A DNA stretch of 64,000 nucleotides from Allobosea sp. CRIB-10. Its GTDB lineage: Bacteria > Pseudomonadota > Alphaproteobacteria > Rhizobiales > Beijerinckiaceae. The translations under genes and the position numbers were made by a program. Positions 1 to 64,000 of this stretch are shown in pieces (positions within the stretch are counted from its first letter, which is position 1; each line of letters opens with the position of its first letter). The stretch is from assembly GCF_900112185.1 (NCBI RefSeq), contig NZ_FOKP01000004.1:248001-312000 (forward strand). The letters run 5' to 3'. The notes beneath the pieces are model-generated. The model did not search any database, was not told the origin of the DNA, and saw only the letters and a list, made by a program, of their open reading frames with translations.

Positions 1-1157
1 TTGCCGGCGTTCTGCTTGCGCAGCGCCGCCAGCTCGCGTTTCAAGCCAGCCCGGTCGGCCCGTGCCTGGTCGCGAGCGCCCTGGACGGTGCCGATCTCGG
101 CATGCAGCGCCTCGACCATCTCGTCGCGCTCGCGCAGGGCCGCACGATGCGCCGCCGCCTCGCTCGCGAGCTGCTCTTTCAGGCGAGCCTCCGTCGCGGC
201 GGCAGCCGCGATCCTGTCCTCCAGCGCCTTGATCCGTTCCTGCGTCTGCGCATGCTCGGCGGATGCCTGCGTCATGGCGGCCTCCTGTTTTGCGATCTCT
301 GCGCCAAGCTTGATGGCGTTCGCGTCGGCCGTGCGCAACGCCGCCTCGGCCTCGTTCGCCCGCGTGGCCAGGGCATCCGCCCGCAAGCGCTCGCTGTCGC
401 GGTCCAGCTTCATCGCGGCAAGGCTCGTGCGCGCCTCGGCCAGCGCCGTCTCCGACGTGCTGAGCCGGGCCGAGAAATCGTCGCGCTCGCCGGCCAGCGT
501 GAGCCTGAGCGTGCCGGCCTCGACCAAAGCGAGGCGCTGGCGGTCGTGCTCGTTGTTCAGGGCGGACAGAGCCTGGTCGCGTTCCGCGAGCTTCGTCGCA
601 GCCTTGTCGTGCAAGGCCCTCAGTTCCGCGAGCTCGTGGTTGCGGGCGGCGAGATCGGCCGAGGTGCCACTGAGCGCCTGGCGGATCTCGGCGAGTTGCG
701 CCTCCACGGCCGCAAGGTCGCTGACACGGCTCGACAAGGTCGCCTGCGTCGTCTGATGCCCGGCGCTCTCCTTGGCCAGAGACTCGCGCGTCTGCGCCAG
801 TTCCTGAGTCCTCTCCGCCAGCTCCGTCTCGAGCGCCCCGATCCGCTGCTTGCGCTCCATCAAATCGGTTTCCAGCCGGGCGATCGTCATGTCGCGCCGG
901 CCGATCTCGCTCATCGCACCGGCCTTGGCGGCAAAGCCGCTCTCGGCTTTCTGCTCCAGGCTCCGTTCGCGGATCGCGAGTTCGGCGCGCAAATGATCAC
1001 GATCCGCGGCGATCTCGGCGAGCGACAATGGGAATGCGGCCTCGGCCCGCCGCCGCGCCAACCGATCGGCTCTGCGGCTCAGCGCCGGCAAGGCCGCGAG
1101 GGCGAGCAGGCTGGCGCACAGGAAGCCGAGCGCAATGAGCATGACGGCTTCGATCAA
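1..1157 (-). CDS. Membrane-anchored long coiled-coil protein (5' part; continues past the left edge)
   Basis: Reading the minus strand from about 1157 down to base 1 gives one uninterrupted frame of about 385 codons with no stop, so the gene is cut by the window edge. It opens with a short hydrophobic segment (about residues 4-22) followed by an Arg-rich stretch, which fits an inner-membrane anchor with the rest in the cytoplasm. The remainder is almost entirely Ala/Glu/Arg/Leu/Gln-rich heptad-like sequence, that is, one long coiled coil. I take a TTG start at 1157 because GGAG lies about 10 bases upstream; an ATG at 1142 is the alternative. No catalytic motif is visible. Similar N-terminal anchors with coiled-coil tails occur as uncharacterised proteins in Hyphomicrobiales. 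The overlapping plus-strand frames here are shadows with Arg/Ala-rich composition. Confidence 0.7.
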   Translation of the reverse strand, partial: MIEAVMLIALGFLCASLLALAALPALSRRADRLARRRAEAAFPLSLAEIAADRDHLRAELAIRERSLEQKAESGFAAKAGAMSEIGRRDMTIARLETDLMERKQRIGALETELAERTQELAQTRESLAKESAGHQTTQATLSSRVSDLAAVEAQLAEIRQALSGTSADLAARNHELAELRALHDKAATKLAERDQALSALNNEHDRQRLALVEAGTLRLTLAGERDDFSARLSTSETALAEARTSLAAMKLDRDSERLRADALATRANEAEAALRTADANAIKLGAEIAKQEAAMTQASAEHAQTQERIKALEDRIAAAAATEARLKEQLASEAAAHRAALRERDEMVEALHAEIGTVQGARDQARADRAGLKRELAALRKQNAG

Positions 1158-1245
1158 GGCAGGGCGGCTCCGGTTTTCTGCGATCAGCCTGAGCTTAGGC
1201 TGCCATGCCTTGTTAGATAAGACCAGCAGCCGACGATTGTCAGGG

Positions 1246-1815
1246 TCAGAACGGGTTCCAGGTCGCCTCCGGCGTGAACTTCAGGTAGCCGAGGTTGACG
1301 CCGAGCCGCCAGCCGACGCCGGTGCGGATCGGCACCACCATGACGCCCTCCGCCGTCAGCGCGGTGAAGCCGAAACCGCCGACGAAATAGACCGAGCCGT
1401 CGACCCCGGCGAAGCGCTGGTAGAGCGCGCGCACGCTCGGCAGATTGTAGACCAGCATCATCGTGCGAGCCCCGTCGCCGCCGAAATCGAAGCCGACCGA
1501 CGGGCCCTGCCAGAACACCTTCCGGTCGCCGGCATTGCGGGTGAACAACGTGCCCTCGCCATAGCGCAGGCCGCCGACGAAGGCGCCGGACGCCTCCTGG
1601 CCGAGCACATAGCCGTTGGGCTCGCCCCAGCGGCGCACGGCCTCCTCGACCGTCAGGGCAAAGCCGCGCGAGACATTGCCGAAGAATTGGTGACCGGAGG
1701 TGACCAGCTCGTTCTGGGAAAAGGAGCGCTCATTCTGGGCGGCGGCGGAGCCGGTCGCAAGCGCAGCGCCGAGCAACAAGGCGCCGGTGAACAAGGTGCG
1801 GCGGGTGTGGTTCAT
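1246..1815 (-). CDS. eipA: EipA-like periplasmic envelope integrity protein (DUF1134)
   Basis: This 189-residue protein has a cleavable N-terminal signal (basic start, hydrophobic core, Ala-rich cleavage region near residue 26) and a Gly-rich beta domain typical of DUF1134, which in Brucella is EipA, a periplasmic protein needed for envelope stress resistance. Recognisable features are the region around residues 60-75 containing VRRWGEPNGYVLGQEASGAF and the repeated FGFDFGGDGAR / VYFVGGFGF beta-strand segments. The ATG at 1815 has GGAG about 10 bases upstream; the much longer open frame upstream to 2280 lies over the divergent YHS gene and is not used. It is transcribed away from the YHS-domain gene. 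The Brucella gene is reported to be under CtrA control, but I see no TTAA-N7-TTAA box here. Confidence 0.85.
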   Translation of the reverse strand: MNHTRRTLFTGALLLGAALATGSAAAQNERSFSQNELVTSGHQFFGNVSRGFALTVEEAVRRWGEPNGYVLGQEASGAFVGGLRYGEGTLFTRNAGDRKVFWQGPSVGFDFGGDGARTMMLVYNLPSVRALYQRFAGVDGSVYFVGGFGFTALTAEGVMVVPIRTGVGWRLGVNLGYLKFTPEATWNPF

Positions 1816-1916
1816 GACATCGTCTCCAGGCAAGGGCCGGGCATTGGGCATTCGGCCTCCTGCCAGGGCTGTGTCGACGGCATACCGCATCAATTCATGC
1901 GGCCGCGGTAACCTCC

Positions 1917-1939
1917 TGGATACGCTGTATGTGTATCCA
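1917..1939. promoter_or_regulatory. Inverted repeat in the eipA/YHS divergent promoter region
   Basis: The 7-base arms TGGATAC and GTATCCA are separated by 9 bases. The site lies between two divergent genes, about 60 bases before the YHS gene start and about 100 bases before the eipA start. It could be an operator. No cognate regulator is evident next to it. Confidence 0.35.
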
Positions 1940-1999
1940 AGCGGTGAACCGCGGCGCAGAACGTGCCGCGACACGACTGAAACCAAGGATTGGTTGGCG

Positions 2000-2518
2000 A
2001 TGAAGGCCGCAGCAAGGCATGCTGGAACCGCTCTCGCCGGCATCGTAACGGCTTGCGCGCTGTGCCTCGCCGCCGGGCCGGGCCAGGCGTCCACCCTCCC
2101 CCCCGGCCTGCCGGAGCTGCCCAATCTCGGCGAGGCCATGCAACGGGACAACCGCACCGGCTTGGCGCTCTCGGGTTTCGATCCCGTCGCATATTTCCTG
2201 AACGACGCCGCGGTGCCGGGGCTGCCCGAATACGAGCTGATCCATGCGGGCGCGGTCTGGCGCTTCGCCAGCGCCGCCAACCGTGACGCCTTCCGCGAGG
2301 CGCCACAGGTCTACACCCCGCGCTTCGGCGGCTTCGACGCCAGCGGCGTGGCGGATGGGCGCGCGGTCGACGCCGATCCGCATCGCTTCGCCGTCATCGG
2401 CGCGCAGCTCTATTTCTTTCGCAGCGACGAGAACCGCCGGCGCTTCCTCTCCGAGGCCGCCCTGCGCGCAAAGGCCCAGGAACGCTGGCCGGCCGTCGCG
2501 ACCTTGATCGCGCGCTGA
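2000..2518 (+). CDS. Secreted YHS-domain protein
   Basis: The 172-residue product starts with a signal peptide (hydrophobic stretch about residues 9-30 ending in an Ala-rich cleavage site) and then carries a YHS domain: a GFDPVAYF motif near residue 55, followed by WRFASAANRDAFREAP and YTPRFGG. YHS domains are small folds often found in metal- or copper-handling proteins; the exact role of the stand-alone secreted versions is unknown. The ATG at 2000 has AAGGA about 10 bases upstream and is the first start followed by a signal peptide; upstream in-frame sequence lies over eipA. It is divergent from eipA and convergent with cysQ. Confidence 0.8.
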   Translation: MKAAARHAGTALAGIVTACALCLAAGPGQASTLPPGLPELPNLGEAMQRDNRTGLALSGFDPVAYFLNDAAVPGLPEYELIHAGAVWRFASAANRDAFREAPQVYTPRFGGFDASGVADGRAVDADPHRFAVIGAQLYFFRSDENRRRFLSEAALRAKAQERWPAVATLIAR

Positions 2519-2524
2519 CGCCGC

Positions 2525-3382
2525 TCAGGCCCGGCAGGTTTCGGGCCGGCAAGCCACAGCCTTCTCGATCGCGAGCCTGGCCAGACGCTCGCAGCTCGCC
2601 GCCACGAAAGGCGGATTGCGGAAATCGCGCTCGGCATTGCCGTAGGCCGGCTTTTCGCCGTCGAGGGTCAGCACGACGCCACCGGCGGCGGCGAGGATCA
2701 CATCGCCCGCTGCGATGTCCCATTCCATGGTCGGGCCGCCGCGCACATGCAGATCGGCCTCGCCCGATGCGATCAGCCCGAACTTCACCGCCGACGACAC
2801 CGGCGCGCCATCGCCCTTCGCGATTGCGGCCGCGACGCCGGCGCTGACCGTGTCGCCGTGGAAGCGGCTCACCAGCATCAGCGGGCCGTCCTCCGGCTCG
2901 CACCGGACATGGACCTGCCGCGGCGCGCCGAGCGGCTTCGCTTCATCGTCCAGCGCCTGGGCGAAGCAGCGCGCCCCGCCGAACCAGAGCCGGCCGAGGG
3001 CGGGCGCGGCGATCGCGCCCGCGAGCGGGCGCCCGTTCCGGATCACGGCGATGGCGACGCAGTAGCTGTCGCCGGAGGCGAGAAACTCGCGCGTGCCGTC
3101 GAGCGGGTCGAGCAGGATGAAGACCTCGGCCGGTGCGATCTCGCCGACGCTCTCCTCGCTGATCACCGGAAAGCCCGGCAGCAGCTCGGCCAGTGCCTGC
3201 TTGGCGGCGAAATCCGCGGCAAGATCGGCGGAGCAGACCGGCGAGCCGTCCGCCTTGAGCTTGACGTCGCGCGCCGCCCGCTTCGCCAGCAGCACCGCAG
3301 CGGTGCGCCGTGCCGCCTCGCCGAGCGCGCGCGCGAGCCCGTCCTGGTCGGTCAGGCGTGAATCATCGTGAGCGATGGCCAT
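2525..3382 (-). CDS. cysQ: 3'(2'),5'-bisphosphate nucleotidase CysQ
   Basis: A 285-residue member of the inositol monophosphatase superfamily that removes the 3' phosphate from PAP/PAPS, by-products of sulfate activation. The metal-binding signature is complete: ISEES near residue 75, DPLDGTREF at about 92, and EWDIAAGD in the C-terminal half. The length is normal for CysQ. The ATG at 3382 is preferred; an in-frame TTG 12 bases upstream is possible. It converges with the YHS gene (6-base gap) and has no sulfate assimilation genes beside it. A substrate preference among inositol phosphatase relatives cannot be settled from motifs alone. Confidence 0.9.
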   Translation of the reverse strand: MAIAHDDSRLTDQDGLARALGEAARRTAAVLLAKRAARDVKLKADGSPVCSADLAADFAAKQALAELLPGFPVISEESVGEIAPAEVFILLDPLDGTREFLASGDSYCVAIAVIRNGRPLAGAIAAPALGRLWFGGARCFAQALDDEAKPLGAPRQVHVRCEPEDGPLMLVSRFHGDTVSAGVAAAIAKGDGAPVSSAVKFGLIASGEADLHVRGGPTMEWDIAAGDVILAAAGGVVLTLDGEKPAYGNAERDFRNPPFVAASCERLARLAIEKAVACRPETCRA

Positions 3383-3655
3383 CTTTCGAACCAATCTCGC
3401 CGGCGCCGTGTGCCGTTCTATCGTCCTAAGCCGGGCGGCGCCTCCGGCGATGTCATACCGTTAGCTAGTGCATGTAATGCCAAAGGAAAAGCCAGCTCGC
3501 CTTCTGGCAGCCATCTTGCCAAGGCATGCCGGTAGGGCACGCGCACCAAAGGGGTGCCGGGGCTATGGTTAACCAGCTGCAAACCAGCCTCGCGCATTCT
3601 GCGCTTCGACATGGGTGCAACATCGCCCTGATTCTCTTGACCGCAGGACCGGATC

Positions 3656-4294
3656 ATGACCGCCATCTCACTCGAGCCGCTCGATCTGGCCGCGCTTCTC
3701 TGCAGCCGCGTCTGCCATGACGTGATCAGCCCGGTCGGCGCCATCGTCAACGCGCTCGAAGTGCTCGAGGAAGACGATCCCTCGATGAAGGACTTCGCGC
3801 TCGACCTGATCAAGAAGAGCGCCCGCAACGCCTCGGCCCGGCTGCAATTCGCGCGGCTCGCCTTCGGCGCGGCCGGTTCGGCCGGCGCGATGATCGATCT
3901 TGGCGACGCCGGCTCCGTCGCCAACGGCTTCCTCAACGACGAGAAGCTCTCGCTCGATTGGGAGGCGCCGCGCGCCCTCCTGCCCAAGAACCAGGTCAAG
4001 CTGGTGCTCAACCTGCTCGTGCTGGCGACGCAGGCGATCCCGCGTGGCGGCAAGATCACCTGCCGCTGCACCGTCACCGGCGAGCAGGGCGGCTTCGCCA
4101 TCACCGCCACCGGCTCGCATGCGCGCATTCCCGCCCATGTCGAGGACCTGATCGCCGGCCGCTCCGAGACCGGCGCCATCGACGCCCATGCGGTCCAGCC
4201 GCTCTATACCGGAATGGTCGCGCGCGCTGCCGGGATGAAGATCGCCTTCGCGATCGAGGGCGACACGGTCAGCATCGGCGCCGAGCCGGCCTGA
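3656..4294 (+). CDS. chpT: Histidine phosphotransferase ChpT
   Basis: The 212-residue protein matches ChpT, the dimeric phosphotransferase that in Caulobacter and relatives passes phosphate from the CckA kinase to CtrA and CpdR. The phospho-accepting His is His21 in the segment SRVCHDVISPVGAI, followed by a helical hairpin and a degenerate ATPase-like C-terminal domain (KNQVKLVLNLLVLATQAIPRGG) without intact nucleotide-binding motifs, as usual for ChpT. The ATG at 3656 directly follows an upstream region of about 270 bases. It stands just ahead of the chemotaxis operon, while its pathway target ctrA lies 6 kb downstream on the other strand. Confidence 0.93.
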   Translation: MTAISLEPLDLAALLCSRVCHDVISPVGAIVNALEVLEEDDPSMKDFALDLIKKSARNASARLQFARLAFGAAGSAGAMIDLGDAGSVANGFLNDEKLSLDWEAPRALLPKNQVKLVLNLLVLATQAIPRGGKITCRCTVTGEQGGFAITATGSHARIPAHVEDLIAGRSETGAIDAHAVQPLYTGMVARAAGMKIAFAIEGDTVSIGAEPA

Positions 4295-4418
4295 GACTTC
4301 GGCGGGCTGTCCGCACGCCTTGTGATTCCTTGCGCTTTCCGCTCCCTCTCAACCGATCATAAACCCTTCCACCGCAATATCCGCAGCAGCATCGGTGGCG
4401 TGAGTGAGCGGTCCTTGC

Positions 4419-7031
4419 ATGGACGAGTTGCTGCAAGAGTTTCTGGGAGAGACCGGCGAGCATCTCGACATGGTCGATCGCGAGCTCGTCCGTTTCGAGC
4501 AGGAGCCGAACAACGGCGACATCCTGCGCAACATCTTCAGGCTCGTCCACACGGTCAAAGGCACCTGCGGCTTCATCGGCCTGCCGCGGCTGGAGGCGCT
4601 GACCCATGCGGCCGAATCCGTCATCGGCCAGTTCCGCGACGGCGCCAGCGTCTCGTCGAGTGCCGTCACGGCGATCCTCGAGACGATTGACCGGATCAAG
4701 GAGATCATGGCCGAGCTCGCCGAGAAGGGGCAGGAGCCGCCGGGTCATGACGGCCAGCTGATCGACGAATTGCGTGGCCTGGCCGAACGGGCGAAGCGGG
4801 AGCTGGCCGTCCGGCAGCCGCAGTCCCTGCTCGATCCGGTCGCCGCCTATCTCGCCCGCTCGGCCGAGAGCCGGTCGGCCGAGGCCGGCGGAGCACCAGG
4901 GACAGGCTCAGTCCCGGACGAGATGGACCTGGTCTTCCGCGCCGCGCCGAGCCCGCTCGACCAGCCCGGCATGGCCCATGGCGAGGCCGGCCGGGATGCG
5001 AAGGCGGCCGGCCCGGCAACCTTGCGGGTCAATGTCGACACGCTCGAGCATCTGATGACCATGGTCTCGGAGCTGGTGCTGACCCGCAACCAGCTGCTGG
5101 AGATCGCGCGCCGGCAGGAAGACGCCGGGCTGAAGGCGCCGCTGCAGCGGCTCTCGCTCATCACCGCCGAGCTGCAGGACGGCGTGATGAAGACGCGCAT
5201 GCAGCCGATCGGCAACGCCTGGTCGAAGCTGCCGCGCATCGTCCGCGACCTCTCCACCGATCTCGGCAAGAAGATCGAGCTTGTGATGGAAGGCGCCGAC
5301 ACAGAGCTCGACCGCCAGCTGCTCGACCTGGTCAAGGACCCGCTCATCCACATGGTGCGCAATTGCGCCGACCATGCCATCGAGGAGCCGCAGGAGCGCG
5401 TCGCGCTCGGCAAGCCGGAAACCGGCACGATCCGCGTCTCGGCCTATCACGAAGGCGGCTCGGTCACGATCGCGATTTCCGATGACGGCCGGGGCATGGA
5501 CGTCGCCCGCATTCGCCGCAAGGCGATCCAGCAGGGATTGGCGACGGAGGCCGAAGCCGACCGGATGAGCGAGACGCAGCTGCTGCGCTTCGTCTTCCAT
5601 CCGGGCTTCTCGACATCCGACACCGTCACCTCGATCTCCGGGCGCGGCGTCGGCATGGATGTGGTCAAGGTCAATGTCGATGCCATCGGCGGCATGATCG
5701 ACATCGCCAGCATCGCCGGCACGGGCACCACGATCACGATCAAGATCCCGCTGACGCTGGCGATCGTCTCCGCCCTGATCGTCGCGACGGACGGCCAGCG
5801 CTTCGCCATTCCGCAGGTGGTCGTGCGTGAGCTCGTGCGCGTCAAGGCCGGCGGCGAACACCGCATCGAGCGGATCAACAACACGCCGGTGCTGCGCCTG
5901 CGCGAGCGGTTGTTGCCGATCATCGCCCTGGCCGGCGTGATCGGCAAGGCGGATGCGGCGATCACCGACGACGGCTTCATCGTAGTGACGCAGGTCGGCG
6001 AGCGCCAGTTCGGCATCCTCGTCGAGGCGGTGTTCCACACCGAGGAGATCGTGGCCAAGCCGATGTCGACGCGGCTGCGCCACATTCCGCTCTTCTCGGG
6101 CAACACCATCCTCGGCGACGGCGCCGTGGTGCTGATCGTCGACCCCAACGGCGTGGCGCGCCTGGTCGGCGTGACGACGCAGGACGACATCGCATCAGAC
6201 GTCTCCGTCGATGCGGCGCTTCCGGCCGAGCGCACCACGATGCTGGTTTTCCGCGCCGGCAAGGACGGAGTGAAAGCGGTCCCCCTCTCTTTGGTCACGC
6301 GGTTGGAGGAGATCGAGGCCGGCCTGTTCGAGAACGGCGGCGGCCGCTCGCTGCTCAACTATCGCGGGCGGTTGATGCCGGTGCTCCCGGTCGAGGGCAC
6401 CCAGCTCCGCCAAGCTGGCCTGCAACCTCTGGTGATCTTCTCGGAAGGCGATTTCAGCATGGCGCTGGCAGTCGACACCATCGTCGACATCGTCGACGAG
6501 GTGCTCGACATCGAGATGCTCGCCATGCCCGAGCAGGGGCTGCTGGGTTCGGCGATCATCCGGGGCCGAGCGACGGAGATTCTCGATCTCGCCTATTATC
6601 TGCCGCGGGCCAATCCGAACTGGCTGCACCTGCGCCACAATGAGAGCGGCGGCCCGCGTGTCCTCTTGGTCGAGCCGTCGGAGTTCCTGCGCGAGATGCT
6701 CGCGCCCGTTCTCAAGGCCGCGGGCTTGCGGGTCACGCATGCAGCAGATCCTGCGATGGCGGCGGGGCTCGCCTCGGGTGATGACCAGCTGAACGCCGTC
6801 GTCGTCGACATCGACCACAATACCGACGCGGCTTTCGCCCTCGCCGCGCGGCTGCGCAGCGAAGACCGCCATGCGGATCTGCGTATCATTGGCCTCGCCA
6901 GCCTGCCGACGCCCGAGCTGCACATCGCCGCGAGCCAGGCGCAGTTCGACGAAGTCGTCGCCAAGTTCGACCGGCGCACCCTGATCGCCGAACTGGCGGA
7001 CACCCGTTCCAGAGTGAGGCGAGCCGCATGA
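4419..7031 (+). CDS. cheA: Hybrid chemotaxis histidine kinase CheA with C-terminal receiver
   Basis: This 870-residue kinase starts with an HPt domain (phospho-His at His44 in RLVHTVKGTCGF), a linker around residues 120-190, a dimerisation helix pair, and an HATPase domain with an HMVRN N-box near 311, SDDGRGMD near 355 and GRGVGMD near 408. After it come two CheW-like domains (about 435-570 and 600-735) and a receiver-like domain from about 747. The receiver keeps the phospho-Asp (about 797, VVVDID) and a C-terminal Lys, but its acidic pocket reads VEPS instead of the usual paired acids. The ATG at 4419 fits other CheA N-termini; a GTG 15 bases earlier is possible. It overlaps cheW by 4 bases. 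Confidence 0.93.
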   Translation: MDELLQEFLGETGEHLDMVDRELVRFEQEPNNGDILRNIFRLVHTVKGTCGFIGLPRLEALTHAAESVIGQFRDGASVSSSAVTAILETIDRIKEIMAELAEKGQEPPGHDGQLIDELRGLAERAKRELAVRQPQSLLDPVAAYLARSAESRSAEAGGAPGTGSVPDEMDLVFRAAPSPLDQPGMAHGEAGRDAKAAGPATLRVNVDTLEHLMTMVSELVLTRNQLLEIARRQEDAGLKAPLQRLSLITAELQDGVMKTRMQPIGNAWSKLPRIVRDLSTDLGKKIELVMEGADTELDRQLLDLVKDPLIHMVRNCADHAIEEPQERVALGKPETGTIRVSAYHEGGSVTIAISDDGRGMDVARIRRKAIQQGLATEAEADRMSETQLLRFVFHPGFSTSDTVTSISGRGVGMDVVKVNVDAIGGMIDIASIAGTGTTITIKIPLTLAIVSALIVATDGQRFAIPQVVVRELVRVKAGGEHRIERINNTPVLRLRERLLPIIALAGVIGKADAAITDDGFIVVTQVGERQFGILVEAVFHTEEIVAKPMSTRLRHIPLFSGNTILGDGAVVLIVDPNGVARLVGVTTQDDIASDVSVDAALPAERTTMLVFRAGKDGVKAVPLSLVTRLEEIEAGLFENGGGRSLLNYRGRLMPVLPVEGTQLRQAGLQPLVIFSEGDFSMALAVDTIVDIVDEVLDIEMLAMPEQGLLGSAIIRGRATEILDLAYYLPRANPNWLHLRHNESGGPRVLLVEPSEFLREMLAPVLKAAGLRVTHAADPAMAAGLASGDDQLNAVVVDIDHNTDAAFALAARLRSEDRHADLRIIGLASLPTPELHIAASQAQFDEVVAKFDRRTLIAELADTRSRVRRAA

Positions 7032-7528
7032 CCGCCCCGAACGATCAGAACGGCGCAGGCCTGACCTTCGAGGACTCGCTCGACTACGTCACCGTCACGG
7101 TCGGCGGGCAATTGCTCGGCCTGCCGATAGCGCGCGTGCAGGACGTCTTCATCGCCACCCGCATCACGCCGGTGCCGCTGGCGCCACGCGAGGTCGTCGG
7201 CCTGATCAATCTGCGCGGCCGCGTGGTCACCGCGATCTGCATGCATCGCCGCATGCACCATGCCGACGCGCCCGCGATACCGCCCGCAGGCGAGGAACGC
7301 GAACTCACCGCGGTCGGGCTGGAGCAGGCCGACGAGGCCTTCGCCCTGATCGTCGACACGGTCGGCGAAGTGATGCGCCTCAGCCGCACGACCTTCGAGC
7401 CGGTGCCGATCCATCTCGATCGCGCCTGGGCTGCCATCGCCAAGGGTGTCCACCGCCTCGACGACCGCCTCCTGGTCGTGATCGACGTCGACGCCGTCCT
7501 CAACATCGAACTGCCGATCGCCGCCTGA
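7028..7528 (+). CDS. cheW: Chemotaxis coupling protein CheW
   Basis: The 166-residue protein has the two-lobed CheW beta fold and couples receptors to CheA. Visible marks are the DYVTVTVGGQLLGLPIARVQ opening, the VVGLINLRGRVVTAI motif (the conserved N-L-R-G segment near residue 66) and the LIVDTVGEVMRL segment. Its start codon lies in the ATGA overlap with cheA, so translation is probably coupled and stoichiometry with the kinase maintained. The next gene, cheY, begins 23 bases after its stop. Confidence 0.93.
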   Translation: MTAPNDQNGAGLTFEDSLDYVTVTVGGQLLGLPIARVQDVFIATRITPVPLAPREVVGLINLRGRVVTAICMHRRMHHADAPAIPPAGEERELTAVGLEQADEAFALIVDTVGEVMRLSRTTFEPVPIHLDRAWAAIAKGVHRLDDRLLVVIDVDAVLNIELPIAA

Positions 7529-7551
7529 CGATCCGCGCCCTGGAGCCTGCC

Positions 7552-7917
7552 ATGAAATACTGCCTCGTCGTCGACGACTCCGCGGTCATCCGAAAGGTCG
7601 CCCGCCGCATCCTGGAAGGGCTGCAATTCCGCATCGCCGAGGCCGAGGACGGCGCACGCGCCATCGACGCCTGCAAGGGCGAGATGCCGGATGCGATCCT
7701 GCTCGACTGGAACATGCCGATCATGGACGGCTACGACTTCCTGCGGAACCTCAGGCAGATGCCGGGCGGCAAGCGCCCCAAGGTGGTGTTCTGCACCACC
7801 GAGAACGACATCGCGCACATCGCCCGCGCCATGCACGCCGGCGCCGACGAGTACATCATGAAGCCGTTCGACAAGGAAATCGTCGCGTCGAAGTTCCACC
7901 AGGTCGGGCTGCTCTGA
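7552..7917 (+). CDS. cheY: Chemotaxis response regulator CheY
   Basis: A single-domain receiver of 121 residues. The acidic pair is Asp8/Asp9, the phospho-acceptor is Asp52 (LLDWNMP), the switch Thr is at 82/83 (FCTTEND) and the conserved Lys is 104 (MKPFD). It lacks an output domain, so it should act on the flagellar switch or as a phosphate sink. A GGAG-like sequence precedes the ATG. It sits between cheW and cheB in the same transcription unit. Confidence 0.93.
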   Translation: MKYCLVVDDSAVIRKVARRILEGLQFRIAEAEDGARAIDACKGEMPDAILLDWNMPIMDGYDFLRNLRQMPGGKRPKVVFCTTENDIAHIARAMHAGADEYIMKPFDKEIVASKFHQVGLL

Positions 7918-7963
7918 AGCAGCCTTGCATGTCGCACCCCCGTCCCCCGACCGCGCAATCGCC

Positions 7964-9082
7964 ATGACCCCCGCGCCGCCCTCCGCAAACCGGCAAGACG
8001 CGCGCCTGAGCACGGTGGTGATCGCCGACGACTCCATGGTGGTGCGCGGATTGTTCGCGCGCTGGCTGGGCGAGAGCGGCCGCTTCCATGTCGTCGGCGT
8101 CGCCGGCGATGGCGAATCCGCGATCGAGCATGCCGGGCGGCATCATCCCGACATCATGGTGCTCGACCTCGACATGCCCATCCTCGACGGCGTCGAGGCG
8201 CTCCCACGGATCATCAAGGAAAGTCCCCGGACAGCCGTGCTGCTCACCACCACGCTGACCGAACGCAACGCCCAGCTGGCTCTGCAATGCATCAGCAAGG
8301 GGGCGGTCGACGTCCTGCCGAAGCCCGACAATCGCAGCGGGCTGACCTTGTCGCTCGACTTCCGCAGCGAACTGCTCGGCAAACTCAGCAGCATTACGCA
8401 ATCCCGTTTCCGCGAGGGTGACCTCGCCGCGGACGGCGCTCAGAGCGCCCCGCTGCCCAGCGGCGTCGCCGACCTGCGGCCGCTGGTCTCCGTGATGCCG
8501 CGCTATCTCGTGATCGGAGCCTCGACCGGCGGTCCGCGCGCCGTCGCCCGCGTCCTCGGCGATCTCGGCGAAGCCCTCGCCAACCTGACCACGCTGATCG
8601 TCCAGCATATGCCGCCGCTGTTCACCGCCTCCTTCGCCGATCAGATCGCAGCCCAGCTCGGCGTGCCGGCACGCGAGCCTCATGACGGGGAGCGGCTCGC
8701 TCGCGGCATGATCTATGTCGCGCCTGGCGGGCGCCATCTCGGCATCGAGCGCAAGCTCGGCCACATCGCGGCCAGCATCAGCGACGAGCCTCCGGTGCAT
8801 TTCTGCCGGCCCGCGGTCGATATCCTCTTCGCGGATGCCGCGCGCCATCTTGGCCCTGCCGCCCTCGGGCTGATCATGACCGGCATGGGTTCCGACGGCA
8901 CCGACGGCGCCACCACGCTGCGTCGCGCAGGCGCCGCGGTCATCGCCCAGGACGAGCAGTCGAGCACGATCTGGGGCATGCCGGGCTCGGTCGTGCGCGC
9001 CGGTCAGGCCAGTGCAGTGCTGCCACTGTCCGGTATCGGCCCGGCCATCCGCACGCTCGTCGGCGGGAGCCGCCCCGCATGA
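7964..9082 (+). CDS. cheB: Chemotaxis protein-glutamate methylesterase CheB
   Basis: An N-terminal receiver (acidic pair near residues 22-23, phospho-Asp68 in VLDLDMP) is joined through a linker to a C-terminal methylesterase domain with the Ser motif GASTGGP, the His motif VQHMPP and the Asp motif GMGSDGTDGA. The enzyme demethylates or deamidates glutamates on chemoreceptors, opposing CheR. The start is uncertain: an in-frame TTG at 7925 would add 13 residues, and neither start has a strong ribosome site. The length from 7964 is 372 residues, normal for the family. It overlaps cheR by 4 bases. Confidence 0.92.
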   Translation: MTPAPPSANRQDARLSTVVIADDSMVVRGLFARWLGESGRFHVVGVAGDGESAIEHAGRHHPDIMVLDLDMPILDGVEALPRIIKESPRTAVLLTTTLTERNAQLALQCISKGAVDVLPKPDNRSGLTLSLDFRSELLGKLSSITQSRFREGDLAADGAQSAPLPSGVADLRPLVSVMPRYLVIGASTGGPRAVARVLGDLGEALANLTTLIVQHMPPLFTASFADQIAAQLGVPAREPHDGERLARGMIYVAPGGRHLGIERKLGHIAASISDEPPVHFCRPAVDILFADAARHLGPAALGLIMTGMGSDGTDGATTLRRAGAAVIAQDEQSSTIWGMPGSVVRAGQASAVLPLSGIGPAIRTLVGGSRPA

Positions 9083-9975
9083 CCGAGCTCGATTTCGATT
9101 TCCTGCGAATCCTTCTGCAGCGGCGCTCGGGTCTCTTCCTCAGCACGGAGAAGCGCTATCTGGTCGAGAGCCGGCTCGGCATGCTCTGCCGTCGCCGCGG
9201 CATCGCGGGGATACCGGCTCTGGTCAGCCAGTTGCGCCTCGGCCCGGCTTCCGAGCTCGAAGCGGCCGTCATCGAGGCGATGACGACCAACGAAACCCTG
9301 TTCTTCCGTGACCGCACGCCGTTCGACCTGTTCCGCGACATCCTCCTGCCCGAGAAGCTCGCAGCCAATGCGCAAAGCCGGACGCTGCGCATCTGGTGCG
9401 CCGCGGTCTCGACCGGCCAGGAAGCCTATTCGATCGCCATGCTCCTCGACGAGGCCGCCGATCGTCTCGCCGGCTGGAACATCGAAATCCTCGGCACCGA
9501 CATCGCGGTCGAGGTCCTCGACCGCGCGCGCCAGGGACTCTACAGCCAGTTCGAAGTGCAGCGTGGCCTGCCGATCCAGCTCCTGCTCAAGCATTTCCGG
9601 CAGGAAGGTGACAAATGGCGCCTCTCCGAGCGCATTCGCGGCATGGTCACGCTCAAGCCGCACAATTTGCTCGAGCCGAGCCAGCAGCTCGGCCAATTCG
9701 ACATCATTTTCTGCCGCAACGTCCTGATCTATTTCGACGTCCCGACCAAGGCACGGGTCATGGCGGCCCTCGCCGAACGGCTCGCGCGGAACGGCGCCTT
9801 CATCCTCGGCGCGGCCGAGACGGTCATCGGCATCACCACGACATTGGTGCCGGATCCGCAGCACCGCGGCATCTATCGCGACGCCTCGTCGAACGCACAG
9901 GCGCGGCGCGCGCCCTTCCCGGCAAGCCCGGAACCCGGCGGCAGCCCCTCCGCCTTCAAGATCGCGCGGACCTGA
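9079..9975 (+). CDS. cheR: Chemotaxis protein methyltransferase CheR
   Basis: The 298-residue enzyme transfers methyl groups from S-adenosylmethionine to receptor glutamates. The N-terminal helical domain is followed by the Rossmann-type methyltransferase domain: the NETLFFRD segment near residue 75, the cofactor loop LRIWCAAVSTGQEAYS near 110, and FDIIFCRNVLIYF near 210. The start codon sits in the ATGA overlap with cheB, so expression is probably coupled. This is the last gene of the che operon; no cheD and no receptor gene follow. The last 30 or so residues are poorly conserved and Ser/Pro-rich. Confidence 0.92.
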   Translation: MTELDFDFLRILLQRRSGLFLSTEKRYLVESRLGMLCRRRGIAGIPALVSQLRLGPASELEAAVIEAMTTNETLFFRDRTPFDLFRDILLPEKLAANAQSRTLRIWCAAVSTGQEAYSIAMLLDEAADRLAGWNIEILGTDIAVEVLDRARQGLYSQFEVQRGLPIQLLLKHFRQEGDKWRLSERIRGMVTLKPHNLLEPSQQLGQFDIIFCRNVLIYFDVPTKARVMAALAERLARNGAFILGAAETVIGITTTLVPDPQHRGIYRDASSNAQARRAPFPASPEPGGSPSAFKIART

Positions 9976-10031
9976 TCGCCGCCGGCCCGCCGGCCGTTCG
10001 ACCTCTCCTCCGCCCGCCGCACAAACAAAAA

Positions 10032-10058
10032 CCCCGCCTCTCGGCGGGGTCCCCGTTC
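10032..10058 (-). terminator. Intrinsic terminator downstream of ctrA
   Basis: CCCCGCC (10032-10038) pairs with GGCGGGG (10043-10049) around a TCTC loop. Read on the minus strand the stem is followed by TTTTTGTTTGT (10031-10021), a good U-tract. It lies about 80 bases past the ctrA stop. On the plus strand there is no T-run, so it does not obviously end the che operon. Confidence 0.8.
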
Positions 10059-10130
10059 ACCTGTCGTGTACATCCGACGATCAGGCGATCTAACTGTTAG
10101 GCGTCGATGATGACGCCGTCATGACGAAGC

Positions 10131-10832
10131 TCAAGCCGGAATGCGTTCCTCGGCTTCGCTCGGCTCGCGCAGCACATAGCCGCGGCCCCAGACGGTCTCG
10201 ATGTAGTTCTTGCCGTCGGAAGCGTTGGCGAGCTTCTTGCGCAGCTTGCAGATGAAGACGTCGATGATCTTCAGCTCGGGCTCGTCCATGCCACCATAGA
10301 GGTGGTTCAGGAACATTTCCTTGGTCAGCGTCGTGCCCTTGCGCAGCGAGAGCAGCTCCAGCATCTGATATTCCTTGCCGGTCAAATGCACGCGCTGGGC
10401 ATCGACCTCGACGGTCTTGGTGTCGAGATTGACGACGAGGTCGCCGGTCGTGATCACCGATTGGGCATGGCCCTTCGAGCGGCGCACGATGGCGTGGATG
10501 CGGGCGACGAGCTCGTCCTTGTGGAACGGCTTGGTCAGGTAGTCGTCGGCGCCGAAGCCGAGACCCTTCACCTTGTCCTCGATGCCCGCGAGGCCGGAGA
10601 GGATCAGGATCGGCGTCTTGACCTTGGCGACGCGCAGGGAGCGCAGCACCTCGTAACCCGACATGTCCGGCAGGTTCAGGTCGAGCAGGATGATGTCGTA
10701 GTCGTAGAGCTTGCCGAGATCGACACCCTCTTCGCCCAGATCGGTCGTGTAGACGTTGAAGCTCTCGGACTTCAGCATCAGCTCGATGCTTTGAGCGGTC
10801 GCGCTATCGTCCTCGATCAGCAGAACCCGCAT
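10131..10832 (-). CDS. ctrA: Cell-cycle master response regulator CtrA
   Basis: The 233-residue OmpR-type regulator is the alphaproteobacterial cell-cycle and motility regulator that binds TTAA-N7-TTAA sites. The receiver has acids at residues 7-9, phospho-Asp51 (LLDLNLP) and Lys near 104 (LTKPFH). The winged-helix output domain ends with the [12 protein letters not shown] recognition region and the [10 protein letters not shown] wing. The ATG at 10832 gives the standard CtrA N-terminus; the longer open frame upstream is not coding. The C-terminus ends in Pro-Ala rather than the Ala-Ala used for ClpXP degradation in Caulobacter. It is divergent from fliI across a 343-base region with GANTC methylation sites. 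Confidence 0.96.
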
Positions 10833-11175
10833 GTCACGTCCCCAATTTCGCCCCGAGGCAGCGATCCCGTTCAACCGCCCACAACCCTCGTGGCTGTGGG
10901 GGGACGAACGCTTGCCTGATGAAACGCTACGCGACACGCTACGGGGAAATGGTTAACAAACCCTGATTCCCGCACGCAAGCGCTTCTTGGCAAAAGGTTG
11001 ACGATCCTTGTCGAGGTGAGTCGAATTTGACACGGATCATTCGAGCTTCAGCCGCGAAAGCGCCTTTCGCGGAAGCTCGCATCGACGAAACAGACGAAAA
11101 TCGCCCGGCTCTTCGACGCAGCTTCGAAACGCAGTGTTAATCACTCCGCTTAATGGAAGGTAAACGGCAGGGATC
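10833..11175. promoter_or_regulatory. ctrA/fliI divergent regulatory region
   Basis: This 343-base gene-free stretch holds both promoters. It contains two GANTC sites, the recognition sequence of the cell-cycle methylase CcrM, at 10965-10969 (GATTC) and 11018-11022 (GAGTC). It also has a TTAAC half-site at 10953-10957, adjoining the first GANTC, and two TTAA motifs at 11137-11140 and 11150-11153, just upstream of fliI, with a 9-base rather than the 7-base spacing of a full CtrA box. In Caulobacter the ctrA P1 promoter is likewise controlled by GANTC methylation. Confidence 0.5.
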
Positions 11176-12516
11176 ATGAACGGCGCTTCGCCTGGCCAGG
11201 ACCGGTTATCCACACTCGCGACGATGATCGGCGAGCTCGAGGCGACGTCGGTCTATGGCCGTGTGACCGCCGTGCGCGGCCTGCTCGTCGAGGTCTCAGG
11301 CCCGATCGCGGCGATGAGCCTGGGCGGACGCGTCGGCATCGAGATCGCGCCCGGCGTTCGCGTGCCCTGCGAGGTCATCGGCTTCTCCGGCGAAAAGGCG
11401 CTGGTCATGCCCTATGGCGGCCTCGACGGCGTGCGTCGCGGCTGCCCGGCCTATGTCGACCGCACCGTCGCGGGCTTGCGCCCGACCATGGCCTGGCTCG
11501 GCCGTGTCGTCGACGCGCTCGGGCGCCCGGTCGATGGCGGCCCGCCGCTGCCGCAGGGCGAGCGCACCATCCCCTTCCGCAACGATCCGCCGCCGGCCCA
11601 TGCCCGCAGGCGCGTCGGTCCGCCGCTCGATCTCGGCGTGCGCGCCCTCAACACCTTCCTGACCTGCTGCCTCGGCCAGCGCATGGGCATCTTCGCCGGC
11701 TCCGGCGTCGGCAAGTCGGTCCTGCTTTCGATGCTGGCCCGCTATGCGCGCGCCGACGTCAACATCATCGGCCTGGTCGGCGAGCGCGGCCGCGAGGTCC
11801 AGGAATTCCTGCAGGACGATCTCGGGCCGGACGGCCTTGCCCGCTCGATCGTCGTGGTCGCGACCTCCGACGAGCCGGCGCTGATGCGCAAGCAGGCGGC
11901 GCTGACCACGCTGACCCTCGCCGAATTCTTTCGCGACCAGGGCCTGCAGGTGATGTGCCTGATGGATTCGGTCACCCGCTTCGCCATGGCGATGCGCGAG
12001 ATCGGCCTCGCCGCCGGCGAGCCGCCTACGACCAAAGGATACACCCCCACCGTCTTCGCCGAACTGCCGCGCCTGCTCGAACGCGCCGGCCCCGGCACCG
12101 GCGACGGCGCGATCACCGGGCTCTTCACCGTGCTGGTCGATGGCGGCGACCATGACGAGCCGGTCGCCGATGCGGTGCGCGGCATCCTCGACGGCCATAT
12201 CGTGATGGAGCGCTCCATCGCCGAGCGTGGCCGCTATCCGGCGGTCAACATCCTGAAATCGGTGTCGCGCACCATGCCGCGCTCCTGCGACCCGCTTTAC
12301 TATCCTGTCGTGCAGAAGGCGCGGGCAACGCTCGCGACCTATGCCGACATGGAGGAACTGATTCGCCTCGGCGCCTATCGCCAGGGCGCTTCAGCCGAGG
12401 TCGACGAGGCGATTCGGCTCAACCCCGAGCTCGAAGCCTTCCTGAAGCAGGCCAAGGACGAGGCGACCGCCCTCGGCGACGGTTATGCCCGGCTCGCCCG
12501 CATCATGGGGATGTGA
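11176..12516 (+). CDS. fliI: Flagellum-specific ATP synthase FliI
   Basis: The 446-residue ATPase powers export of flagellar axial proteins. The Walker A loop GSGVGKS is at residues 175-181, the [10 protein letters not shown] motif follows, and the Walker B region is [12 protein letters not shown] near 265. The C-terminal helical part is complete and the length is typical. The ATG at 11176 has an AGGG-like site just upstream. Its usual partner fliJ is 2.2 kb further on, separated by two genes on the other strand. It ends 6 bases before the convergent thioredoxin-like gene. Confidence 0.95.
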
Positions 12517-12522
12517 GCGGCA

Positions 12523-13101
12523 TCACAGCCCGCCGACATGATTCAGCAGCGCCAGCGCCTGGGGCGAGGCCCAATCCGCCTCGCCGAGCATGTAGCCGCG
12601 CACCCCGCCACGCCGGTCGGTGACGTAGATCACCGGCAGCCCCTCGCCAGTCGACAGCGGCTGCCTGGCGCCTGCCGCCGCGAGGGCTTGCCCGCCCCGA
12701 TCGTAGAAGACAGGCAAGCGCGTGACGCCGAGGCGCTTGAGATAGTCCCGAACATGCGCAAGCTCGCGCTCGTCGGTGCTGATCGACACGACCTCGACGC
12801 ACCTCGCCCGGAAATCCCCGAGCTGCCGCTCGAAGCGCGGCAGGGTGATTCGGCAGACCGGGCACCAGGTCGCCCAGAGATAGATGAGGCAGACCTTGCC
12901 CGGCACCGGCCGGGCGATGGCCGGCTTGCCGTCGAGTCCCAGCAGGGCGAGCGGCACCATCGGCTCGACCGGATCGAGCTCGATGAACTGATAGCGCGCC
13001 GTGCGGAACTGCGGCAGCCGCGTCTGCGCGACCGCCGCCCCCGCCAGCAGTCCGAGCGAGGCCTGCAAGGCGAGGCGGCGGGTCATTGGATGGGACGGCA
13101 T
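12523..13101 (-). CDS. Exported TlpA/thioredoxin-like redox protein
   Basis: The 192-residue protein begins with a twin-Arg-type leader (MTRRLALQASLGLLAGAAVA from residue 6) and carries a thioredoxin fold with the redox motif Trp-Cys80-Pro-Val-Cys83 preceded by YLWAT, then a YVTDRRG strand where the cis-Pro loop lies (GLPVIYV). This fits a periplasmic TlpA/ResA-type thiol oxidoreductase, for example in cytochrome c or copper-centre maturation; no such partner gene is nearby. The start at 13101 has GAGAG close upstream. It is convergent with fliI and may be an accessory insertion in the flagellar region. Confidence 0.8.
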   Translation of the reverse strand: MPSHPMTRRLALQASLGLLAGAAVAQTRLPQFRTARYQFIELDPVEPMVPLALLGLDGKPAIARPVPGKVCLIYLWATWCPVCRITLPRFERQLGDFRARCVEVVSISTDERELAHVRDYLKRLGVTRLPVFYDRGGQALAAAGARQPLSTGEGLPVIYVTDRRGGVRGYMLGEADWASPQALALLNHVGGL

Positions 13102-13214
13102 CTGCTCTCGTGTTCGCTTTCGTCGGGACGGCGGCGTGATAGGTCGGCCCTGGCCGTGCCCCTACGCACGATCGCGTCAGTGAGGCTGCCGACCTTGGCG
13201 TTTCCGAGACGAGA

Positions 13215-14450
13215 TCAGCTGTGCAGTCGCCGCACCAGCATGATCATGGCGAGCAGAGCGAGACTCTGGATCACCGCCGACACCACAAGCGTCCCGGAAG
13301 CGCCCAGTCGCTCGACCAGGAAGGCGAAGAGCAGCGGCGCCGCCGCGAAGGTCAGGTTCTGCGGCACGGTCAGGCGGCCGAGCATCGCGCCGAAACCGTT
13401 GCGGCCGAACAGCGCCAGCGGCAGGGTCGCCCGCGCCACCGCGATCACGCCCATCGCGGCGCTGAACAGCATGACGAAGGTGATCGCGATACCGCTCGAG
13501 CCCGGCGCCAGCGCCATCAGCAGGCAGGAAGCCGGCCCGAGCGCGAGTCCCGCCAGCGCCACACGCTCCACCGGCAGGCGCTCGCCCGCCACGGTATCGA
13601 TCGCGCGCGCCACCAGCGTCGCCGGGCCGCTCAGCGACGCGATCGCCACCGCGCTCACCCCCGTGATGCCCGCGCCCTGCATCAACCCGATGATGTGCAG
13701 CGGCAATCCCCAGGAGACGAGCCCGCTGGCCGAGAAGCTCAGCGCCAGCAGCCAGAAGATCGGCCGCCGCTCGCCGGGTGGCACCCTGCCCTGCGCTTCG
13801 GTGGGGGCAGCCGACGGACCGGGGTCGGACAGTGGCTTGGCACGATAGGCGGGGATCGCCAGATGGATCGGCAGCACGATCACCAGCTGGATCGCCGCGA
13901 AGACGAAGAGGCAGGCGCGCCAGCCATAATCGGCGCTGAGCCAGGCGGTCAGCGGCCAGAACACGCTGGAGGCCAGCCCCGTCACCAGCATCATCAACCC
14001 GATCACCCGGCGGGTGCGTTCGCCCATCAATTGCGCCACCGTGACATTGCCGGTGTTGGCGAGCTGCATCGCGTGGCCGATGCCGATGACGAACCAAGTG
14101 GCGAGATAGCTGATCGGCCCCTGGGCCAGCGCCAGCAAGGCGAGGCCGAGCCCTGAGATCACCGCGCCCAGCGCCATCGCATGCCGTGTGCCGCGGCGGT
14201 CGAGATGGCGCCCGAGCATCGGTGAGATCAGCGCCCCGATCGCCAAGAGGATGGTGATGCCGCCGAAGGCCACCGTCGGGGTGAGGCCGATCTCGCGTTC
14301 GAGATGGCCGGCCAGAACCGAGGGCGAATAATAGATCGAGCCCCAGCCGATGATCCGCGTCAGCGCGAGTCCGGCGAGCAGCAGACTATATTCGGGAAGA
14401 GGGCGCGAGGCGGGCAAGACGTGTCCGACGCGCCGAACCGCGCGTCCCAT
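13215..14450 (-). CDS. Major facilitator superfamily transporter
   Basis: The protein (411 residues from the ATG at 14450) has about twelve hydrophobic helices with the RHLDRRGTRHA loop after the second helix, equivalent to the MFS signature. The halves are separated by a Pro/Gln-rich cytoplasmic loop near residue 200. The substrate cannot be told. In-frame starts further upstream (14522, TTG 14555) would add a basic, non-hydrophobic tail; an AAGGAGG lies just before the TTG but with no usable spacing. It follows a thioredoxin-like gene in the same direction, 110 bases apart, and both lie between fliI and fliJ. Confidence 0.82.
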   Translation of the reverse strand: MGRAVRRVGHVLPASRPLPEYSLLLAGLALTRIIGWGSIYYSPSVLAGHLEREIGLTPTVAFGGITILLAIGALISPMLGRHLDRRGTRHAMALGAVISGLGLALLALAQGPISYLATWFVIGIGHAMQLANTGNVTVAQLMGERTRRVIGLMMLVTGLASSVFWPLTAWLSADYGWRACLFVFAAIQLVIVLPIHLAIPAYRAKPLSDPGPSAAPTEAQGRVPPGERRPIFWLLALSFSASGLVSWGLPLHIIGLMQGAGITGVSAVAIASLSGPATLVARAIDTVAGERLPVERVALAGLALGPASCLLMALAPGSSGIAITFVMLFSAAMGVIAVARATLPLALFGRNGFGAMLGRLTVPQNLTFAAAPLLFAFLVERLGASGTLVVSAVIQSLALLAMIMLVRRLHS

Positions 14451-14625
14451 GTTTTGATTCGCCCGAGAATAACGAGTGCTACGCGTGACCGGCAGAGCCT
14501 GCGACGCACCCTGCGCATGCATCGAAAGCGAGCGATCCTGGTAAGGAACGATCAACCTCCTTGCGCCATTGTGCTTTTCGTCTCGCGGAGTGTTGCGGCG
14601 GCGGGCCGAGGGGTCGGCTCATCGC

Positions 14626-14677
14626 CAGAGACGGGTCCGATCGGGTTGGTCCAACCTGATCGGTGAATCCGTCTCTG
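14626..14677. other. Long extended hairpin upstream of fliJ
   Basis: CAGAGACGG (14626-14634) is complementary to CCGTCTCTG (14669-14677); inside it CCGATC (14637-14642) pairs with GATCGG (14658-14663), and GGTT (14644-14647) with AACC (14653-14656). The structure lies between the MFS gene and fliJ, about 90 bases before the fliJ start. There is no T-run on the plus strand, so it is not an ordinary terminator. Its role is unknown. Confidence 0.5.
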
Positions 14678-14765
14678 AGTGGATATTGGAGACCGTTTTA
14701 CCGGTCGGCTTGCAACGCAAGCAGACCGGAACGGGCTCCGTGCGTAATCAGGAGTTCGGCACGAG

Positions 14766-15170
14766 ATGAAGTCGCGAGAGACCCTTTTGCGTCTCAAACG
14801 CTTCCAGGTGGACGAAAAGCGCCGCCGGGTAAGCCAGATTGAGATGATGATCGCGGAATTCAACCGGATGGCTGGAGATCTCGATCGCGAGATCCAGAAC
14901 GAAGAGACGCGCGCCGGCATTTCCGACCCGGCCCATTTCGCCTATCCGACCTATGCCAAGGCGGCGCTCGGTCGTCGTGACAATCTGCGGCAGTCCGCCG
15001 ACAACCTGCAGGGCCAGCTCGACGAGGCCAAGGCCGAGCTGCAGGAAGCCTTCGAGGACATGAAGAAGGTCGAGATCCTCGACGACCGCGAGCGCGCCAC
15101 CGAACGCGCCGCCGAAGCCGCCCGCGACCAGGCGATGATGGACTCGATCGGGCTGCGCTCGCGCGCCTGA
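14766..15170 (+). CDS. fliJ: Flagellar export protein FliJ family
   Basis: The 134-residue protein is a charged, almost fully helical coiled coil, beginning MKSRETLLRLKRFQVDEKRR, the form of alphaproteobacterial FliJ, which binds FliI and the export gate and escorts filament-type substrates. There is no signal peptide or membrane segment. The ATG at 14766 follows a GAGTTCGG sequence; the ribosome site is modest. In related genomes it directly follows fliI, whereas here two minus-strand genes lie between. It ends one base before the convergent acetyltransferase stop. Confidence 0.85.
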   Translation: MKSRETLLRLKRFQVDEKRRRVSQIEMMIAEFNRMAGDLDREIQNEETRAGISDPAHFAYPTYAKAALGRRDNLRQSADNLQGQLDEAKAELQEAFEDMKKVEILDDRERATERAAEAARDQAMMDSIGLRSRA

Positions 15171-15171
15171 G

Positions 15172-15786
15172 CTATTCGATCACCGGACAATGCGGGACGG
15201 CGCTGCGCGGCATCGCCCCGCCAAGGCGCGGGTCGTCGACCACTTCCACCCCGCGCTTGAACGCCGTGAATCCCGAACGCTGGTAGAACTCGACCGCATC
15301 CTGGTGGTCGAGCGTGCAGGTGTGCACCCAGAAGCGGGAAATCGGCCGCGTCCAGGCGCGTTCCAGCGCCCGATTCATCAGCCAGCGTCCCGCACCCTTG
15401 CCGACGACGCTCTCGTCGAGGCCGAAGAAGGCGAGCTCACCCTCGCCCTCCACCCGGAAATCAAGCTCGAGCAGGCCGACATCGCGCCCGCCGAAGCGAA
15501 CCGCGAAGAACTCCACCAGCGGATCTGCGAGGATCGCCTGCAGCTCCTCCACCGGCTTCACCAGCCGGCTGAACCACATCCAGCGCTCGCCGAGCAGGCG
15601 ATAGACGGTGAGATAGCGCTGGACGTCCTCACGCCCGATCGCCTCCAGCGAGAAGCCCTCGACGCCAGGCGGGTCGGCCCGCCGCGCCGGCGCCTTGAAC
15701 ATTTCGAGCGAGGTCACGATCGCGGCGATCTTGCCGGCGGGCAGGTCGGTGGTGCCGTTCAGGCTGATGGGAAAAGTCTCGGACAT
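15172..15786 (-). CDS. GNAT-family N-acetyltransferase
   Basis: The 204-residue protein carries a GNAT fold in its second half: the strand ELAFFGLDESVVGKGAGRWL holds the acetyl-CoA pyrophosphate loop (G-K-G-A-G, about residue 128) and HQDAVEFYQRSGF is the typical C-terminal motif. The N-terminal 35 residues are family-specific. The substrate is unknown; distant relatives act on small amines or protein N-termini. It converges with fliJ and is followed upstream by a TetR-type regulator gene in the same direction about 60 bases away, so they might be cotranscribed. Confidence 0.82.
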   Translation of the reverse strand: MSETFPISLNGTTDLPAGKIAAIVTSLEMFKAPARRADPPGVEGFSLEAIGREDVQRYLTVYRLLGERWMWFSRLVKPVEELQAILADPLVEFFAVRFGGRDVGLLELDFRVEGEGELAFFGLDESVVGKGAGRWLMNRALERAWTRPISRFWVHTCTLDHQDAVEFYQRSGFTAFKRGVEVVDDPRLGGAMPRSAVPHCPVIE

Positions 15787-15846
15787 GGCTTTCAGGGTCG
15801 GCAGATGGCATCAGCGGCCCCATAGCACGGCCGTGTCGCCTACCTG

Positions 15847-16476
15847 CTACTGCCTGGCGCCGATTCCGTCGAGAAGGGTTGCGACGGCAAGCGCGGCGAT
15901 CTGCTCGCTGCTGGCGCCGCTGGCACGGCTCCACTCGGGCACGCGGTTCAGCCCGCCGAGGAAATACGGCACCAGCAGGCTCAGATCGTGCCCATCGGCC
16001 GTCTCCCCGCTGGCGACCCCATCGGCGAACAGGCCATGCCAGAGCTGGGCGTATTTCTCGCGCATCTTGCGGCTGCGCCGCTTGATGATCGGCGGCAGGT
16101 GCTCGTAGACGTGCATGTACTTCTGGTCCTTGCCGACCAGGCTCGAAATATGCACCTGCACCGCCGCCGACAGGCGCTCCGCGAAAGGGGCTTCCTGCGG
16201 CAGGCTGCGGATCGTCTCCGCCACCCGGGCGTAGAGCGTCTCGATCCCCTGGTTCAGGATCTCCTCGACGATCTCGTCCTTCGATTTGAAATGGTAGTAG
16301 AGACTGCCCGCCTTCATATCGACCAGGGCCGCCACGGCTCGCATCGTGCAGGCATCGTAGCCCTGGTGCACGATGATGTCGGCTGCGGCGTCGAGGATCT
16401 CGCGTCTGACCGAATTCGGCTTCCCCTTCAGCTCGGCTCCGGCGCTCGCCGGCCGTCTCGTATTCCGCGCTTTCAT
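15847..16476 (-). CDS. TetR-family transcriptional regulator
   Basis: The 209-residue protein has a TetR N-terminal DNA-binding domain (about residues 22-70, ILDAAADIIVHQGYDACTMR then the recognition helix ending SLYYHFKSKDEI) and a C-terminal ligand domain resembling the fatty-acid/CoA-responsive TetR group. The ATG at 16476 is preferred; an upstream GTG frame would add 27 unlikely residues. A perfect small palindrome (16636-16649) lies in the AT-rich upstream region and may be its operator. The acetyltransferase gene downstream is a possible target. Confidence 0.85.
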   Translation of the reverse strand: MKARNTRRPASAGAELKGKPNSVRREILDAAADIIVHQGYDACTMRAVAALVDMKAGSLYYHFKSKDEIVEEILNQGIETLYARVAETIRSLPQEAPFAERLSAAVQVHISSLVGKDQKYMHVYEHLPPIIKRRSRKMREKYAQLWHGLFADGVASGETADGHDLSLLVPYFLGGLNRVPEWSRASGASSEQIAALAVATLLDGIGARQ

Positions 16477-16806
16477 CCCTGGTCTGCTCGCCCTTGGTAT
16501 CCACGAAGACCCAAACCCGGTCGAACGCACGTCCCCGCGGGGCCATCGCCGCGTCACTACTTTCCCTTGTGCAACAGATCAAGACGACAACCTATCCGTT
16601 TCAATCTCAAAACCGATAGTCGTCGATTTATTTTTCTATCAAACGATAGTTTAAAAGTTGGAGTCCTGCACCAGCGTCAGTCTTCGAGCAAACACCCGCA
16701 TGGCTGAAATCAGCGATCCCTAGAGACAATTCTGCTGATCTACCAACCGTCATGAGGCTGGAATGGGTGATGACTCGCGAGGCATCCGAAAAACGGCGTT
16801 GACCCG
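16477..16806. other. Gene-free stretch upstream of the TetR gene
   Basis: About 330 bases hold no supported gene. The part from 16590 to 16660 is clearly AT-richer than its surroundings and probably holds the tetR promoter; it repeats the word CGATAGT twice (16614-16620 and 16644-16650). The rest shows nothing that I recognise. Confidence 0.4.
16636..16649. promoter_or_regulatory. Candidate TetR operator
   Basis: CTATC-AAAC-GATAG is a perfect inverted repeat with a 4-base spacer inside an AT-rich island 160 bases upstream of the TetR-family gene. TetR proteins commonly bind such palindromes next to their own genes. Confidence 0.4.
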
Positions 16807-17022
16807 TTAGCGCCGGCCAGAGGTTTCGCTGCGCTCGTGCTTGCCCGCCGCGAGCCCCTCGGGATCATCCGGCTCATAGGGCGCATGCGGCCCGGTCGGG
16901 TGTGCGGAACGCGGATTCGGCCCAGCCCGCCGCTGCTCATCCGCGCCGGACTGGCCGGGGCGCGGCGCAGTCGCGAAGGAAGCGGGCGTATCAGTCAGGC
17001 GGTCATTGCGCTTGTTCGGCAT
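16807..17022 (-). CDS. Small hydrophilic protein, 71 residues
   Basis: The product is short, hydrophilic and probably disordered: Arg/Pro/Gly/Asp-rich with the segment NPRSAHPTGPHAPYEPDDPE and a basic tail KHERSETSGRR. There is no hydrophobic region. The ATG at 17022 has an AAGGA site 8 bases upstream, which is good support for translation. Function is unknown. It is followed by the gpmI gene end, 57 bases upstream of it on the same strand. Confidence 0.6.
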   Translation of the reverse strand: MPNKRNDRLTDTPASFATAPRPGQSGADEQRRAGPNPRSAHPTGPHAPYEPDDPEGLAAGKHERSETSGRR

Positions 17023-17079
17023 GGAGCGGTCCTTTCCTCTGGACAACCGCTCCACGCCGCGGGAGTTCCCGCAGATGGC

Positions 17080-18594
17080 TCAGCGCAGCAGCGACTGGCC
17101 GGTCATCTCAGCCGGCTGCTTTAGGCCGAGCAGCGCGAGCAGGGTCGGCGAGACATCGGCGAGACGCCCCTCGGCCAGTCCCTTCGCCTTGCTCCCGATC
17201 AGCATGACCGGCACCGGGAAGGTGGTGTGTGCGGTGTGCGGATTGCCGGTGACGGGATCGACCATCAGTTCGGCATTGCCATGGTCGGCGGTGACCAAGA
17301 GCGCCCCGCCCTTGGCGAGGATGGCGTCGGCGATCTGGCCGAGGCTCGTATCGATCGTCTCGACCGCCTTGATCGCCGCCGAGAGCACACCGGTATGGCC
17401 GACCATGTCGGGATTGGCGAAGTTCAGCACGAAAAGATCGTATTTCCCGCTCTCGATCGCGGCGACGACCTTCCTGGTCAGCTCCGGCGCCGACATCTCC
17501 GGCTGCAGATCATAGGTCGCAACCTTCGGCGAGGGCGTCATGCTGCGCTCCTCGCCCTCGAACGGCTCCTCCCGCCCGCCATTGAAGAAATAGGTGACGT
17601 GCGGGTACTTCTCGGTCTCGGCGAAACGGATCTGCTTCAGCCCCGCCTTCGACACGGTCTCGCCGAGGCCGTTGGCGAGGCTCTGCGGCGCGAACAGCGC
17701 CGGCATGATCGGATCGAGCTCGGAGCTGTATGAGGTCATCCCGACCGCGCCGACGAGTTTTGGCATGCGCGGCCGCGAAAAACCGCTGAACGCGGCGAAG
17801 AGCAGCGGCGCCAGGATCTCGCGGATGCGGTCGGCGCGGAAATTGAAGCTGAGCAGGCCGTCGCCATCGGCCATGCCGTGATAACCGCCGATCACCGCCG
17901 GCTTGATGAACTCGTCGCTGACATTGGCGGCGTAGGCGGCCTCGATCGCAGAGGCTGCGGTCGGCATCCGCTCGCCTTCGCCCAGCGCCAGCGCCTTCCA
18001 GGCAAGCTCGACCCGCTCCCAGCGATTGTCGCGATCCATCGCGTAATAGCGCCCCGACACCGTCGCGACCTTGACCTCGCGCGGCAGCGCCGCCTCCAGC
18101 GCCGCGACATAGTCGGCAGCCGAGCGCGGCGGCGTATCGCGGCCGTCGGTGAAGACATGGACGACAGCCGGCACGCCGGCCGCGACGACGAGCTTCGCCA
18201 GCGCCACCGCATGGTCCTGATGGGCATGGACGCCGCCGGGGGAGACCAGGCCGAGGATATGGCAGGTGCCGCCGCTGGCCTTCAGGCGCCCAATCAGCCC
18301 GCTCTCGTCGAGCGCCTGCTTCAGCGTGCCGTCGGTGGCAGCCTGGTTGATGCGCGGCAGATCCTGCATCACGACGCGGCCCGCGCCCAGGTTGAGATGA
18401 CCGACTTCGGAATTGCCCATCTGGCCCTCGGGCAGGCCGACATCGAGGCCCGAAGTGCGCAGGAAGGCGTGCGGCGAGGAGGCCCAGAACCGGTCGAAAT
18501 TCGGCGTCTTCGCCAGGAGGACGGCGTTGTTGTCCTCGTCGTCGCGCCAGCCCCAGCCATCGAGGATCATCAGCATGACGGGGCGGCTGGACAT
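17080..18594 (-). CDS. gpmI: 2,3-bisphosphoglycerate-independent phosphoglycerate mutase
   Basis: The 504-residue enzyme interconverts 2- and 3-phosphoglycerate in glycolysis using two manganese ions and a phosphoserine. The N-terminal ILDGWGWRDD metal site and the catalytic Ser62 in GNSEVGHLNLG are present; the C-terminal VTADHGNAE metal motif is also intact. The length matches the family. The ATG at 18594 is chosen because the upstream frame to 18657 lacks similarity to the family. It is alone as a transcription unit and divergent from the haloacid dehalogenase across a palindromic repeat. Confidence 0.96.
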   Translation of the reverse strand: MSSRPVMLMILDGWGWRDDEDNNAVLLAKTPNFDRFWASSPHAFLRTSGLDVGLPEGQMGNSEVGHLNLGAGRVVMQDLPRINQAATDGTLKQALDESGLIGRLKASGGTCHILGLVSPGGVHAHQDHAVALAKLVVAAGVPAVVHVFTDGRDTPPRSAADYVAALEAALPREVKVATVSGRYYAMDRDNRWERVELAWKALALGEGERMPTAASAIEAAYAANVSDEFIKPAVIGGYHGMADGDGLLSFNFRADRIREILAPLLFAAFSGFSRPRMPKLVGAVGMTSYSSELDPIMPALFAPQSLANGLGETVSKAGLKQIRFAETEKYPHVTYFFNGGREEPFEGEERSMTPSPKVATYDLQPEMSAPELTRKVVAAIESGKYDLFVLNFANPDMVGHTGVLSAAIKAVETIDTSLGQIADAILAKGGALLVTADHGNAELMVDPVTGNPHTAHTTFPVPVMLIGSKAKGLAEGRLADVSPTLLALLGLKQPAEMTGQSLLR

Positions 18595-18691
18595 GCGCGT
18601 ATATCCTGTGCATCTGCGAACAAGTGCTTGTGCGGATATCACGCTCCGCGCGGCCAAGGCGAGCGCTAAGAATAGCGCCGCGGCTCCGCAC

Positions 18692-18808
18692 AGCCCTCAT
18701 CCTGAGGAGGCCCGCAGGGCCGTCTCGAAGGATGTTTCAGGAGGCTCCGGAACCATCTGGAGCATCCTTCGAGACGCAGCCTGAAGGCTGCTCCTCAGGA
18801 TGAGGGCT
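18692..18808. repeat. Intergenic imperfect palindrome, 117 bp
   Basis: The ends AGCCCTCATCCTGAGGA and its reverse complement enclose further complementary arms (CTCGAAGGATG with CATCCTTCGAG). The element fills the gap between the divergent gpmI and dehalogenase genes. It has the form of the palindromic dispersed repeats common between rhizobial genes. Confidence 0.75.
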
Positions 18809-18830
18809 GAGTTGGAGAAAGGATAAGACC

Positions 18831-19574
18831 ATGCCGATCAAGGCCGTCGTCTTCGATGCCTATGGAACCCTGTTCGACGTGCAGTCGGTCGCCGGCGTCA
18901 CCGAGGACGCTTTCCCCGGCCATGGCGAGACGATCACCCAGATCTGGCGATTGAAGCAGCTCGAATACACCTGGCTGCGCGCCCTGATGGGCCGCTACGA
19001 GGATTTCTGGAGCGTAACGCAAGCCTCGCTCGACTTCACGCTGAAGACGCTCGGCCTCGAGGCGACGCCCGATCTCCTCGCCCGCATCGCCGCCGCCTAT
19101 GACGCGCTCGCGCTCTATCCGGAAGCACTGGCGGCGTTGCAGGGCCTCGCCCCGACCCGCCTCGCCATCTTCTCCAATGGCAGCCCGGCCATGCTGACCA
19201 ATCTCACCAGGCAGGCCGGCATCGACGCGCTGCTGGAGACCGTGATCAGCGTCGACGAGATCAGGACCTACAAGCCCGATCCGCGCGGCTATCGCCTGGT
19301 CGAGGAGCGGCTCGGCCTGACCCGCGACGAGATCCTGTTCGTCTCCTCCAACGGCTTCGACATTGCCGGGGCCAAGGCCTATGGCATGACGGTGGCGCGC
19401 ATCGAGCGTGTAACCTCGCAGGCCCTGCGCGACGAACTATCCGGCGCAGCGGTGATCGGGCCGAAGAGCCTGTTCAAGGCGCTGCGTATGCAGGAGGAGC
19501 AGCTCGGTGCGGGTGCCGATCTCACCATCTCGGTCCTGACCGAGCTCATCCCCTACCTCGCCGCGCGCCGCTGA
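18831..19574 (+). CDS. (S)-2-haloacid dehalogenase, type II
   Basis: The 247-residue HAD-superfamily enzyme hydrolyses 2-haloalkanoic acids to 2-hydroxyacids. Key residues of the type II family are present: nucleophile Asp9 (VVFDAYGTLFD), Arg40, Ser115/Asn116 (FSNGSP), Lys148 (TYKPDP) and the Ser173/Asn174/Asp177 triad (SSNGFDIAGAKAYG). The start has AAGGA about 8 bases upstream and lies directly after the palindromic repeat. A glutathione transferase gene follows 23 bases later in the same direction, so the two may form a detoxification operon. Confidence 0.9.
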   Translation: MPIKAVVFDAYGTLFDVQSVAGVTEDAFPGHGETITQIWRLKQLEYTWLRALMGRYEDFWSVTQASLDFTLKTLGLEATPDLLARIAAAYDALALYPEALAALQGLAPTRLAIFSNGSPAMLTNLTRQAGIDALLETVISVDEIRTYKPDPRGYRLVEERLGLTRDEILFVSSNGFDIAGAKAYGMTVARIERVTSQALRDELSGAAVIGPKSLFKALRMQEEQLGAGADLTISVLTELIPYLAARR

Positions 19575-19597
19575 GCCGGCCACCCAGGAGACCAACG

Positions 19598-20284
19598 ATG
19601 ATCCGCTTCTACTACCACCCCTCGCCCAACCCGGCGAAGATCGCGCTCTTCCTGGAGGAGGCCGGCCTGCCCTACGAACTCGTGCCGGTCGACACCCGCA
19701 AGGGCGACCAGTTCAAGCCGGACTTCCTCGCCATCAACCCGAACGGCAAGACCCCGGCCCTGACTGATGGCGACGTGAAGATTTTCGACAGCAACGCCAT
19801 CCTGCTCTACCTCGCCGAGAAGACCGGCCAGTTCCTGCCACCGGACACGCCCGAAATGCGCGGCCAGATGCTGTCCTGGCTGATGTTCGTCGCCACCGGC
19901 ATCGGCCCCTATACCGGCCAGTCCGTGCATTTCTCGCGCTTCGCGCCGGAGAAGGTGCCCTACGCGATCAACCGCTACGCACGCGAGGCCGAGCGGCATT
20001 GGGGCCTGCTCGACGACCAGCTCGCCAAGCACCGCTACATGCTCGGCGACGACTACACCCTGATCGACATGGCAGTCTGGGGCTGGGCGACGCGGGCGCA
20101 GTTCGCCCTCGGCGACGAGGCTTTCGCCAAGCTCGCCAACGTCCGGCGTCATCTCGACGAAATCTCGGCCCGGCCGGCGGCACAGCGCGCCGTCGCGCTC
20201 AAGGACAAGTTCGCCTGGAAGACCGAAGTCGACGAGGAGGCGCGGAAGATCCTGTTTCCGCAGAATGCCCATCTGAAGGCGTAA
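19598..20284 (+). CDS. Glutathione S-transferase family protein
   Basis: The 228-residue protein has an N-terminal thioredoxin-like domain with the glutathione gamma-glutamyl binding segment ending FDSNAILLYL near residue 65, and an all-helical C-terminal domain (about residues 90-215) with the DYTLIDMAVWGW N-capping motif. It resembles the YghU/Nu-class or beta-type soluble transferases. GGAG lies upstream of the ATG. It follows the dehalogenase gene, which suggests a combined role in handling halogenated or electrophilic compounds, although this is only inferred from position. Confidence 0.88.
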   Translation: MIRFYYHPSPNPAKIALFLEEAGLPYELVPVDTRKGDQFKPDFLAINPNGKTPALTDGDVKIFDSNAILLYLAEKTGQFLPPDTPEMRGQMLSWLMFVATGIGPYTGQSVHFSRFAPEKVPYAINRYAREAERHWGLLDDQLAKHRYMLGDDYTLIDMAVWGWATRAQFALGDEAFAKLANVRRHLDEISARPAAQRAVALKDKFAWKTEVDEEARKILFPQNAHLKA

Positions 20285-20292
20285 CGTTCCAG

Positions 20293-20400
20293 CGTCATTC
20301 TCGGGCGAAGCGCAGCGCAGAGCCGAGAATCTCATGACGAGAAGGCGCCGGCTGAGGCCTTCTCTGGCCTGAGATGCTCGGGTCAAGCCCGAGCATGACG
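20293..20400 (+). repeat. Intergenic repeat, family B, copy 1
   Basis: A 108-base element beginning CGTCATTCTCGGGCGAAGCG and ending AGCCCGAGCATGACG, built from two hairpins. A closely similar copy in opposite orientation lies at 22344-22450, on the other side of the idnO-idnD pair. Confidence 0.75.
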
Positions 20401-20408
20401 GTCCGGCC

Positions 20409-21176
20409 TCACACCACCGCAGTCAGACCGCCATCGACCATCAGCAGATGGCCGCTGACATAGTCGGAGGCTTCCGAGGACAGGAAGATCGCCGCGCCCG
20501 CCAGTTCCTTGGTCTCGCCCCAGCGGCCGACCGGAGCGCGGCTCTTGACCCAGTTCGAGAAGGTCTCGTCGGCGAGCAGCGCCTGGTTCAGTTCGGTGAC
20601 GAAATAGCCGGGGCCGATCGCATTGACCTGGATGTTGTGCTTGCCGAGCTCGGCGGCGAGCCCCTGCGTCATCAGGCTGACCGCACCCTTCGACGCCGTG
20701 TAAGGCACGATGCTCGGCCGGCCGAGCTTGCTCATCACCGAGCCGATATTGACGATCTTGCCACGATTGCGCGGCGCCATGCGCTTGGCCACCGCCTGGG
20801 TGACGTAGAAAACCGAATGCAGGTTCGTCGCCATCAGGAAATGCCAGTCCTCGGCCGGAAAGTCGACGAAGGCGCCGCGCTTCTGCGTGCCGGCATTGTT
20901 GACGAGGATGTCGATCGGTCCGATCTCGGCCTCGATCTTCGCGACGCCAGCCTCGACCGCCTTCTGGTCGGTGACGTCGAAGGCGGCGACGGAGGCCTTG
21001 TGGCCGGCCGCGGCGATGGCGCTGCGAGCCTTTTCCAGCTTGCCGGCATCGCGCCCGTTCAGCACGACATGCGCGCCGGCGGCGGCAAGGCCTTCGGCGA
21101 TGGCGAGGCCGATGCCCTGGCCGGAGCCGGTGACCAGGGCGATACGCCCGTCGAGCTTGAAGAGATTGAGCGACAT
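20409..21176 (-). CDS. idnO: Short-chain dehydrogenase, likely gluconate 5-dehydrogenase
   Basis: The 255-residue classical SDR has the cofactor loop TGSGQGIG (residues 16-23), NNAG at 93-96, and the catalytic Ser146, Tyr159 and Lys163 (YTASKG). Overall it resembles IdnO, which reduces 5-ketogluconate to gluconate in L-idonate catabolism. The assignment is strengthened by the divergent neighbour, an idonate-type zinc dehydrogenase. The start at 21176 has AGGA upstream. Other sugar-acid SDRs are possible. Confidence 0.82.
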   Translation of the reverse strand: MSLNLFKLDGRIALVTGSGQGIGLAIAEGLAAAGAHVVLNGRDAGKLEKARSAIAAAGHKASVAAFDVTDQKAVEAGVAKIEAEIGPIDILVNNAGTQKRGAFVDFPAEDWHFLMATNLHSVFYVTQAVAKRMAPRNRGKIVNIGSVMSKLGRPSIVPYTASKGAVSLMTQGLAAELGKHNIQVNAIGPGYFVTELNQALLADETFSNWVKSRAPVGRWGETKELAGAAIFLSSEASDYVSGHLLMVDGGLTAVV

Positions 21177-21233
21177 CCTATCCTCCCGGTCCGTGGCTGA
21201 CCTTACTGCTTGTTAGCGTCTCAAGGGTTGGGT

Positions 21234-21241
21234 AAGCGCTT
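21234..21241. promoter_or_regulatory. LacI/GntR-type operator core in the idnO-idnD divergent promoter
   Basis: The palindrome AAGCGCTT is flanked by T and T (TAAGCGCTTT) and sits between the divergent idnO and idnD genes. This core is typical of operators for LacI-family sugar regulators. No LacI-family gene is in the window. Confidence 0.45.
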
Positions 21242-21298
21242 TAAAACGATTAGACAATGCCGCAGCCGCATGGCTGTCGTCCCACTAGGAGTTCCGCC

Positions 21299-22336
21299 AT
21301 GCGCGCTGTCGTGATCCATGCCGAGAAGGATTTGCGCGTCGAGGACGCCGCAGTGCCGGAGCTCGGCCCGCTCGGCGTCAAGGTTGCGATCAAGGCCGGC
21401 GGCATCTGCGGCTCCGACCTGCACTATTACCTCCATGGCGGCTTCGGCACGATCCGGGTGCGCGAGCCGCTGATCCTTGGCCACGAGATCGCCGGCATCG
21501 TCGAGGCGGTCGGCAGCGAGGTCTCTCGGGTCAAACCGGGCGATCTCGTCGCGGTCAATCCGAGCCGCGCCTGCGGCCGCTGCCGCTATTGTCAGTCCGG
21601 CCAGCAGCAGCATTGCCTCGACATGCTGTTCTACGGCAGCGCCATGCGCTTCCCCCATGTCCAGGGCGGCTTCCGCGAGATCCTGGTGATCGAGGAGCGC
21701 CAGGCGGTGAAGCTGCCCGCCCATGTCGGTGCTGCACAGGCAGCCTTCGCCGAGCCGCTCGCCGTCTGCCTGCACGCGGTCAAGCGCGCCGGCGCCCTCA
21801 TTGGCAAGCGCGTCCTCGTCACCGGCTCCGGGCCGATCGGCGTTCTGACCGTGGTCGCCGCCCGCGCCGCCGGCGCATCGGAGATCGTGGTCACCGACGT
21901 GGTCGACGGCCCGCTGCCGACCGCCCTCGACATGGGCGCGACGACCGCGATCAACGTCATGGCGCAGCCAGAGCGCCTGAAGGCCGATTACGGGGCGGAA
22001 AAGGGCGCCTTCGACGTGATGTTCGAATGCTCGGGCAACCAGCATGCGCTCACCGGCGCCTTCGATGCGCTGCGACCGGGTGCGGTGATCGTCCAGATCG
22101 GCGTCGGCGGCAATTTCACCATTCCGATGAACGTCGTCGTCGCCAAGGAATTCGACCTGCGCGGCTCCTTCCGCTTCCATGAGGAATTCGACTGGGCGGT
22201 CGAGCTCATCGCGTCGGGCCGCATCGACCTCACACCCCTGCTCACCGCCTCGATCCCGATCGAGCGTGCGGTCGAAGCCTTCGACCTCGCCGCCGACAAG
22301 TCGAAGGCGATGAAGGTGCAGCTGACCTTCGGCTGA
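21299..22336 (+). CDS. idnD: Zinc-dependent L-idonate 5-dehydrogenase-type enzyme
   Basis: The 345-residue medium-chain dehydrogenase has catalytic zinc ligands Cys37 (GGICGSDLHYY) and His62-Glu63 (GHE), a structural-zinc Cys cluster (CGRCRYCQSGQQQHC, about 95-109) and the NAD loop VTGSGPIG near 177. It most resembles IdnD, which oxidises L-idonate to 5-ketogluconate. The ATG at 21299 is chosen because AGGAG lies 8 bases upstream; the earlier in-frame start adds 14 unrelated residues. Paired with the divergent idnO, it would convert L-idonate to gluconate. Confidence 0.88.
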   Translation: MRAVVIHAEKDLRVEDAAVPELGPLGVKVAIKAGGICGSDLHYYLHGGFGTIRVREPLILGHEIAGIVEAVGSEVSRVKPGDLVAVNPSRACGRCRYCQSGQQQHCLDMLFYGSAMRFPHVQGGFREILVIEERQAVKLPAHVGAAQAAFAEPLAVCLHAVKRAGALIGKRVLVTGSGPIGVLTVVAARAAGASEIVVTDVVDGPLPTALDMGATTAINVMAQPERLKADYGAEKGAFDVMFECSGNQHALTGAFDALRPGAVIVQIGVGGNFTIPMNVVVAKEFDLRGSFRFHEEFDWAVELIASGRIDLTPLLTASIPIERAVEAFDLAADKSKAMKVQLTFG

Positions 22337-22343
22337 AGGAGCA

Positions 22344-22450
22344 CGTCATGCTCGGGCTCGCCCCGAGCATCTCAAGCCGGAAAAGGCTGTGAAAGCGCCT
22401 TCTCATCCCGAATTTCTCGGGTCTGCGCTTCGCTTCACCCGAGAATGGCG
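22344..22450 (-). repeat. Intergenic repeat, family B, copy 2 (inverted)
   Basis: A 107-base element beginning CGTCATGCTCGGGCTCGCC and ending in CACCCGAGAATGGCG. It is the reverse orientation of the copy at 20293-20400, with several mismatches. It sits between idnD and the stop of the diguanylate cyclase. Confidence 0.75.
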
Positions 22451-22451
22451 C

Positions 22452-24227
22452 CTACCCAACCTGCCGCAACATCGTGCCCGGCTCGTCGATCGCGACGCCG
22501 TCGCGGCCACTGTGCTTGACCCGGTACAGCCCCGCATCGGCGCGGGCTGCGGCATCGGTCAGGTTATCGTCCGGCAGCGCCATGGCCGCGCCGAGGCTCG
22601 CCGTCATCGGCACTGCTCGGCCGTCGCTGAGCATGACCGGCGCCTCGCGCAGCAGCTCCGCGATCTTGTTCGCGATCGTCGCGAGCCCATCCGCCGTGCA
22701 ATCGCTGATCAGCAGGATGAACTCGTCGCCACCCCAGCGCGCGCAGGCGTCGTAGCTGCGCAGGGCCGGAAGCATCCGGCGCACGCAGGCGACCAGCACC
22801 TCGTCGCCGGCCCGGTGGCCGTAATCGTCGTTGACCAGCTTGAAGCGGTCGAGATCGACGATGATCAGCCCGCAAGCCGTGCTGTTGCGCTGGGCCCGGT
22901 TCTGCTCGCGCGCAAAGGCCTCCTCGAAGCCGCGCCGGTTCAGGACCGAGGTCAGCGGGTCATGCTGCGCCAGCTCCTCGAGCTTCTGCGTACGCTCGCG
23001 CACCATTGCCTCGAGCCGCCCCGTATTGTCGCCGACGGCCTGGGCCATCTCGTTGAAGGCGCGCGACAGCCGGGCGATCTCGTCATTGCCGTCCTCTTTC
23101 GCCACGGCCGTGAAATCGCCGGAGCGGACCCTGGTGACGCCCTGCTCGACCCGAGCCAAGCGATCGAGCACCTTGCGCTTGAACAGGAAGGTCAGCAGTC
23201 CGGCCACGGCGACGAGGATCGCCACCATCAAGCCGGCGATCGGCGCGAACAGCTTGCGGTCGATGATGGCGTCGACATCCATCACGGTGACGTTGAACCA
23301 GCCGAGCCGGTCGAGGAAGCCGACACCGACCAATACCTCGTGCCCGTCCATCTGCATGAAGCGCGAGAGGACGAGTGCCTCGCCCTTGGCGACGCGCTGC
23401 ATCATGCCCGCGAGCGCCTTGCGGTCGCCCTCCTCGTCGAGCAGCCGGAAGATCGTCTTCTTCGCCGTCGCGTCCTTGGTCAGGCTGTGGAAGTCGACGA
23501 CGCGCGGGTCGCGATGCGCCTGCACCGCGCCCTGCAGATCGACGAACATGCTCTGCACGCCGGTCTGCGGGAACTCGACGACCTCCTTGATGAACTGGGT
23601 CAGGTCGACGCCGGTGCCGATCAGGCCGAGCACCTTGCCGTCCTTCTGGATGATGCAGTTGATCCAGACCTTGGTGACCGACAGCACCTCGTCGCGATTG
23701 ACGTTGAGATGGCAGCCTTTGCCGAGCGCGCGCGTCTTGAAATACCAGCTGTCCTGCGGAGCGTCCGGCGAGACCGTGTAGCGCAGCCGGTTGTGCTCGT
23801 AGCTGTTGTCCTTGTCGTTGAAATAATAGTGGCCGCTCTTGTCGACGACGGCGAAATAGCTGCGGTCGGTGAAGGAGAGCCGGTAGTGCTCGAGCTCGGC
23901 GAGGCCGCGCCTGGCCTTCTCCGGATCGGTCTCGTCCTGCGCCCATTCGACGATCACCGGCGCACGCGCCACCGTCTCGGCCAGCGAGACCTCGCGCATC
24001 AGCGCTTCCAGCCCGCGATAGCGATCGAACAGGATCTGCTTCTCGGCGAAGAGCGTGCCGAGCTTCACCACCGTGCCGTTGACCATCCAGAGGAAGATGC
24101 CTGAGGCCGGCACGGCGATCGCGACCAGCGTCGCCAGGACGAGCACGAGCACGCGCGCCTTCAGGCCCGAATTGGTCCAGGCGGTCAGCAAACCCATCTC
24201 GTCGGCATCTCCCGCGCTCTCCGACAT
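22452..24227 (-). CDS. Membrane diguanylate cyclase with a Cache sensor domain
   Basis: The 591-residue protein has a transmembrane segment at about 25-48, a periplasmic double-Cache-like sensor (about 50-325, with the typical YFAVVDKSGHYYFNDK and GLIGTGVDL segments), a second membrane segment at 327-349, a HAMP domain (about 350-402), a short coiled coil, and a GGDEF domain. The active-site motif GGDEF is intact at 499-503 and the product-inhibition I-site RSYD is at 490-493. It should make cyclic di-GMP from GTP in response to an external ligand, with product feedback. It is not in an operon. Confidence 0.92.
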   Translation of the reverse strand: MSESAGDADEMGLLTAWTNSGLKARVLVLVLATLVAIAVPASGIFLWMVNGTVVKLGTLFAEKQILFDRYRGLEALMREVSLAETVARAPVIVEWAQDETDPEKARRGLAELEHYRLSFTDRSYFAVVDKSGHYYFNDKDNSYEHNRLRYTVSPDAPQDSWYFKTRALGKGCHLNVNRDEVLSVTKVWINCIIQKDGKVLGLIGTGVDLTQFIKEVVEFPQTGVQSMFVDLQGAVQAHRDPRVVDFHSLTKDATAKKTIFRLLDEEGDRKALAGMMQRVAKGEALVLSRFMQMDGHEVLVGVGFLDRLGWFNVTVMDVDAIIDRKLFAPIAGLMVAILVAVAGLLTFLFKRKVLDRLARVEQGVTRVRSGDFTAVAKEDGNDEIARLSRAFNEMAQAVGDNTGRLEAMVRERTQKLEELAQHDPLTSVLNRRGFEEAFAREQNRAQRNSTACGLIIVDLDRFKLVNDDYGHRAGDEVLVACVRRMLPALRSYDACARWGGDEFILLISDCTADGLATIANKIAELLREAPVMLSDGRAVPMTASLGAAMALPDDNLTDAAARADAGLYRVKHSGRDGVAIDEPGTMLRQVG

Positions 24228-24303
24228 GTTCGGAAGCGCACGGGAGGCATGGTGGCCGCGATATGGTTTACGTTTCGTTGACGAATACGGCGGGTGGATT
24301 GAG

Positions 24304-24516
24304 CGTCATTCCGGGGCAGGCCGATAGGCCTGAGCCCGGAACCCATGAACACCGCCCTTTCCGTCATGGTCGGGTTTGTCCCGACCATCCACGTATTCAT
24401 CCGTCGAGTTGGTGTTCAAGACGTGGATGCTCGCCACAAGGGCGAGCATGACGAACTGGATTAGCGTCGTGTTCATGGGTTCCGGGCTCGCCGCTTCGCG
24501 GCGCCCCGGAACGACG
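24304..24516. repeat. Outer palindromic repeat interrupted by a second element
   Basis: The left part (24304-24351) runs CGTCATTCCGGGGC and then GAGCCCGGAACCCATGAACAC, and the right part (24470-24516) reads GTGTTCATGGGTTCCGGGCTC then CCCCGGAACGACG, so the two ends are complementary over about 35-40 bases. Between them lies a complete copy of another palindromic repeat (24362-24453). The whole sits downstream of fhs and upstream of the cyclase gene. Confidence 0.7.
24362..24453 (+). repeat. Intergenic repeat, family A, copy 1
   Basis: A 92-base element from CGTCATGGTCGGGTTTGTCC to GGCGAGCATGACG with two GC-rich hairpins and a central unpaired stretch. Its reverse complement is nearly the same as the element at 57517-57614. 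It is inserted within a larger palindrome. Confidence 0.8.
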
Positions 24517-24525
24517 ATGAGGCGT

Positions 24526-26199
24526 CTAGAACAGCCCCTCGATCTGGCCGTGCGCGTCGATATAGATGCGCTCCGCCGCCGGCTGGCGCGGCAGGCCGGG
24601 CATGGTCATGATGTCCCCGCAGATCGCGACGACGAAGCCGGCGCCGGCCGAGAGCCTGAGCTCGCGCACGGGCACGGTGTGACCCGATGGCGCACCGCGC
24701 AGGGTCGGGTCGGCCGAGAAGGAATACTGGGTCTTCGCCACGCAGACCGGCAGGTTGCCGTAGCCGGCCGCCTCCAGCTCGGCGAAGCGGGCAGTCACCT
24801 TGGCGTCGGCCGAGATGCCAGCCGCGCCATAGATCTCGCGCGCGATGGTCTCGAGCTTCTGGCGCAGCGGCATCGCGTCCTGATAGAGCGGCGCGAAATC
24901 GGCCTCGCCGCTTTGCGTCAGCGCCGCGACCTTGGTCGCGAGCTCTTCGGTCCCGGCCCCACCCTGCGCCCAATGCCGGCAAATCACCGCCTCGACGCCG
25001 AGATGGTTGCGGCAGAAATTCTGGATCAGCGCGTGCTCTGCGGCTGTGTCGCTGGTGAAATGGTTGATCGCGACGATCGCCGGCACGCCGAACTTCCTGA
25101 CGTTCTCGACATGGCGGGCGAGGTTGGAGAGGCCCGTCTCAAGCGCCTTGAGGTTCTCCGTGCCGAGCATGTCGCGGGCGACGCCGCCATGCATCTTCAG
25201 CGCCCGCACGGTCGCGACCACGACGGCGACATCCGGCTTCAGCCCGGCCTTGCGGCACTTGATGTTGAAGAACTTCTCGGCCCCGAGATCGGCGCCGAAG
25301 CCGGCCTCGGTCACGACATAGTCGGCGAGCTTGAGGGCGGCGCGCGTCGCGATCACCGAATTGCAGCCGTGGGCGATGTTGGCGAAGGGCCCGCCATGGA
25401 CGAAGGCGGGCGTGCCCTCCAGCGTCTGCACCAGGTTCGGCATCAGCGCATCGCGCAGCAGCACGGTCATGGCGCCCTGGGCGTTGAGCTCGGCCGCCGT
25501 AACCGGGCGCTTGCTGCGGGTGCGGCCGATGACGATGCGGCCGAGTCGCTCCTCCAGATCGGCGAGATCGGTCGCCAGGCAGAAGATCGCCATCACCTCG
25601 GAGGCGACGGTGATGTCGAAGCCGTCCTCGCGCGGGAAGCCGTTGGTCGCGCCGCCGAGCGAAGAGACGATCGAACGCAGCGCCCGGTCGTTCATGTCGA
25701 CCACGCGGCGCCAGGCGATGTGGCGCTCGTCGAGATCGAGTCCGTTGCCCCAGTAGATGTGGTTGTCGAGCATCGCCGCCAGCAAATTGTGGGCGCTGGT
25801 GATGGCGTGGAAATCGCCGGTGAAATGCAGGTTGATCTGCTCCATCGGCACGACCTGGGCATAGCCGCCGCCGGCCGCCCCGCCCTTCTGGCCAAAGCAG
25901 GGGCCGAGCGAGGGCTCGCGCAAAGCGATCATGGTGCGCTTGCCCAGGCGCTTCAACCCGTCGCCGAGGCCGACCGTCGTCGTGGTCTTGCCCTCGCCCG
26001 CCGGCGTCGGGCTGATCGCGGTAACCAGGATGAGCTTGCCGTCCGGCTTCTCGGCGAAATCCGGGATCGCACCGGTATCGACCTTGGCGATGTATTTGCC
26101 ATAGGGGTGCAGCGCCGCATCGGGGATGCCGGCCGCCTCCGCGATCGTACCGATGGGCTGAAGCGTCGCCGCGCGGGCGATCTCGATATCGGTCGACAT
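24526..26199 (-). CDS. fhs: Formate-tetrahydrofolate ligase
   Basis: The 557-residue enzyme makes 10-formyltetrahydrofolate from formate, ATP and tetrahydrofolate. The P-loop-like motif [14 protein letters not shown] is near residue 62 and the [15 protein letters not shown] segment near 100; the C-terminal [10 protein letters not shown] signature is intact. The length is normal. The ATG at 26199 begins the family N-terminus ([11 protein letters not shown]); upstream in-frame residues are not conserved. It could connect with formaldehyde/formate oxidation through the adhC gene 3.4 kb away. Confidence 0.96.
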
Positions 26200-26432
26200 T
26201 CCGTCCCTCGTCGTCTCGTCGGATGGAACGCCTGTGCCGGCCAATTCCTCGCAGGGCGGACTATTGCCGAAAAGCGCCCGCAATCGCCAGCGCTCGGGCA
26301 CATGGACGCAATGTGCCCACAGAAGACTTCACGCCCTCCCCGCCATCACAGTTCGGCGAGGCCTCGTCCCTGCCCGAAATCGGACATCGGCTGCATGGAA
26401 AGAAAGGCGATGCAAGGTGCAGGGGAGACACC

Positions 26433-27029
26433 ATGATGGATGGTCCAAGCCGCCGCGATCTGCTCGCGCGCCTCTCAGCCGCTGGCTTCGCGAGCCTCGC
26501 CCTTCCGGCCGAAGCGCTCGCACAAGGCATTGAGTTGCCGGCGACACCGGCCTGCGAGGGACACGCCAGTGCAACGCCGCGCCAGACCGAGGGGCCCTTC
26601 TTCACCCCGTCCTCGCCACAGCGGGCCGATCTGCGGGACGACGGCAATGGCACTCTGCTGGTGCTGAGCGGCTTCGTACTGACCCGGCAATGCCGGCCGA
26701 TCCCTGGCGCCCTGCTCGACTTTTGGCACGCCGACATGTCCGGGCAATACGACAATCGCGGCTTCCGCTTCCGCGGCCATCTATTCGCCGATCAACAGGG
26801 GCGCTATCAGCTCGCCACCCGCACGCCTGGGCTCTATACCGGCCGCACCCGCCATCTCCATGTGAAGGTGCGATCGGGCGCGCAGAGCCCGGTGCTCACC
26901 ACGCAACTCTATTTCCCGGACGAGCCCGGCAACCGCCGCGACGGCCTATTCGACCAGAAGCTGCTGATGACTCTACGCCCGGCCGAGGGCGGCCAGCTCG
27001 GCCGCTTCGATTTCGTGCTGGCGGCCTGA
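26433..27029 (+). CDS. Tat-exported intradiol ring-cleavage dioxygenase
   Basis: The 198-residue protein opens with a twin-Arg leader (SRRDLLARLSAAGFASLALP, about residues 6-25), so it is probably exported folded with its iron. The non-heme ferric ligands of intradiol enzymes can be identified as Tyr106, Tyr135, His141 and His143 (QYDNRGF, LYTGRTRHLHV), and the TEGPFF motif near 52 is typical of the family. It would cleave a catechol-like diol, but the substrate is unknown; cytoplasmic catechol or protocatechuate dioxygenases are longer and lack leaders. The start has AGGGGAG upstream. It converges, with a 3-base gap, on a large heme-c protein gene. Confidence 0.82.
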   Translation: MMDGPSRRDLLARLSAAGFASLALPAEALAQGIELPATPACEGHASATPRQTEGPFFTPSSPQRADLRDDGNGTLLVLSGFVLTRQCRPIPGALLDFWHADMSGQYDNRGFRFRGHLFADQQGRYQLATRTPGLYTGRTRHLHVKVRSGAQSPVLTTQLYFPDEPGNRRDGLFDQKLLMTLRPAEGGQLGRFDFVLAA

Positions 27030-27032
27030 GCG

Positions 27033-29018
27033 CTACAGCCGCGCCTGCGGATCGGGATGGCCGTCGATGCGCATCTGGAACAGGAAATAGGTCGGCGAGC
27101 AGAAGCCGTAATCCTTCACCGTCGTGGTCGCGCCCGGCACATCGTCCGGGATCGCCTGGCACATATAGTCCTCGCGGCAGAAGCTGGTGGCGCTGCATGT
27201 ACCGCGATTGCCGCGTGTCACCACCTTCGACAGGCAATCGTCGAAGCGATTGGTCGCAACGCAATCATCGAAGGCCTTGCCGCCGGCGAGCCCGCAGATC
27301 TCGTCCGGCACCTTGCCGTTGGCGAAGCCGGCGAAAGTCCGATCGGCTGGCGTGCACTGGCGATAGGCCATCCCGGCGGGAACCCCGATCTTGGCCGGCC
27401 GGCAGTTGAACGCGGTCTGCGAGAAGCCGGTGGCGAAGGCGCCGAACTGCCCGGTCTTGCGGTAGCGGTCGAGATAGGGCTTGCCGACGGCAGTGGCGAT
27501 CGCACCGGTCAGGCAGGGCTGGCCGGAGAAGTTGCGTGACTCCTCCAACCTGACGCATTGGCCGAACTCGATCCCGACCGCCTTGCTCTCGACCAGCGGC
27601 TTGCAGGTGGAGCCGGCAGCGCAGCCCCAGCCCTCGCCAAAGGCTTTCGCGCTCTCGCCGGTCAGGCAGGGCATGGTCAGCGCGGCCGGCCGATAGGCGA
27701 AGCTTCGCTCCTTTTGCCAATTCGCCGGCGGCGCGAAGGATGGCGGCCGGTAGCGCTCCGGCTCCATGCCATCAGCGACCGCAGCGACATAGGCGGCGCG
27801 GCGAAAACCTTCCGCATAGAAATGCGGGGAGATGCCGGTCTTGATCCGGTTCAGCGCCGAGGTCGAGCCGTCGTCGAGCCCGAACATGTGGAAGCCAGCG
27901 GTGGCGCCGGCCTGATGGCAGCCCATGCAGGAGCCGTTGTCCAGCCGCTCCAGCAGCGCCTTCTCGCTGCGCACCAGCCGGATGGCGCCAAAGTCGAGCC
28001 CGGTCAGCGCGCTCGCCGGCAGGGCTTCAGTGAACGGGTGGTTGGCCAGCCGGGCGCTGCCGAAGGTCGAATAGGAGATCGCCTTCGTCGTCAGGAAGCG
28101 TTCTGGCAATTGGTAGACGCCGCGGTCAATCGCCGGGAGATTGGTCCTGACATAGTCGATCAGCTCCTGCCGGAGCGCGGCATCGCTCTTCAGCCGGGCC
28201 ACGTCAGGCGTGTTCTCCAGCAGCTTTGGCTTCAGCGAGAGGCCGGCTTCGCCTTTCGATGCCGCAAAGACGCGCTGCAGATACGCCGCCTGCCCGCCGA
28301 ACTCGGTCTCCATCCCGGACGGGAAGCGCACGATCTGGGCGTTGAGCTCGATCTGCTTGAGGCTGACCCGCTGCTTCGCCAGAGGCCCACTGACGAGTTG
28401 TCGCGCCAAGGCAGCCGGGTCGCCGTCAGGCGCGATCGACCAGGCTTGCGCCGCCTCGCGACAGGAGCCGCCCTCGCCCGCCTTGACGCTGAAGACGGCG
28501 TTGAGCGTGAACGGCAGGCGCGAGGCCAGCCTGCGCTTCAGCTTCGCATCGTCGAAGGCATAGGCGAGCCGATAGATCAGGCGCACCTCGCCGCAGCCGG
28601 TTTCGCCGAGCAGCGCCGCGAAGTCCTGACGGTCGAGCCGGTTGACCACCGCGGTCAGCTGGAAGCGCGCGATCGGCGAGCGCAGCCAGCGCAGGTCGAT
28701 CACCCGGCCGACATTGCCGTCGGTGACCTCGTAGAGCCTGCGGCCATTGGCCAGCATCTCGGCCCGCAGCGCCGTGAGGTCCTCGCCGACCTGGCCAGCG
28801 ATGGTGCGAAAAGCCGAACTGTCGCGGACGAGATCGGACGTGCTGCCGGCCCGGCCACCGCCAAGCACATCGGACAGTGCATAGCCGGTTGCTTCGAGGC
28901 GCCGCAGCGTGGCGACGTCCTGGACATCGAGCAGTGGCTCGGCAGCGCCGGCAGGCTCGCTCACCGCAACACAGGCCAGCATGGCCAGACCAAGCCCACG
29001 CCGACCAGCCTCCCGCAT
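27033..29018 (-). CDS. Exported cysteine-rich protein with one heme-c motif
   Basis: The 661-residue protein has an N-terminal signal sequence (cleavage near residue 26, ...VSEPAGAA) and a single CXXCH heme-c site, Cys364-Met-Gly-Cys-His368. The C-terminal third is rich in spaced cysteines (repeats such as MPCLTGESAKAFGEGWGC, QPCLTG, CGLAGG), suggesting disulfide-bonded repeat units. The remainder matches nothing I recognise, so function is unknown; a periplasmic electron-transfer or peroxidase-like role is only a guess. Its gene converges on the exported intradiol dioxygenase gene, leaving 3 bases between the stops. A Fet4-like membrane gene lies upstream. Confidence 0.72.
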   Translation of the reverse strand: MREAGRRGLGLAMLACVAVSEPAGAAEPLLDVQDVATLRRLEATGYALSDVLGGGRAGSTSDLVRDSSAFRTIAGQVGEDLTALRAEMLANGRRLYEVTDGNVGRVIDLRWLRSPIARFQLTAVVNRLDRQDFAALLGETGCGEVRLIYRLAYAFDDAKLKRRLASRLPFTLNAVFSVKAGEGGSCREAAQAWSIAPDGDPAALARQLVSGPLAKQRVSLKQIELNAQIVRFPSGMETEFGGQAAYLQRVFAASKGEAGLSLKPKLLENTPDVARLKSDAALRQELIDYVRTNLPAIDRGVYQLPERFLTTKAISYSTFGSARLANHPFTEALPASALTGLDFGAIRLVRSEKALLERLDNGSCMGCHQAGATAGFHMFGLDDGSTSALNRIKTGISPHFYAEGFRRAAYVAAVADGMEPERYRPPSFAPPANWQKERSFAYRPAALTMPCLTGESAKAFGEGWGCAAGSTCKPLVESKAVGIEFGQCVRLEESRNFSGQPCLTGAIATAVGKPYLDRYRKTGQFGAFATGFSQTAFNCRPAKIGVPAGMAYRQCTPADRTFAGFANGKVPDEICGLAGGKAFDDCVATNRFDDCLSKVVTRGNRGTCSATSFCREDYMCQAIPDDVPGATTTVKDYGFCSPTYFLFQMRIDGHPDPQARL

Positions 29019-29117
29019 GGCGTCCGTCTCCGGCAGATTCGCGCCGCATTGCGCAAGGAAAGGATAGCGCCACCCCTGCCGGCGTCCAGCCGGCGCTGTG
29101 CGGCTTCGGATGGTCGA

Positions 29118-29531
29118 TCAGGCCGGAGCGCGCTTCTCGCGCAGTGCGCGTGCCTTGCGCGCGAGTTCTTCGAACTCGGCCCGCATCTCCTCGAGCTTGT
29201 CCTCGTCGAGTTCCTCGAGATCGAGCAGTTCCTCGCGCGCCCCTTCGAGCTTGTCGATCAGCTCGTCGAGCTTGATCTGCATCGCCGCCGTATCGCGGTT
29301 CTGGCTGTTCTGGATGATGAACACCATCAGGAAGGTGACGATCGTCGTCGAGGTGTTGATCACCAGCTGCCAGGTGTCGTTGAAACCGAAGAACGGGCCC
29401 GAGGCGGCCCAGACGACGATGATCGACAGCGCGACGAAAAAGGTCTGCGGTTTGCCGGCCCAATGCGCTGTCGCCTGCGACAGGAGGGTGAAGAAGGAGC
29501 GACTGTTACCCGCCGCGATCTTGTTGGCCAT
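29118..29531 (-). CDS. Low-affinity iron permease family (Fet4-like) membrane protein
   Basis: The 137-residue protein has two hydrophobic helices (about residues 29-48 and 57-75, FFVALSIIVVWAASGPFFGF and LVINTSTTIVTFLMVFIIQNSQNRD) followed by a long acidic and basic coiled coil. This is the arrangement of the Iron_permease family, whose bacterial members are mostly of unproven function; true iron transport is not established. The start at 29531 has GGAGG five bases upstream. The longer frame start adds 8 residues. It is transcribed before the heme-c protein gene, with a 99-base gap. Confidence 0.8.
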   Translation of the reverse strand: MANKIAAGNSRSFFTLLSQATAHWAGKPQTFFVALSIIVVWAASGPFFGFNDTWQLVINTSTTIVTFLMVFIIQNSQNRDTAAMQIKLDELIDKLEGAREELLDLEELDEDKLEEMRAEFEELARKARALREKRAPA

Positions 29532-29605
29532 GGCTGCCTCCGGGTAGGCCTGCACCGATCAACACAGATCGCGTGCAGGCGTTCCCCGAAGGACGATGCC
29601 GCAGC

Positions 29606-30718
<1,113 letters not shown>

Positions 30719-30750
30719 CTCAGCATCCTCCTTCAGAGCGTTGCCCGCGC

Positions 30751-31050
30751 CTATTTCAGATAGGTTCGCAGCATCCGTATGATTCCGTCGAGTTCGGCTC
30801 CGGGCACGAACCCGGCCTCTTCCTCGCCTTGACGTCCGTGTCCCAGCGCAAGACCGAAGGTCTCGCGCAGATGGCTTTCCAGAACCTCGGCCATCAATCC
30901 GTTGGCCGCCCCGCGCAAGGCGGCGATCTGCTGCAGCAGCGCGCTGCAATCCACGCCCGCTTCGACCGCGCGCTCCAGCGCCTCCGCCTGGCCCTTGATG
31001 CGGCGCAGGCGGGCGACGGCACGCTTCTTCTCGTCGGGGCTATGCGGCAT
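30751..31050 (-). CDS. frmR: FrmR/RcnR-family transcriptional repressor
   Basis: The 99-residue all-helical protein belongs to the DUF156/CsoR-RcnR-FrmR family. Pro2, Cys35 and His60 match the pattern of formaldehyde sensing in FrmR, where Pro2 and Cys35 are cross-linked by formaldehyde. The adjoining adhC gene supports this over a metal-sensing role. The start ATG at 31050 has GGGGC upstream only; the ribosome site is weak. A palindrome about 25 bases upstream is the likely operator. Confidence 0.88.
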
Positions 31051-31074
31051 GGCGCGTCATGCCATAGAGCTAGG

Positions 31075-31091
31075 ATACTCCATGGGAGTAT
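31075..31091. promoter_or_regulatory. Candidate FrmR operator
   Basis: ATACTCC-ATG-GGAGTAT is a perfect inverted repeat with 7-base arms and a 3-base spacer, about 25 bases upstream of the frmR start. FrmR/CsoR family operators are ATAC/GTAT-ended palindromes with C/G cores, which this resembles. Confidence 0.6.
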
Positions 31092-31120
31092 GTCAATCGC
31101 CAGCACGACTCCAAAAGAAA

Positions 31121-31156
31121 AGCCGCGCGAGCGTGGCTCGCGCGGCTACTTTTTGG
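31121..31156 (-). terminator. Intrinsic terminator after the outer-membrane protein gene
   Basis: AGCCGCGCGAGC (31121-31132) pairs with GCTCGCGCGGCT (31136-31147) around GTG, a 12-base-pair stem. On the minus strand it is followed by TTTTCTTTTGG, and on the plus strand by ACTTTTTGG, so it may work both ways. It lies 23 bases past the outer-membrane gene stop. Confidence 0.85.
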
Positions 31157-31169
31157 ACTGTCGGACTGG

Positions 31170-32030
31170 TCAGTACTTGCGGACGACCGGGGCCGGCGCG
31201 TAGATCGGCTGTTCCTTCGGGCCGCAGCAATCGGGATCGCCGAAGTTCCAGCGCATGCCGATGCGGAAATCGTGGCTGTCGATGTCCTTGACCTTCAGCG
31301 GCGCATAGCTCTCGTTCAGGAAGGCGTTGCGGATGCGGCCCGAATGAGCATCGCCGAGATTGAGATAGCGGTAGCCCACTTCGAGTGTGAGGTTCTTGTT
31401 CACCTCGTAGCCGACGCCTGCCATCAGCGCCCAGGCCATTCCGGACTTGTCGCCATTACCTGCCGTGCCGAGCGTGCCGCCCCCGGTATATTGCAGCCCC
31501 TGGTCGGTCAGGCCGCTGATGCGGTTGGTCGCATAGCCGATACCGGCACCGATATAGGGCGTCAGGCAGTTCCAGGTACCCAGATCGACGTAAGCGTTGA
31601 ACAGGGCGACCATCGACGAAAGGTTGCCCTTGTAGGTGTTGGACTGGTTGCCGCCGATGAAGGGGTTGAAGACCACGTCGGTCGCGCCGATCGTGGCGCC
31701 GCCGCGATACTCCAGCGTGCCGTCCACGCGGAACCAGTTGTTGAAGCGATAGCCGACACCAACGCCGGCGAAGTAGGAGTTCGATCTGTCCTCTTTGGTG
31801 ACGAAGACTCCGCCGAACTGGGTGATGTCCGCTTGGTTGTAGTCGCCGTAATTGGTGACGCCGACGCCGATATCGCCGCGCAGATAGATGCCCGAGGAGA
31901 TCGTGCCGCGCAGCTCCGGCGGCGGCGGCGGGGCCATCGGCTGGGCAACCGGAAAGTCTGCGGCGCTGGCAATGGCGGACGCGCTCACGGCCATGGCGCC
32001 TGCGAGCGCAAGGGTTTTCAGGCTGCCCAT
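31170..32030 (-). CDS. Outer-membrane beta-barrel protein (Omp25/31-like)
   Basis: The 286-residue protein has a signal peptide (about residues 1-23, cleaved after ASA) and a Pro-rich spacer, followed by alternating amphipathic beta strands (YLRGDIGVGVTNYGDY, FAGVGVGYRFNNWFRVDGTLEYRG, AGVGYEVNKNLTLEVGYRYLNLGD). This is the eight-stranded outer-membrane barrel family common in rhizobia and Brucella. A Cys-Cys pair lies near the C-terminus. The start has AAGGG upstream and the gene has a strong terminator. A perfect CtrA box about 80 bases upstream suggests cell-cycle control. Confidence 0.87.
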   Translation of the reverse strand: MGSLKTLALAGAMAVSASAIASAADFPVAQPMAPPPPPELRGTISSGIYLRGDIGVGVTNYGDYNQADITQFGGVFVTKEDRSNSYFAGVGVGYRFNNWFRVDGTLEYRGGATIGATDVVFNPFIGGNQSNTYKGNLSSMVALFNAYVDLGTWNCLTPYIGAGIGYATNRISGLTDQGLQYTGGGTLGTAGNGDKSGMAWALMAGVGYEVNKNLTLEVGYRYLNLGDAHSGRIRNAFLNESYAPLKVKDIDSHDFRIGMRWNFGDPDCCGPKEQPIYAPAPVVRKY

Positions 32031-32110
32031 GGCAGATCCCTTCGAGTTTGCGCGCAGCCGGACTCAAAGCGCACGCGAGTTACCGATGGGGAAACCCTGC
32101 CATGGATTTC

Positions 32111-32125
32111 TTAAACGAGACTTAA
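32111..32125. promoter_or_regulatory. Perfect CtrA-binding box (TTAA-N7-TTAA) upstream of the outer-membrane gene
   Basis: TTAA (32111-32114), seven bases (ACGAGAC) and TTAA (32122-32125) match the full CtrA consensus. It is the only exact match I found in the window, in an AT-rich promoter-like stretch about 81 bases upstream of the outer-membrane protein start. Confidence 0.65.
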
Positions 32126-32285
32126 CCCTAAAAACTAACCCTATCGATCCGTAAACAGCTGCCTGGACGCTGACGGCGCACAATCCTGCGAAGTCTATCG
32201 TCCAAACCATCGCCCGTTCTGAAAACGGCATGCCTTGCCGGTCACGGCCTGGCCGAAACAGCGATGCAGATGCGGCGGAGCGCGT

Positions 32286-33629
32286 TCAGGCGGCCGCCTT
32301 GGTCACCGCCTCGACCACGTCGTCGACGGCCCGCATGACGAGATCGCGGTCGTCGCCCTCGGCCATGACGCGGATCACCGGCTCGGTGCCGGAAGGACGG
32401 ATCACCAGCCGCCCGCTCTCGCCCAGCAGCTGCTCGGCCGCCTTGATCGCGCTGACGACCGGCTTTTCCTCCAAAGGACGGCCCTGCTTGTAGCGGACGT
32501 TCTTGAGGATCTGCGGCAGCGGCTCGAAGCAGTGGCAGACTTCGGAGACCGGCTTCTCCTGCCGCTTGACCACGGCGAGCAGTTGCAGGGCCGCGACCAG
32601 CCCGTCGCCGGTGGTGCCGTAGTCGGAGAGAATGATGTGGCCGGACTGCTCGCCGCCGAGATTGAAGCCGTTGGCGCGCATATGCTCCAGCACATAGCGG
32701 TCGCCGACCGCGGTGCGGGCCAGCGACAAGCCGAGACCGGCCAGATATCGCTCCAGGCCAAGATTTGACATCACGGTCGCGACGATGCCCGGCGCCGAAA
32801 GCCGCCCGTCTTCCTGCCAGCTGCGCGCGATCACGCCCATGAGCTGGTCGCCATCGACGATCTGGCCATGCTCGTCGACGATCAACACCCGGTCGGCATC
32901 GCCGTCGAGCGCGATACCAAGATCGGCGCGCAATTCGCGCACCTTGCTCGACAGCGCCTCCGGCCGGGTCGAGCCGACATCCTTGTTGATGTTGAAGCCA
33001 TCGGGCTCGTCACCAATGGTGATGACCTCGGCGCCGAGCTCCCACAGCGCCTCGGGCGCGACCTTGTAGGCAGCGCCATTGGCGCAGTCGAGCACGATGC
33101 GCAGGCCGTCCAGACCGAGATTGCGCGGCAGCGTGCGCTTGGCGAACTCGATATAGCGGGCATGAGCGCTTTCGATGCGCTTGGCCCGGCCGAGCAGCGC
33201 CGAGGGCGAGAGCTGCTTGCCGAGATCGGAATCGATCAGCCGGGTGATCTCGGCCTCGAGCTCGTCGTTGAGCTTGTAGCCATCGGGGCCGAACAGCTTG
33301 ATGCCATTGTCCTCGTAGGGGTTGTGCGAGGCCGAGATCATCACGCCGAGATCGGCGCGCATCGAGCGGGTCAGCATCGCTACCGCCGGCGTCGGCATCG
33401 GGCCGAGCAGCAGCACATCCATGCCGACCGAGGTGAAGCCGGCGACCAGCGCGTTCTCGATCATGTAACCGGACAGCCTGGTGTCCTTGCCGATCACCAC
33501 CCGATGGCGGTGGTCGCCGCGGCGAAAAGCGATGCCAGTCGCCTGCCCCACCCGAAGCGCCAGGTCGGGCGTGATGATGCCGTTGGCTCGCCCGCGGATG
33601 CCGTCGGTGCCGAAATATTTGCGCGTCAT
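32286..33629 (-). CDS. glmM: Phosphoglucosamine mutase
   Basis: The 447-residue enzyme converts glucosamine-6-phosphate to glucosamine-1-phosphate for cell-wall precursor synthesis. The phosphoserine loop is [15 protein letters not shown] with active Ser101; the metal loop [11 protein letters not shown] is near residue 245 and the sugar loop GEQSGH near 324; the C-terminal [12 protein letters not shown] phosphate-binding motif is intact. It follows ftsH in the same direction with a 206-base gap containing a hairpin. The ftsH-glmM order is widely conserved. Confidence 0.96.
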
Positions 33630-33783
33630 CAGGTGGGTCCTCGGAGCCTTTGTCCGATCCGTTGTTTTGTCAGCTCATACAGGCTCTTCGCCCGCTCAGC
33701 TTCTCACAAATTGTGTCGAACCGTATCCGTCAAGCAGGGGTATGTCCTCTGCGCGGTGGATTGTGGGGGAAACGGCAAGAGAA

Positions 33784-33805
33784 AGGGCGGCCATAAGGCC
33801 GCCCT
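33784..33805 (-). terminator. Likely terminator after ftsH
   Basis: AGGGCGGCC (33784-33792) pairs with GGCCGCCCT (33797-33805) around ATAA. On the minus strand it is followed by TTCTCTTGCC, a weak U-tract. It is 31 bases downstream of the ftsH stop and would partly separate ftsH from glmM. Confidence 0.6.
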
Positions 33806-33835
33806 CGATCGTCTCGACCCTCGTGCCGCTGCTGC

Positions 33836-35761
<1,926 letters not shown>

Positions 35762-35873
35762 TAGGGTTCCGATCCGCTCGCCGGCGGGTTTGCCGCGCGA
35801 GCCTCATGATTTTCGCTGTCTAATCTAGGGCCGCCATGCCCCCTTGCCAAGGGAAGCCTGGCCCTTCTTAGGG

Positions 35874-36932
35874 CTATACCGTCGCAGGGTGAACGCCTCG
35901 CCGCCTCGCCGCCTCGCGCGCGAGCGTCAAAACGCCGCCGCTGGCGAGCGACAGGCGGAAGCCGCCGAGCGTGCGCCGGACTGCCTTGCCCTCGCGCGCC
36001 GCGACGATCAGCGCCTGCGCGCAATCCTCGAGCCGCGCCAGACGCAGCGGCGCCTGCGCTTGCGTATCGCTGTCCTGCGCCGCGGCGAGGGCCAGAGCCA
36101 GGCCCCGGATGACGATCTCATCCGGCTCCTGGCAAAGACGGGCGAAATCGAACCAGCGTTGTCCGGCTTCGCCGCCCGCCGGCACAGCAGCCAGGGCGCG
36201 GGCTGCGATCCGGTCCAGCGCCTCGTCGGCCCGCGCCATCCGGCCTGCGAGCTGACCGAGGCGCACCGCGGTCAACCCGGCCTCGGCCAGCTCTGGTAGC
36301 AGCAGGCGCCAGCGGACGCGGGTGAAGCGCGGATCGTCATTGGACGGATCGCGCACGAAGGGGAGCCTGCGCGCCTCGCAGGTCGCGACGAGCCGGGCTT
36401 TCCCAATTCCGAGCAGCGGTCTTGCCAACTCGATCCCGTTTACGGCGCTGCGCGGCGCCATGCCCGCAAGACCAGCGAGGCCCGAACCGGCAGCCATGCG
36501 CATCAACAGGGTCTCGGCCTGGTCGTCGCTGGTGTGGGCGGTGACGATCGTCCTGGCGCCGAAAGCCTTCGCCTCCTCGGCCAGCAAGGCATAGCGCGCG
36601 ATCCGCGCCTTCTCCTGCAGGCCGGTCTGCGGCTTGTTTCCGGGCCAGCGCCTGGTGCGATGCTCCACACCCAGCCGGGCACAGAGCCTGCCGACCTGGC
36701 GCGCCTCCTGTGCCGCCTCGAGACGCAGGCCGTGATCGACGGTGACCGCCAGGAGCCGCGGTCGGTCATGACCGGCCCATTCGGCCAGAAGCGCCAGGAG
36801 AGCGACCGAATCCGGCCCGCCGGATACCGCGACGAGCAGCACGTCCTCGCCCGCGAGCGGGCAGAACAGGCCAGCGGCTTCCGCTGCCGTCAGCGGCTCG
36901 GCTTGGTGTGGCTGGGCAAGCTCTGCGCTCAA
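35874..36932 (-). CDS. tilS: tRNA(Ile)-lysidine synthetase
   Basis: The enzyme (352 residues) attaches lysine to C34 of the tRNA that reads AUA. The ATP-pyrophosphatase loop is SGGPDS (residues 37-42) in VLLVAVSGGPDSVALL, and the conserved HTSDDQAET segment is near 138. I chose the TTG at 36932 because it overlaps the cpoB stop as TTGA, and sequence upstream of it lies in cpoB. The C-terminal half is divergent, as usual for TilS. Confidence 0.9.
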   Translation of the reverse strand: MSAELAQPHQAEPLTAAEAAGLFCPLAGEDVLLVAVSGGPDSVALLALLAEWAGHDRPRLLAVTVDHGLRLEAAQEARQVGRLCARLGVEHRTRRWPGNKPQTGLQEKARIARYALLAEEAKAFGARTIVTAHTSDDQAETLLMRMAAGSGLAGLAGMAPRSAVNGIELARPLLGIGKARLVATCEARRLPFVRDPSNDDPRFTRVRWRLLLPELAEAGLTAVRLGQLAGRMARADEALDRIAARALAAVPAGGEAGQRWFDFARLCQEPDEIVIRGLALALAAAQDSDTQAQAPLRLARLEDCAQALIVAAREGKAVRRTLGGFRLSLASGGVLTLAREAARRRGVHPATV

Positions 36933-37864
36933 GCGCAGCGGGCGCGCCGCTGCTCGCGCTCGACACCCTGGCGCACCGCATTGGAGGCGGCGGGATAGTC
37001 GACGCCGACCTTGGCGTAGGTGGCGCAAGCCTGGTCGCGCGCGCCGAGCCCGTTCAGGGACATGCCGAGCTTGAGCAGGCTGTCGGCGCCCTTGCCGGCC
37101 TTCGGAAAGTCGCGCGAGATCTTCAGGAATTGCTCGGCCGCCTCGCGATAGCGCCGACGCTGGAAATAGCTCTCGCCGAGCCAGAACGTGGCGTCGGCCG
37201 CCAGGCGATCGCGCGGATAGCTCTGCAGGAACTCGCGGAAGCTCATCTCGGCGCGCTCGTATTCCTTGCGCAGCACATGGGCGTAGGCGAGGTCGTAGAG
37301 TTCGCGCGGACTGCCTGCCTGCCCGGTCGCTGCGACACTCGGGCCGCGCGTCGCTGGCGGGAGGGCGCCATCCGGCACGGGACGGCCGACGCGGGACAGG
37401 TCCATCGGCCCCTGCCCCTGGTCCCCGGCGAATTCCTCGTCGATGATCTGGCCGAGCTGGCGCGGCCCGCCAGCAGCCCCCGGCTGAGCGGCAGGGTCGA
37501 AGGCGTCGCCACGGCGCTCGCGCCCCGGCTGCTGCGGCGGTGGACTGGCAGGGCGAGTAGCTTGCGGCGCCGGAGCCGCGCCGCCACGCTGACCGCCGCG
37601 CTCGGAGAGGCGGAAGTCGACGTCCTCCTGGAATTTGCGCAGCTGCTCGGTCAGGCGGCGGTTCTCGAACTGCAATTGCTCGATCTGGCCGGAAAGCTGA
37701 CGCAGCTGATTCTCGAGCCGGCTCGTGCGCACCACGAGATCGGCCGCATCCTGCGCCGCGGCAGGCTGGGTCAGGCCGATCGCCAGCAGTGAAAAACCGG
37801 CAAGCAGGGCATGCCGCAGCGAGAGCCGCTTCCGGCCCGGAATCGAAATCGTCGCAAAGCTCAT
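36929..37864 (-). CDS. cpoB: Tol-Pal associated cell-division coordinator CpoB (YbgF)
   Basis: The 311-residue periplasmic protein has a signal peptide (ending QPAAAQ near residue 38), an N-terminal coiled coil (RLENQLRQLSGQIEQLQFENRRL), a Pro/Arg/Gly-rich linker, and C-terminal tetratricopeptide repeats (YDLAYAHVLRKEYERAEMSFREFL, ATFWLGESYFQRRRYREA). CpoB links peptidoglycan synthesis with outer-membrane constriction through TolA. The ATG at 37864 is preferred; a TTG nine bases upstream is possible. A terminator-like hairpin separates it from pal. Confidence 0.9.
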   Translation of the reverse strand: MSFATISIPGRKRLSLRHALLAGFSLLAIGLTQPAAAQDAADLVVRTSRLENQLRQLSGQIEQLQFENRRLTEQLRKFQEDVDFRLSERGGQRGGAAPAPQATRPASPPPQQPGRERRGDAFDPAAQPGAAGGPRQLGQIIDEEFAGDQGQGPMDLSRVGRPVPDGALPPATRGPSVAATGQAGSPRELYDLAYAHVLRKEYERAEMSFREFLQSYPRDRLAADATFWLGESYFQRRRYREAAEQFLKISRDFPKAGKGADSLLKLGMSLNGLGARDQACATYAKVGVDYPAASNAVRQGVEREQRRARCA

Positions 37865-37934
37865 ATCAGGCAAACCGCATCGCCTCGGGGACTGACGTTA
37901 TCACACGCGAATACCACGGCCAAAATATGGAAAA

Positions 37935-37964
37935 GCCGGCGCTTTCCTTGCGGTAAGCGCCGGC
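37935..37964 (-). terminator. Intrinsic terminator after pal
   Basis: GCCGGCGCTT (37935-37944) pairs with AAGCGCCGGC (37955-37964) around a 10-base loop. On the minus strand it is followed by TTTTCCATATTTTGG. It lies 29 bases past the pal stop and about 70 bases before cpoB. Confidence 0.75.
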
Positions 37965-37993
37965 CCCGTCAAGCTGTTGTCGCGCTGTCCGGA

Positions 37994-38494
37994 TCAGACG
38001 CCGCCGGCCCCGTCGAGAACCGTCACGGCGCGGCGGTTCTGCGACCAGCAGGAGATGTCGTTGCAGACCGCGACCGGCCGCTCCTTGCCGTAGGAGATGG
38101 TGCGGATGCGGTTGCCGGGGATGCCGCGTGAGGCAAGGTAGTCGCGGACCGTCTGGGCGCGGCGGGCGCCGAGCGAATAGTTGTACTCGCGCGTGCCGCG
38201 CTCGTCGGCATGGCCTTCGATGGTGAAGGTGTAGCGCGGATAGCGCTGCAGCCAGGCCGACTGCTTGTCGAGGGTGGCGACTGCGGTCGGGGTCAGGTCG
38301 GTCGAGTCGGTCTCGAAGAAGACGCGGTCGCCGACGTTCACGACGAAGTCCTGGGCGCTGCCGGGGGTGGCGGCGCCGCCGGCGCCGAAGCCGTCGGCAT
38401 TCTGGTCCTTGGCGCAGGCGCCGAGGGCGAGCGCGCCCATCAGGGCGGCGGCGAGGCGCACGGTGCGGGCGCTGGCAGCGAAGGAGGCGAGCAT
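37994..38494 (-). CDS. pal: Peptidoglycan-associated lipoprotein Pal
   Basis: The 166-residue outer-membrane lipoprotein has a lipobox LALGAC with the lipidated Cys at 27, a short Gly/Ala-rich spacer and an OmpA-like domain that binds peptidoglycan through the TFTIEGHADERGTREYN segment. It completes the Tol-Pal bridge across the envelope needed for outer-membrane constriction at division. The ATG at 38494 has GGAGAG about 9 bases upstream. A DUF2939 gene lies between it and tolB. Confidence 0.95.
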   Translation of the reverse strand: MLASFAASARTVRLAAALMGALALGACAKDQNADGFGAGGAATPGSAQDFVVNVGDRVFFETDSTDLTPTAVATLDKQSAWLQRYPRYTFTIEGHADERGTREYNYSLGARRAQTVRDYLASRGIPGNRIRTISYGKERPVAVCNDISCWSQNRRAVTVLDGAGGV

Positions 38495-38671
38495 GTCAAT
38501 TCTCTCCGAATGTCGGACGCGGAGCGCGCCGGGCGGCGTCACGCGTTCCCCATCAATGAAGTGTCAACCTAAACGAGACCTTGCCAAAACAAGGCGAAGT
38601 GGCGGCATTGCGGCTTATGGTTAACCAATTGTGGCAATGGGCGGCATTCCGGTCGCTGTTGCACGAATGCA

Positions 38672-39337
38672 TCACGAACCAAGGTCTACTCGGGACTTCA
38701 GTTCGTCCGCGAGTTTTTCCAAGGCCGATCGCGGCAGTTCGATCGCCCGCAGCACCCAGCGCAAGCCGGCCAGCCCGAAGCGGAGACGATAGCGCTCCTC
38801 CTCCGCCGCGCCAGGTCCGGCCGGAACCCCGACGGCGAAGCTCGCCAGACCATCGAAACCGGAGTTTGCGAACAGTGTCCAGACGCCTTGCAGATCGGCG
38901 CGGGGCAAGGTCACACCCTGGCCGAGCAGCGCCCCGGACTGCGCCCTCGCCCCGCGCGCGCTGATCAGCGCCGCGATGGCCTGCGGCGTCAGGTGCTCGG
39001 CGATGATGGCATCGACATAGCCGGTGGCGACGCTGCCGACGACCTGGCGCGCCAGCGGATCGAGCGAACGCGTTTGCGGCTGGCGCCCGAGATAGGTCCG
39101 GACGATCTGACGCGCGAAGGATGCGCGCAGCGCCCGCAAATCGGTCCGCGCCAGCACCTCTTCGGTTGCGCCGACATTGGCCGCGAGCGCAAATCGCGTC
39201 ACGCTCAGATAAGGGGAAGCCCAGTAGCCGATCAGCACCGCGGCGACGATGCCGAGCGCGATTCGAAGCCCCCAGCGCGGCCGGCGAGCCTCTGTCTCGC
39301 TGGCGGGTTCATCATCGATGGCCGGTTGCATCGTCAC
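38672..39337 (-). CDS. DUF2939-type membrane-anchored protein
   Basis: The 221-residue protein has one N-terminal membrane helix (about residues 25-42, LRIALGIVAAVLIGYWASPYL) and an external domain with the WASPYLSV / LRALRASFARQ pattern of DUF2939. Function is unknown. The GTG at 39337 is 8 bases after AGGAG; an ATG two codons later is possible. Its insertion between tolB and pal, a normally contiguous pair, suggests an envelope-related role or later insertion. Confidence 0.78.
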   Translation of the reverse strand: MTMQPAIDDEPASETEARRPRWGLRIALGIVAAVLIGYWASPYLSVTRFALAANVGATEEVLARTDLRALRASFARQIVRTYLGRQPQTRSLDPLARQVVGSVATGYVDAIIAEHLTPQAIAALISARGARAQSGALLGQGVTLPRADLQGVWTLFANSGFDGLASFAVGVPAGPGAAEEERYRLRFGLAGLRWVLRAIELPRSALEKLADELKSRVDLGS

Positions 39338-39462
39338 GCCTGCGGCTCCTGCCGGGCCGGGAGCAGCCCGCTCGCGACGATGCTAGGCGTCCAAAGTGTC
39401 CGAGGCACGGCCCCGCCCCAACTCTCGCGAAGTCGTGAGAACACCAGGAAGAAGGCTGCCGC

Positions 39463-40833
39463 TCAGCGCGCGGCCGTCAGCAGCGGCGACCAAGTTGGAT
39501 CGGAGGCGAAGGCCGGCGTCGGCACCGGCACTTCGACACGGCCGGTGATGTCCACCATGTACAATTTGCCGCCGGACTGTCCGCCCGGATCGCGGAAGAA
39601 CATGATGTACTGGCCGTTCGGCGCCCAGTTCGGCGCCTCGTTGTGGAAGCCCTCGGTCAGGATGCGCTCGCCCGAGCCGTCCGGCTTCATCACGCCGATC
39701 GAGAAGGTGCCGCCACCCTGACGGGTGAAGGCGATCAGGTCGCCGCGCGGCGACCAGGACGGCTGGGAATAGGAGCCCTGGCCGAAGGAGATGCGCTTGC
39801 CCTCGCCACCGCCCGCCCCCATCACGTAGAGCTGCTGCGAGCCGCCGCGGTCGCTCTCGAAGACGATCTGCGATCCATCGGGCGAATAGGACGGTGAGGT
39901 GTCGATCGCCGAGGTCGAGGTCAGCCGCTGCGTCGTGCGCGAACCGATGTCGATCGCGTAGAGATTGGCGTTGCCGCCCTGCTGCAGGCTGAGCGCGATG
40001 CGCGCCCCGTTCGGGGAGAAGCGCGGGCTCGTCGTCATGTCGGGGAAATTGCCGACGACCTGGCGCTGGCCGGTCTCGATGTTGAGGACATGCACGCGCG
40101 GCTGCTCGCCGGTGCGCTGCGCCATATAGGTCACTTCCTGCGCCACCGGCGAATAGCGCGGCGTCACCACCGAGGTCTCGCCGCCGGTCAGGTAGCGCAC
40201 ATTGGCGCCGTCCTGGTCCATGATGGCGAGGCGCTTGCGCCTTGCCTCCTTCGAGCCGGATTCATCGACGAAGACGACGCGCGTGTCGAAGAAGCCGCCG
40301 ACGCCGGTGATCTTGGTGAAGACGGCGTCCGAGATGATGTGGCCGACGCGGCGGGAATTGTTCGGATCGGTGAAGTATTGCTGGCCGTCGATCTGCTGGC
40401 CGGCGACGACGTCCCAGAGCCGGAATTCGGCCCGGAGCCGGCCACCGTCGCGCGAGACCCGGCCGATCACCAGCGCCTGCACGCCGGCGGCCTTCCAGGC
40501 CTCGAACTGGGGCGCGGCGTCGAAGGGCGGGTTCTTCTCGGGATGGCGCGCCTTCTCGATCGGGATGAAGTAGCCGCAGCGCTTCAGGTTGTTGGTGATG
40601 ATGCCGGAGACCAGCGCCCCGCCCTCGCCGGCGAAATCGGCGACCGCGATCGGCATCGGCTGGAAGGTGCCCTTGCGCAGGTCGATCACCAGCTCGGCCC
40701 GGGCCGGCGTGGCCAGCAGAGCGGGCAGCGCCAGCCCCGCGCCAGCGAGCGCGAGCGCGTGCCGGCGGGTCGGCCCGGCGGCCATATCGGCCGGGCGAAG
40801 GGTGGAATGATCAATGCGATCCATGGCGGTCAC
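39463..40833 (-). CDS. tolB: Tol-Pal periplasmic beta-propeller protein TolB
   Basis: The 456-residue protein has a signal sequence with RR near residue 23 (ending TPARA), an N-terminal alpha/beta domain (about 50-180) and a six-bladed WD40-like PD40 beta propeller (repeats such as [45 protein letters not shown]). TolB shuttles between Pal and TolA. The GTG start at 40833 overlaps the tolA stop as GTGA and has AGGGA 6 bases upstream; an ATG three codons later is possible. Confidence 0.95.
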
Positions 40834-41975
40834 AGCACGTCCCTGGCGTCGAAATTGACGATGACGTCACGCCAATCGTCGTAATAGGCGGCAAATTGCG
40901 CGGGAATGCGCAGCGGCGAGCAGCGGCGGGTCGCCGTCAGCGCCGAATCGGCCGCGACCCTGAACAGAGGGTCCGGCGAAGAATTGGTCACGCTCGCCTG
41001 GCCGATCAGCGAGCCGTCTGTGTTGAGCTTCATCCGCACCTGCGGCACCACCGGCTTCGGCGCGCTCTGCAGCGCGATCGGCACGTTCCAGCACTTCTGA
41101 AGCTGGTCCTGGATGATGCCCATCAGTTGCGCCCTGAGCGAGGGCGAGAGCTTCTGCGAGGATCCAGTCTGGGTGCCCAGCGAAGCGGTGCGGTTGATCT
41201 GCGGCGCGCTCGATCCCGAGGACTGCGCCTGCTCCTTCGACTGCAGCAGCTTCGCGATGTCGTTCGGGTTGAAGTTCTTGGCGAGCTCGGCCTCGCGCTT
41301 GGCCTTGGCTTCCGCCTCGCGCTTCGCCTTGGCCTCGGCGGCGAGCTTGGCTTTGTGCTCCGCCTCGGCCTTCGCCTTGGCTTCCGCTTCGGCCTTCAGC
41401 TTGGCGGCCTTCGCCGCTTCGGCCTTGGCCTGCGCTTCGGCTTCGGCTTTCGCCTTGGCGGCAGCCTTGGCCTCCTGCTCGGCCTGTTTGGCCTTGCGCT
41501 CGAGCTCGGCCTCCTCGGCGAGCTTCGCCAGCTCCTCGCGGCGCTGCTCGGCTTCCTGAGCGGCGGCCTGCTCGGACTTCTGCGGCGGCTGCTTCACCGG
41601 CTCGGCCGGCGGGGTCGGCCTCGGGGTCGGGCGCGCCGGCGGCAGCGGCGCCGCGACGTTGTCGTCGGCGACCTTGAGCTCGGGCGGCCGCGAAGGCGGC
41701 GCCGGCGTGTCCTGCTTGGCCTCGCCCGCTTCCTTGCGCTCGACGATCTCGGACTGGCGCTCGGCGCGCTGCTGCGGCTGCTCCTGCACCTTCTCGGCCT
41801 GGCGCTCGCCGCGGGTCACCTGATTCAGCGCCGAGGGGTCGATCACCTCGACGGCGATCGCCTCCTGGTGTTCCGGCAACGGCGCCACGCCGGAAAACGC
41901 CAGCAACCCCGCGACCAGAACGGTCGCGTGGGCAAGGGCGGAAACCGCCAAGCCGGGTTCGGAGCGCGAAACCAT
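40830..41975 (-). CDS. tolA: Tol-Pal inner-membrane bridge protein TolA
   Basis: The 381-residue protein has one N-terminal membrane helix (about residues 10-28), a Pro-rich stretch, and a long Lys/Ala/Glu-rich helical domain (about 135-235) that spans the periplasm, followed by a C-terminal globular domain (from about 270, [21 protein letters not shown]) that contacts Pal and CpoB. The repeated KAEAEAKAK words are normal for TolA. The ATG at 41975 is chosen; a TTG precedes it. It overlaps tolB by 4 bases. Confidence 0.93.
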
Positions 41976-41997
41976 CAACGCGACGGCACCTTCTCGT

Positions 41998-42444
<447 letters not shown>

Positions 42445-42455
42445 GCTTCAGGCCC

Positions 42456-43169
<714 letters not shown>

Positions 43170-43506
43170 CCTGTCATCCTTCTACCTGGCGAGCACGAAA
43201 CCGAGTCCGGCCCCGCGCAGCCAATTCTCCGCGCCGCGAAGCTCGCGCCGCCGCCCGTTTCTGCGCTCCGGGGATATGCCGATGACACCAATTGCCGCTG
43301 AATTCGGCGAAAGATGGGCCAAACGGCGATGTTCCCGTGCGCCAGGGGCCTGAGATCCCGTTAAGTCAGCTTCGAGGTTAAGGGCCTGTATGGTTAATTT
43401 CGCGTTATGACGGCCATGCGGCTGGAGTGCAGCGGTTGGCGAGAGCGCGCACCTGCCGGGCTTGAAATGATCTCCGGAACCGCAAAATCGACGCCTGAAA
43501 CGCCAA
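43170..43506. promoter_or_regulatory. Region upstream of tolQ
   Basis: This 337-base gene-free stretch probably holds the tolQRAB promoter. It has several TTAA motifs around 43362-43397; one, at 43394-43408, reads TTAA, seven bases, TTAT, one base off a CtrA box. No coding frame with a ribosome site was found. Confidence 0.4.
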
Positions 43507-43534
43507 CGGCCCGCTTCCGTGAGGAAGCGGGCCG
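43507..43534 (-). terminator. Likely terminator after the DUF2852 gene
   Basis: CGGCCCGCTTCC (43507-43518) pairs with GGAAGCGGGCCG (43523-43534) around GTGA, a 12-base-pair stem. Downstream on the minus strand is TTGGCGTTTCAGG, a weak U-tract. It lies 30 bases beyond the DUF2852 stop, and separates it from tolQ. Confidence 0.6.
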
Positions 43535-43564
43535 CCGACGGTCGTCAGCTCTGAAAAGGGGCGA

Positions 43565-44017
43565 TCAGGCGCTTTCGACAGTATCCGTGCCGCCGGTGCG
43601 ACGGCGCTCGTTCATGAACTCGTCGAACTCGGCCTTGTCCTTGGCCATGCGCAGCCGGCCAAGGAAGTCATGGAACTCGCGCTGCTCGTCTTCGAGACGA
43701 CGCAGCGTCTCGTCACGGTATTCGTCGAAGGCGCGGTTGCCGCTCGAGGACGGGCCGCGGCCCCAGCCGCCGAAACCGCCGCGGCTGCCCCATTGCTGGG
43801 CACCGCCCATGCGCTCACGCAGGCGCTCCATCTTGTCCTGCAGGCGATTCATCCGGTGCTCGTAGCGAGCCGGTCCGCAACCATGTCCCATGCGTCCACT
43901 CCAGAAAAGAAAGACCAGGGTCGCCAGACCCAGCGGCCAGAAGATGATGAAGCCGAGCACCGCGAAGGCGATCCAGGCTCCCTTTCCATATTCGTCAAGC
44001 TTCGCGACGATCGGCAT
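43565..44017 (-). CDS. DUF2852 membrane protein
   Basis: The 150-residue protein has one strong hydrophobic segment (about residues 14-40, WIAFAVLGFIIFWPLGLATLVFLFW), a Gly/Trp-rich middle, and a highly charged, helical C-terminus (DEYRDETLRRLEDEQREFHDFLGRLRMAKDKAEFDEFM). This is the alphaproteobacterial DUF2852 family of unknown role. GAGGG lies upstream of the ATG. It sits between the TetR gene and tolQ. Confidence 0.85.
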   Translation of the reverse strand: MPIVAKLDEYGKGAWIAFAVLGFIIFWPLGLATLVFLFWSGRMGHGCGPARYEHRMNRLQDKMERLRERMGGAQQWGSRGGFGGWGRGPSSSGNRAFDEYRDETLRRLEDEQREFHDFLGRLRMAKDKAEFDEFMNERRRTGGTDTVESA

Positions 44018-44174
44018 CGATCCCTCTCGAACCTCAAATGGCAGCGGCGGATGCCGCGGCCGGCCAACCTCCCGATCGGCCCTCGCCGACCGTGTGAATG
44101 TAAATCACATTCACATATCTGGACGCAACCGCCAAGGTCTTCAAGACGGGTGGATGAAAAAATTCAGAAGGAGA

Positions 44175-44822
44175 TCAGCCCGCCTGCTCGGGCGGCAGGC
44201 CCAAGCCCTTGAGATAGATCAGCATTCCCGCTTCGAGCAGGTCTGAAGCCGACATCGGCAGCGGTCGCCGGCCGGCATCGGCGCGGCCGAACAGGGCGGC
44301 GACGCCGTGCGACATCGCCCAGATATGCAGCGCCATCATCAGGGCCGGCGGCCGCTTGCCCTGCGGCAACGCCGCGATCAGCGTCTCGGCCGCTTGGCGC
44401 AATTGCTGGAAGGAGCGATCGGCGGCCGCGCGTAATTCGGGGCTGGCGTCGAGCGGAACACCCGCCTCGAACATCGCCGAATAGAAGGCCGGCTGGTCAT
44501 GGGCGAAGGCGAGATAGGCCCGTCCGAGCCGGTGGAACGCCGTCTCGGCGTCTGGCTTGCCATTATCCCAAGCCTTGGCGAGCGCCGCCTCGAAGGCGGC
44601 GAAGCCGTGCACCGCGACATCGGCGAGCAGCTCATCACGATCGCGATAGTGCCGGTAAGGCGCCGCCGGGCTGACCCCGGCCATGCGCGCGGCCTCGGCG
44701 AAGGTGAAGCCGTTCGGCCCCTTCTCGCCGATCAGGCCGAGGGCGGCGCGCACCAGCGCCTCCTTGAGATTGCCATGGTGATAGCCCCGCGGCTGCTCGG
44801 GCTCGTTGCGTTTCCAGCTCAT
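44175..44822 (-). CDS. TetR-family transcriptional regulator
   Basis: The 215-residue protein has a TetR helix-turn-helix domain (about residues 18-65, ALVRAALGLIGEKGPNGFTFAEAARMAGVSPAAPYRHYRDRDEL) and a TetR_C ligand-binding domain of the WHG type (AFAHDQPAFYSAMFEAGVPL). The start codon abuts a 19-base palindrome, suggesting autoregulation at the translation start. It is inserted in the ybgC-tolQ interval; there is no obvious operon partner. Confidence 0.87.
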   Translation of the reverse strand: MSWKRNEPEQPRGYHHGNLKEALVRAALGLIGEKGPNGFTFAEAARMAGVSPAAPYRHYRDRDELLADVAVHGFAAFEAALAKAWDNGKPDAETAFHRLGRAYLAFAHDQPAFYSAMFEAGVPLDASPELRAAADRSFQQLRQAAETLIAALPQGKRPPALMMALHIWAMSHGVAALFGRADAGRRPLPMSASDLLEAGMLIYLKGLGLPPEQAG

Positions 44823-44839
44823 GTTACGGGCCCTAACAT
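44821..44839. promoter_or_regulatory. Candidate autoregulatory operator of the TetR gene
   Basis: ATGTTA-CGGGCCC-TAACAT has perfect 6-base arms with a 7-base spacer. It overlaps the first bases of the TetR start codon on the minus strand, so binding would block initiation. Confidence 0.5.
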
Positions 44840-44879
44840 GGCGATCCGCCAGCGTCGATGCCAGCCGCGGCGGGTGCGA

Positions 44880-45287
44880 TCATAGGATTTCGATACCGAG
44901 GCGATGCCTGAGCACAACCGGGATGCGCCGGGCCTTGCCGCCGCCGACGCAGGCGACCTTGACCTGTGCCGTGACCAGCACCTCCTCGCCACGCAGGATG
45001 CGCTGGTCGAGCTCCATGGTGGCGCCGCGCGCCAGCGTCGGCCTGGTCTCGATGGTCAGGAGATCGTCCATCACCGCCGGCCTGACGAAATCGATCAGCA
45101 TGCGCCGGACCGCGAAGCCGAGCGCCGCGTCGCCGTCGAAGAGCTCGCGCTGCTCGATGCCGAGCGCCCGGATCAATTCGGTGCGGCCGCGCTCCATGAA
45201 GCGCAGATAGGAGGCGTGGTAGACGACGCCGGAGAAGTCGGTGTCCTCGTAATAGACACGGACTGAGATCGCGTGGGCGCCGGCCAT
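44880..45287 (-). CDS. ybgC: Tol-Pal associated acyl-CoA thioesterase YbgC
   Basis: The 135-residue hot-dog-fold thioesterase has the motif YYEDTDFSGVVYHASYLRFME with Asp17 as the catalytic acid. YbgC hydrolyses short-chain acyl-CoA or acyl-ACP and is linked with phospholipid synthesis in organisms where it has been studied. In many proteobacteria it starts the tol-pal operon; here a TetR gene and DUF2852 lie between it and tolQ. The ATG at 45287 has AGGA further upstream. Confidence 0.92.
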   Translation of the reverse strand: MAGAHAISVRVYYEDTDFSGVVYHASYLRFMERGRTELIRALGIEQRELFDGDAALGFAVRRMLIDFVRPAVMDDLLTIETRPTLARGATMELDQRILRGEEVLVTAQVKVACVGGGKARRIPVVLRHRLGIEIL

Positions 45288-45413
45288 GGTCGTCCTTCTG
45301 CAGGTTGGCGGGCGATCATTAGACCGGCCTGCCCCACACGAACAACCCGGAATGCCGGCCGGAACCGCATGCGGCTCGCTCCGTTTCCGCTAGAGAGCAA
45401 GACGGAGACAGCA

Positions 45414-45608
45414 ATGCGCAAACTGAAGCAAGCCACCCAGCGCGAGAAGACGCGCCGGGCGTTGAGGGAGCAAAAGGAGGCGGACGCAACGAGCCGCGAC
45501 CGGTCTGCGTCGAAGCCTATGAAAGCCAGCGCACGAAGCGGCGCTTCAGTGCCGAGACGAGCGGCCGAGAAGGCCGGCTCTCCCAGCCACAAGGCCACGC
45601 TGCACTGA
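45414..45608 (+). CDS. Small basic protein, 64 residues
   Basis: The short protein is Lys/Arg/Ala/Ser-rich (MRKLKQATQREKTRRALREQ at its start) with no hydrophobic segment. The ATG at 45414 has GGAG about 7 bases upstream. It lies on the plus strand between two minus-strand genes, 8 bases from the DUF3828 stop. The composition suggests a nucleic-acid-binding or disordered protein; function is unknown and coding status only moderately supported. Confidence 0.5.
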   Translation: MRKLKQATQREKTRRALREQKEADATSRDRSASKPMKASARSGASVPRRAAEKAGSPSHKATLH

Positions 45609-45615
45609 GCCGTGG

Positions 45616-46119
45616 TCAGCGCTTGCAGGGCTTGCCCATGAACGAGCCACAATCATAGGGCTGCGACAGACCACGGCGGACCGAGTCCTTGCCCGTTCCG
45701 ATATCGTCGATGCGCCAGCCGCCGCCTTCCTCGACCATGCGGAACGGCACCGACATCGTCTTGCCGAAGCTGCGGAAGCTCGCGATCACTAGCGCCTTGC
45801 CGCCGGCCGGCGCCTGCGTGACCGTGACCTTGAGGTTTTTCACCTCGCCGTCCTGCCCCTGGATGAATGGATCGGCCCCAATATGGCCGATATCACCGCT
45901 CTCGTCCTGATAGCGATCGTCGCGGGCGAACAGCGCCGCCAGGCTCTTGCTCATCAGCGCATCGCGATGCGGCGGCCGCCAGGGCGGCTCGCCACCGCCG
46001 TCCAGGGTCTTCTGCGTGACTTGATAGGCCTTGCGCACCGTGGCGTCGGGCGTGGGTTCGGCGGCAAAGCCCGCCACAGTAACCAGCATCAGGCCGGTGG
46101 CCACTAGCGCAGATCGCAT
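45616..46119 (-). CDS. Secreted protein resembling DUF3828
   Basis: The 167-residue protein begins with a signal peptide (MRSALVATGLMLVTVAGFAA) and has the pattern of secreted DUF3828 proteins: an N-terminal helix region, then a strand-rich part (NLKVTVTQAPAGGKALVIASFRSFGKTMSVPFRMVEEGGGWRIDDI). The C-terminus contains two cysteines (YDCGSFMGKPC). The ATG at 46119 has GGGAGAG about 6 bases upstream. The family has no known activity. It lies between ruvB and ybgC. Confidence 0.72.
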   Translation of the reverse strand: MRSALVATGLMLVTVAGFAAEPTPDATVRKAYQVTQKTLDGGGEPPWRPPHRDALMSKSLAALFARDDRYQDESGDIGHIGADPFIQGQDGEVKNLKVTVTQAPAGGKALVIASFRSFGKTMSVPFRMVEEGGGWRIDDIGTGKDSVRRGLSQPYDCGSFMGKPCKR

Positions 46120-46214
46120 ATCGTCTCTCCCGGTACCGCCTGATCGACCTCGATGACAACACGACGGAGCGAGAGCCGCATCATCCAAATGCGGGGCAAC
46201 ACGATCGAGCGGCC

Positions 46215-47264
46215 TCAGTCCTCGTCCCCGTCCCCGAACAGGCCGAACTGCGCGCCCTCCCGGTTCGGCTCGGGCATGCCGAGATGCCTAAAGGCATGCG
46301 GGGTCAAAAGGCGGCCGCGCGGCGTTCGCTGGATGAAGCCCTGCTGCAGCAGGAAGGGCTCGATGATCTCCTCAATCGCGTCGCGCGGCTCGGAGAGCGA
46401 GGCGGCGATGGTCTCGATCCCGACCGGGCCGCCACCGAAATTGATCGCCACCGTCGTCAGGTAGCGCCGGTCCATCTGGTCGAGGCCGATCGCATCGACA
46501 TCGAGCAGGCCGAGCGCCTTGTCGGCGACCTTGCGGGTGACGATCGCATCGCCATCGACGATGGCGAAGTCGCGCACGCGCCGCAGCAGCCGACCGGCGA
46601 TGCGCGGCGTCCCGCGGGACCGGCGCGCGATCTCGTTGGCGCCGTCGTCAGACATCGGCACGCCAAGCACCCGCGCCCCGCGCGCAACGATGCCCTGCAA
46701 TTCCTCGACCGTGTAGAACTGCAGGCGGATCGGAATGCCGAAGCGGTCGCGCAGCGGCGTCGTCAAAAGGCCGGCGCGGGTAGTGGCGCCGACCAAAGTG
46801 AACTTCGGCAGGTCGATCTTGACCGAGCGCGCCGCCGGCCCCTCGCCGATGATCAGGTCGAGCTGGTAGTCCTCCATCGCCGGATAGAGGATCTCCTCTA
46901 CCGCCGGGTTGAGGCGGTGGATCTCGTCGATGAAGAGCACGTCGCGCTCTTCGAGATTGGTGAGCTGCGCCGCAAGATCGCCGGCCTTGGCGATCACCGG
47001 CCCCGAGGTCGAACGGAAGCTGACGCCGAGCTCGCGCGCCACGATCTGCGCCAAAGTCGTCTTGCCGAGGCCGGGCGGGCCGACGAACAGGACATGGTCG
47101 AGCGCATCGCCGCGGCTTTTGGCGGCATTGATAAAAACTTGAAGATTCGCGCGCGCCGCCGCCTGCCCGGTGAAATCGGCGAGCGACAGCGGCCGCAGCG
47201 AGGCGTCGCTGTCGTCGTCGCGCTTGTCCGCCGTCATCAGGCCGGGACGCTTCGGCTCACTCAC
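46215..47264 (-). CDS. ruvB: Holliday junction branch-migration helicase RuvB
   Basis: The 349-residue AAA+ motor drives branch migration with RuvA. Walker A is [14 protein letters not shown] near residue 63, Walker B is [12 protein letters not shown] near 110, the sensor I motif is GATTRAG near 160, and the C-terminal winged helix ends with [17 protein letters not shown]. The GTG start overlaps the preceding acetyltransferase stop as GTGA. RuvA is separated by that acetyltransferase gene. Confidence 0.97.
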
Positions 47265-47749
47265 AACTCGATCTCCAGCTCCAGCGCATCATGCACCGGG
47301 ATGTCCTGGTAGCCGGTCTTGATGATCGTCGGAACCATCGCGCGATAGGCGTCGATCGCCTCGATATAGAGGCCGGAGAAGCGGAAGCCGTGCTTCTGGT
47401 AGAACACCAGGGCCGGCATGTTGTCGTTGGTCAGCATCGCCCTGAGCTTGCGCGCGCCGGCCGCCTTCGCCGCGGCCTTCACCGCCTCCAGCATGCGCGA
47501 GGCCGCGCCCTCGCCCGGCTTCAGCGAATGCAGCGCACACAGCACCGCGATATCGCCGTCACGCGCCCAGCTCGCAACAGCCAGCAGGTCGCCCTCGGCC
47601 GTGAACATCCCCATCAAGGGCAGTTCGGCGCAGTCATAGAGCTTCGAGCCGATCATCATGCGATGCGAGCCCCAATGCCGCATCATCAGCAAAAGGAACG
47701 CCGTCTTGTCGGCGATCTCGCGGAAGATCACCGCCGGTCCCTTCCTCAT
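47261..47749 (-). CDS. GNAT-family N-acetyltransferase inserted between ruvA and ruvB
   Basis: The 162-residue protein has the GNAT pattern: strand [23 protein letters not shown] with the acetyl-CoA loop, and the C-terminal [19 protein letters not shown] motif. The start overlaps the ruvA stop as ATGA and its own stop overlaps ruvB as GTGA, so the three genes are one transcription unit and translation is likely coupled. Its substrate is unknown. An acetyltransferase in this place is not part of the canonical operon. Confidence 0.85.
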
Positions 47750-48363
47750 TTCGCCAGCTCCTTCAGGCCGAGCCGGATCAATTGCGCCGTGCCGGCGCCC
47801 TCCCCGGCCTCGCGCGAGGCGGCCGCGACCGCCGCCACGGCCTGCGCCTGCGGATAGCCGAGATTGGTCAGCGCCGAAACGGCGTCCGCCACCGGCTGCG
47901 GCAGCCTTTTGTCTTCCAGCGCGCCGGAGAGCTGCGCCAGTGCCGGGTCGACATGGCCGAAGGCCGGCGCCTTGTCCTTGAGCTCGGCGCAGATGCGCTG
48001 CGCGAGCTTGGGGCCGACGCCCGGCGCGCGCGCCACCGCCGCCTTGTCGTTGCTGGCGATCGCGGTCGCGAGCGCACCGGGCTCGAGCGTCGAGAGGATG
48101 GCGAGCGCGACCTTGGCGCCGACGCCCTGCACCATCTGCATCAGCCGGAACCAGTCGCGCTCGGTATCCGACAGGAAGCCGTAGAGCCGGATCGCGTCCT
48201 CGCGGACATGGGTCTCGATCGACAGTGCCGCCGCCTCGCCGGGCTTCGGCAGGCGCTGCAGCGTGCGCGAGGAGCACTGCACGACATAGCCGACGCCCTG
48301 CACGTCGACGATGACATGGTCCTCGCCATACGAATCGATGAGGCCCTTGAGCTTTCCGATCAT
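47746..48363 (-). CDS. ruvA: Holliday junction DNA-binding protein RuvA
   Basis: The 205-residue protein has an OB-fold domain ([28 protein letters not shown]), two helix-hairpin-helix motifs ([18 protein letters not shown] and [18 protein letters not shown]) that bind the junction backbone, and a C-terminal three-helix RuvB-binding domain ([20 protein letters not shown]). The ATG at 48363 is the family start. It heads the ruvA-GNAT-ruvB operon, while ruvC is on the far side of a divergent FAD oxidoreductase gene. Confidence 0.96.
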
Positions 48364-48454
48364 GCCTCCTGTTAGCACGGCGGCAGCCGGCCGCCAGACC
48401 GGATCAATCAGGGCGGCCGCGCGTTCTCCACCGACGAGTTGGGGGAGCATCCAC

Positions 48455-49666
48455 GTGCTGACGAAACAACGAGATCTGCGGACCGGTCGCTCGGTCTGGC
48501 AGGGCGAGCGACCACCGCGCTTTCCGAGGCACGAGATCACATCGGATACGCAAGCCGACGTCGTCGTCATCGGCGCCGGCATCTCCGGCGCGATGCAGGC
48601 CGACGTGTTGAGCGCCGCCGGTTTCGACGTACTGGTGGTCGACCGACGCGGCCCGATCCGCGGTTCGACGCCGGCCAGCACCGCCCTGCTGCAATACGAG
48701 ATCGACCAGCCGCTGACGAAGCTGACGCGCCAGATCGGCGAGGAGGCAGCGATCCGCGCCTGGCGCCGCTCGCGCCTCGCCGTCGACGGGCTGGGGGCGC
48801 GGATCAGGGCGCTGTCGATCGCGCCCGTCACCCGCCGCGACTCGCTCTACCTGGCCGGCGACGTGCTCGATGCCGATGCCCTCGCGCGGGAACACGAAGC
48901 CCGCCGCCGCGCCGGGCTGGAGACCGCGTTCCTTGACGCCGCGGCGCTGAAGGAACGCTTCGGCATCGAGCGCCCCGCTGCGCTACTCGGCTACGACAAC
49001 CTCGAAGCCGATCCGGTCGTGCTCGCTTCCGGCTTCCTGCGTGCCGCGCTCGCGAGAGGCGCCCACCTCGCCTGGCCGGTCGAGATCGTCGACCTCGATG
49101 CGAAACCGCGCTCGGTCAGCCTGCGCACCCGCGAGGGCCATCGCATAAGCTGCCGCCACCTCGTCTTCGCGACCGGCTACGAATTGCCGTTCGGACAGAT
49201 GCCCAAGGGGCATGAAGTGCTTTCGACCTGGGCGCTGGCCACCGCGCCTCAGAAACGTAGCCTCTGGCCACGGTGCTGCTTCATCTGGGAGGCGTCCGAC
49301 CCCTATCTCTACATGCGTACGACCCCCGACGGCCGCATCATCTGCGGCGGCGAGGACGAGGATTTTGTCGATGAAGACAAGCGCGACGCGCTGATGGGGG
49401 AGAAGACGAAAGCCATCCAGCGCAAGCTCGGCAAGCTTCTGCCCGGGATATCGACCGAGGCCGATTATACCTGGACCGGCACCTTCGGAGCATCGACGAC
49501 CGGCCTGCCGACCATCGGTAAAATGCCGGATCTCAGGAATTGCTGGGCCGTGATGGGTTTCGGCGGCAACGGCATCACCTATAGCCGCATCGGTGCCGAA
49601 ATCATCTGCTCCGGCCTCCTCGGCAAGGGCGACCCGGATGCCGAGCTCTACGCCTTCCGCAATTGA
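48455..49666 (+). CDS. FAD-dependent amine/amino acid oxidoreductase (DAO family)
   Basis: The 403-residue protein has an N-terminal FAD-binding motif [11 protein letters not shown] near residue 33 and an acidic strand end DVLVVDRRG, and the DAO-type C-terminal [38 protein letters not shown] segment. It probably oxidises an amino acid or amine, but the substrate is unknown. GGGGAG lies 8 bases before the GTG at 48455. It lies between ruvC and ruvA on the opposite strand and its 3' end overlaps the ruvC 3' end by 19 bases. Confidence 0.88.
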
Positions 49667-50166
49667 TACTGTGCCAGAAGCGCCCGGGCGCCGCGGTGCT
49701 GGGCATGGCAGATCGCGACGGCGAGCGCGTCGGCCGCGTCGGCGCTGCGTGTCTCGGCCCTGGGCAGCAGCACGCGGATCATCGCCTGCACCTGCTTCTT
49801 GTCGGCATGGCCGACGCCGACCACGGTCTTCTTGACCAGATTGGCGGCGTATTCGGCAACGTCGAGTCCGGCCAACGCCGGCACGACCAGCGCGATGCCG
49901 CGCGCCTGGCCGAGCTTCAGCGCCGATTGCGGATCGCGATTGACGAAGGTCTCCTCGACCGCGACCTCCTGCGGCTGATGCCGCGAGATCACGCCGGCGA
50001 TGCCCTCGTGCAACTGCTTGAGGCGGTCGGCGAGCGGCTGCTTCTCGTCGCTCTCGACCACACCGCAGGCGACGAAGGAGAGCTTGGTGCCCTCGCTGAC
50101 GACGAGGCCCCAGCCGGTCTTCCTGAGACCGGGATCGAGGCCGAGAATGCGAATCGGATCGGACAT
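49648..50166 (-). CDS. ruvC: Crossover junction endodeoxyribonuclease RuvC
   Basis: The 172-residue resolvase has an RNase H-like fold with the catalytic acids in ILGLDPGLRKTGWG (Asp10), VEETFVN (about 70), and the C-terminal SADAADALAVAICHA (Asp pair near 143-147). It cuts Holliday junctions after RuvAB migration. Its 3' end overlaps the FAD oxidoreductase gene by 19 bases on the opposite strand. A rhizobial-type repeat precedes it. Confidence 0.95.
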   Translation of the reverse strand: MSDPIRILGLDPGLRKTGWGLVVSEGTKLSFVACGVVESDEKQPLADRLKQLHEGIAGVISRHQPQEVAVEETFVNRDPQSALKLGQARGIALVVPALAGLDVAEYAANLVKKTVVGVGHADKKQVQAMIRVLLPRAETRSADAADALAVAICHAQHRGARALLAQYQLRKA

Positions 50167-50175
50167 CGGCGCAGA

Positions 50176-50281
50176 CTAGAGCGTTTCCGCAATTCTTCGA
50201 ATCGCGGAAATGGTCTAGTTCCTTGTTTTATCGCATTTTCTTCGCGCGAACCGGTGTCCACTTCGCTCCAAGATGCTCTAG
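50176..50281. repeat. Rhizobiales-type palindromic intergenic repeat
   Basis: A 106-base element with ends CTAGAGC and GCTCTAG and a second internal arm (GCGTTTCCGCAATTC with ATTGCGGAAATGG-like complement). The TTTTATCGCATTTTCTTCGCGCGAACCGG middle resembles a very common repeat in rhizobial and methylobacterial genomes. It lies between ruvC and the TauE gene. Confidence 0.75.
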
Positions 50282-50394
50282 ATGATTTCAGGCGGGGCGG
50301 ATGGATGAACGAGGCTCATCGCTGCCATCACAGCGACGGGGGTTGATCGCTCGCCTTGCAGCGTGAAGGAAAGACAATCCTTTCCGGCCGCGCG

Positions 50395-51174
50395 ATGACC
50401 GATCTCGTTCCCCTGCTCTTTCCCGATGTCACGCCCCAGGGCATCGCCGTTCTCCTCGGCGCGACCCTGCTCGGCGGACTCGTGCGCGGCTTCACCGGAT
50501 TCGGCTTCGCCATGGTGTTCATGCCGCTGGCCTCGATCGTGCTGGGCCCGGTCGCCGCGCTCGGGCTGATCTGGATGATCGACCTGCCCTTCGCCTTGCC
50601 TCTGGCGGCGCGCTCGGCCAAGCGGGCGGAATGGCGCGAGGTCATCCCGCTGATGATCGCCGCGACGCTGGCCCTGCCGCTCGGCATCGCCCTGCTCACC
50701 TGGCTCGATCGGCAGACGATGCGCTGGCTTCTCGCGCTGCTCGTGCTCGCGACCGTGGCTCTGCTGGCCTCGGGCTGGCGCTACCACGGCAAGCCCGGCA
50801 TCCCGCTTTCGCTCGGCGTCGGCGCGGCCTCGGGCCTGTGCAACGGGCTCGCCAGCATCGGCGGCATGCCGCTCGCCGTGTTCTGGCTCGGCGCCCAGCG
50901 CAACGACCGGCACAAGACCCGCGCCAACATGCAAACCTATTTCGGATTGAGCACGATCGTCAGCGGCACGATCCTGGCACTGAAGGGCATCATCACCCTC
51001 ACCTCGGCGCTGATGGCATTGCCGCTCTTCGCCGTCTACGGCGCCGGCCTCTGGCTCGGCACGCACGCCTTCGGCATCGCCTCCGAGCAGACCTTCCGCC
51101 GCATCGCCTATCTGACGATCTTCCTCAGCGCGCTCGTCAGCCTGCCACTCTGGGATGCGCTGCTGCAGCGTTGA
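50395..51174 (+). CDS. TauE/SafE-family membrane permease
   Basis: The 259-residue protein has about eight hydrophobic helices, with the two-half TauE pattern LLGGLVRGFTGFGFAMVFMP and a matching second half LGVGAASGLCNGLASIGGMPLAVFWLG. Members export sulfite, sulfoacetate or related anions; here the substrate is unknown and no sulfonate genes are adjacent. The start at 50395 has no strong ribosome site; an in-frame TTG at 50356 is possible. It precedes the large membrane hydrolase-like gene by 93 bases. Confidence 0.85.
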   Translation: MTDLVPLLFPDVTPQGIAVLLGATLLGGLVRGFTGFGFAMVFMPLASIVLGPVAALGLIWMIDLPFALPLAARSAKRAEWREVIPLMIAATLALPLGIALLTWLDRQTMRWLLALLVLATVALLASGWRYHGKPGIPLSLGVGAASGLCNGLASIGGMPLAVFWLGAQRNDRHKTRANMQTYFGLSTIVSGTILALKGIITLTSALMALPLFAVYGAGLWLGTHAFGIASEQTFRRIAYLTIFLSALVSLPLWDALLQR

Positions 51175-51267
51175 CGTCGCCGAGCCTGCTCCTGGACCCG
51201 AATTCTGTCCCCGCAGCACGCAATGGCTGTAGTATGACGCTACGGCACATCCTGCAGCGGGAGCGGA

Positions 51268-53049
51268 ATGGCGATGAGCACGAGCACCGACACGACCTCG
51301 CAAGCCGGGCAGAGAAACCCGGCGAGCTACACCGCGGTCGTCTATTTCCACGGTATGGGCAGCCAGCGTCGCTACGAGGAAACCAGTCACCTCGTCGACC
51401 AGATCGACCGTCATCTCGGCAACCGGGCACGAGCCGGCGACCAGCAGGGGCAGATCCGCGGCATCAAGGCGCGTATCGAGCCGCTGCACCCGAAGCTCGG
51501 CGAGCCCGGCACCATCAGCTATGTCAAGGCGAGGCTGCTCGACCCTCCGATCGAGCCCGACAATCGCTCGCTCCGCTTCTACGAGGTCTATTGGGCGCCG
51601 ATCATGGCGGAGCAGAAATCGCCCTGGGGCGTGCTGAAATGGATCTTCCGCCAGCCTTTCCGCCCGCTCGACACCTTGAACTCGCCCTGGCGCGAACGTC
51701 AGCGGCTGCGCCGCGCGGTGCTCGCCGCCATGTTCGAAGGGGAGCATGCAACAGCGACACCGGAGCAGAAGCAGGACTATCGCGACCTGCTCGAGCTCTA
51801 TGACGATTTCGACCGCGAGGATCAGAGATTTCCGGCCGGCAGCTTCGACGATTTCCTCGCCTTCGTCCGCGAGCATCCCTCGGTCGCTCCCGATGCCGGC
51901 GTGCGTCTTCAGCTTCTGGCCCGGCGCTGGCAGTCGCAATACCGGCAGGACGAGGTGCGCAATGCCGTCCTGCTCGCGACCATGGCGCTCGCCCTGCTGC
52001 TTCTCGGCGGCGGTGCGTTGCTCGGCATCTTCGTCGCGCTCAAGGCCGTGCTCGGCCTGGAGCTGGTGCCACAATCCGCCCTGCCCTTCGCGGCTGACTG
52101 GAAGAGCGTGCTCGCAGTCGCGGGTTTTCTCGCCGCCGCGCTCGGGCTGACGCGCTTCCTGTCGGATTATATGGGCGACGTTCAGGCCTGGGCGACTTAT
52201 GAGGAAACCGATGCCAAGCACATGGCGCGCAGCAAGGTGCTCGATCGCAGCCTGGAGGTGCTGAGCCATGTCCTACTGGACGATGCCTGCACGCGTGTCG
52301 CGGTCGTCGCGCACAGCCTCGGCACCAGCGTCGCCCATGACGCCCTGCTCGCGCTGAGCCGGCGCAACCGCGCCTACAATCCGGCCGACCCGATGACCGG
52401 CATGGTCGATCTCGGCAAGATCGAGCATTTCGTCACCATGGGCAGCCCGATCGACAAGATCGAGTATTTCTTCGAGAGCTATGTCTCGAACTCGCACCGC
52501 TACAAGCGGGTCGTCGAGGATCTGCGCGGCGACATCGGCACCGAGCCGTTCAAGCACAACACCAAGCCGTTCATCCACTGGATCAACTTCTGGGACGAGG
52601 GCGACCCGATCAGCGGCCCGCTGCATTCGCCGGCCAGCGCGAAGGACTTCGCCCAGCGCGTCGACAACATCCATGTCGCGAGCTACCGCTTCCCGATGCC
52701 GGCGGCCTCGCATGCCGGCTATTTTCATCACCGCACGGTGATCGACTGCCTGTACCGGGTGATCGGCCTGCGCGCGGCCTCGTTCCAGACCCTGACGCTG
52801 CCGGGGCCGAAACAGCAATATCCCTATGAGAGCGTCTATCTGGGTCCGGGCGAGCGGCTGGGCGCCCGCATGCCCTTCATGGTGATGGCGCTCGCCATTC
52901 CCTGGCTCGCGCTTCTCGCCATCGTGCTGGGCCTGCTCGGCGCCGCGCAGCTCGCCTTCGCGGCCGGCGGTCTCGGCGTGACCTTCCTCGTGCTGCTCGC
53001 GATCGGGCTGATCGCCAGCCGCGCCAAGGGCCACCTTATGCCGATATAG
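51268..53049 (+). CDS. Membrane alpha/beta-hydrolase-like protein of unknown function
   Basis: The 593-residue protein shows an N-terminal strand and loop AVVYFHGMGSQ (HGMG, 28-31, like an oxyanion hole) and a nucleophile elbow AHSLG (348-352, Ser350), with candidate Asp (WDEGDP) and His (ASHAGYFHH) triad partners in the later half. Between oxyanion loop and elbow lies an insert of about 300 residues with two membrane helices (about 232-256 and 280-297); two more follow near the C-terminus. The elbow lacks the first Gly, as in Bacillus LipA. The start ATG has GAGCGGA just upstream. Substrate and role are unknown. Confidence 0.75.
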   Translation: MAMSTSTDTTSQAGQRNPASYTAVVYFHGMGSQRRYEETSHLVDQIDRHLGNRARAGDQQGQIRGIKARIEPLHPKLGEPGTISYVKARLLDPPIEPDNRSLRFYEVYWAPIMAEQKSPWGVLKWIFRQPFRPLDTLNSPWRERQRLRRAVLAAMFEGEHATATPEQKQDYRDLLELYDDFDREDQRFPAGSFDDFLAFVREHPSVAPDAGVRLQLLARRWQSQYRQDEVRNAVLLATMALALLLLGGGALLGIFVALKAVLGLELVPQSALPFAADWKSVLAVAGFLAAALGLTRFLSDYMGDVQAWATYEETDAKHMARSKVLDRSLEVLSHVLLDDACTRVAVVAHSLGTSVAHDALLALSRRNRAYNPADPMTGMVDLGKIEHFVTMGSPIDKIEYFFESYVSNSHRYKRVVEDLRGDIGTEPFKHNTKPFIHWINFWDEGDPISGPLHSPASAKDFAQRVDNIHVASYRFPMPAASHAGYFHHRTVIDCLYRVIGLRAASFQTLTLPGPKQQYPYESVYLGPGERLGARMPFMVMALAIPWLALLAIVLGLLGAAQLAFAAGGLGVTFLVLLAIGLIASRAKGHLMPI

Positions 53050-53058
53050 CGGCTCGCC

Positions 53059-53802
53059 TCAGCCGAGCTTGGCCATGATGTCGTCGGCGATCTCGAAATT
53101 GGCGAAGACGTTCTGGACGTCGTCGTCATTGTCGAGCGCTTCCATCAGCTTCATCATCGACGCCGCCTTCTCCTCGTCGAGCGGCGTCGTGGTCGTCGGC
53201 CGCCAGACCGGCTTGGCCGAGGCCGGCGCACCGAGCGAGGCTTCCAGCGCCTTGGAGACCTCGTTCAGGGCGTCGAAGGCGCACAGGATGGTGTGGCCGT
53301 TCTCATCCGAGATCACATCGTCGGCGCCGGCCTCGATCGCCGCCTCCATCACCTTGTCGGCATCCCCGGCCTCCGGCGGATAGCTGATCTCGCCGACGCG
53401 GTTGAACATGAACGAGACCGAGTTGCTCTCGCCGAGCGCCCCGCCGGACTTGGTGAAATAGGAGCGGACGGCGGAGGCGGTGCGGTTGCGGTTGTCGGTC
53501 AGCGCCTCGACGATCACGGCCGTGCCGCCGGGGCCGTAGCCCTCATAGCGGACCTCGTCATAGTTCTCGCTGTCGCCACCGAGCGCCTTCTTGATGGCGC
53601 GCTCGATGTTGTCCTTGGGCATGTTCTCGGCTCGCGCCGCCAGCACGGCCATGCGCAGGCGAGGATTCATGTTGGGGTCGGGCATGCCCATCTTGGCGGC
53701 GACGGTGATTTCACGGGCCAGCTTCGAGAACAGCTTGGAGCGCACCGCATCCTGCTTGCCTTTGCGGTGCATGATGTTCTTGAACTGTGAATGGCCGGCC
53801 AT
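53059..53802 (-). CDS. yebC: YebC/PmpR-family DNA-binding transcriptional regulator
   Basis: The 247-residue three-domain protein matches the YebC family, known as DNA-binding regulators and, in some species, as translation factors easing ribosome stalling. The N-terminal [19 protein letters not shown] and the middle [24 protein letters not shown] are signature segments. It lies upstream of the ruvC region in the same direction but separated from it by two plus-strand genes, and converges with the hydrolase-like gene. Confidence 0.95.
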
Positions 53803-53981
53803 ACGCCCTGATCTCCGCTGTTTCGCCCGCGCGGCTTATACTCAGCCGGCTCGCTGCGAGGCAAGCGCAGCGGCGGGGTTTCCAATCTACTCGCGCCCCG
53901 CCTCATGCTTAAGCGTTTCTTCGCGAACTACCCGCAAGGTTCCGGAGAGAACCATCGGCAGAAGCGAACCCAGCGCGCACC

Positions 53982-55334
53982 ATGAACAATGCCATCGTCG
54001 AGCATACAGCGCGCCTGCGGACCTTCCGGATCGACGCTACCGACATCCGCCTGCTGCGGCAGCAGGCGGAGTTCGGGCGCCGGCGCCTGCCGACCCTGCT
54101 GCCGGAATTGCATGAGCAGTTCGAGGCCTGGCCTGAGATCCTGCGGGCGATGCAGCGGCCGGACGTGCATGAACTCCGGCTCGCGCACTGGATCAGGCTG
54201 GTCTCGGGCGAATTCGAGGACGGCTTTCTGGAGTCGGCACATGCCCTCGCCAGTGCCTTCAACGACAATGGCGTTCCAGCCCATGCCGTCGCGATCTGCC
54301 ACGCCATCGTCAGTAATGCGATCGGCGCCGAGCTCGGCCTGCTGCGCGACGGCCTCGCCAGGCTCAGCCACATCTGGCAGGCCAAGGAATACAATCGGCG
54401 TATCGCGCTGCGCGCCGCCTTGCAGAAGGCGGTGCAGCTCGATCTCGAACTGCTGCTCGAGACCTATGCCCACGTCCAGCGCCAGAGCCGCGAGCGCATC
54501 CAGCACGAAATCTCGGCCTTCCAGGTCACGGTCCGCGACGTGGTCGGTGCCGTCACCGGCAGCGCCCGCGTCGTCGAGGAGATGGCGCACACGATGAATG
54601 GTGTCGTGAAGGAAACCGGCCTGCAGGCTGTCGCCGCCGCGCGAGCCTCGGACGAGGCTTCCGACAATGTCGCCAGCGTCGCCAGCGCTACCGAGGAGCT
54701 TTCCGCCTCGCTTAGCGAGATCTCCGGCGAGGTCGCCCGCGCCACGACCAAGGCTCACGATGCCAGCAATGCGGCACTCCGGACCGAGGCGATCGTCAAG
54801 GGCCTGGCGCAGTCGGCGCAGACGATCGGCTCGATCGTTGACCTGATCCGCGACATTGCCGCGCAGACCAATCTGCTGGCGCTCAACGCGACCATCGAAG
54901 CGGCCCGGGCCGGCGAAGCCGGGCGGGGCTTCGCGGTGGTCGCGCAGGAGGTGAAGCAGCTTTCAGCGCGCACCGCCAGGGCCACCGACGAGATCGCGGC
55001 CCAGGTTCCGGCCATGCAGGCGGCGACGCAGGAGGCCGTCGAGGCGATCGAGAGCATCGTCGGCTTCGTCGGCGACATGGACCAGACGACGCTGACGATC
55101 GCGAGCTCCGTCGACGAGCAGCGGGCAGCCACCCAGGAGATCGCCCGCAGCATCAGCTTCGCCTCGCAAGGCACGCAGGAAGTCGCGCAGGCCATCGCCA
55201 GCGTCAACGACTCCGCCCAGGCCGCTGGCATGGGCGTCGACGAGATGCTCGGCCTCGCCCAGGCCTTGACGCGCCAGGCCGAGACCCTGACCGAAGCCTT
55301 CGAGAACCTGACGAAACAGAACCGCGCCGCCTGA
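53982..55334 (+). CDS. Soluble globin-fold chemoreceptor lacking the usual heme-binding His
   Basis: The 450-residue protein has no membrane segments. Its first 170 residues look like a protoglobin domain ([31 protein letters not shown]), followed by a helical linker and a methyl-accepting signalling domain with the hairpin [46 protein letters not shown]. In aligned globin-coupled sensors the proximal His would fall near residue 93, where this protein has Phe. It should signal to CheA through CheW but may not bind heme. It is far from the che operon and precedes phoX. Confidence 0.85.
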
Positions 55335-55341
55335 CCATTGT

Positions 55342-55359
55342 CCGTCACCTACCTGTCAA
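55342..55359 (+). promoter_or_regulatory. Candidate Pho box upstream of phoX
   Basis: CCGTCAC-CTAC-CTGTCAA is two 7-base direct repeats with an 11-base period, matching the PhoB-box pattern CTGTCAT-N4-CTGTCAT with three mismatches. It lies about 55 bases before the phoX start and 8 bases past the chemoreceptor stop. Confidence 0.55.
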
Positions 55360-55413
55360 GCACGGCTCTTAATTTTGAGTCATTCTAACTTTGACGACAG
55401 GACGGGGCCGGCC

Positions 55414-57417
55414 ATGACCAACGAGACGCAATACGAATCCACCTTCGGTGCCAGCATGCTCGAGCATGACGATGCGCCGCCGCAGAACCACTCCGCCAAC
55501 CCGACCATGGGCGAACTGATCGGTCAGCGCTTCTCGCGCCGTGGCCTGCTCAAGGGCGCCCTCGCCGTCTCCGCCATCTCCGCAACGGTCGGCGCGGCCG
55601 CGCTGGCTACTGCCGAGGAGGCCAAGGCCCAGGCGAAGGGCTCCGCTTTCAGCTTCAAGGAAGTCGAGGCCGGGGTCGACGCCGACCACCATGTCGCGGA
55701 GGGCTATCAGGCCGACGTGTTGCTGCGCTGGGGCGACCCGCTCTTCCCCGACGCGCCGGCCTTTGACCCGACGAAGCAGACGGCCGAGTCCCAGGCCAAG
55801 CAGTTCGGCTACAACAACGACTTCGTCGGCTACCTGCCGGTGCCGGGAGCGGCCGACCCGTCGGCCCATGGCGTGCTCTTCGTCAATCACGAATACACCA
55901 ACCCGCATCTGATGTTCCCGGGCGTCGTTGAGATCAAGGACGGCAAGCCGGTGATGAAGAACGCGACCCCGGAGCGTTTTGCGATCGAGGCGATGGCGCA
56001 TGGCGCGACCGTCGCCGAAATCCGCAAGACCGACGGCAAATGGGCGCTGGTGAAGAATTCCAAGTATAATCGCCGCATCACGGTCGCCACCGAGATGCAG
56101 CTCTCCGGCCCTGTCGCCGGTTCCGATCGCGTCAAGACCAATGCCGATGCCAGCGGCCGCAAGGTCTTCGGCACGCTGAACAACTGCTCGGGCGCGATGA
56201 CGCCCTGGGGCACTTTCGTCTCCGGCGAGGAGAACTTCCACGGCTACTTCTCCGGCAAGCTGCCGGACGGCCACCGCGAGGAGGCCAATTACAAGCGCCT
56301 CGCCATTCCCTCGGCGCCCTATGCCTGGGGCCGCTTCGAGGAGCGCTTCGACCTCGCCAAGGAGCCGAACGAGGCCAACCGCTTCGGCTGGGTGATCGAG
56401 GTCGATCCGTTCGATCCGAACTCGGTGCCGAAGAAGCGCACCGCGCTCGGCCGCTTCAAGCATGAAGGCGCCGACAGCATCGTCGCCAAGGATGGCCGCG
56501 TCGTCGTCTATCTCGGCGACGACGAGCGCTTCGACTATGTCTACAAATTCGTCACCGCCGGCCGCTTCGATCCGAACAACCGGGCCGCCAATATGGACCT
56601 GCTCGATGCGGGCACGCTCCATGTCGCCAAGTTCGCCGCCGACGGCACGGTCGAGTGGCTGCCGCTGGTCTTCGGCCAGGGTCCGCTCACGGCCGCCAAC
56701 GGCTTCGTAAGCCAGGCCGACGTGCTGATCGAGAGCCGCCGCGCCGGCGACCTGCTCGGCGCCACCAAGATGGACCGGCCGGAGGACATCACCCCGAACG
56801 GCGTCAACGGCCGCGTCTATGTGATGCTGACCAACAACACCAACCGCAAGGAAGACCAGGTCGACGCCGCCAATCCGCGCGCCAAGAACGCCTTCGGCCA
56901 CATCATCGAGATCATCGAGGATGGCGGCGACTTCACCGCGACCAAGGGCAAGTGGGAAGTGCTGCTGAAATGCGGTGATCCTTCCGTCGCCGCCGTCGGC
57001 GCCAGCTTCTCGACCGAGACCAGCAAGGATGGCTGGTTCGGCATGCCGGACAATGCGGTGGTCGATTCCGCCGGCCGGCTCTGGGTTTCGACCGACGGCA
57101 ACGGCCCGCAGGAGACCGGCCGCACCGACGGCCTCTGGGCGGTCGACACCGAAGGCGAGGCGCGCCGCACCTCGAAGCTGTTCTACCGCGTGCCGCATGG
57201 CGCCGAGCTCTGCGGACCCTGCTTCACACCGGACGACACCACCGCCTTCGTCGCCGTCCAGCATCCGGGCGACGACGGTCCGGACTGGCCGGCCTTCGGC
57301 CGTCGTTCCTATTACGAGGATCTCTCGACCCGCTGGCCCGACTTCAAGCCGGACATGCCGACGCGTCCCTCGGTGGTGGCGATCACCAAGCGCGGCGGAG
57401 GCAAGATCGGCGTGTGA
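55414..57417 (+). CDS. phoX: Tat-exported PhoX-type alkaline phosphatase (DUF839)
   Basis: The 667-residue protein has a twin-Arg leader (FSRRGLLKGALAVSAISATVG, Arg pair near residues 41-42) and a DUF839/PhoX beta-propeller with repeated GRVVVYLGDDERFDYVYKFV-type strands. PhoX is a monomeric calcium/iron phosphatase that releases phosphate from diverse phosphoesters in the periplasm when phosphate is short. The ATG at 55414 is chosen; a TTG 39 bases upstream is open but weak. A Pho-box-like repeat and a downstream terminator frame it as a single-gene unit. Confidence 0.88.
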   Translation: MTNETQYESTFGASMLEHDDAPPQNHSANPTMGELIGQRFSRRGLLKGALAVSAISATVGAAALATAEEAKAQAKGSAFSFKEVEAGVDADHHVAEGYQADVLLRWGDPLFPDAPAFDPTKQTAESQAKQFGYNNDFVGYLPVPGAADPSAHGVLFVNHEYTNPHLMFPGVVEIKDGKPVMKNATPERFAIEAMAHGATVAEIRKTDGKWALVKNSKYNRRITVATEMQLSGPVAGSDRVKTNADASGRKVFGTLNNCSGAMTPWGTFVSGEENFHGYFSGKLPDGHREEANYKRLAIPSAPYAWGRFEERFDLAKEPNEANRFGWVIEVDPFDPNSVPKKRTALGRFKHEGADSIVAKDGRVVVYLGDDERFDYVYKFVTAGRFDPNNRAANMDLLDAGTLHVAKFAADGTVEWLPLVFGQGPLTAANGFVSQADVLIESRRAGDLLGATKMDRPEDITPNGVNGRVYVMLTNNTNRKEDQVDAANPRAKNAFGHIIEIIEDGGDFTATKGKWEVLLKCGDPSVAAVGASFSTETSKDGWFGMPDNAVVDSAGRLWVSTDGNGPQETGRTDGLWAVDTEGEARRTSKLFYRVPHGAELCGPCFTPDDTTAFVAVQHPGDDGPDWPAFGRRSYYEDLSTRWPDFKPDMPTRPSVVAITKRGGGKIGV

Positions 57418-57424
57418 GCGAAGC

Positions 57425-57454
57425 CGTCATGGTCGGGCTTGCCCCGACCATCTC
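57425..57454. repeat. Partial family A repeat hairpin
   Basis: The first hairpin of the family A element, CGTCATGGTCGGG...CCCGACCATCTC, lies alone just after phoX. It resembles the left arm at 24362. Confidence 0.6.
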
Positions 57455-57465
57455 TTGAAATGGAA

Positions 57466-57497
57466 ACGCCCGGCGAAGTGCCGGGCGTTTTGCTTTT
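57466..57497 (+). terminator. Intrinsic terminator after phoX
   Basis: ACGCCCGGC (57466-57474) pairs with GCCGGGCGT (57480-57488) around GAAGT, followed by TTTTGCTTTT on the plus strand. Confidence 0.85.
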
Positions 57498-57516
57498 GGC
57501 TGCCATGCCGCTCCGC

Positions 57517-57614
57517 CGTCATGCTCGCCCTTGTGGCGAGCATCCACGTCTTGAACACCGAACTCGATCGGCGAAGCGAAGACGTGGATGGTCGGGACAA
57601 GCCCGACCATGACG
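57517..57614 (-). repeat. Intergenic repeat, family A, copy 2 (inverted)
   Basis: A 98-base element from CGTCATGCTCGCCCTTGTGG to GACAAGCCCGACCATGACG. It is nearly the reverse complement of 24362-24453, with small differences in the central loop. It lies between phoX and the fbaA stop. Confidence 0.8.
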
Positions 57615-57637
57615 GATGCCGCAGCTTCAGCGGGTGA

Positions 57638-58720
57638 TCACGCCGCCTTCTTGGCGCCGAAGGTCGGGTCGAGCTCGCCCTTGGCGTAGCGCTTGGCCAT
57701 GTCGGCCAGCGTGATCACGCGCTTGATCTTCGAGGCCTGGCCGGCGGTGTTGAACTCTTCCAGCCGCTTCTTGCAGAGCGCGGTCATCGCCTCCATCGCC
57801 GGCTTCAGATACTTGCGCGGGTCGAACTCGCCGGGATGCTCGGACAGGATCTTGCGGATCTGGCCGGTCATCGCCATCCGGTTGTCGGTGTCGATGTTGA
57901 TCTTGCGCACGCCGTGCTTGATGCCGCGCTGGATCTCCTCGACCGGAACGCCCCAGGTCTGGGGCATCTTGCCGCCATACTGGTTGATGATGTCCTGCAG
58001 GTCCTGCGGCACCGAGGAGGAGCCATGCATGACGAGGTGCATGTTCGGCAGCTTCTTGTGGATCTCCTCGATGACATGCATCGCGAGGATCGCGCCGTCG
58101 GGCTTGCGGGTGAACTTGTAGGCGCCGTGCGAGGTGCCCATGGCGATGGCGAGCGCGTCGACCTTGGTCTCGGCGACGAACTTCACCGCCTCGTCCGGAT
58201 TGGTCAGGAGCTGGTCGTGGCTGAGCTTGCCCTCGAAGCCGTGGCCGTCTTCCTTCTCGCCCTCGCCGCTTTCGAGCGAACCGAGCACGCCGAGTTCGCC
58301 CTCGACCGAGATGCCGCCGAGATGGGCCATGTCGGTGACGGTCCTGGTCACGCCGACATTGTAGTCCCAGTCGCCGGGGGTCTTGCCATCGGCCTTGAGC
58401 GAGCCGTCCATCATCACCGAGGTGAAGCCGGCCTGGATCGCGGTCATGCAGGTCGCCGGCTCGTTGCCATGGTCGAGATGCACGCAGACCGGGATATGCG
58501 GATAGATTTCGGTGACCGCGTCCATCATGTGCTTGAGCATGATGTCGTTGGCGTAGGAGCGCGCCCCGCGCGAGGCCTGGATGATCACCGGCGCATCCGT
58601 CGCGTCCGCCGCGGCCATGATCGCGAGCGCCTGCTCCATGTTGTTGATGTTGAAGGCCGGAACGCCGTAGTCGTTCTCGGCGGCATGGTCGAGCAATTGG
58701 CGAAGCGTGATGCGGGCCAC
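57638..58720 (-). CDS. fbaA: Fructose-bisphosphate aldolase, class II (Calvin-cycle subtype)
   Basis: The 360-residue zinc aldolase splits fructose-1,6-bisphosphate to dihydroxyacetone phosphate and glyceraldehyde-3-phosphate, or makes it in gluconeogenesis and the Calvin cycle. Metal and substrate sites appear as VHLDHG (near residue 80), [14 protein letters not shown] and [10 protein letters not shown]. The length and the sequence around the [12 protein letters not shown] segment fit the CbbA-like subtype. It lies downstream of pgk and a small coiled-coil gene. Confidence 0.94.
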
Positions 58721-58813
58721 GATGATCCTCCGGTTGGGCTCTGCTTTATCCGGAGGGTTTAGAATCGAACTGTGGCGGACGCAAAGCGAAACCCGCTGAA
58801 AACGTGAACGCGC

Positions 58814-59074
58814 TCAGCGCAGTCGTGCTTCGACAGCCGCCATCCGGTCCTCCAGCTTGACGATACGGTCGATCTCGAGCTGGTTCAGGCGCTCCTCGTA
58901 GACGCCTGCCGCCCCGCGCATCATCACCAGCATGGCGGCCGTGTTACGGCGCTCCTGCTTCTGGATGGTTTCGAGACGATCGAGGCGTTCCGTCACATCG
59001 CGACGGAACGCGGCAAGGTCTTCCTGAATTTTCATCAGGATCTGCGGAACGACGCCTTTGATGTTCTCGCTCAT
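58814..59074 (-). CDS. Small coiled-coil protein, 86 residues
   Basis: The short protein is a helical, charged sequence (QEDLAAFRRDVTERLDRLETIQKQERR, then DRIVKLEDRMAAVEARL) with heptad spacing and no membrane segment. The ATG at 59074 has only a weak GAGAACAT-like site; an ATG 12 bases upstream is also in frame. It resembles small uncharacterised proteins of Hyphomicrobiales. It lies between pgk and fbaA in the same direction. Confidence 0.6.
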   Translation of the reverse strand: MSENIKGVVPQILMKIQEDLAAFRRDVTERLDRLETIQKQERRNTAAMLVMMRGAAGVYEERLNQLEIDRIVKLEDRMAAVEARLR

Positions 59075-59128
59075 GCACGAGAACATAGCATAAACATCAC
59101 TGCGCTCAACCGCAGGCTGCGCCGCCGC

Positions 59129-60322
59129 TCAACCCTTCCGCAGCGCCTCGACGCCCGGCAGCGCCTTGCCTTCCATCCATTCGAGGAAGGCGCCGCCCGC
59201 GGTCGAGACGTAAGTGAGGTCCTCGGCGACCTCGGCGTGGTTCATCGCCGCGACCGTGTCGCCGCCGCCGGCGACAGCGACGAGCTTGCCGTCCCGCACC
59301 CGCTCCGCCACCGCCTTGGCGACAGCGACGGTCGCCGTGTCGAAGGGCGGTAGCTCGAAGGCGCCGAACGGCCCGTTCCAGACCACGGTCTTCACGCTGT
59401 TGAGCTTGAGCACGACCTCGGCGACGCTGAGCGGGCCGGCGTCGAGGATCATCTCGTCGGGCCCGACCTCGTTGATCGAGACGACACGATGGCCCGGATG
59501 CGCCTTGAACTCGCGCGCCACCAGCGCATCGACCGGCAGGATGATCTCGCAGCCGGCCGCCTTGGCCTTGGCCTCGATCTCGCGGGCGGTATCGGCGAGA
59601 TCGTGCTCACAGAGCGACTTGCCGACATTGACGCCGCGGGCGGCGAGGAAGGTGTTGGCCATGCCGCCGCCGATGACGAGCACATCGACCTTCTGCACCA
59701 GGTTCCCCAGCAGTTCGAGCTTGGTCGAGACCTTGGCGCCGCCGACGATAGCCATCACCGGGCGGGCCGGGTTGTCGAGGCCAGCCGAAAGCGCCTCCAG
59801 TTCGGCCTGCATGGTGCGCCCGGCATAGGCCGGCAGCAGATGCGCCAGCCCTTCGGTCGAGGCATGGGCGCGGTGGGCGGCCGAGAAGGCGTCGTTGACA
59901 TAGAGATCGCCATTGGCGGCGAGCGCCTTGACGAACTCGGGGTCGTTCTTCTCGTCGCCGGCGTGGAAGCGGGTGTTCTCGAGCAGCAGGATTTCGCCGT
60001 TCTTGGCGGCGGCGATCGCCTTCGGCGCCTCCTGGCCGATGCAGTCGCCGACGAAGATCACCGGCTGGCCAAGCGCATGCGCCAAGGCCGGCACGACCTG
60101 CCTGAGGCTGTTCTTCTCGTCGCGGCCCTTCGGCCGGCCGAAATGGGCGAGCAGGATGACCTTACCGCCCTTCTGCGCGATCTCGCGGATCGTCGGCAGG
60201 ATGCGGTCGATGCGGGTGGTGTCGGTGACCCTGCCCTCCTCCATCGGCACGTTGAGATCGACGCGGACGAGGACACGCTTGCCGGCGAGATCGGCGTCGT
60301 CGAGGGTGCGGAAAGCGGGCAT
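59129..60322 (-). CDS. pgk: Phosphoglycerate kinase
   Basis: The 397-residue enzyme makes ATP and 3-phosphoglycerate from 1,3-bisphosphoglycerate. The N-terminal [21 protein letters not shown], the substrate-binding HFGRPKG, the [10 protein letters not shown] segment and the C-terminal nucleotide site [10 protein letters not shown] are all intact. The ATG at 60322 begins the family N-terminus; the longer upstream frame lies over the next gene. It follows the glycolipid-binding-like gene by 13 bases. Confidence 0.96.
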
Positions 60323-60335
60323 GGAGAGTGCTCTC

Positions 60336-60905
60336 TTACAGGCGTTGAAACAGACAGGGATAATCCATGACGAGGCCGTCCTCGTCGACCGGAAGCTCGG
60401 CGGTGAAACTGCCATCGGCGGTCTCGAACCGGAAGAGCCTCGGTGCGAGGCAAGTGTAGATCTGCTCGGTGACGAATGGCTCGAAGCTGTCGAACGGTAC
60501 GAACAGCATGGCGATATGCCGGTGCTGGCCGGGCTCCAAAGCCAGGCGTCGGATCGGCAGCGTGTTGGTGAAGGGCGTGGCGGAGAGGTCGATGTCGATA
60601 CAAGCATCGAACGCCGGCGGATGGCCACGCTCGCTATCGTGCCAGGCGCCATCGCGCCGGGCCATGGCGAGCCGACGGCCGTCGGTCGTCGCGATCTCGA
60701 AGGAGCGCACCGTGAAATCAGCATTGCAAGCGATGCGATAGGTCGCACCGAAGCGGCTCCCGTCGCGCTCGCCGACCAGGACGGCATCGGCGCGAAGGCC
60801 GTTGGCCTCCGCGCGCAAGGTCAGATGTTCGAGCACACCGCCTTCCAGCGCCCGCCAGCGGACACTGCGCCCGTCCGCGAGATCGGCGGGCGGGCAGAAG
60901 CTCAT
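60336..60905 (-). CDS. Putative glycolipid-binding family protein
   Basis: The 189-residue protein has a beta-rich sequence with [16 protein letters not shown] at the N-terminus and [18 protein letters not shown] in the middle, consistent with the Glycolipid_bind (DUF1089) family whose role is unproven. There is no signal peptide. The start overlaps the preceding membrane-anchored coiled-coil gene as ATGA. The position between gap and pgk suggests shared transcription with glycolytic genes. Confidence 0.78.
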
Positions 60906-61366
60906 CGCGGCAGGATCGGCGGCAGCACGCCGGGAACGCCGCTCTTCAACACGATCACCGTCAGGATGACGGTCAGCACCGCCGTGACGATGCCGGTGAG
61001 CAGCAAGGCGCCGAAGCGCGGGGTCGAATTGACACGCTGGCGCAGGGCCGAGAGTTCCTCGCGCAGGCCGGCGAAGTCCATCGTGCCAGCAGCGAGATCG
61101 ACCTTCTGGGCGCTGCGCTCCAGCGAGGCCTCGGCGCGGGTCAGCACCGCCTCGTAGCGCGCGAACTTCTCCTCGATCCGCGCAGCCTTCTCCTCGATGC
61201 GCGAAAGCTGATCGAGCTTGCGCGGGTCGCTGGCAGCAGCGGGCTCGGCCGGCTTCGCCTCGGAGGCGCGGGCCGCGGCGATCTCGGCCATGCTCGGGGC
61301 CGGCGGCACGATCACGGCCTCGGTAGGCGTGGTCGGCGTGGCGACGGTCGGCTCGATCTTGTTCAT
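60902..61366 (-). CDS. Tail-anchored coiled-coil protein of unknown function
   Basis: The 154-residue protein has a Pro/Ala/Thr-rich N-terminus, a central coiled coil (IEEKAARIEEKFARYEAVLTRAEASLERSAQ, about 58-95) and one C-terminal membrane helix (about 121-140, GALLLTGIVTAVLTVILTVIVL), so it is probably anchored with the N-terminus in the cytoplasm. Function is unknown. It overlaps the glycolipid-binding-like gene by 4 bases and lies 70 bases after gap in the same direction. Confidence 0.7.
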   Translation of the reverse strand: MNKIEPTVATPTTPTEAVIVPPAPSMAEIAAARASEAKPAEPAAASDPRKLDQLSRIEEKAARIEEKFARYEAVLTRAEASLERSAQKVDLAAGTMDFAGLREELSALRQRVNSTPRFGALLLTGIVTAVLTVILTVIVLKSGVPGVLPPILPR

Positions 61367-61436
61367 TGCGCGGTCCGTTCCTCGGCGGCGTGGGCGCGGC
61401 CGCACCGGATGGGCACGGCCGCAGCGATTGTATGGA

Positions 61437-62447
<1,011 letters not shown>

Positions 62448-62555
62448 CTCAATCCTCTCCTTCGCCGTTTGCCGGCGCAGCCGGCGTCATTCACGCGGGC
62501 AAATCGGCCAAACCAAGGCGGAACGCAAGGGCAGGCCTTAAAAATTTGAGACGGC

Positions 62556-64000
62556 TCAGCCGTTGTGACGCTTGATCGCCGCCTCGGCCACCGCCTCCGG
62601 CGTGATGCCGAAATGCTTGTAGACCTCCTTGTAGGGGCCGCTCGCCCCGAAGGAAGACATGCCGACGAAGCCGCCGTCGGCGCCGATCACGCCATCCCAG
62701 CCGAAGCGCACGGCCGCCTCGACCGCGATCTTGATCGGCGCATCGCCGATGATCCCTGCCTTGGTCGCCTCGTCCTGCTCAAGCAGTGCTTCCAGCGAGG
62801 GCACCGATACGACGCGGGCGCGAATGCCCTTATCGGCCAGGAGCTTGCGGGCAGCGACTGCGATCTCGACCTCGGAGCCCGAGGCGAAGAGCGAGACCTG
62901 CGCCTTGCCGCCTTCAGCCGCCAGCAATTCATAGGCGCCCTTGGCCGAGCGGTTCGTCGCCGAGGCGTCGGTGCGCACGGGCGCCAGGTTCTGGCGCGAG
63001 AGCGCCAGCACGGTCGGCCCGTCGGTGCGCTCCAGCGCGATCTGCCAGGCTTCGGCCGTCTCGATCGCATCGGCGGGTCGCAGCACGCGCATGTTCGGCA
63101 TGGCGCGCAAGCTGGCGATCTGCTCGACCGGCTGGTGGGTCGGCCCGTCCTCGCCGAGGCCGATCGAATCATGGGTCATGACATAGACGACCGGCAGGCC
63201 CATCAGCGCCGCGAGCCGCATCGAGGGGCGGGCATAGTCGGCGAAGACCAGGAAGGTGCCGCCGGCGGTGCGGAAACCGCCATGCAGGGTGATGCCGTTC
63301 ATCGCCGCGGCCATGCCGTGCTCGCGGATGCCGTAGCGGACATAGCGGCCCTTCGGGGTCTTCGGCGTGAAGTCCTCGGCCGCCTTCGTGCGCGTGTTGT
63401 TGGACGGCGTGAGGTCGGCCGAGCCCATCACCAGCTCCGGCATGACCGGCGCGATGGCTTCGAGCGCCAGCTCCGAGGCCTTGCGGGTCGCGACCGTGAC
63501 CGGGCTCGCAGCCAGCGCCTTCTTATGGGCGACCAGCGCCTTGGCGAGCTTGGCCGGCACGGTATGGTTCAGGCGTCGCTCGAACTCGCTGCGCTTGCGC
63601 TCGGACAAAGCCGCCAGGCGCGCATTCCACTCCTTGCGCTCGGCGAAGCCGCTGGCGCCAAAGCCGCGCCAGGCCGTGAGCACGTCGGCGGCGACCTCGA
63701 ACGGCCCGCCGGTGATGCCGAGCGCCTTCTTGGCGGCGGCGAGCTCGTCGGCGCCGAGCGGCTCGCCATGCGCCTTGGAGGTGCCGGCCTTCTTCGGCGC
63801 GCCGAATCCGATCACGGTCTTGCAGGCGATCAGCGTCGGCTTGTTCGACTTCTGGGCACGGCGGATCGCCGCCTCGATCGCGTCGGGATCATGCCCGTCG
63901 ACGCGTTCGGCCTTCCAGCCGCAGGCCTTGAAGCGCGCGACCTGATCGACCGAGTCGGAGATCGAGAGCGGCCCGTCGATCGAGATGCCGTTGTCGTCCC
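62556..64000 (-). CDS. tkt: Transketolase (3' part; continues past the right edge)
   Basis: The visible 481 residues cover the C-terminal two thirds of transketolase. The minus-strand frame continues beyond the Met at 63815 to the window edge and reads as family sequence (DDNGISIDGPLSISDS, RVDGHDPDAIEAAI, LIACKTVIGFG). The pyrimidine-binding domain has FRTAGGTFLVFADYARPSMRLAAL and the DSIGLGEDGPTHQPVEQIASLRAMP loop. It moves two-carbon units in the pentose phosphate and Calvin cycles. It heads the tkt-gap-...-pgk-...-fbaA series. Confidence 0.95.
   Translation of the reverse strand, partial: DDNGISIDGPLSISDSVDQVARFKACGWKAERVDGHDPDAIEAAIRRAQKSNKPTLIACKTVIGFGAPKKAGTSKAHGEPLGADELAAAKKALGITGGPFEVAADVLTAWRGFGASGFAERKEWNARLAALSERKRSEFERRLNHTVPAKLAKALVAHKKALAASPVTVATRKASELALEAIAPVMPELVMGSADLTPSNNTRTKAAEDFTPKTPKGRYVRYGIREHGMAAAMNGITLHGGFRTAGGTFLVFADYARPSMRLAALMGLPVVYVMTHDSIGLGEDGPTHQPVEQIASLRAMPNMRVLRPADAIETAEAWQIALERTDGPTVLALSRQNLAPVRTDASATNRSAKGAYELLAAEGGKAQVSLFASGSEVEIAVAARKLLADKGIRARVVSVPSLEALLEQDEATKAGIIGDAPIKIAVEAAVRFGWDGVIGADGGFVGMSSFGASGPYKEVYKHFGITPEAVAEAAIKRHNG

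Follow-up and report, generated by a model that had tools for sequence, protein, structure and literature searches.

Globin-coupled methyl-accepting chemotaxis proteins (MCPs) are usually read as oxygen receptors. HemAT-type sensors, such as HemAT-Bs and Agrobacterium Atu1027, carry a Protoglobin domain ahead of a soluble MCP signalling domain. In HemAT, Tyr70 and His123 are described as heme-facing residues (PMC13401364). Changing His123 is reported to abolish HemAT function, and the H100A variant of Atu1027, altered at the equivalent His, gives no aerotaxis in Agrobacterium (PMC10851874). In the sensor GsGCS, His66 at position E11 is given as the hexacoordination residue (PMC4476040).

A globin sensor fold without heme-binding residues is found in RsbR of Bacillus, in pXO1-118 and pXO2-61 and in the N-domain of MabR; Photoglobin is a further non-heme globin family. 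The pXO proteins bind fatty acid. The outputs of RsbR, the pXO proteins and MabR are of the stressosome, sporulation or DNA-binding kind. Proximal His and distal Tyr are both described as absent from RsbR of the Bacillus clade, which is regarded as a non-haem globin, and as present in the Vibrio clade (PMC4976288); the MabR N-domain is described as a non-heme globin without His residues for iron (PMC11617747). Agrobacterium MCP514 (Atu0514, che operon) is a soluble protoglobin chemoreceptor, in whose paper the word "heme" is absent from the main text. By its authors' account it has a HAMP domain; we compare it by its published description.

The window analyzed here, a stretch of 64,000 nucleotides from Allobosea sp. 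CRIB-10 (contig NZ_FOKP01000004.1, positions 248,001 to 312,000), encodes a soluble globin-domain chemoreceptor at 53982-55334 on the + strand, recognized from its open reading frame and its Pfam Protoglobin and MCPsignal matches. Like HemAT-type sensors and MCP514, it places a soluble receptor output behind a domain of the Protoglobin family, predicted to fold as a globin. Unlike HemAT-type sensors, it has both the proximal His and the distal Tyr replaced, with Arg at E11 and His on helix G, and unlike the non-heme globin sensors it ends in an MCP domain. With moderate confidence, we read the protein as a cytoplasmic chemoreceptor whose heme-free globin-fold sensor holds another small ligand in a former heme pocket that has become polar. 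Heme-free globin sensors as such are already known; a clade of heme-free globin chemoreceptors is, as far as the literature searched goes, an undescribed variant. No paper on heme-free protoglobin chemoreceptors, Bosea included, stood out in our search of the open-licence literature, which is a weak negative.

Domain architecture and predicted fold

According to the list of open reading frames and its translation, the gene encodes 450 amino acids plus a stop codon. The Protoglobin-fold sensor domain, assigned by Pfam, AlphaFold2 and VIA-align, spans residues 9-165 (54006-54476, + strand; PF11563, 42.7 bits against a cut-off of 25). The best stretch of the MCP signalling domain spans residues 253-410 (54738-55211, + strand; PF00015, 111.6 bits). 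Its hairpin tip is intact, beginning at residue 297, and methylation-type motifs lie on either side of it at residues 234 and 375. No clear transmembrane stretch was found in the 450 residues, the top 19-residue Kyte-Doolittle window reaching 1.64, and the MCPsignal domain, intact tip and methylation-type motifs are those of a cytoplasmic MCP. A sequence-only reading of this DNA had noted a globin-coupled sensor pattern (HW...SG.F) and an intact signalling hairpin; both features were recovered, the pattern at residues 69-70 and 75-78 within the Pfam Protoglobin match and the tip within the MCPsignal match.

That reading had also proposed a structure prediction. An AlphaFold2 model built on an 82-row alignment has a globin fold, with a mean pLDDT of 92.1 and a pTM of 0.88. 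The best VIA-align matches to this model were GsGCS 2w31 (Z 15.8, rmsd 2.7, 147 aligned residues) and HemAT 1or6_B (Z 15.7, rmsd 2.6, 148 aligned residues), and HemAT 1or4_B gave Z 15.6 and rmsd 2.6. As a control we modelled L065, a His-bearing paralog from the same genome, which reached a pLDDT of 93.7, Z 20.1 to 8h17, and Z 19.4 with rmsd 2.0 to HemAT 1or4_B. The models thus place the window domain among the globins, further from the solved heme sensors than L065, although the gap in Z is only suggestive because the control model used a different alignment of 30 rows. The 82 rows included 44 from outside the clade defined below, 41 of them with His at F8, and these His-bearing rows may pull the window model toward the heme fold.

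The non-heme proteins pXO2-61 (3pmc, Z 11.4) and pXO1-118 (3pmd, Z 11.2) matched the model less well than the heme sensors did, so the fold comparison does not group the window domain with them; its lineage groups with the Protoglobin MCPs of Pfam. RsbR 2bnl is absent from the 50 VIA-align rows shown, an absence that carries no information. On predicted fold and alignment, the domain is a globin fold without heme ligands, as are RsbR and pXO1-118. In sequence searches of the PDB, the single domain matched nothing at E 10, and the profile of its orthologs (A3) alone gave weak matches, GsGCS 2w31 at E 0.02 followed by unrelated chains from E 0.06.

The proximal position and the rebuilt pocket

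The sequence-only reading had placed Phe93 (54258-54260, + strand) at the position of the proximal His (F8). MAFFT alignment with canonical sensors put the same residue in the F8 column. hhalign of ortholog profile A3 against canonical profile A2 returned the same register (probability 99.1, E 1.7e-18), and on HemAT chain 1or4 the invariant His and Tyr of A2 fall on His123 and Tyr70, respectively. Phe93 therefore stands opposite HemAT His123, and the first assignment holds. Among 38 distinct ortholog sequences, our own included, F8 is Phe in 37 and Leu in one. Of the features of a HemAT-type heme sensor, the domain has the family membership (PF11563, the hhalign match and the Z score to 1or6_B) and lacks both the proximal His at F8 and the distal Tyr at B10.

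One could argue that this is an ordinary heme-based oxygen sensor that has been misaligned, or else a decaying gene. Identity to the His-bearing domains is just 14-23%, and the first alignment was made from the sequence alone; against this, two programs agree on F8 and no His lies within five residues of Phe93. Together with the constraint on the gene described below, these observations make such an explanation very improbable. Candidates for a substitute proximal ligand, two of which the sequence-only reading had named as residues that would overturn it, were examined in turn. His69 (54186-54188, + strand) corresponds to HemAT His99 on helix E, not to the proximal ligand, and is kept in His93 and Phe93 members alike (97 of 98 His93 rows). 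Of 37 orthologs, 11 have Arg and one has Asp in place of His87, and 24 have Tyr in place of His101.

For the pocket as a whole we compared 146 domains, left from 152 aligned ones after six long-branch loci were excluded before the final tree. Picking rows with both Arg66 and His107 gave a clade of 49, the window protein included, from seven family codes of the class. F8 is Phe in 47 of these and Leu in two, and residue 69 is His in all 49; in the other 97 rows F8 is His in 94 and Tyr in three, never Phe or Leu. The loss of the F8 His that had suggested a globin sensor without its heme ligand is thus conserved throughout the clade.

Three further positions have changed. His44 (54111-54113, + strand) aligns with the distal Tyr at B10 (HemAT Tyr70); across the clade this position holds His (38), Gln (5), Arg (4) or Asp (2), and never Tyr, compared with Tyr in 94 and Val in three of the other rows. 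Arg66 (54177-54179, + strand) aligns with E11, which is His66 in GsGCS and Leu96 in HemAT; GsGCS His66 falls on the canonical Gln that is Arg66 in the window protein. E11 is Gln in 93 of the 97 other rows. Arg66 occurs in all 49 clade rows, but Arg66 and His107 were the selection criterion; before the clade was picked, the ortholog alignment already had Arg66 in 37 of 37 Phe93 rows, and likewise His107 in 37 of 37. On helix G, Cys106-His107 (54297-54302, + strand) occupies the place of Gly-Tyr in the canonical GGY motif, in a register that may be off by one. Residue 106 is Cys in 40 clade members, Asp in six and Gly in three, and position 107 is Tyr in 96 of the 97 other rows.

The doubt about register stems from one small alignment of 23 rows, in which Cys106, not His107, stands opposite the canonical helix-G Tyr. 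The one-residue gap responsible suggested a shorter FG turn that would shift Cys106-His107 by one. We do not claim such a turn: the larger alignments are gap-free there, compensating gaps in hhalign keep His107 opposite Tyr, and helix G begins seven residues past F8 in both models (93 to 100 and 98 to 105).

B10, E11 and F8 are taken to face the heme because they align with HemAT Tyr70, GsGCS His66 (E11) and HemAT His123, so that, among the pocket residues, the direction of the side chains is known only by analogy and for these three positions alone. Fourteen columns were at least 95% conserved in the His93 rows. Four of them (His69, Trp70, Asp154 and Tyr162) are retained in 47-49 of the 49 clade members, and all 49 have another residue at seven (Phe43, Tyr44, Gln66, Gly90, His93, Tyr103 and Tyr107). 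Tyr82 is retained in 17 and Gly97 in 36; for Pro100, the alignment used decides between a replacement and a shift by one. Judged from the aligned residues, the signature is therefore wider and more specific than the F8 change first noted, as the B10 Tyr, E11 Gln and helix-G Tyr are replaced clade-wide too.

These residues also bear on whether heme might still be bound, through His107 or Cys106 on helix G, or through His69 or His44, which would make the protein an unusually ligated sensor of oxygen, NO or redox. All 49 members have His69 and His107 (the latter partly through the choice of rows) and 40 have Cys106, and a second ligand from E10 or E11 is described as possible in bacterial globins (PMC4476040). 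His69, however, is equally conserved in the His93 members without serving as their proximal ligand, and HGbRL, an unusually ligated globin, is reported to keep its proximal His (PMC4476040). Moreover, Tyr B10, Gln E11 and His F8 have been lost together, and the stretch from B10 to helix E is shortened relative to the canonical rows compared, by four residues against L065, L066, L031 and L015 and by two against L030, L050, L053 and L137. We consider it distinctly unlikely that another residue of the window protein holds heme.

Distribution of the clade and constraint on the gene

In a tree built without columns 44, 66, 93, 106 and 107, the 49 members form one side of a branch with an SH-aLRT support of 100. 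This final tree came from a quick search with no bootstrap, its stem is 2.16 long and it is unrooted; the sister group of the clade is unsure, given the program's warning about long branches that join at the stem. The grouping also appeared in an earlier tree of 131 rows, as 42 rows with a support of 99. Since the rows outside the clade almost all carry His, the simplest reading of the alignment is that the ligand was lost a single time, at the clade's base.

At the genus level, 42 of 67 genomes had a match, which was strong (E 5.4e-46 or better) in 38. Seven loci at 75-90% identity belong to close relatives, by their record titles four Bosea, one Boseaceae, one Rhizobiales bacterium and one Methylobacterium MAG. 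At the order level, profile A3 matched in 46 of 397 genomes; two genomes of family code f11 carry two clade members each, and the other aligned matches bear His. At the class level, 29 of 385 genomes had a match, and seven beyond our own were strong (158-188 bits); all seven have the signature (F8 Phe in six, Leu in one), and F8 is His in all 14 other domains aligned from that search.

Seven matches were also found among 72,556 plasmid records, again with the signature in all seven and with Phe in six and Leu in one at F8. They come from four Azospirillum, Pseudoroseomonas cervicalis, Roseomonas haemaphysalidis and Methylobacterium radiotolerans. Five of these seven relatives are annotated as "globin-coupled sensor protein" and one as an MCP, and one record is unannotated. 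Reading the Azospirillum, Bosea, Roseomonas and Methylobacterium genes as aerotaxis receptors would be wrong if the clade is heme-free.

Other globin MCPs also have no His at F8 (L017, L018, L019 and L028): the residue is Tyr in three genomes of one genus code and Arg in one. Since these carry Tyr or Arg at F8, the ligand seems to have been lost several times among globin MCPs.

The window gene is under purifying selection. Nei-Gojobori comparisons with 11 orthologs gave dN/dS values of 0.10-0.25 for residues 5-165 and 0.07-0.30 for residues 166-450. None of the 38 strong genus matches has an internal stop; the single stop-bearing row is a weak match at 21% identity. In 21 of 21 Bosea-type loci checked, yebC adjoins the gene. 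A decaying sensor is unlikely, given the low dN/dS and the constant yebC neighbor.

We also considered how the lineage acquired the gene. There is no sign of recent horizontal import in Bosea, as yebC adjoins the gene at all 21 loci and the gene has a GC content of 0.678 compared with 0.669 for the window. In family f11, ruvA, ruvC, TauE and a YebC lie near the gene at one of four loci. Transfer deeper in the clade is possible, given the relatives on plasmids. Nor did the gene arise by recent duplication of the His-bearing sensors in its genome, since L065 and L066 lie elsewhere in the tree and have another class of hairpin tip. In the window, a 593-residue open reading frame at 51268-53049 (+ strand) carries a VAHSLG stretch resembling that of lipases and matches no Pfam family at 0.001, and a similar gene occurs at one of 25 related loci (L007). 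Directly downstream of the receptor, 55375-57417 (+ strand) encodes a PhoX-type alkaline phosphatase (568 bits), found at five of 25 related loci.

Proposed input and chemotaxis context

With the proximal His and distal Tyr gone, Gln at E11 changed to Arg, the helix-G Tyr changed to His and the MCP output kept, the receptor probably senses something other than oxygen, and a new input is the best reading of these replacements. We infer both the absence of heme and the presence of another ligand. The former heme pocket would be partly filled by Phe93 and would now be polar, lined by Arg66, His107 and usually His44 and Cys106. It could hold another small ligand: Arg and His suggest an anion or carboxylate, and the Cys-His pair could suit a metal ion; that the ligand is polar is a guess from residue types. 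Ligand binding would shift the globin dimer, and the shift would pass along the long last globin helix running into the MCP coiled coil to alter CheA activity. The signal would thus travel mechanically as in HemAT, from a different input, with CheA as the presumed output partner.

The domain might instead be a globin free of both heme and ligand, a structural or integrating module that tunes a mixed receptor array or whose input is pH, redox or another protein, not something bound in the pocket. Phe93 could merely fill space, and Agrobacterium MCP514 speaks for this reading: this protoglobin MCP is reported to affect chemotaxis to four chemical types that, its authors say, the predicted protoglobin cannot bind, and it is discussed there as an array member. 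Yet Arg and His have been retained at once-conserved positions over seven family codes, which is more than packing needs, and we regard a ligand-free module as rather unlikely.

Returning to a ligand-binding, heme-free sensor, we give about an even chance to its wider form, in which an alphaproteobacterial family found across the class turned the heme pocket once into a site for another chemical, with Arg at E11, His on helix G and mostly His at B10, as a cytoplasmic taxis input that current annotation lists with globin-coupled sensing. Such a clade would, if true, offer a clear-cut example from nature of a globin that once sensed gas and now takes another input, with few positions to mutate.

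The genome itself (6.33 Mb, 72 contigs) contains another globin MCP family that lacks His at F8, at G000:C53:86951-87508 (L068, L165) and G000:C53:67701-68159 (L196, L208). Among 30 distinct N-domains aligned from this family, F8 is Glu in 26, Leu in two and Ala in two. The family matches the His-bearing sensors at an hhalign E of 5.9e-18, and a PF11563 match at E 0.01 or better was obtained for 15 of 19 members. The L068 domain has matches, weak ones included, in 57 of 67 genus genomes. Glu at F8 also occurs in L211, L212 and, in a less sure alignment, L224, which belong to other families. That the genus has at least one further candidate family of heme-less globin chemoreceptors, mostly with Glu at F8, stands or falls, for us, in one balanced judgment with the class-wide conversion of the pocket.

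By eye, the MCPs of the genome (L195-L207, L065, L066 and L068) fall into two hairpin-tip classes, one of the NAAVEAARAG type. The comparison covered 14 MCP frames, and the genome has 30 MCPsignal matches. The window receptor shares its tip class with the Glu-type L068 and L196, unlike L065 and L066, and two score groups in the MCPsignal search match the two tip classes. The two tip classes and two score groups suggest two receptor arrays in this genome.

Partners for such receptors are encoded in the genome. It has five CheW-domain matches, two of them in open frames of 816 and 875 amino acids, and the 875-residue frame combines Hpt, H-kinase_dim, HATPase and CheW domains. Within the window, a chpT-cheA-cheW-cheY-cheB-cheR cluster lies 44 kb upstream of the receptor (3656-9975), and beside it are ctrA (10131-10937, - strand) and fliI (11176-12516).
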